Program-made: the position numbers and the translations under genes | In this document: piece by piece, positions 1 through 20,698 of the stretch | Layout: each line of letters begins with the position of its first letter | Numbering within the stretch: the first letter of the stretch is position 1 | Assembly: GCA_021792615.1 (NCBI GenBank) | Contig: JAJYUJ010000040.1 | Location: 1-20,698, forward strand | Origin: a bacterium | GTDB lineage: Bacteria; JAMCPX01 | Reading direction: 5' to 3' | DNA length: 20,698 bases | Notes under the pieces: generated by a model | Database searches by the model: none | Seen by the model: only the letters and a program-made list of their open reading frames with translations | Told to the model about the DNA's origin: nothing

Positions 1-91
1 CGGCTCCTTTTACCAGCGTCCATTTTTTTTCTATGAGAAAATCTTTTACGGAAACAAAGAAATTTATTATTTTTTTCAATATTTTATTCAT
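1..91 (-). CDS. Partial 5' end of a gene downstream of gspM, possibly a further type II secretion component (gspN-like position)
   Basis: An ATG at 91..89 overlaps the gspM stop by eight bases and opens a frame that runs off the left edge, giving 30 codons that begin MNKILKKIINFF. The frame is lysine-rich and has no clear membrane segment yet. The tight overlap is typical of translationally coupled genes in one operon. In type II secretion operons gspN often follows gspM, but the visible residues are too few to recognise GspN. The overlap and open frame are seen; the identity is inference from position only. Confidence 0.55.
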   Translation of the reverse strand, partial: MNKILKKIINFFVSVKDFLIEKKWTLVKGA

Positions 92-641
92 TGGCTGACC
101 CCGGCATTACTACCTGTAAGCCCACATCAAGCATGGACGGATTGCTGTACGATGTCCTCACGTTGAGTCTTTTTATCTTCAACTGATACTGGCCTCCTAT
201 CTCTATTTTAAACAGGAGGTCGGTCAATTGATACAGATTTATATTCTTGAGCCGGACGTCAACATACGATGTGTTGCTGTCCGACGAAGACCTCGGTTGT
301 ATCGAATCGTAGGATACACCCGCCGCATTTGCCACGCCCTGGAGGTATGTCATGATCGAAAAATCCTTCGGTACGCTTTCGTTACCCCGGAGCAAGACCT
401 CATACTTTTTATGCGCCGTATACAGCTTTTGCATCTCAACCAGGGCAGACCTGTCCGACTGTATCTCCTTCTTCATCCTCTTACTGTTGCGGTACAGCGG
501 AGTTAATACCCCGAGGTCCAGTATGACGAGGGCCGTCAGGGACAGTGCGCTGTAGAGCAGCCATTTCTCTCTGTGGCTCAGGCTTCCCAATGCCCTTTTT
601 ATCTCCAGAACCATGTCGAATTTATTTAAGAAACTGCCCAT
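84..641 (-). CDS. gspM: Type II secretion system protein GspM-like (inner-membrane platform component)
   Basis: This 185-aa protein has a short cytoplasmic N terminus, the segment LSHREKWLLYS at about residues 21-31 that matches the family's usual 'S-x-R-E-+-x-L-L' entry into the membrane helix, one transmembrane helix at about 28-49 ending in Leu-Thr-Pro-Leu, a charged helical stretch at about 50-85, and a C-terminal alpha/beta part expected to be the periplasmic ferredoxin-like fold. GspM pairs with GspL in the inner-membrane platform that links the secretion ATPase to the pseudopilus. Its ATG shares one base with the gspL stop (TAATG), so the two are probably coupled. PilO of type IV pili has the same fold and is the main alternative; the pre-helix motif favours GspM. 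Confidence 0.72.
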   Translation of the reverse strand: MGSFLNKFDMVLEIKRALGSLSHREKWLLYSALSLTALVILDLGVLTPLYRNSKRMKKEIQSDRSALVEMQKLYTAHKKYEVLLRGNESVPKDFSIMTYLQGVANAAGVSYDSIQPRSSSDSNTSYVDVRLKNINLYQLTDLLFKIEIGGQYQLKIKRLNVRTSYSNPSMLDVGLQVVMPGSANE

Positions 642-2092
642 TATTTTAGTTTTATGCTTAACTGAAACTTGAAACTTTTTTGATCGGCCGACCTGTTGGT
701 ATCTATAACCTTTACATCTTTTACATTGCTCAGATTTTTAATACCTGCCACTATTTTATCGATTGCATCTATCGTGGGAGTTTTTGCTATGAGAGATATT
801 TGTTCGGGATCTATCGAAAGTTCCGTTACATCGACTTTAATGTCCTTCGGTATGGCCGTACTCAATTCTCTCAGCAGTTCGGTTGCCGGTGTTGAACTCG
901 ATAAATTTTCTGCCTTCTTCTTTTCCTTTGCAACCAGATACTGCATGGTACCGAGCGGATCCCCGAGCGAAGGCTCATGGGGAAACGCCTTTTTGAATAA
1001 GGTGTGCATTCTTGTTTCGAGGATGTTCCTCTTGCGGCTCAAGCTCACATAACCGTACGAGATATTCACGATAACCATAATAATGAGCAGGCCTGCTATA
1101 CTCAGTGTGGTTAACAGTCTTCCTTTTATCTGCTCTATCGCACGCTGGAACCTGAAAGATCCCCTCCTCAGATTTACGGTATTGAGGGGTCTTTTCATAA
1201 TGCTGCCCATGGCCAATGCCAATGCGAGGGTATAGTGAGGCTCCACGGAGGTGTTCTCGTTTACCACAACCCTGGCGATATCGTTGGCCGGTACGGAAAA
1301 GGTCTGCATCCCGAGCTGTTTCTCGAATAAACTGCCTGCACCGGAAAATCTCCCTGCAAAAACCGCTATCTCTGTTTTGACGTTGTGTTTCTTTTCAACG
1401 GCATCCACAGCGAACTTTATCTGGTCGATGAAGGTGTTTTTGACTTCCTCGCCGGGTGTAAGCTTCCCGGATGTCAGTCCCATCATCGGTGCGGTTATAC
1501 GGATATCTCTTGCCATGAACAGCCCGTTGCCAGCTATAAAAGAAAGGGACGTATGAGCGTGTCCTATGTCTATGATGACAAAAGGATTGTCCAGTTTTAA
1601 ATAGGTTGCAAGGTTTGCATAAGCACAGTGGGATACGCCGACGGTATTGGGATCCAGACCCAGAAGCAGGAGTGCATCAAGCCATAGTTTCATAGTGTCG
1701 CTATTGATGGAAAAAGTGATTACCGAGGAATGCTCTTCTTCTTTGCGTATGATGTTGTAATCCATGGTAGTCTCTTCAAGGCTTACGGTGCTCACCTCTT
1801 CGAGTTCCGAACCTACTGCCTTCGCGATAAACTTATCATTGGTAAAGGGGACTGAAATGGTGTGTACGGATATGAGATCCGACGGAATGCTTGCGATCAC
1901 GTCCGAAGACGCCAATCCTTCGACAGCAAAGAAATCTTTCAGACTATTCACATTGGAATCGGAAAATACGCCTGTCCCTTCAGGGAAAATAAATTCTTTC
2001 GATAGATTCAACTCCGAGCCCCGCATCGTTGTCTTGATACCGACCATTTTTACCGAATATCTTCCAATGTCAATCCCGAATATGTTACCCAT
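641..2092 (-). CDS. gspL: Type II secretion GspL-like protein (PilM-type actin-like domain fused to a PilN-type periplasmic domain)
   Basis: 483 aa. Residues 1-300 form an actin/PilM-like fold: GIDIGRYSVKMVGI at about 6-19 (phosphate 1-like loop), VIIDIGHAHTSLSF at 172-185 (phosphate 2-like), AVFAGRFSGAGSLF near 243-256 and ALALAMG at 290-296. A basic stretch at 301-326 leads to one transmembrane helix at about 327-350, then a coiled-coil-prone stretch and a C-terminal PilN-like alpha/beta domain. One protein combining PilM-like and PilN-like halves is the usual form of GspL, which couples the GspE ATPase to the membrane platform. It starts six bases after the accA stop, and a GGAG in the last codons of accA can serve as its ribosome site. 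A fused PilMN of a type IV pilus is the alternative. Confidence 0.72.
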   Translation of the reverse strand: MGNIFGIDIGRYSVKMVGIKTTMRGSELNLSKEFIFPEGTGVFSDSNVNSLKDFFAVEGLASSDVIASIPSDLISVHTISVPFTNDKFIAKAVGSELEEVSTVSLEETTMDYNIIRKEEEHSSVITFSINSDTMKLWLDALLLLGLDPNTVGVSHCAYANLATYLKLDNPFVIIDIGHAHTSLSFIAGNGLFMARDIRITAPMMGLTSGKLTPGEEVKNTFIDQIKFAVDAVEKKHNVKTEIAVFAGRFSGAGSLFEKQLGMQTFSVPANDIARVVVNENTSVEPHYTLALALAMGSIMKRPLNTVNLRRGSFRFQRAIEQIKGRLLTTLSIAGLLIIMVIVNISYGYVSLSRKRNILETRMHTLFKKAFPHEPSLGDPLGTMQYLVAKEKKKAENLSSSTPATELLRELSTAIPKDIKVDVTELSIDPEQISLIAKTPTIDAIDKIVAGIKNLSNVKDVKVIDTNRSADQKSFKFQLSIKLK

Positions 2093-2098
2093 ACATTG

Positions 2099-3064
2099 TT
2101 ACTCCGCGGCCTCCCTGAACTGTCCTATAGTCCTATACCTGGCATATCTGTTTTTAACAAGCTCATCCGGCGGTATGGCATTGAGCTCTTCGAGGGCATT
2201 CAAAAGGGCATCTTTTATCGTTTGTGCCATTAATTTGGAATCATTGTGTGCTCCGCCCGGCGGTTCTTTCAATAGAGTGTCGGCGATACCTGCTTTATTC
2301 AATTCATACGATGTTAACTTTAAAGCCTCTGCTGCGAGCGGTGCCTTTGATTGGTCCTTCCATAGAATCGAGGCGCATCCTTCCGGCGATATCACAGAGT
2401 AGACGGCATATTCAAGCATAAGCATTTTATCGACAAGACCTATTGCAAGTGCTCCACCGCTGCTGCCTTCGCCTATGATACAGCCGATTACCGGGACCGG
2501 TAGAGAGGCCAATTTCAATATAGATGCGGATATTGCCTCGGCCTGACCGCGTTCCTCGGCGCCGATGCCCGGGTATGCGCCCGGGGTATCGATAAACGTA
2601 ATGATGGGAAGTCCGAATTTTTGTGCTAAGTCCATCGCACGCATGGCTTTTCTGTAGCCTTCAGGATGCGGCATGCCGAAGTTTCTCAAAGCCCTGTCCT
2701 TTGCACCCCGGCCTTTCTGTTCACCTATAAATACGACGCGGTGCTTATCGATCAGGCCTATCCCTGCAACCAGGGCAGGGTCATCCTTAAATCTGCGGTC
2801 TCCGTGGATCTCTATGAATTCATTGGAAATAAGATAGATATAATCATAGGTATAGGGCCTTTCCGGATGCCGGGAAAGCTGGATAATCTTCCACGCATTC
2901 AAATTAGAAAATGTTTCTTCCCTGAGCTTTTTTACCTTTTTTTCAAGCCTGGATATCTCATCGGAGAGATCGATACCCTCTGAAGAGGACAACTGCCTGA
3001 ATTCTTCAATTTTCTTTTCTAATTCGAAAATAGGTTTTTCAAAATCAAGTGGCTGATGGATCAT
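2099..3064 (-). CDS. accA: Acetyl-CoA carboxylase carboxyltransferase subunit alpha
   Basis: The alpha subunit of the carboxyltransferase moves CO2 from biotin to acetyl-CoA, making malonyl-CoA for fatty acid synthesis. Family signatures are clear: an N-terminal LDFEKPIFELEKKIEEF helix, HGDRRFKDDPALVAGIG, FIGEQKGRGAKDR, FGMPHPEGYRKA, FIDTPGAYPGIGAEERGQ, the oxyanion-type IIGEGSSGGALAIG and YAVYSVISPEGCASILWKD. From Met at 3064 it is 321 aa, matching the family's roughly 320. Met at 3073 (324 aa) is an equal rival. The frame stays open upstream to 3250, but those 59 codons resemble nothing in AccA. It heads a minus-strand run with gspL and gspM, an unusual partnership. No strong Shine-Dalgarno precedes either Met. 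Confidence 0.95.
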   Translation of the reverse strand: MIHQPLDFEKPIFELEKKIEEFRQLSSSEGIDLSDEISRLEKKVKKLREETFSNLNAWKIIQLSRHPERPYTYDYIYLISNEFIEIHGDRRFKDDPALVAGIGLIDKHRVVFIGEQKGRGAKDRALRNFGMPHPEGYRKAMRAMDLAQKFGLPIITFIDTPGAYPGIGAEERGQAEAISASILKLASLPVPVIGCIIGEGSSGGALAIGLVDKMLMLEYAVYSVISPEGCASILWKDQSKAPLAAEALKLTSYELNKAGIADTLLKEPPGGAHNDSKLMAQTIKDALLNALEELNAIPPDELVKNRYARYRTIGQFREAAE

Positions 3065-3073
3065 ATTCGTCAT

Positions 3074-3102
3074 AGGATAACATTCCGTTTCGGCCGCGTC
3101 AA
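3074..3102 (-). promoter_or_regulatory. Candidate sigma70 promoter for accA
   Basis: On the minus strand TTGACG (3102..3097), a 17-base spacer and TATCCT (3079..3074) resemble -35 and -10 boxes. Transcription would begin at about 3067, two or three bases before the ATG at 3064, which would make the message practically leaderless and rule out the ATG at 3073. The pattern is seen in the sequence; its activity is inference. Confidence 0.4.
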
Positions 3103-3260
3103 TACTCTTGCCCGACGCTCTTTTTACGATAGTTTTGCCTGCGCTCTTGCGAGAAATGAAAGGGGTGGTACCCCGTTCCTTGATTCCTGCTTCCGCGGAG
3201 CGGATCGTGATGACAGCGGCCGGTAATAAAAAGCGAGTGTGAAAAAGCATGACAACAATC

Positions 3261-3290
3261 TTGACACTGTTTTGGCGTATGTGCTACTAC
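3261..3290 (+). promoter_or_regulatory. Candidate extended -10 promoter for the response regulator gene
   Basis: A perfect TTGACA at 3261-3266 is followed 18 bases later by TACTAC (3285-3290), preceded by TGC so that it reads as an extended -10 (TGn). Transcription would start at about 3297, leaving a 20-base leader with AAGGAGG at 3307-3313 before the ATG at 3318. It faces away from the accA promoter. Confidence 0.5.
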
Positions 3291-3317
3291 AGATAACATA
3301 ATGATGAAGGAGGACTT

Positions 3318-4523
3318 ATGGGCAAAAAAATATTACTCGCTGACGACTCGATAACCATTCAAAAGGTCATATCGATAACATTTTCTTCTCCGGAATACGA
3401 AATCACCATAGTTGACAACGGCAACGATGCAATAAAAAAAGCGGGGGAGGTAAGACCTGATATAATCCTCACGGATATAGTAATGCCGGGAAAGAATGGT
3501 TATGAAGTATGCGATGCAGTCAAGAGTAATCCTTCCCTCCAGGGAACCCCGGTCCTCTTATTGACAGGCGCTTTCGAAGCCTTTGACGAGCAGAAGGCGA
3601 AACAATCCGGTGCGGATGCATGGCTTTCAAAGCCGTTTGAAACACAGGCACTGATAGACAAGGTGAATGCCCTGCTTTCAAAGCCTGCGGTGAAAAAGCC
3701 TGCCGAGGCAAGACCTGCCGCTGCAAAGCCCGTTCCACCACCGCCGCCTTCTCCATCACGGCCCGGTGTTCCGCCGCCGCCCCCTCCGCGAAGACCTGTG
3801 GCTGCTCCGGTCCCGAAGGCAGCACCTGCGCCGCATCCACCACCGCCCCCTCCTGCCCCGGTAATGCAAAAAGAAGAGATTCGGGAGCTGTCCGAAGCGG
3901 AATCATTCGAAGTAACGGGGGATACGATCGGGGATGAGAGTGGATGGGAAACCATTCCGCTCGGTGAAGAAAAAGCAAAAGCCGGCCATGCGCAGGAAAG
4001 ACCGGAAGAACAATTCCTCGAGGAATTCCCTGCCGAGAAATTGTCCGAAGAACCGTTGATAGAAGAAACAAAGTCTCCGGAATCGCTGAGCGATATGGAA
4101 GGGAGCGATGTCGGTTTCGGAGATCTTGAAGAAGCAATGGAAGAGGCGGAAAAGACGAAGCAGGAAGAACCAAGGGTAACGAGTCCGTCACCGGATCAGT
4201 ACGAAAAAACCTTTGAAGAACAGGAAATCGTCAAACCGGTAGAACCTATTGAACCTCTTGAGCAGGATATTGTCACCCATAACGAGATATCTCCGCAGGT
4301 CAGTTTAAGCAGGGAAGAATTGCTTGAGCAGGCGTCTGCAAGAATAGAAAGTATGATCGCCGAGCTGCTGCCGGGTGCAGTGCAGCAGATAGTGGAAAGC
4401 AAGGCAGATACCATCATACGCGAAGTAGCGGAAAAGATTATATGGGAAGTAGTGCCTGCTCTTACGGAGACGATGATCAAGGAAGAGATTCACCGATTAA
4501 AAACGACAAAGAAGAAAGCTTAG
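3318..4523 (+). CDS. Response regulator with REC domain, polyproline linker and conserved C-terminal helical segment
   Basis: 401 aa. Residues 4-120 are a receiver domain with the acidic pair Asp9-Asp10, phosphoacceptor Asp53 in LTDIVMPGKNG, Thr83 and Lys105 in SKPF. Residues 123-182 are Ala/Pro-rich with three runs of five or six prolines. Residues 185-330 are strongly acidic. The C terminus at about 335-398 is helical and ends in WEVVPALTETMIKEEIHRL, a tail I recognise from similar deltaproteobacterial response regulators, often near valS. There is no DNA-binding or enzymatic output domain, so the output is probably protein-protein contact; the partner is unknown. AAGGAGG at 3307-3313 supports the start. 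valS follows after 71 bases on the same strand, so the two may be co-transcribed. Confidence 0.8.
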   Translation: MGKKILLADDSITIQKVISITFSSPEYEITIVDNGNDAIKKAGEVRPDIILTDIVMPGKNGYEVCDAVKSNPSLQGTPVLLLTGAFEAFDEQKAKQSGADAWLSKPFETQALIDKVNALLSKPAVKKPAEARPAAAKPVPPPPPSPSRPGVPPPPPPRRPVAAPVPKAAPAPHPPPPPPAPVMQKEEIRELSEAESFEVTGDTIGDESGWETIPLGEEKAKAGHAQERPEEQFLEEFPAEKLSEEPLIEETKSPESLSDMEGSDVGFGDLEEAMEEAEKTKQEEPRVTSPSPDQYEKTFEEQEIVKPVEPIEPLEQDIVTHNEISPQVSLSREELLEQASARIESMIAELLPGAVQQIVESKADTIIREVAEKIIWEVVPALTETMIKEEIHRLKTTKKKA

Positions 4524-4534
4524 AGACAACCCCC

Positions 4535-4574
4535 TCTGTAACATAAAAATTCCGGCAGTCTTCCGGTTTACAGA
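4535..4574 (+). other. Imperfect hairpin in the leader before valS
   Basis: TCTGTAA (4535-4541) pairs exactly with TTACAGA (4568-4574), and two CCGG blocks inside (4552-4555, 4563-4566) can extend the fold. No T-run follows, so it is not a standard terminator. It lies 20 bases upstream of the valS ATG, where no good Shine-Dalgarno is visible. It could modulate valS translation or be chance. Confidence 0.3.
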
Positions 4575-4594
4575 AGCAGCTTATTGCGAAGCAA

Positions 4595-7255
4595 ATGGAC
4601 AAGGCATATACCCACAAAAATATCGAGGAAAAATGGTACGCTGAATGGCTGCAAAAAGGTTTCTTCCACTCTCAGCCTGATCAGAGAAAACCCTATTCGA
4701 TCGTTATCCCTCCTCCCAACATCACCGGCTCTCTGCACATGGGGCATGCGTTGAACAACACCCTGCAGGATGTCATGATACGGTACAAGATGATGCAGGG
4801 ATTCAACACGGTTTGGATCCCCGGTACCGACCATGCAGGCATAGCCACACAAAATGTAGTCGAGAAACAGCTTGCAAAAGAAGGACTCGACAGATTCAAA
4901 ACGGGCAGGGAAAAATTTATCCAGCGGGTATGGGAATGGAAAAAACAATCGGGTGATACCATTGTTAACCAGCTGATGAAGCTCGGTGTTGCATGCGACT
5001 GGTCGCGGCAGCGTTTCACTATGGATGAAGGATTGTCACGGGCGGTGAAAGAGGTGTTCGTCAGGCTCTACGGGGAAGGACTTATTTACCGTGGAGAATA
5101 CATGATTAACTGGTGCCCGAGATGTTTTACCGCACTTTCGGATCTCGAGGTGGAGCACAGGGATGAAGACGGTAAGCTCTACTTTATCGTTTACCCGTTT
5201 GCCGGGCGTAAGGACGGGATAATGGTTGCAACCACCAGACCCGAAACCCTGCTCGGGGACACGGCTGTAGCAGTACACCCCGATGACCCGCGGTACAAGG
5301 AAGCGATCGGAAAGAATGTCGTTGTACCGATAGTGGACCGGGTGATACCCGTTATAGCGGACAGCGCCGTTCACAGTGATTTTGGGACGGGTGCAGTCAA
5401 AGTTACGCCTGCGCATGACTTCGACGATTTCGAAATGTCACGGCGGCATTCCCTGCCGTCGATACAGGTTATAGACCTGCATGGGAAAATGACCGCGGCT
5501 GCCGGAAAGTACGAGGGCATGGACAGATTCAAGGCAAGGACGGCTGTTCTCGAGAAGCTGCAAAAGCTCGGTGCGCTTGCCAAAACGGAAGATTATAAAT
5601 TATCTGCGGGTACTTGTTACCGGTGCGGAACAATTACGGAACCCATGGTTTCGACCCAGTGGTTCGTTAAAACGAAACCGCTTGCCCGGGAAGCCATAGA
5701 AGCAGTGAAACAGCACCGGACGAGGATCGTTCCCCAGCAGTGGGAAAAGTCCTATTTTGAATGGATGGAAAACATAAAAGACTGGTGCATATCAAGGCAG
5801 ATCTGGTGGGGACACAGGATCCCGGCATGGTATTGCGACGACTGTAAGAATATTACCGTTTCCGTCGATACGCCGCATGCGTGCAGCACCTGCGGCAGTA
5901 CAAACATTCATCAGGACGAAGATGTACTTGATACGTGGTTTTCTTCGTCACTCTGGCCGTTTTCGACACTCGGCTGGCCTGATAAAACTCCTGAGCTTGC
6001 TTATTACTACCCTACCAGCATCCTTATTACCGGTTTCGATATTTTATTCTTTTGGGTCGCACGCATGATGATGATGGGATTGAAATTCATGGGGGATGTC
6101 CCTTTCAAAGACGTTTATATCCACGCACTGGTAAGGGATGAGTTCGGCAAAAAAATGAGCAAAACAAAAGGGAACGTCATAGACCCCCTTGTTATCATCG
6201 ACAAGTATGGAACGGATGCGTTCCGGTTTACCCTGGCGTCGATGGCAGCGCAGGGACGCGATATAAAACTCTCGGAACAGCGGATAACCGGTTACCGGAA
6301 TTTTATCAATAAGCTTTGGAACAGTACACGGTTTCTCTTGATGAAGGTTACAGAGTCCGGGTTGACACGTCCGCCGAAACAGGAAAACGAAATCCCCATC
6401 GATGCGTGGATCAACAATAAGCTCCGCACGACGGTAATGAGCGTAAAATCTGCAATCGAAGATTACCGGTTTAATGATGCAGCAACAGCCCTGTACCAGT
6501 TTGTCTGGCATGAGTACTGCGACTGGTATCTTGAAATGGTCAAGATCTATTCAGGCACGTCATCCGATACAAGGGCGATCGAAAACATGCTTTATGTTCA
6601 TGACACAACGATACGGCTTCTTCATCCGTTTGTCCCGTTTGTAACCGAAGAACTATACCATATTCTGAGGAATGCGACCGGACAAGATGCGGGCGAAACC
6701 GGCTATTCGATTATGCATGCTCAGTATCCCGATCCGGAACAGCTTGTAATCGCAGATCGACGCGCAGGGGACGATGCGGCTGAGATCGATGCCGTTATAG
6801 AAATCATAACGAAAATAAGAAACATACGGGCTGAATGTAATGTTCCGGCAGCAAGCTTTGTCGATCTGAGCTTTACCGGTACCGGTGAAAAAATAAGTCT
6901 GACCAGGAAGTATGCTATCTATATAACAAGCATGGTCCACGGTAAGATACTGGACACGCACCAGGCGGGCGGGGCCGTAAAGGGGAGTGCTGCAGACCAT
7001 CTGGACGGGCTGGACGTCTATGTCCACCTTGCCGGGGTTATCGAGCCTGCCGTGGAGATACAGCGGCTTGATAAGGAGATGGACAAGTTACAGCTTGATC
7101 TCGAAAAATACAAGTATAAACTCAACAACGAAGATTTTATAAAAAAGGCACCGCAGGATGTTATTGAGGAGACAAAGAGTATCAACAACCAGATAAGGGA
7201 ACGGTATGAGCAGCTCAATGCCTCTCTGAACAGGATGAAAGAATTATTGAAATGA
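4595..7255 (+). CDS. valS: Valine--tRNA ligase
   Basis: Class Ia aminoacyl-tRNA synthetase that charges tRNA-Val in the cytoplasm; 886 aa, normal length. The HIGH-type motif is PPPNITGSLHMGHA (HMGH at 48-51) and the KMSKS-type motif is KKMSKTKGNV (KMSK at 520-523). The CP1 editing domain shows TTRPETLLGDTAVAVHP and DFGTGAVKVTPAHDFDDFE. A Cys-x2-Cys pair precedes a second Cys-x2-Cys (CDDC then CSTC) shortly before DEDVLDTWFSSSLWP, giving a zinc-binding insertion. FITGFD-type and anticodon-binding regions follow, and the last 65 residues form the typical C-terminal coiled-coil arm. The stop overlaps the nadC start (ATGA). No clear ribosome site precedes the ATG, but the N terminus fits the family. 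Confidence 0.97.
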   Translation: MDKAYTHKNIEEKWYAEWLQKGFFHSQPDQRKPYSIVIPPPNITGSLHMGHALNNTLQDVMIRYKMMQGFNTVWIPGTDHAGIATQNVVEKQLAKEGLDRFKTGREKFIQRVWEWKKQSGDTIVNQLMKLGVACDWSRQRFTMDEGLSRAVKEVFVRLYGEGLIYRGEYMINWCPRCFTALSDLEVEHRDEDGKLYFIVYPFAGRKDGIMVATTRPETLLGDTAVAVHPDDPRYKEAIGKNVVVPIVDRVIPVIADSAVHSDFGTGAVKVTPAHDFDDFEMSRRHSLPSIQVIDLHGKMTAAAGKYEGMDRFKARTAVLEKLQKLGALAKTEDYKLSAGTCYRCGTITEPMVSTQWFVKTKPLAREAIEAVKQHRTRIVPQQWEKSYFEWMENIKDWCISRQIWWGHRIPAWYCDDCKNITVSVDTPHACSTCGSTNIHQDEDVLDTWFSSSLWPFSTLGWPDKTPELAYYYPTSILITGFDILFFWVARMMMMGLKFMGDVPFKDVYIHALVRDEFGKKMSKTKGNVIDPLVIIDKYGTDAFRFTLASMAAQGRDIKLSEQRITGYRNFINKLWNSTRFLLMKVTESGLTRPPKQENEIPIDAWINNKLRTTVMSVKSAIEDYRFNDAATALYQFVWHEYCDWYLEMVKIYSGTSSDTRAIENMLYVHDTTIRLLHPFVPFVTEELYHILRNATGQDAGETGYSIMHAQYPDPEQLVIADRRAGDDAAEIDAVIEIITKIRNIRAECNVPAASFVDLSFTGTGEKISLTRKYAIYITSMVHGKILDTHQAGGAVKGSAADHLDGLDVYVHLAGVIEPAVEIQRLDKEMDKLQLDLEKYKYKLNNEDFIKKAPQDVIEETKSINNQIRERYEQLNASLNRMKELLK

Positions 7256-8097
7256 GAGCGCTTGATCGTATTATCGATGCCGCACTCGACGAGGATATCG
7301 GTACCGGCGATATAACGACGGATACGATCATTGATGAAACTCTTTTTGCTTCAGGCGTCATCAGAGTCAAACAAGACGCGGTTGTTGCCGGCCTTCCGGT
7401 TGGTGAGCGGGTTTTTCAGAGAGTAGACCCGGGCATAAAACTTGACTGCAGCGTTCATGACGGGGATCGTGTGAAAAAAGGCGCGATACTTGCCCGTGTT
7501 ACCGGACGCGCATCCTCGCTTTTAAAAGCCGAACGAACGGCGCTCAACTTCCTCATGAGATTGTCCGGCATAGCCACAATGACGCGCCGGTATGTGCAAG
7601 AACTTTCAGGCACCGGTGCTGTATTGCTCGATACGAGGAAGACCACGCCGGGGTTGCGGACCTTGGAAAAAGATGCTGTCAGGGCAGGCGGTGGAACAAA
7701 CCACAGGGTCGGCCTGTTCGACGGTGTTCTGATAAAAGATAATCATATAAAGGCTGCCGGTAGTATAAGAAACGCCGTCCGGCGCATGCAGCGGGCGAGG
7801 CCGTACCATAAGATCGAAGTTGAGGTCAGAAACAGGAAAGAACTCGATGAGGCGATGCGCGCCGGTGCGGATATCGTCCTCCTCGATAATATGGACCCCG
7901 GGATGCTGGAGAAAGCACTTTCCGCGGCCCATGGCAAAGTACTAACCGAGGTTTCCGGCAACATTACCCTGGAGAACATTCGGGCGGTTGCCGTGTTAGG
8001 TCCGGACTTTATATCGACAGGTGCCATTACCCATTCGGCAAAGGCTATTGATATTTCGATGAAGCTGACTAACATTTACAAAAAGGAGAGAACATGA
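7252..8097 (+). CDS. nadC: Nicotinate-nucleotide pyrophosphorylase (carboxylating), quinolinate phosphoribosyltransferase
   Basis: Converts quinolinate and PRPP into nicotinate mononucleotide and CO2 in de novo NAD synthesis. 281 aa, the usual length. Visible signatures: the N-terminal LDEDIGTGDITTD, KAERTALNFLMRLSGIAT with the conserved Glu94-Arg95, LLDTRKTTPGLRTLEKDAV (about 125-143), GGGTNHRVGLFDGVLIKDNH (147-165) and the C-terminal EVSGNITLENI followed by ISTGAITHSAKAIDISM, the phosphate-binding loop region. Its ATG overlaps the valS stop and its stop overlaps the next start, so the three genes are probably coupled in one message. nadA and nadB are not in the window. Confidence 0.97.
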   Translation: MRALDRIIDAALDEDIGTGDITTDTIIDETLFASGVIRVKQDAVVAGLPVGERVFQRVDPGIKLDCSVHDGDRVKKGAILARVTGRASSLLKAERTALNFLMRLSGIATMTRRYVQELSGTGAVLLDTRKTTPGLRTLEKDAVRAGGGTNHRVGLFDGVLIKDNHIKAAGSIRNAVRRMQRARPYHKIEVEVRNRKELDEAMRAGADIVLLDNMDPGMLEKALSAAHGKVLTEVSGNITLENIRAVAVLGPDFISTGAITHSAKAIDISMKLTNIYKKERT

Positions 8098-10001
8098 AAA
8101 AACTACCGATCCTGTTGATCATCGCTCTGCTTGTGCCGATGTCTGCCCATGCGGATCAGCCGCAGCATGAGGCTGGTGCGATTATTTTGAAGGATATAGA
8201 CAAGACCACCGTTTTCAGCGATTTTACGTATACAACGCTGGAGCACGAAAAGATAAAGATTCTCAACAAGAGGGGCGTCAATGACTACTGCGAAGTCGTA
8301 TTGCCGTACTCCACGTTATACCAGAAGATTGAGATTCTCAACGCAAAGACAGTTTTACCCGACGGCAAGATATTAAAACCGGGGAAGAAAGCCATAAACG
8401 ATGTGACCCCGCCTTTTATTGTCAGCGCTCCCATTTACTCCGATATAAAGTACAGGACTATCACCATGCCGGGATGCACTCCCGGGTCTACCATTGAGTA
8501 TCAGGTGAGGATTACAACCATTAAACCGTATATGGATGATAATTTTTTCGACAGTGACCACCTTCAGACAAGCGATCCGATAGAGGAGTCAACCTACGAG
8601 CTGAGTTTGCCCAAAGCCATGAAGTTTAATTACCGGCAGTATCATTTCACTGCTCCGCCGGTAATTGTCGAGCAGAAGGACAGGGTCGTGTACACCTGGG
8701 AGCTGAAGAATATACCCCAGATCATCCCAGAGCAAAACATGCCGCCCATGTCCGATGTATCCAACCGTATTGCGGTCAGCACGGTTCCGTCATGGGATGC
8801 ACTTGCGAAGTGGTACTGGGGGCTTGCAGGCGGGCAATACAAAACGGACCATGCCCTTGATCAAAAGATCGGAGAGCTTACGAAGGGACTTTCCACCACG
8901 GATGAGAAGATACGGGCGGTTTACAATTATGTTTCGCTGAATATCCGTTATGTCGGTATAGAATTCGGCATAGAAGGATATAAACCACATAAGGCAGTCG
9001 ATGTGTTCAAGAACAAGTACGGCGATTGTAAGGATCATGCAACACTCCTTATAGCAATGCTGCGGCATATCGGTGTAACCGCGTATCCGGTACTTGTCGA
9101 TACCGCGGGCATAGCAAAAATGGATCCAACCCTGCCGTCACCGGGGCAATTCGATCATGAAATAGTTGCGGTTCCCCAGGATAAAGGTTTCTGGTTCCTT
9201 GATTCTACATCCGATGTTACCGGGTACAAAGACCTGCCTCCTATGGATCAGGGCAGGAATGTCGTGATAATCCAGCCCGACAAGGCAATCATCGTCAAAA
9301 CACCCGTGTTCCCGGCGGAAACGAACAGCATTATTGACGACAGGACGGTAAACATAAAAGACAATGGCTCCATCACTGTTTCCATGAAGCTCACCTATAA
9401 CGGGGTATACAGCATGTACGAAAAATCGATGTTACGGGGCATGAAACCTATACAGAGGAAATCCATTATGGAAGGGACCGCAAACGATGTGTGCACGGGC
9501 GCAAGAGTGAGCAGTTATGATATATCCGACATATACAGTCTGAACATACCGGTGAAGATAAGCCTTGATTTCTCCTGCCAGGATTATGTTATAAAAGCAG
9601 GCGATCTTCTCATCGTAAAAGTACCGAACATGTCAATGGAAAATCTTTCCCAGATTGTAGCGAGGGATACAAGATCGTATCCGCTTGTCATCGGTTATAA
9701 TTTCGAAAAAAAGAATATCGTTACCTTTAACATACCCGAGGGGTACAGAATACGCTACATGCCCGGGAATACATCGTACGCCGGCAAGTTTGGCAGCTTC
9801 GCGGTTTCCTACAGGAGACTCGAAAAGCATCTGAGCTATACCGGTACCATGCTTTCGGATGCATACTCGATACAGCCGGAGGATTATGGACTCATAAAAC
9901 AATTCTTCAACACCGCAGTGATAACCGGGAAAAAACAGGTTGTTGTCTTTGAAAAGCTGAAATTCAGGAAACACGTGATAAGACATAGAAGAGGGAAATA
10001 A
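8094..10001 (+). CDS. Secreted DUF3857 and transglutaminase-like domain protein
   Basis: 635 aa with a signal peptide (MKKL, hydrophobic core to about residue 20, probable cut after SAHA), so exported. Residues about 40-200 match the DUF3857 beta-rich domain (KILNKRGVNDYCEV, LPDGKILKPG, PGCTPGSTIEYQVRI). Residues about 255-380 form a transglutaminase-like core with a complete cysteine-protease-type triad: Cys312 in YGDCKDHATLL, His355 in FDHEIVAV and Asp370 in WFLDSTSDV. The C-terminal part resembles the DUF2569/3858-type beta region. AGGAGA before the ATG and an ATGA overlap with nadC set the start. A terminator follows directly. The biochemical activity of such proteins is largely unknown; peptide or cell-envelope processing is a reasonable guess. 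No functional link to valS or nadC is evident. Confidence 0.85.
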   Translation: MKKLPILLIIALLVPMSAHADQPQHEAGAIILKDIDKTTVFSDFTYTTLEHEKIKILNKRGVNDYCEVVLPYSTLYQKIEILNAKTVLPDGKILKPGKKAINDVTPPFIVSAPIYSDIKYRTITMPGCTPGSTIEYQVRITTIKPYMDDNFFDSDHLQTSDPIEESTYELSLPKAMKFNYRQYHFTAPPVIVEQKDRVVYTWELKNIPQIIPEQNMPPMSDVSNRIAVSTVPSWDALAKWYWGLAGGQYKTDHALDQKIGELTKGLSTTDEKIRAVYNYVSLNIRYVGIEFGIEGYKPHKAVDVFKNKYGDCKDHATLLIAMLRHIGVTAYPVLVDTAGIAKMDPTLPSPGQFDHEIVAVPQDKGFWFLDSTSDVTGYKDLPPMDQGRNVVIIQPDKAIIVKTPVFPAETNSIIDDRTVNIKDNGSITVSMKLTYNGVYSMYEKSMLRGMKPIQRKSIMEGTANDVCTGARVSSYDISDIYSLNIPVKISLDFSCQDYVIKAGDLLIVKVPNMSMENLSQIVARDTRSYPLVIGYNFEKKNIVTFNIPEGYRIRYMPGNTSYAGKFGSFAVSYRRLEKHLSYTGTMLSDAYSIQPEDYGLIKQFFNTAVITGKKQVVVFEKLKFRKHVIRHRRGK

Positions 10002-10014
10002 AACCAGAGGAAAA

Positions 10015-10039
10015 GGCGGGGTTTTGCCCCGCACTTTTT
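10015..10039 (+). terminator. Intrinsic terminator after the valS-nadC-transglutaminase operon
   Basis: GCGGGG (10016-10021) pairs with CCCCGC (10027-10032) around a five-base loop, followed by ACTTTTT to 10039. It lies 14 bases after the stop codon at 10001. AAAAG in front of the stem gives weaker terminator character on the other strand as well. Confidence 0.85.
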
Positions 10040-10046
10040 CTATAAA

Positions 10047-10946
10047 ATGAACGATACACTGTTAGAAGCATTTTTTCTGATAATCGCCGGGATGCTTGCA
10101 CGTTTGTCCGGACTTGTGGAAGAAAAGGACAACCGCATCCTGTCGCGGTTCGTGTTCAATGTTACTCTGCCGTTCCTCGTATTCCTCTCCATGTACCGCC
10201 AGCATCCATCATTAGTATACCTCAAAATAAGCGTGATCACGTGGCTGCTGCTCGGCATCTTTACTGCCATGACTTATTATGCAGGCAGGTATTTCATAAA
10301 GGACAAGAAAAGGCTCGGTGTCTTTATTCTGACTGCGGTCGGCGGCAACACGGCATTTCTTGGTTACTCCGTCATCCATAGCCTGACCGGCGATGCCGGT
10401 ATGCCCTTTGCGGTCGTGTACGACCAGTTCGGGAACGGTTTATTTATTTACACGGTCCTGCTGATCATGATCTCCCATCTTTCCCAGCGTTCCTTATCCT
10501 TCAAAACCGTTCTCATGAGCCTGCTGACGCCGCCGTTTATTGCACTGATACTCGGACTTGCGTTCCCTCTGTCGGTGCCTCTCCCGGGATACGTGCTCAA
10601 ATCCCTGGATCTGGTCGGGAACATAACCACACCGCTTATGATGCTCATCGTCGGTATGAATCTTACTAAACCCGTGCACCTGCACTCTTTGCCGCTGCTC
10701 GGGGCTTCGGCGTTCATCAAGCTCCTGCTCCTGCCCGCTGCAATGTTCGCGCTTGCTTTGCTCGTCAGTATCCCCTCGTTCCCGAAAAACATAACGGTCC
10801 TGCAATCGGCAATGCCGTCCATGATGACGAGCGTCATATTCGCGCAGCTCTACGATCTCGATGAATCGCTCGCAGCCCAGATTGTTTTTGGCACGACCTT
10901 TGCGAGCTTCTTTACCCTTCCGTTTATCTGGTCATTGCTGAAATAA
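10047..10946 (+). CDS. AEC (auxin efflux carrier) family permease
   Basis: 299 aa, very hydrophobic, with about ten predicted membrane segments in two five-helix halves, as in the AEC family. The N terminus (LLEAFFLIIAGMLARLSGLVEEKDNRILSRFVFNVTLPFLVFLSM) fits the typical AEC pattern of a glycine-containing helix, a 'lls+~v~~v~LPal~f' segment and a conserved Pro. TAVGGNTAFLGYSV and TPLMMLIVGMNL are further matches, and the C terminus VLQSAMPSMMTSVIFAQLYD resembles the conserved crossing helix. Members export or import malate, other organic acids or amino acids; the substrate cannot be read here. No ribosome site is seen, and the ATG begins eight bases after the terminator T-tract, so expression from its own promoter is unclear. 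Confidence 0.88.
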   Translation: MNDTLLEAFFLIIAGMLARLSGLVEEKDNRILSRFVFNVTLPFLVFLSMYRQHPSLVYLKISVITWLLLGIFTAMTYYAGRYFIKDKKRLGVFILTAVGGNTAFLGYSVIHSLTGDAGMPFAVVYDQFGNGLFIYTVLLIMISHLSQRSLSFKTVLMSLLTPPFIALILGLAFPLSVPLPGYVLKSLDLVGNITTPLMMLIVGMNLTKPVHLHSLPLLGASAFIKLLLLPAAMFALALLVSIPSFPKNITVLQSAMPSMMTSVIFAQLYDLDESLAAQIVFGTTFASFFTLPFIWSLLK

Positions 10947-10961
10947 AACACACTGCATTAT

Positions 10962-11016
10962 CCGGGTTAACCCGAAAAATGCAATAAGGAGGTTTACTTA
11001 TTCGCTCAATCCCGCG
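10962..11016 (+). repeat. Decayed third copy of the small-ORF repeat
   Basis: The palindrome CGGGTTAACCCG (10963-10974), then AAAAATGC and AATAAGGAGGTTTA, match the copy near 20473-20513 except for a nine-base deletion between those blocks. After the ribosome-site-like AAGGAGG the match fades (only CCCGCG is still shared) and no ATG is present, so the small ORF is lost. It points toward the inverted copy at 11072-11190; AATAAGGAGGTTTA (10983-10996) is a perfect 14-bp inverted match to 11156-11169. Confidence 0.75.
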
Positions 11017-11071
11017 ATCCACCTGATATCTATACATTTCCATAGAGAAACGAGATTTCAGTCCTCTGTAT

Positions 11072-11190
11072 GTTTATATGCAATTACCCGGTATGGTTTC
11101 CTCATCGGATTTTCGAAGAATACCTTTATCTGACGCGGGATTATCGCTCATGGTATAAACCTCCTTATTTTGCAAATGCATTTTCCGGGT
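11072..11190 (-). repeat. Full copy of the 119-bp small-ORF repeat (inverted)
   Basis: Read on the minus strand from ACCCGG at 11190, this matches 20480-20598 over 119 positions with about ten substitutions and no gaps. The match begins at the last base of the helicase stop codon and ends two bases after the stop of the 25-codon ORF. The palindrome present in front of the other two copies is not preserved here (TTGACCCGG instead of TTAACCCGA). Confidence 0.9.
11074..11151 (-). CDS. 25-aa small ORF carried by the repeat, copy 1
   Basis: ATG at 11151..11149 opens 25 codons ending in TAA; the peptide begins MSDNPASDKG and ends TIPGNCI. AAGGAGG at 11166..11160 sits eight bases before the ATG, an ideal Shine-Dalgarno. 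The peptide is polar and charged, with no membrane segment or signal peptide. The copy at 20519-20596 keeps the start, frame, length and stop, with four amino-acid changes (N4K, I11M, E17K, C24S) and one silent change. It lies 38 bases after the helicase stop on the same strand and could be the last gene of that operon. I do not recognise the family. That the ORF is translated is inference. Confidence 0.5.
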   Translation of the reverse strand: MSDNPASDKGILRKSDEETIPGNCI

Positions 11191-12755
11191 CAATCAGTCT
11201 CGCTTATCTCAAGGATCCGGTCGATGCGGAATGTCCGCGTCCCGTTGCGCGTGTGGCAGAACGCCTGCACGCCGGTGTAGGTTTTCCCGAGGTATTCCAT
11301 CTCACCGACAGCGAGGGGTGTTATGAGCCGGACGGACTTTGTGTCATTGTTCTTGAGGTATACTATCTTGAGTGCCCTTTCCTCCCCGATGGCATTCCGG
11401 ATAAGCCTTATCTTGTCATCTGCCGGCAGGAGCCTGTCCGATAGCTTATACTGGTACTCCGTTACAAATCTGACCACCCGCCGGTCAATGAAAATATGCC
11501 TTTTCTCTACCGGCTTTTTGAGGATAATGCCCTCAAGACACGTGCACCTGCTCAGTGCCACGTACATCTGACCTGTAGCAAAGGTGCCTTTGCCGATATC
11601 GATGACAACCTTTTCGAAGGTTTTCCCCTGGCTCTTATGTATGGTCATTGCCCATGCAAGCTTGATGGGGTATTGCGTGAACGAGCCGTTGACCTCGGAC
11701 TCGATCTGCCGTTTCTGTTTATCGTACTGATAGGTGAAAAGCTCCCATGTGTAGGGTGCGACATCGGCAATTTCCCCGTTGGTCAGTTCGACGATCACGA
11801 TGTCCCGGTCGCCGCTCTCCTGGTCTATGGCCGTTATCCTGCCGATGCTCCCGTTCACCCATCTGCCGGAGGGATCATTGTTGAGCAGCATTACCTGTGC
11901 GCCGATCTTCAACTGGAGGTTGATCTGTGTCGGCAGCGCGTCCTGGGTAAAGTCTCCCTGGATCTCGCCGTCATAAGAGAGAGTATCCCCCTGTAATTGA
12001 GAAAGGTGCTGCATGTTTATCCTGCCGGAAGCCTCGTTGGTGGATGTCAGCCAGACATAAAAATTGTCCGGAACGGTCATGGAGTCAGGATCCACGTCCG
12101 GCCGGTATCTGCTGTTCAGGAGCTGGAGCTCTTCACCGGTCACGGAATTGTTCCGGATTGCATTGAGCAGTGCGATAAACGATTCATCCTTCTGACGGTA
12201 TATCTTTTCAAACTCGATAAACTCCATGCCGAGCCCTTGCATCACCTCAGCATCGAAGAAGAACGGGGATGCATAATGATCCTTGAATGCCTCTTTTTCC
12301 TTGCCGCTGACTACGGGAGGAAGCTGGTAGAGATCCCCGATGAAGATCATCTGTATGCCGCCGAACGGGGAACGCTTGTCCCTCCCGTTCAGCCTGAGGA
12401 ACTTGTCGATACAGTCCATGAGGTCTGCACGCACCATGGACACCTCGTCGATAATGATCGCATCGAGTTCCTTGTAGAAGTCTCCGCCCTGTTTGACTTT
12501 TTTAACCGATTGGAGCGCGACATTGGGCTTGAAGCGGAAAAAGGAGTGTATGGTCTGCCCCTTGACGTTCAGAGCTGCGACACCCGTCGGGGCGAGTACC
12601 ACCAATTCTTTTTTCGTAGTGCTGCGGAAATAATCCAGGAGTGTGGACTTGCCGGTGCCCGCCCTGCCGGTGATGAACGCGTGATGGCCCGAACCTTCCA
12701 TGACCTCCAGGGCTTTTTTGAACTGATCGTTTAACTCGATATTCTTTTTATTCAT
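11190..12755 (-). CDS. PIF1-like superfamily 1B helicase with C-terminal WYL-like domain
   Basis: 521 aa. Helicase motifs: Walker A GRAGTGKST (30-38), motif Ia VVLAPTGVAA, Walker B IIDEVSMV (101-108), motif III FIGDLYQLPPV (138-148), Arg in EKIYRQ, TIHKSQGKTF (371-380) and YVALSRC (398-404). These fit PIF1/RecD2-type 5'-3' DNA helicases. Residues about 460-518 read ALKIVYLKNND...RLITPLAVG...GVQAFCHTRNGTRTFRIDRI, the pattern of a WYL domain (aromatic strand, Arg-x-Ile-x-Pro, 'R-x-FR-x-DRI' end), a ligand- or nucleic-acid-sensing fold frequent in defence-linked proteins. It starts 24 bases after the MazF-like gene on the same strand with no clear ribosome site, and its stop abuts the small-ORF repeat. 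Helicase call firm; WYL call likely. Confidence 0.88.
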   Translation of the reverse strand: MNKKNIELNDQFKKALEVMEGSGHHAFITGRAGTGKSTLLDYFRSTTKKELVVLAPTGVAALNVKGQTIHSFFRFKPNVALQSVKKVKQGGDFYKELDAIIIDEVSMVRADLMDCIDKFLRLNGRDKRSPFGGIQMIFIGDLYQLPPVVSGKEKEAFKDHYASPFFFDAEVMQGLGMEFIEFEKIYRQKDESFIALLNAIRNNSVTGEELQLLNSRYRPDVDPDSMTVPDNFYVWLTSTNEASGRINMQHLSQLQGDTLSYDGEIQGDFTQDALPTQINLQLKIGAQVMLLNNDPSGRWVNGSIGRITAIDQESGDRDIVIVELTNGEIADVAPYTWELFTYQYDKQKRQIESEVNGSFTQYPIKLAWAMTIHKSQGKTFEKVVIDIGKGTFATGQMYVALSRCTCLEGIILKKPVEKRHIFIDRRVVRFVTEYQYKLSDRLLPADDKIRLIRNAIGEERALKIVYLKNNDTKSVRLITPLAVGEMEYLGKTYTGVQAFCHTRNGTRTFRIDRILEISETD

Positions 12756-12779
12756 AAGATATTTTCATCATCAGGATTT

Positions 12780-13142
12780 TCAGGTGCTTATCGACCGCGG
12801 CTCTATGAGAAGTTTGACCCCGTTTATTATCCGGGCTGTTTTTTCAGCCGGCAGACTGCCTGCTTTTTCGACAAGGAATGCTTTGTCGACCGTTATTATC
12901 TGGGATATGTTTACCACACTATCTTTGGTCAAGCCGCCTTCGCCTTTCTTTAAAAAGACATTGCCGGGAGCATGTGCGAGTTTTAGGTTTGACGTTATGG
13001 TACAAACAACGACGGTATTGATCTTGCTCTTATTAAAAACATTATTTTGAATTACAACGACAGGACGTGTATATCCAGGCTCTGAGCCCTCAGGGATTTC
13101 CGCATCAACCCAGAAGATATCCCCTTGACCTATGAACTCCAC
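12780..13142 (-). CDS. mazF: MazF/PemK-family toxin (endoribonuclease)
   Basis: 120 aa. Family marks: GDIFWVDAE near the N terminus, GYTRPVVVIQNN with the conserved Arg26, VVVCTITSN with a Thr at position 48 or 50 in the catalytic region, and GGLTKDSVVNISQIITVDK. MazF toxins cleave mRNA at short sequences. The start is a GTG lying directly after the antitoxin stop (TAAGTG), with no in-frame ATG nearby, so translation is probably coupled to the antitoxin. Key residues look intact, so the toxin is probably active. The partner antitoxin is upstream, the usual order. Confidence 0.9.
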   Translation of the reverse strand: MEFIGQGDIFWVDAEIPEGSEPGYTRPVVVIQNNVFNKSKINTVVVCTITSNLKLAHAPGNVFLKKGEGGLTKDSVVNISQIITVDKAFLVEKAGSLPAEKTARIINGVKLLIEPRSIST

Positions 13143-13391
13143 TTAATATTTCTCTTTCTTCAACATGCGCATGGAATGATGGTTGTTGAACTTTCTGGCA
13201 TCACGGTCCTCCGGTGTTTCGGCATCTGCATACGCTTTATTGAGTGTGTCAAGAAGCTCTGCAGCGGACTTTTTTTCAAGAAGATCTTTGACTGCTCTGA
13301 CGAATACTTCGCTACGGGAGTAGTGGTGCTGTTTTGCAAATGCATCCACTTCCCTGAATATGGTATCCGGTACCGATATGGCTGTTTTCAT
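13143..13391 (-). CDS. Ribbon-helix-helix antitoxin of the MazF-like toxin
   Basis: From Met at 13391 the protein is 82 aa and begins MKTAISVPDTIFREVDAF, a typical ribbon-helix-helix strand and helix, followed by YSRSEVFVRAVKDLLEKK as the second helix. The C-terminal half is charged and probably flexible, the part that would neutralise the toxin. The protein should bind its own promoter as a dimer. A Met six codons upstream (13409) is in frame, but it lies inside the predicted promoter spacer, so the 13391 start is preferred. The stop is immediately followed by the toxin GTG. Confidence 0.88.
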   Translation of the reverse strand: MKTAISVPDTIFREVDAFAKQHHYSRSEVFVRAVKDLLEKKSAAELLDTLNKAYADAETPEDRDARKFNNHHSMRMLKKEKY

Positions 13392-13397
13392 ACTTTT

Positions 13398-13426
13398 AAT
13401 ATAACCCATAGTAATACCTATGTCAA
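13398..13426 (-). promoter_or_regulatory. Promoter with internal operator for the toxin-antitoxin operon
   Basis: TTGACA (13426..13421), a 17-base spacer and TATATT (13403..13398) make a near-consensus promoter. An imperfect palindrome, CATAG-N6-CTATG (13407-13422), lies across the spacer and -35 end, a good site for antitoxin binding. The predicted start of transcription falls on the ATG at 13391, implying a leaderless message. Confidence 0.6.
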
Positions 13427-13455
13427 TACCATTTATCAGGTGATGGAATACAATA

Positions 13456-13469
13456 CCTGAAATTTCAGG
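13456..13469. other. 14-bp perfect palindrome upstream of the toxin-antitoxin genes
   Basis: CCTGAAATTTCAGG reads the same on both strands. It is about 30 bp upstream of the TTGACA box and could be a distal protein-binding site. The stretch from 13470 to 13577 shows nothing else I can name; it is AT-rich and non-coding in appearance. Confidence 0.3.
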
Positions 13470-13577
13470 GGCCAGTCTTTCTCATTCATAAGACTCTTTT
13501 CTCCTTTCATTCGTGTAAAAGTTATAAATGTATATACGGATATTAAGCGTATTAGTCAAGATAGATCATACTCATGA

Positions 13578-13808
13578 TTTCGGAATGCAAAACTATACAA
13601 TGGTAAAAAAATAGGATTTCCAAGAATAAAACAGTTAAAATATAAGACCTATATTGCACCCAAATTACCGCAAGGATTTAAAATTACGGAAGTGGGCTTG
13701 GATGAGATAAAAGATTTTTGGGAGAAAATACGGGAGATATCCAGAAACTCCTGTTGTGTTGAGGGAATTAAATTCAATTATGAAAAAGAAGGGAATAATG
13801 CCCCTTAA
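13578..13808 (+). pseudogene. Remnant of an unrecognised gene (3' part only)
   Basis: An open frame of 76 codons runs from just after a TGA to a TAA at 13806-13808 with no ATG in frame. The translation looks protein-like (LYNGKKIGFPRIKQLKYKT, later LPQGFKITEVGLDEIKDFW), rich in Lys and Ile, and unlike noise. It may be the 3' end of a gene whose start was lost. I do not recognise the family. A non-ATG start cannot be excluded. Confidence 0.35.
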
Positions 13809-13867
13809 TTGATGGAGTCTCCTGAACAAAAAAGAGGAATGATAAATTTTTAATGCAGGAGGATAAA

Positions 13868-14227
13868 ATGATAAAAGCTCTAATTTTAATTCTGTTATTC
13901 ATCGGAATTTTGTCAACAATCACTTCATGTTGTACTTTTTTGAGCGGTGATTGGTACAATGATAGTTTTTCATGCCAAGCAGCTTATGATTGGAAGAATG
14001 CTGGGTTTACTTTGGAAGAAACAGAATATTGGGTAAATCTTGCTAAAGTTAATAATCCAAAAGAAGCACAGAAATGGAAAGATGCTGGTTTTACTCCAAC
14101 AGAAACAGCCCGTTGGAAAGAATGTGCTAAGCTCGACTGTGGTTTTACTTTTACTTTAGGCGATGCTTTGAAATGGAGAAACGCTGGTTTTACTGCTGAT
14201 GAAGCAGAAGATTGGCTGATGCAATGA
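13868..14227 (+). CDS. Small lipoprotein with three W-AGFT-E-W helical repeats
   Basis: From Met at 13868 (AGGAGG at 13857-13862) the protein is 119 aa. It has a hydrophobic signal segment (MIKALILILLFIGILSTITSC) whose end ITSC fits a lipobox, so it is probably a lipid-anchored envelope protein. The mature part carries three copies of a roughly 20-residue unit: AYDWKNAGFTLEETEYW, AQKWKDAGFTPTETARW and ALKWRNAGFTADEAEDW. The spacing suggests paired helices. An earlier ATG at 13853 lies upstream of the ribosome site and is not preferred. The stop overlaps the next ATG (ATGA). Function unknown; the region is more AT-rich than its neighbours. Confidence 0.72.
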   Translation: MIKALILILLFIGILSTITSCCTFLSGDWYNDSFSCQAAYDWKNAGFTLEETEYWVNLAKVNNPKEAQKWKDAGFTPTETARWKECAKLDCGFTFTLGDALKWRNAGFTADEAEDWLMQ

Positions 14228-14532
14228 AGCTTTTCTTTGAATACTACAAAACTATCCTTGATTCAGGAAAAGGTTATACAGAGTTTATAAATACCTATAA
14301 AGATTATTGCACTGTCCTTTCTGCGCCTGCAATGGTTGCAATAGTTGAACAAATGTTATCCGACAACGAAGGTCTTTTTATGTTTGAGAGAGAAGAATTT
14401 TATATGAAATTTTCTTATACTTTTTCTAATAGTTATTATTCTGGTCCGGCAAAACTTATAGGGTCCTATTCTTACCATTCAGTTGATGGTCCATTTGTGA
14501 CAGTTCCTGCTTTTAAGGCGTTACAATACTAG
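14224..14532 (+). CDS. Hypothetical protein, coupled to or split by frameshift from the lipoprotein gene
   Basis: 102 aa from the ATG that overlaps the lipoprotein stop. The sequence is rich in Tyr and Phe (FFEYYKTILDSGKGYTEFIN, later KFSYTFSNSYYSGPAKLIG and VDGPFVTVPAFKAL) and has no signal peptide of its own. No ribosome site other than coupling is visible. Because an envelope lipoprotein precedes it in another frame with no gap, this may be the C-terminal domain of one longer lipoprotein broken by a frameshift, rather than a separate protein. Not recognised. Confidence 0.5.
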   Translation: MKLFFEYYKTILDSGKGYTEFINTYKDYCTVLSAPAMVAIVEQMLSDNEGLFMFEREEFYMKFSYTFSNSYYSGPAKLIGSYSYHSVDGPFVTVPAFKALQY

Positions 14533-14633
14533 AAGACAACTGGGAATATTATATAGCAGCGGGAGCGTTTGATGAAGATACAGAACGGTCGCTGCACATT
14601 GCTTTACATCTACCCCCGTTACACCTGTCATAA
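14523..14633 (+). pseudogene. Possible further frame-shifted coding remnant
   Basis: Overlapping the end of the preceding ORF in another frame, codons from 14523 read TILEDNWEYYIAAGAFDEDTE and continue to a TAA at 14631-14633, running into the hairpin. There is no start codon. The composition looks coding, so this could be the tail of a decayed gene. Weak evidence. Confidence 0.2.
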
Positions 14634-14658
14634 ATAGAAAACAAAACAGGTGTAACGG
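14616..14658. repeat. 13-bp perfect inverted repeat (hairpin) between convergent genes
   Basis: CCGTTACACCTGT (14616-14628) and ACAGGTGTAACGG (14646-14658) are exact reverse complements around a 17-base AT-rich loop. The right arm ends three bases before the stop of the minus-strand ATPase gene. Neither side has a T-run, so it is not a textbook terminator. It may still block convergent transcription, or be the remains of a small mobile element. Confidence 0.7.
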
Positions 14659-14661
14659 CGT

Positions 14662-15879
14662 TTACGAAAGGACTGTGCTTAATGGTATTGCCCACAGTCT
14701 GTCGCCGAGCTTGACTGCTTCCGTCCCATTGTATGCGAGTATACCGCCGACGCAGTGCGGAGTTGTTGAAAGAAATGTTTTAAGTCCGGAAAGGTCTTTT
14801 TCGCTCCACCGTGCCGATGCCTTTGTCTCTATTGCAAGGCATTTGTTGCCTGCTTCTATGACAAAATCAACTTCATACCTGCCCTGAATATTCCAGAAGT
14901 GAAGCCTCGCCCTTTGCCAGCGGGCATCTATCATTCCCATAAGATTCTGCGCACTATATGTCTCGAACATTGCACCCTTGAGAGCTTCATTTCCCAGTTT
15001 ATCGATCCCGGCAAGAAAGCAAGCCAGCCCGGAGTCGCTAAAATAAAGCTTTGGAGATTTGATAAGCCTGCTTGAACGGTTATTGAGATAAGGGTGCAAG
15101 CGGTTTATAATGAAAGATGCTTCAAGGAGTGAAAGGTATCGTGATGTAGTTGCTGCATTTAGTTTTGCGTCCCTGCCAATCTGGCTCGGGCTCAGCAGTT
15201 GACCGGTCCTCAATGCTGTAAGGTGTATAAGCTGTCTGAATGAGATGATATTTGCAACCTGGCTCAAATCCCTTACATCCCTTTCAAGATAGGTTTGCTC
15301 ATATCCTTTAAACCAGAGAAGTCTATCTTTTATCTCACCAAGACAGACTGAAGGCATACCCCCCAGCAGCACATCTTCCGCTGTCACCTGATTCGTCTTT
15401 TTAAATTCCTGGATGTGCTGCGTTTCAAAGAAATCATATACAAACGGCTTTTCTGCTATATGTTTTGCAATCTCCCGTCTTGTAAATGGGTGCATGCTAA
15501 AGTATATTGCCCTGCCTGCAAGACTTTCTGAAATCTTTTTAAGCATTGTAAAACTGGCTGAGCCGGAAAGAAGGAATTGACCAGGTATTTTTTCCCTGTC
15601 CACCCTTCTTTTTATTGCGGTAAGTATCTCAGGACATTTCTGTGCCTCGTCAATGGTAAGCGGCTCATCCGTGTCCACGAACCCATCGGGGTCTTCCCTG
15701 GCGGCTGCGAGCTGTGCAAAATCATCAAAGGATACATATCGCCTGTTCTTAAGTTCAGGCTGTTTTTTCAGGAAGGTGCTTTTACCGGACTGTCTCATGC
15801 CGGTTAGCACAATCACCGGCATTTCACCAAGCGCATGTATTATTGTAGATGAAATATCACGGTAAAAGTATTCTGTCAT
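14662..15879 (-). CDS. AAA-family ATPase with DUF4143 domain
   Basis: 405 aa, usual length for the family. Walker A is GMRQSGKST (27-35), Walker B LTIDEAQ (74-80), a sensor-like LLSGSAS (103-109) and an Arg in SLAGRAIYF (123). The second half carries the DUF4143 region (about 205-370), including LERDVRDLSQVANIISFRQL, AATTSRYLSLLEASFIINRL, SPKLYFSDSGLACFL and FVIEAGNKCLAIETKAS, which resembles the core of restriction-like nuclease folds (Asp...Glu-x-Lys). Such proteins are very common in accessory DNA and are of uncertain function; DNA processing or defence roles have been suggested. The ATG is fixed by the promoter just upstream and by the family N terminus. No frameshift seen. Confidence 0.9.
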   Translation of the reverse strand: MTEYFYRDISSTIIHALGEMPVIVLTGMRQSGKSTFLKKQPELKNRRYVSFDDFAQLAAAREDPDGFVDTDEPLTIDEAQKCPEILTAIKRRVDREKIPGQFLLSGSASFTMLKKISESLAGRAIYFSMHPFTRREIAKHIAEKPFVYDFFETQHIQEFKKTNQVTAEDVLLGGMPSVCLGEIKDRLLWFKGYEQTYLERDVRDLSQVANIISFRQLIHLTALRTGQLLSPSQIGRDAKLNAATTSRYLSLLEASFIINRLHPYLNNRSSRLIKSPKLYFSDSGLACFLAGIDKLGNEALKGAMFETYSAQNLMGMIDARWQRARLHFWNIQGRYEVDFVIEAGNKCLAIETKASARWSEKDLSGLKTFLSTTPHCVGGILAYNGTEAVKLGDRLWAIPLSTVLS

Positions 15880-15889
15880 AATACATCAT

Positions 15890-15918
15890 GGTATAGTGTC
15901 ATAATGACACATTGTCAA
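15890..15918 (-). promoter_or_regulatory. Promoter with palindromic operator for the DUF4143 ATPase gene
   Basis: On the minus strand TTGACA (15918..15913), a 17-base spacer and TATACC (15895..15890) form a candidate promoter. The spacer contains the perfect palindrome GTGTCATAATGACAC (15896-15910). Transcription would begin at about 15883, leaving a leader of only a few bases before the ATG at 15879. Confidence 0.55.
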
Positions 15919-15969
15919 GAAAACGCGCGGTCCGTTGTGATTGTTGTTGATATGTAATATTTTTACAGT

Positions 15970-16125
15970 ATGAAGAAGTCCGTTAAAAGAAAAACGGTGG
16001 TGATATTGTCAAAGGCCGAGCTTGAAAACATACGATGGTTTTCAAAGCTTTCCCTTACGCAAAAGCTCTCTGCCATAGAAGAACAGATACGGACAATAAA
16101 TTATCTTAGAAGCCTTGTACCATGA
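15970..16125 (+). CDS. 51-aa conserved-type small protein, likely partner of a nucleotidyltransferase
   Basis: ATG at 15970 opens 51 codons ending TGA at 16123-16125. The peptide begins MKKSVKRKTVVILSKAELEN and continues IRWFSKLSLTQKLSAIEEQI, then RTINYLRSLVP. The 'S-x-x-E-L-E-x-I-R-W-F-x-K-L' opening and 'K-L-x-A-I-E-x-Q-I-R' middle are a style I associate with short proteins placed in front of AbiEii/MNT-like nucleotidyltransferase genes. The stop overlaps a following ATG (ATGA), the expected arrangement, but the downstream gene is broken. No strong ribosome site is visible. Recognition is from memory and only moderately sure. Confidence 0.6.
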   Translation: MKKSVKRKTVVILSKAELENIRWFSKLSLTQKLSAIEEQIRTINYLRSLVP

Positions 16126-16289
16126 AACAGGAACAATAATCTTAATTCATACAAACAATACAGCAGTTCAACGACAATCTGGTCCGGTACGCTATTATCG
16201 ACAGACAGTCGGTTGGTTTATAGGGCGCACCCGCAACCTCTTTGAAGTCCGCGGATTATCGCGCAGAGATGAGATCCCGGGGCGGCTAA
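16122..16289 (+). pseudogene. Decayed, truncated nucleotidyltransferase-like gene
   Basis: The ATG overlapping the previous stop yields MKQEQ, then two in-frame stops (16137-16139, 16143-16145), then a protein-like segment FIQTIQQFNDNLVRYAIIDR, a third stop (16221-16223) and GAPATSLKSADYRAEM. The 'VRYAII-x-R-Q-S-V-G-L-(stop)-G-A-P-x-T-S' layout resembles the start of nucleotidyltransferase-fold proteins in which 'Y-x-x-x-G-x-x-A-V-x-x-Y-G' precedes the active site. The rest is missing: the frame runs into the end of the malic enzyme gene on the other strand. The stops are seen; the family is inference. Confidence 0.4.
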
Positions 16290-17707
16290 TACATCTTGAG
16301 CCGTTTCCGTGCAACGCCTGTCCTGTAAGCAGCATCGCTGACAGCCTGCGCAACGGCTTTTACGACGTTTTTGTCGAACACACTCGGAATAATATAATCC
16401 TCGCTCAGGTCGGCCGGCTTTATGAGTGATGCTATGGCATCCGAGGCGGCGAGCATCATCTCGTCGTTTATCATGCTTGCCCTGACATCGAGCACTCCCC
16501 TGAACATACCGGGAAAACAAAGGACATTGTTTATCTGGTTTGGATAATCCGACCTTCCGGTGGCAACGACCTTTGCATATTTCAGTGCAACCTCCGGTGC
16601 AACTTCCGGGTCCGGGTTTGCCATGGCGAACACGATTGCGGATCTTGCCATTTTTTTCAGGTCAGACGGCTTTACGATGTCAGGGGCGGATACGCCTATA
16701 AAAACATCCGCTCCTTTGAATGCGTCCGAGAGCCTGCCTTTAATATTCTTTTTGTTGGAATGGTCCGCGAGCCATTGGATGTACGGGTTCATACCCTTTT
16801 CCCTTCCTTTACAGATAAGACCGTCCTTGTCGTTTACGATCAGTTCCTTTACGTTTTTTCGAATCAGCAATTTTGCAATGGACATGCCTGCGGCCCCGGC
16901 ACCGGACAATACAACCTTTATATCGTTCAGTTTTTTATGTACCACCTTGAGTGCGTTGGTCAAAGCTGCAAGCAGTACGATGGCCGTTCCGTGCTGGTCA
17001 TCATGAAAAACAGGGATATCGAGTACCTTTTTTAATTCATTTTCGATGTAGAAACATCGCGGTGCGGAAATGTCCTCGAGGTTTATACCGCCGAACCCTC
17101 CCGCTATAAGCCGTACGGTGTTCACGATTTCATCCGGTTCCTTTGTTCTCAATACAATCGGGAATGCGTCTATATTGGCGAATTCTTTAAAGAGCAGTGC
17201 CTTTCCTTCCATGACGGGTAATGCCGCCTCCGGACCTATATCCCCGAGCCCGAGGACTGCAGTGCCGTCCGATACTACTGCAACGGTGTTCCTTCTTATG
17301 GTCAGGGTAAACGATTTGTCCTTATCTTCCGCAATAGCCCGTGAAACCCTTGCAACCCCCGGTGTATAGGCAAGAGAGAGATCGTCCCTCGTTTTTATGG
17401 GGTTTTTGCCCACGATGGAGAGCTTGCCCCCGAGATGGTACAGGAACACCCGGTCTGATATGCTAGCGACGCTCACTCCTTTTAATTTCCTGAGCGTAGA
17501 GATGATCTGCTGGGAATGTTCTTCGTCCCGCGATTTGACCGTTATGTCGCGGATGATTATTTTTTTTGCGAATCCCACAAGGTCTACTGCCCCTATGTCC
17601 CCGCCGGCCTTGCCTATCGCCGTTGTCACCTTTCCCAGCATACCGGGAATATTGTGAATCTCGAGCCTGACGGTGATACTATAACTGACATTCGGTACAG
17701 CAGCCAT
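16286..17707 (-). CDS. NAD(P)-dependent malic enzyme with N-terminal ACT domain
   Basis: 473 aa. Residues about 9-88 form an ACT domain (VRLEIHNIPGMLGKVTTAIGKAGGDI), a small-molecule sensor. The catalytic part shows AYTPGVARVSRAI with the catalytic Tyr114, LGLGDIGPEAALPVMEGK with Lys169, FGGINLEDISAP with Glu211-Asp212, FHDDQHGTAIV with Asp236-Asp237 for the metal, and the dinucleotide loop GAGAAG (269-274). The enzyme converts malate to pyruvate and CO2 with reduction of NAD(P). The stop is inside the decayed gene that runs the other way. AGGAGG (17718..17713) five bases before the ATG fixes the start. Cofactor preference cannot be settled by eye. ACT-fused malic enzymes are common in anaerobes and clostridia. 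Confidence 0.94.
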   Translation of the reverse strand: MAAVPNVSYSITVRLEIHNIPGMLGKVTTAIGKAGGDIGAVDLVGFAKKIIIRDITVKSRDEEHSQQIISTLRKLKGVSVASISDRVFLYHLGGKLSIVGKNPIKTRDDLSLAYTPGVARVSRAIAEDKDKSFTLTIRRNTVAVVSDGTAVLGLGDIGPEAALPVMEGKALLFKEFANIDAFPIVLRTKEPDEIVNTVRLIAGGFGGINLEDISAPRCFYIENELKKVLDIPVFHDDQHGTAIVLLAALTNALKVVHKKLNDIKVVLSGAGAAGMSIAKLLIRKNVKELIVNDKDGLICKGREKGMNPYIQWLADHSNKKNIKGRLSDAFKGADVFIGVSAPDIVKPSDLKKMARSAIVFAMANPDPEVAPEVALKYAKVVATGRSDYPNQINNVLCFPGMFRGVLDVRASMINDEMMLAASDAIASLIKPADLSEDYIIPSVFDKNVVKAVAQAVSDAAYRTGVARKRLKMY

Positions 17708-17724
17708 ATACGCCTCCTGAAATT

Positions 17725-17752
17725 ATTTTATAATAAACATATGCAAATGCAA
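17725..17752 (-). promoter_or_regulatory. Possible promoter for the malic enzyme gene
   Basis: TTGCAT (17752..17747), a 16-base spacer and TAAAAT (17730..17725) resemble a sigma70 promoter. The predicted start falls at the edge of the AGGAGG ribosome site, which is tight, so the true promoter may be slightly different. The whole 17708-17787 divergent gap is AT-rich and must hold signals for both sides. Confidence 0.35.
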
Positions 17753-17787
17753 TATATCTTGTTACATAAGCTTTGAACAGGTAATCT

Positions 17788-18051
17788 ATGGCTATGGATT
17801 TGCAAAAGCAGCTGTATCTTCTCAAAGAACTCGAAGTGCTTGTCACCAGGCTGGATATTCATGTCCGGTACGAGCATCTCTCGGATGCCCATTCCGGACT
17901 ATGCATGTTGAAGGGGGCGGCATACCTCATCATCGATATGGATACGGCGGAGGAAGAGAAACTGGGCATCTTCAAGAGCGTACTGGCCGGCAGGAACCTT
18001 TCGAATATATATTTGCCCCCGGCCGTCAGGGAGTTCCTGTCCGGTGCATGA
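17788..18051 (+). CDS. Small conserved hypothetical protein
   Basis: 87 aa; a start at the third residue (17794) is equally possible. It is a mix of helix and strand, with VRYEHLSDAHSGLCMLKGAAYLIIDMD in the middle and LSNIYLPPAVREFL near the end. I recognise the 'R-Y-E-x...G-G/S-L-C-x-x-x-G...I-I-D/N' plus C-terminal 'Y-L-P-P-x-V-R-E' pattern as a small family seen in anaerobic proteobacteria and some Bacteroidota/Chlorobiota; no function is known to me. The upstream ribosome site is weak. It precedes the B12-binding gene by about 90 bases on the same strand. Confidence 0.7.
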   Translation: MAMDLQKQLYLLKELEVLVTRLDIHVRYEHLSDAHSGLCMLKGAAYLIIDMDTAEEEKLGIFKSVLAGRNLSNIYLPPAVREFLSGA

Positions 18052-18144
18052 TGCAGCTTCTCCGGGATGTTCTGTTTCTATTGCATTGGTTTATGGAGGT
18101 ATGCTTTATTATCCGGTAAGCGTAGCATGTATGAAGGAGGTAGT

Positions 18145-18546
18145 ATGCCCAAAAAGTTGAGAATCCTCGTCGGTAAACCCGGATTGGATGGTCATGACAG
18201 GGGCGCCAGGATCATAGCGAGGATGCTGCGGGATGCCGGTTACGAGGTTATCTATACAGGACTTCATCAGACCCCGGAGATGATCGTTGCGACTGCACTT
18301 CAGGAAGATGTCGATGCGATCGGGTTAAGTATACTTTCCGGTGCCCACAATACACTGTTCAAAAAGGTCGTCGACTTACTCAAGGAAAAAGGTCTCGGCG
18401 ATATCACGGTCTTCGGCGGGGGCATTATCCCGGAAGAGGACAGTGTGTATCTGAAGGGGATTGGCGTAAAGGGGATATTTACGCCGGGAACGAGTCTTGA
18501 GACAATCCTTGAATTTATAAAAAAAGAAGTAAAACCAAGAATATAA
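18145..18546 (+). CDS. B12-binding small subunit of a methylmalonyl-CoA mutase-type enzyme
   Basis: 133 aa from Met at 18145, fixed by AAGGAGG at 18134-18140; an in-frame ATG at 18067 adds 26 residues unlike the family. The whole protein is one cobalamin-binding Rossmann-like domain with the base-off motif D-x-H-x-x-G (Asp15, His17, Gly20 in [11 protein letters not shown]), [14 protein letters not shown] and [21 protein letters not shown] followed by FTPGT. It resembles the C-terminal domain of methylmalonyl-CoA mutase and the stand-alone small subunits of archaeal-type mutases and of 2-hydroxyisobutyryl-CoA mutase. The catalytic large subunit is not in the window, so the substrate cannot be assigned. 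It is 17 bases before the thiolase-like gene, hence probably one operon. Confidence 0.92.
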
Positions 18547-18563
18547 AAAAGAAAGGAGACAAA

Positions 18564-19874
18564 ATGAGACCGGTTTACATGGTATCAGGCGGAATAACAA
18601 AGTTCGCAAAGGCGCATCCTGAGATGACCTTCCAGTTAATGGTAAAGAAGGCTTATGACTATGCCCTCAACGACATAGGGTTGACGCACAAAGAGGCTGT
18701 TAAAGCCATCGATGGAACCGTGGCGTCCTACTTTTCCGATCATTTCACCCGGCAGTTGATGGCGGGGATTATGGTCCAGGACTATCTTGGGCTCGTGCCC
18801 AAGCCAGGGCACCGGGTCGAAGGCGGGGGTGCGACAGGCGGTATCTGTTTCCAGGAAGGGTATAAGTCCGTTGCGTCCGGCGTTATGGATGTATGTCTCA
18901 CCTACGGGTTCGAAACGATGTCCCATGTCAACACATGGAAAGGTAATGAATTCATTGCCCTTGCGTCGGATGTAAATTTCGATTATCCGGTTGGAGGGTT
19001 TTACACGGGCTATTATGCAATGATGGTGGTCAGGCACATGAAAGAATTCGGGACCAAGGTAGAGCAGATGGCAATGGTATCCGTAAAAAACCACATAAAC
19101 GCATATCACAATCCTTATTCACAGAAGCAGGAAAAGCTTACGATCAAAGATGTCCGCAGTTCGCCGATGGTTGCATGGCCGTTAACACGGCTTGATGTCT
19201 GCGTAATGTCCGACGGGGCTGCCGTAGCTCTTCTTGCGAGCGAGGAAGGCGTCAGAAAGCTTGAAAAAATGTCGGGCACAAAACTGAACCCTGTCAGGAT
19301 CTCGGGTGTGGGCAGGGGTACGGACAGCATGAGGATGGCTGACAGGCCGCACGGCAAGGTCATACTGCTTCCCCATGAATCGCCGAACGATTATAAGCAC
19401 CTTGATTACCCGGGCATACACTCATTCAGGGCAGGAAGAATGGCTACAAAGCTCGCCTATGAAATGGCAAAGATCAAGGATCCACGGAAAGAGATCGATT
19501 TCGTCGAACTTCACGACGCATACACCTCATCGGAGATACAGACCTACGAAGACATGGGCCTGTGCAAGTACGGTGAGGGCGGTAAGTTTGTAGAAGCAGG
19601 CAATCCGTTTTTGCCGAATATAGATTATGGATTAAAGCTGAAGAAAAAGGGAACGATTCCGGTAAACCCATCCGGGGGCTTGATAGCATGCGGTCATCCG
19701 GTCGGTGCAACGGGACTTATGCAGGCGGTATTCGCTTTCTGGCAGGTGCAGCACTCCATCAAAAAGCATTTTGGAAACGATCTGCTGCAGGTTAAGGACG
19801 CAAAGAGAGGTGCAATACACAGCCATGCGGGCACCGGCACGTACGTAACCGTATCGATACTGGAAAAGGCTTAA
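18564..19874 (+). CDS. Thiolase-fold protein of the SCP2/acetyl-CoA acetyltransferase group lacking the nucleophilic cysteine
   Basis: 436 aa with AAAGGAG before the ATG. The family signatures are VEGGGATGGICFQEGYKSVASG (split as VEGGGATGG, residues 85-93, then onward), FVELHDAYTSSE with His317 and NPSGGLIACGHPVGATG with Cys376 and His378. In canonical members the first signature reads V-E-x-x-C-A-S/T-G-G with the acyl-accepting Cys; here that position is Gly89 (codon GGT, flanked by GGG and GCG). Thiolysis through an acyl-cysteine is therefore unlikely. SCP2-type aldolases such as Ltp2, which pair with a DUF35 protein, also lack it. The next gene encodes a DUF35 protein, so a two-subunit acyl-CoA lyase or related enzyme is plausible. 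The substrate is unknown. Confidence 0.9.
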   Translation: MRPVYMVSGGITKFAKAHPEMTFQLMVKKAYDYALNDIGLTHKEAVKAIDGTVASYFSDHFTRQLMAGIMVQDYLGLVPKPGHRVEGGGATGGICFQEGYKSVASGVMDVCLTYGFETMSHVNTWKGNEFIALASDVNFDYPVGGFYTGYYAMMVVRHMKEFGTKVEQMAMVSVKNHINAYHNPYSQKQEKLTIKDVRSSPMVAWPLTRLDVCVMSDGAAVALLASEEGVRKLEKMSGTKLNPVRISGVGRGTDSMRMADRPHGKVILLPHESPNDYKHLDYPGIHSFRAGRMATKLAYEMAKIKDPRKEIDFVELHDAYTSSEIQTYEDMGLCKYGEGGKFVEAGNPFLPNIDYGLKLKKKGTIPVNPSGGLIACGHPVGATGLMQAVFAFWQVQHSIKKHFGNDLLQVKDAKRGAIHSHAGTGTYVTVSILEKA

Positions 19875-19884
19875 GGAGGATACC

Positions 19885-20421
19885 ATGAAAAAAGAAAAAA
19901 CAACTATAGGAATACCTGAAACGGAAGACGGTACCGTTTTATTCAATGTCCCGTTTCCCAGGGATTTGAAACAATTGAAGGACATGAGTCCCATCGTCAT
20001 GCTCCAGCATTACGGTATCAATTACATCCACAGCTATGGACAGGATTCACCGTTTTTTGCCGGACTGGCCAACGGACGGCTGCTCGGAACAAAATGTACC
20101 TCTTGCGGTTATGTGCAGGTGACACCGAAGCTTCACTGCCAGGAATGCGGGGGTGAATGCGAATGGATAGAGCTGCCGAAAGAGGGGAAGATCCATACCT
20201 TTACGGTATGCCATTTCGGAAGCGAGGAATTCCTCAAAGAAACACCGTTCATGCTCGTGCTGGTCGAGTTCGAGGGAGCAAAAACACTTATGCTCTCACG
20301 GCTTCTCGGCGTTGACCCGGATAAGGTTTCACTCAGCCTTATCGGCAAAAAAGTAAAGCCAAGGTTCAAGCGGAACTCAAAATTCAAACCAACGGACGTT
20401 TATTTCGTATTGGCAGAATAA
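19885..20421 (+). CDS. Zinc-ribbon and OB-fold (DUF35) acyl-CoA-associated protein
   Basis: 178 aa, AAGGAGG just before the ATG. The N-terminal 60 residues are an extension with a helical segment (SPIVMLQHYGINYIHSYGQD). A rubredoxin-like zinc ribbon follows with Cys71, Cys74, Cys85 and Cys88 (GTKCTSCGYVQVTPKLHCQECG). The OB fold then runs from WIELPKEGKIHTFTVCHF through MLSRLLGVDPDKV to KVKPRFKR. DUF35 proteins form complexes with thiolase-fold partners, as in the benzoylsuccinyl-CoA thiolase BbsAB and the steroid aldolase Ltp2-ChsH2 pair, where they help hold the CoA substrate. The ten-base gap from the thiolase-like gene supports a complex. It ends the operon; a hairpin follows eight bases later. 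Confidence 0.93.
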   Translation: MKKEKTTIGIPETEDGTVLFNVPFPRDLKQLKDMSPIVMLQHYGINYIHSYGQDSPFFAGLANGRLLGTKCTSCGYVQVTPKLHCQECGGECEWIELPKEGKIHTFTVCHFGSEEFLKETPFMLVLVEFEGAKTLMLSRLLGVDPDKVSLSLIGKKVKPRFKRNSKFKPTDVYFVLAE

Positions 20422-20428
20422 AGCACAA

Positions 20429-20463
20429 GGGCGGGCATCGCTGCCCGCCCCTACGTCTCTTTT
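20429..20463 (+). terminator. Terminator-like hairpin after the DUF35 gene
   Basis: GGGCGGGC (20429-20436) pairs fully with GCCCGCCC (20443-20450) around a six-base loop. The T-tract after it is imperfect (CTACGTCTCTTTT). GC-rich palindromes ending GCCCGCCCCTACG occur as dispersed repeats in many bacteria, so this may be a repeat serving as a terminator. Confidence 0.65.
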
Positions 20464-20472
20464 GGGCCTTCC

Positions 20473-20598
20473 CGGGTTAACCCGAAAAATGCGTTTGAAA
20501 AATAAGGAGGTTTATGCAATGAGCGATAAGCCCGCGTCAGACAAAGGTATGCTTCGAAAATCCGATAAGGAAACCATACCGGGTAATAGCATATAAAC
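20473..20598 (+). repeat. Full copy of the small-ORF repeat with leading palindrome
   Basis: The perfect palindrome CGGGTTAACCCG (20473-20484) precedes AAAAATGCGTTTG, AATAAGGAGG and the 25-codon ORF. Positions 20480-20598 match 11190..11072 without gaps at roughly 91% identity. The palindrome is shared with the decayed copy at 10962-11016. The match with copy 1 stops at base 20598, where the 13-bp inverted repeat begins. Confidence 0.9.
20519..20596 (+). CDS. 25-aa small ORF carried by the repeat, copy 2
   Basis: ATG at 20519 opens 25 codons to TAA at 20594-20596; the peptide begins MSDKPASDKG and ends TIPGNSI. AAGGAGG (20504-20510) stands eight bases before the ATG, exactly as in copy 1. 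A nearer ATG at 20514 meets a stop after two codons. Length, frame, start and stop agree with copy 1, with four conservative to moderate replacements and one silent change. It lies past the hairpin at 20429-20463, so it would need its own promoter or read-through. Not recognised; translation is inference. Confidence 0.5.
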   Translation: MSDKPASDKGMLRKSDKETIPGNSI

Positions 20599-20692
20599 CC
20601 CGTTAGAAATGTCGGAATAATACAGATGTTTTTATAATAAATTTTCAATCTATCGTCGTACAAATTATCATCTGCTGAGTTTCTAACGGGGT
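20597..20692. repeat. 13-bp inverted-repeat pair bounding a 96-bp AT-rich element
   Basis: ACCCCGTTAGAAA (20597-20609) and TTTCTAACGGGGT (20680-20692) are exact reverse complements enclosing 70 AT-rich bases without an ORF. It abuts the small ORF stop with no gap. It could be a miniature inverted-repeat element, the end of a larger mobile element continuing beyond the window, or a long hairpin. No target-site duplication can be seen for certain. Confidence 0.65.
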
Positions 20693-20698
20693 GAACAT

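Follow-up and report, generated by a model that had tools for sequence, protein, structure and literature searches.

A 25-codon ORF led by a ribosome-binding site is very probably an incidental part of a 219-bp transposase-less MITE in an uncultured bacterial lineage

Within a bacterial contig segment of 20,698 nucleotides (the whole stretch analysed, hereafter the window), two copies of a 119-bp sequence were described in an earlier note, each carrying a Shine-Dalgarno-led ORF of 25 codons. This raises the question of whether the repeat is a vehicle for a small gene or whether the gene-like appearance has arisen in some other way. The two copies, at 11072-11190 (minus) and 20480-20598 (plus), indeed align without gaps and with 10 mismatches, five each in the 39-base leader and the 78-base ORF, and the ATG, the frame, the length and the TAA are identical in both; an internal repeat search of the window returned a 122-nt inverted pair (91%). 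On comparison with further copies and with related genomes, the feature is very probably a transposase-less MITE of 219 bp whose insertion at TTAA-like sites duplicates 4 bp, and in which the small ORF, like its ribosome-binding site, is incidental.

Element boundaries and copy number

The 119-bp stretch is the left half of the MITE TTAA|CCCGAAAAATGC...GCATTTTTCGGG|TTAA. As a repeat unit it proved too short, since the right half (10971-11071) had been overlooked, and the element proper extends over 10971-11189 with 4-bp flanking duplications and carries a terminal inverted repeat at either end (CCCGAAAAATGC and GCATTTTTCGGG; the imperfect arms are longer). The homology had also been thought to end two bases after the stop codon in both copies, an appearance that arises because the second copy alone carries a nested 94-bp inverted-repeat insert right there (20598-20691). 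The features of the two loci, with the basis of each, are as follows.

10955..10966, minus strand: solo terminal-repeat remnant GCATTATCCGGG adjoining element 1 (also in the sister species without the element)
10967..10970, no strand: target-site duplication TTAA, outer copy, element 1 (sequence; target-site duplication statistics over 55 unique full copies)
10971..11189, minus strand: element 1, a complete MITE of 219 bp, short form, no nested insert (BLAST and extracted copies)
11074..11151, minus strand: 25-codon ORF (MSDNPASDKGILRKSDEETIPGNCI) within element 1, judged incidental (copy and frame comparisons)
11190..11193, no strand: second target duplication of element 1, TCAA, one mismatch to TTAA (sequence, target-site duplication statistics, empty site in the sister species)
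20477..20480, no strand: target-site TTAA, element 2 (sequence)
20481..20698, plus strand: element 2, the same MITE in its long form, truncated by the window and contig end (contig C73 ends at 20698)
20519..20596, plus strand: 25-codon ORF (MSDKPASDKGMLRKSDKETIPGNSI) within element 2, judged incidental (copy and pair comparison)
20598..20691, plus strand: nested 94-bp inverted-repeat element CCCCGTTAGAAA...TTTCTAACGGGG (copies compared; L152 of another genus has it at the same point)

Element 1 matches a full element elsewhere (L017) by BLAST with 93% identity over 227 bp (10967-11193). The two copies of the window are a real pair, but the number is understated: the genome of the window holds at least 40 copies (40 BLAST matches to the unit, most of them full-length), which makes the repeat far more frequent than expected by chance, and the terminal repeat gave 82 matches in this genome versus 0 for a reversed control. 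Two forms were found among all copies compared, a short one of 219 bp and a long one of about 316 bp, and no protein family was credibly matched, so that the element is short, multi-copy and transposase-less as a MITE should be.

Each of the nine genomes belonging to the window's taxonomic family contains the element. Outside the family, a search of 89 genomes yielded only a handful of short matches (25-33 bp, E above 8e-5), and no match was obtained in the plasmid and phage collections and viral contigs searched. Those relatives that bear a name in the GTDB collection are uncultured MAGs, and one of them carries the label Deltaproteobacteria.

Target-site duplications and presence in related species

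The 4-mers on the two sides of the element are identical in 42 of 55 unique full copies, mostly as TTAA (permuted mean 23.6, maximum 34 in 10,000). When neither flank is TTAA, they are still identical in 11 of 15 copies (permuted mean 1.4; 0 of 10,000 permutations as high), the identical non-TTAA duplications being TGAA, TCAA, TTTA, TTCA, TAAC, TAAA, ATAA, and CTCA. Four-base target duplications are thus strongly supported, and the description of the repeat as dispersed and mobile holds, the mobile unit being a MITE. The flanks of copy 1 itself differ by one base (TTGA/TTAA, element strand), a point against the MITE reading.

In the sister species G003, whose flanks are 96-97% identical, no element is found at the copy 1 site; the empty site reads GCATTTTCCGGG-TTAA-TCAGTC with a single TTAA, and the window has there the element plus one extra 4-mer. 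The solo end at this site is present in both species, and loss from the sister species by end-to-end recombination is therefore possible. The copy 1 site is a presence/absence difference between species, by gain or loss. In G002, an element sits immediately beyond the helicase gene that flanks element 1, though at another position, and was judged to be an independent insertion.

Coding potential of the small ORF

The earlier note proposed that the repeat could be a mobile mini-cassette for a small protein or a signalling peptide, in which case it would have spread because of, or during, expression of a selected peptide. The 25-codon frame, which is intact in 43 copies from the clade of the window, an upstream Shine-Dalgarno-like motif in many copies and a frame running nearly from arm to arm, about 50 codons long, in sister genera (G005 and G008) would all agree with such a cassette. 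However, purifying selection on either the 25- or the 50-codon peptide could not be detected, pN/pS being near 1 and no better than in other frames. For the 25-codon frame, 36 unique sequences from the clade of the window give a pN/pS of 0.87 (bootstrap 0.52-1.6); the shifted sense frames give 0.80 and 1.82, and the antisense frames 0.54-0.83. This is the comparison of frames that the earlier note had called for, and it does not single out the ORF. For the 50-codon frame of G005 and G008 the value is 0.83 (0.58-1.23), the shifted frames having 1.05 and 0.83. In a subset restricted to G008 the ORF frame gives 0.47, with an interval up to 1.13, and another frame 0.50. These comparisons pool related sequences and their intervals are approximate. 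Between the two window copies, four of the five differences in the ORF are non-synonymous (N/K, I/M, E/K, C/S), a pattern unlike that of a protected peptide.

Start codon, frame and Shine-Dalgarno motif are also not kept across copies. Starts have been lost in L024 (ATA) and in L087 of a sister species, L006 carries a frameshift, and a 23-bp insert breaks the frame in L034, L035, L039, and L040; frameshifted copies were exactly what the earlier note had named as evidence that the ORF is incidental. In the window's lineage, a 1-nt length difference in the middle of the element brings in a TAA. The ORF is best read as a stop-free region that the two arms enclose; it spans about 50 codons in sister genera and is shortened to 25 by this 1-nt difference. 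A Pfam search of the peptides returned nothing credible, and the window has no match in Rfam; the suggested small protein, signalling peptide or regulatory RNA found no backing. From these data we infer that the peptide has no function, and the small ORF with its ribosome-binding site is most likely incidental. A cassette for a selected peptide is considered extremely improbable. Hardly more probable is an ancestral IS1380-type, TTAA-targeting MITE with a real 50-residue peptide (MSDKPASN-GILRIS...AYKLTED...LRWIAGLSE) that aided its spread, remained visible in sister genera and decayed in the window lineage.

Terminal inverted repeats and hairpin

The apparent ribosome-binding site has an explanation in the inverted repeat, which further weakens the case for a peptide cassette. 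AAGGAGG belongs to the imperfect terminal inverted repeat: it is located in the left arm, and its pairing partner on the right is CCTCC. The motif had been reported as preserved, which is not the case family-wide: in the own genome, 15 copies have AAGGAGG, 11 have AAGGAAG, and 8 have AAGAAAG. Left and right arms agree in their variant in 44 of 58 copies (24.1 on permutation, at most 36), and this covariation together with the variants indicates that the motif tracks the inverted repeat and not translation.

The hairpin formed by the window copy is strong (-78.7 kcal/mol versus -48.7 +/- 5.5 for shuffles), which might point to a structured RNA, or to a bidirectional terminator or mRNA-processing hairpin at gene 3' ends, kept for its function. 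The positions of the copies seem to agree: of 29 own-genome copies that have neighbouring genes left and right, 14 are flanked by convergent, 12 by tandem, and only 3 by divergent genes, the gene context being taken from ORF-only gene calls, and an ORF-only test of 31 full own-genome copies found no ORF spanning the element and hence no in-frame insertion into a host gene. Nevertheless, the hairpin energy results from the inverted-repeat arms, which are common to any MITE and which form the main pairing in the consensus fold, and the bias in position is expected from selection against insertions into genes and promoters. The lack of an Rfam match and the missing element at the orthologous site in the sister species also argue against such a role, which is considered very unlikely. 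The gene-end positions fit tolerated insertion of a MITE.

Neighbouring genes

In the window, positions 11190-11193 contain the TGA stop (complement) of the flanking helicase gene (11190-12755, minus). Insertion exactly at the stop of a neighbouring ORF was observed here and in L013, L014, L015, L021, L022, L027, and L032. The stop lies within the TTAA-like duplication, which thereby restores the end of the gene; such placement is expected if TTAA supplies TAA.

Two other loci of the window were recorded. At 12780-13409 (minus), adjacent ORFs of 88 and 120 aa resemble, by eye, a ribbon-helix-helix antitoxin and a MazF/PemK-like toxin, and at 13853-14227 (plus) a lipoprotein-like ORF of 124 aa contains repeats of about 30 residues (W-NAGFT-EEA--W).

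Candidate source of the transposase

By a search with PF13701, an insertion sequence with the same ends as the MITE, and therefore a candidate autonomous partner, was identified in G006, a relative from the same taxonomic family. It reads TTAA|CCCGAAAAATGCATTT...AAATGCATTTTTCGGG|TTAA and measures 1620 bp end to end. Its transposase matches PF13701 (E=6.9e-23) and the NCBIfam IS1380 model (3.7e-49), the 167.5 bits of this fragment, which is without the N-terminus, falling just below the curated cut-off of 180. The gene is split across two frames and the enzyme may be dead. A remnant transposase that is 79% identical and has the same right end is present in G007. In the window's own genome no IS1380 transposase turned up, and the mobilising enzyme there is absent, lost or unassembled.

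Based on the ends and the target duplication, an IS1380-family transposase with the same ends would have cut and pasted the MITE in trans, and an IS1380-family insertion sequence of the G006 type is the likely source of that enzyme. The sequence shared by the insertion sequence and the MITE comprises only about 16 terminal bases, which would not establish descent of the MITE from the G006 insertion sequence.

This short shared stretch and the own genome, in which no IS1380 transposase was found, leave some room for mobilisation by a different transposase family. On the other hand, the G006 insertion sequence has exact ends and a TTAA duplication, the remnant in G007 repeats the right end, and ten loci with PF01609 transposases, examined as possible partners in five genomes of the family, were all without such ends. 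A mobiliser outside the IS1380 family is thus considered unlikely. Two other candidates were rejected: a 1.9-kb pair of ends in G004:C274 consists of a solo end and a fortuitous match within a gene, and no transposase lies between the two; a weak PF13701 match in the own genome (G000:C18) falls short of the cut-off and is not accompanied by matching ends.

Nested inserts and length variants

In the long form, the 94-bp palindromic insert CCCCGTTAGAAA...TTTCTAACGGGG directly follows ...GCATATAAA; in element 2 it is flanked by TAAA (20594-20597) and TGAA (20692-20695). A long form in another genus (L152) has the insert at the same point, which indicates that both element forms are old, and the insert also occurs alone (L194:206-298), which makes it a repeat in its own right. 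With TAAA-like 4-mers at its flanks and one fixed point in the long forms of two genera, this palindrome has the appearance of a second MITE-like family. ERIC elements likewise have length variants with internal inserts.

Further variants were observed among the copies. A hairpin insert of 23-27 bp (GGGGTACCCA...TGGGTCG) is located in the left arm in L034, L035, L039, L040, and L072 and at the mirror-image position in the right arm in L068, L075, L079, L080, and L152, a placement which suggests that the arms of the element exchange sequence. L024 and L026 are long forms of 423-424 bp with some 107 extra bases (TGAACGGGTGTTCGCCGCAATCC...) within the nested insert; these bases resemble the flank of L008, a third nesting level of repeats. 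L098, L099, and L102 are very short derivatives of about 60-95 bp with little beyond the two element ends.

Significance and relation to known elements

These results explain a recurrent false signal, in which the inverted-repeat ends of a MITE mimic a Shine-Dalgarno motif and a start and pass as a conserved small gene. They also describe a MITE family that is abundant in an uncultured lineage of Deltaproteobacteria, in which it interrupts assemblies and occurs in nested arrangements with other repeats. Through its ends, this family is linked to an element of the IS1380 family whose TTAA target is piggyBac-like.

Several prokaryotic MITEs with open frames have been reported, including ERIC/RU, pneumococcal BOX, the Rickettsia palindromic elements and others (PMC10969869, PMC2759123). 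ERIC/RU, BOX, and the Rickettsia palindromic elements resemble the present MITE in being short, repeated, transposase-less inverted-repeat elements with possible small open frames, but differ from it in sequence, ends and target site. Moreover, the Rickettsia palindromic elements and some RU fuse in frame into host genes, whereas no copy of the present MITE was seen to do so. A limited search of the open-access literature yielded no account of a MITE with this sequence and a link to IS1380.

With the IS1380 family (PF13701, NF033539), the likeness lies in the G006 insertion sequence, which has the terminal sequence CCCGAAAAATGCATTT of the MITE and the 4-bp TTAA duplication; the MITE has no transposase and shares with this insertion sequence the ends alone. 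IS1247, another member of the family, makes a 5-bp duplication (PMC3281130). The piggyBac elements of eukaryotes duplicate the 4-bp TTAA, occasionally TAAA, TCAA or CTAA, and have CCC ends, and IS1380 serves as the outgroup in their tree (PMC10813416). The likeness of the MITE to piggyBac is confined to the target and the end bases (TTAA, CCC), as it is bacterial and has no piggyBac protein. Taken together, the element is a new MITE family of a kind that is already known.
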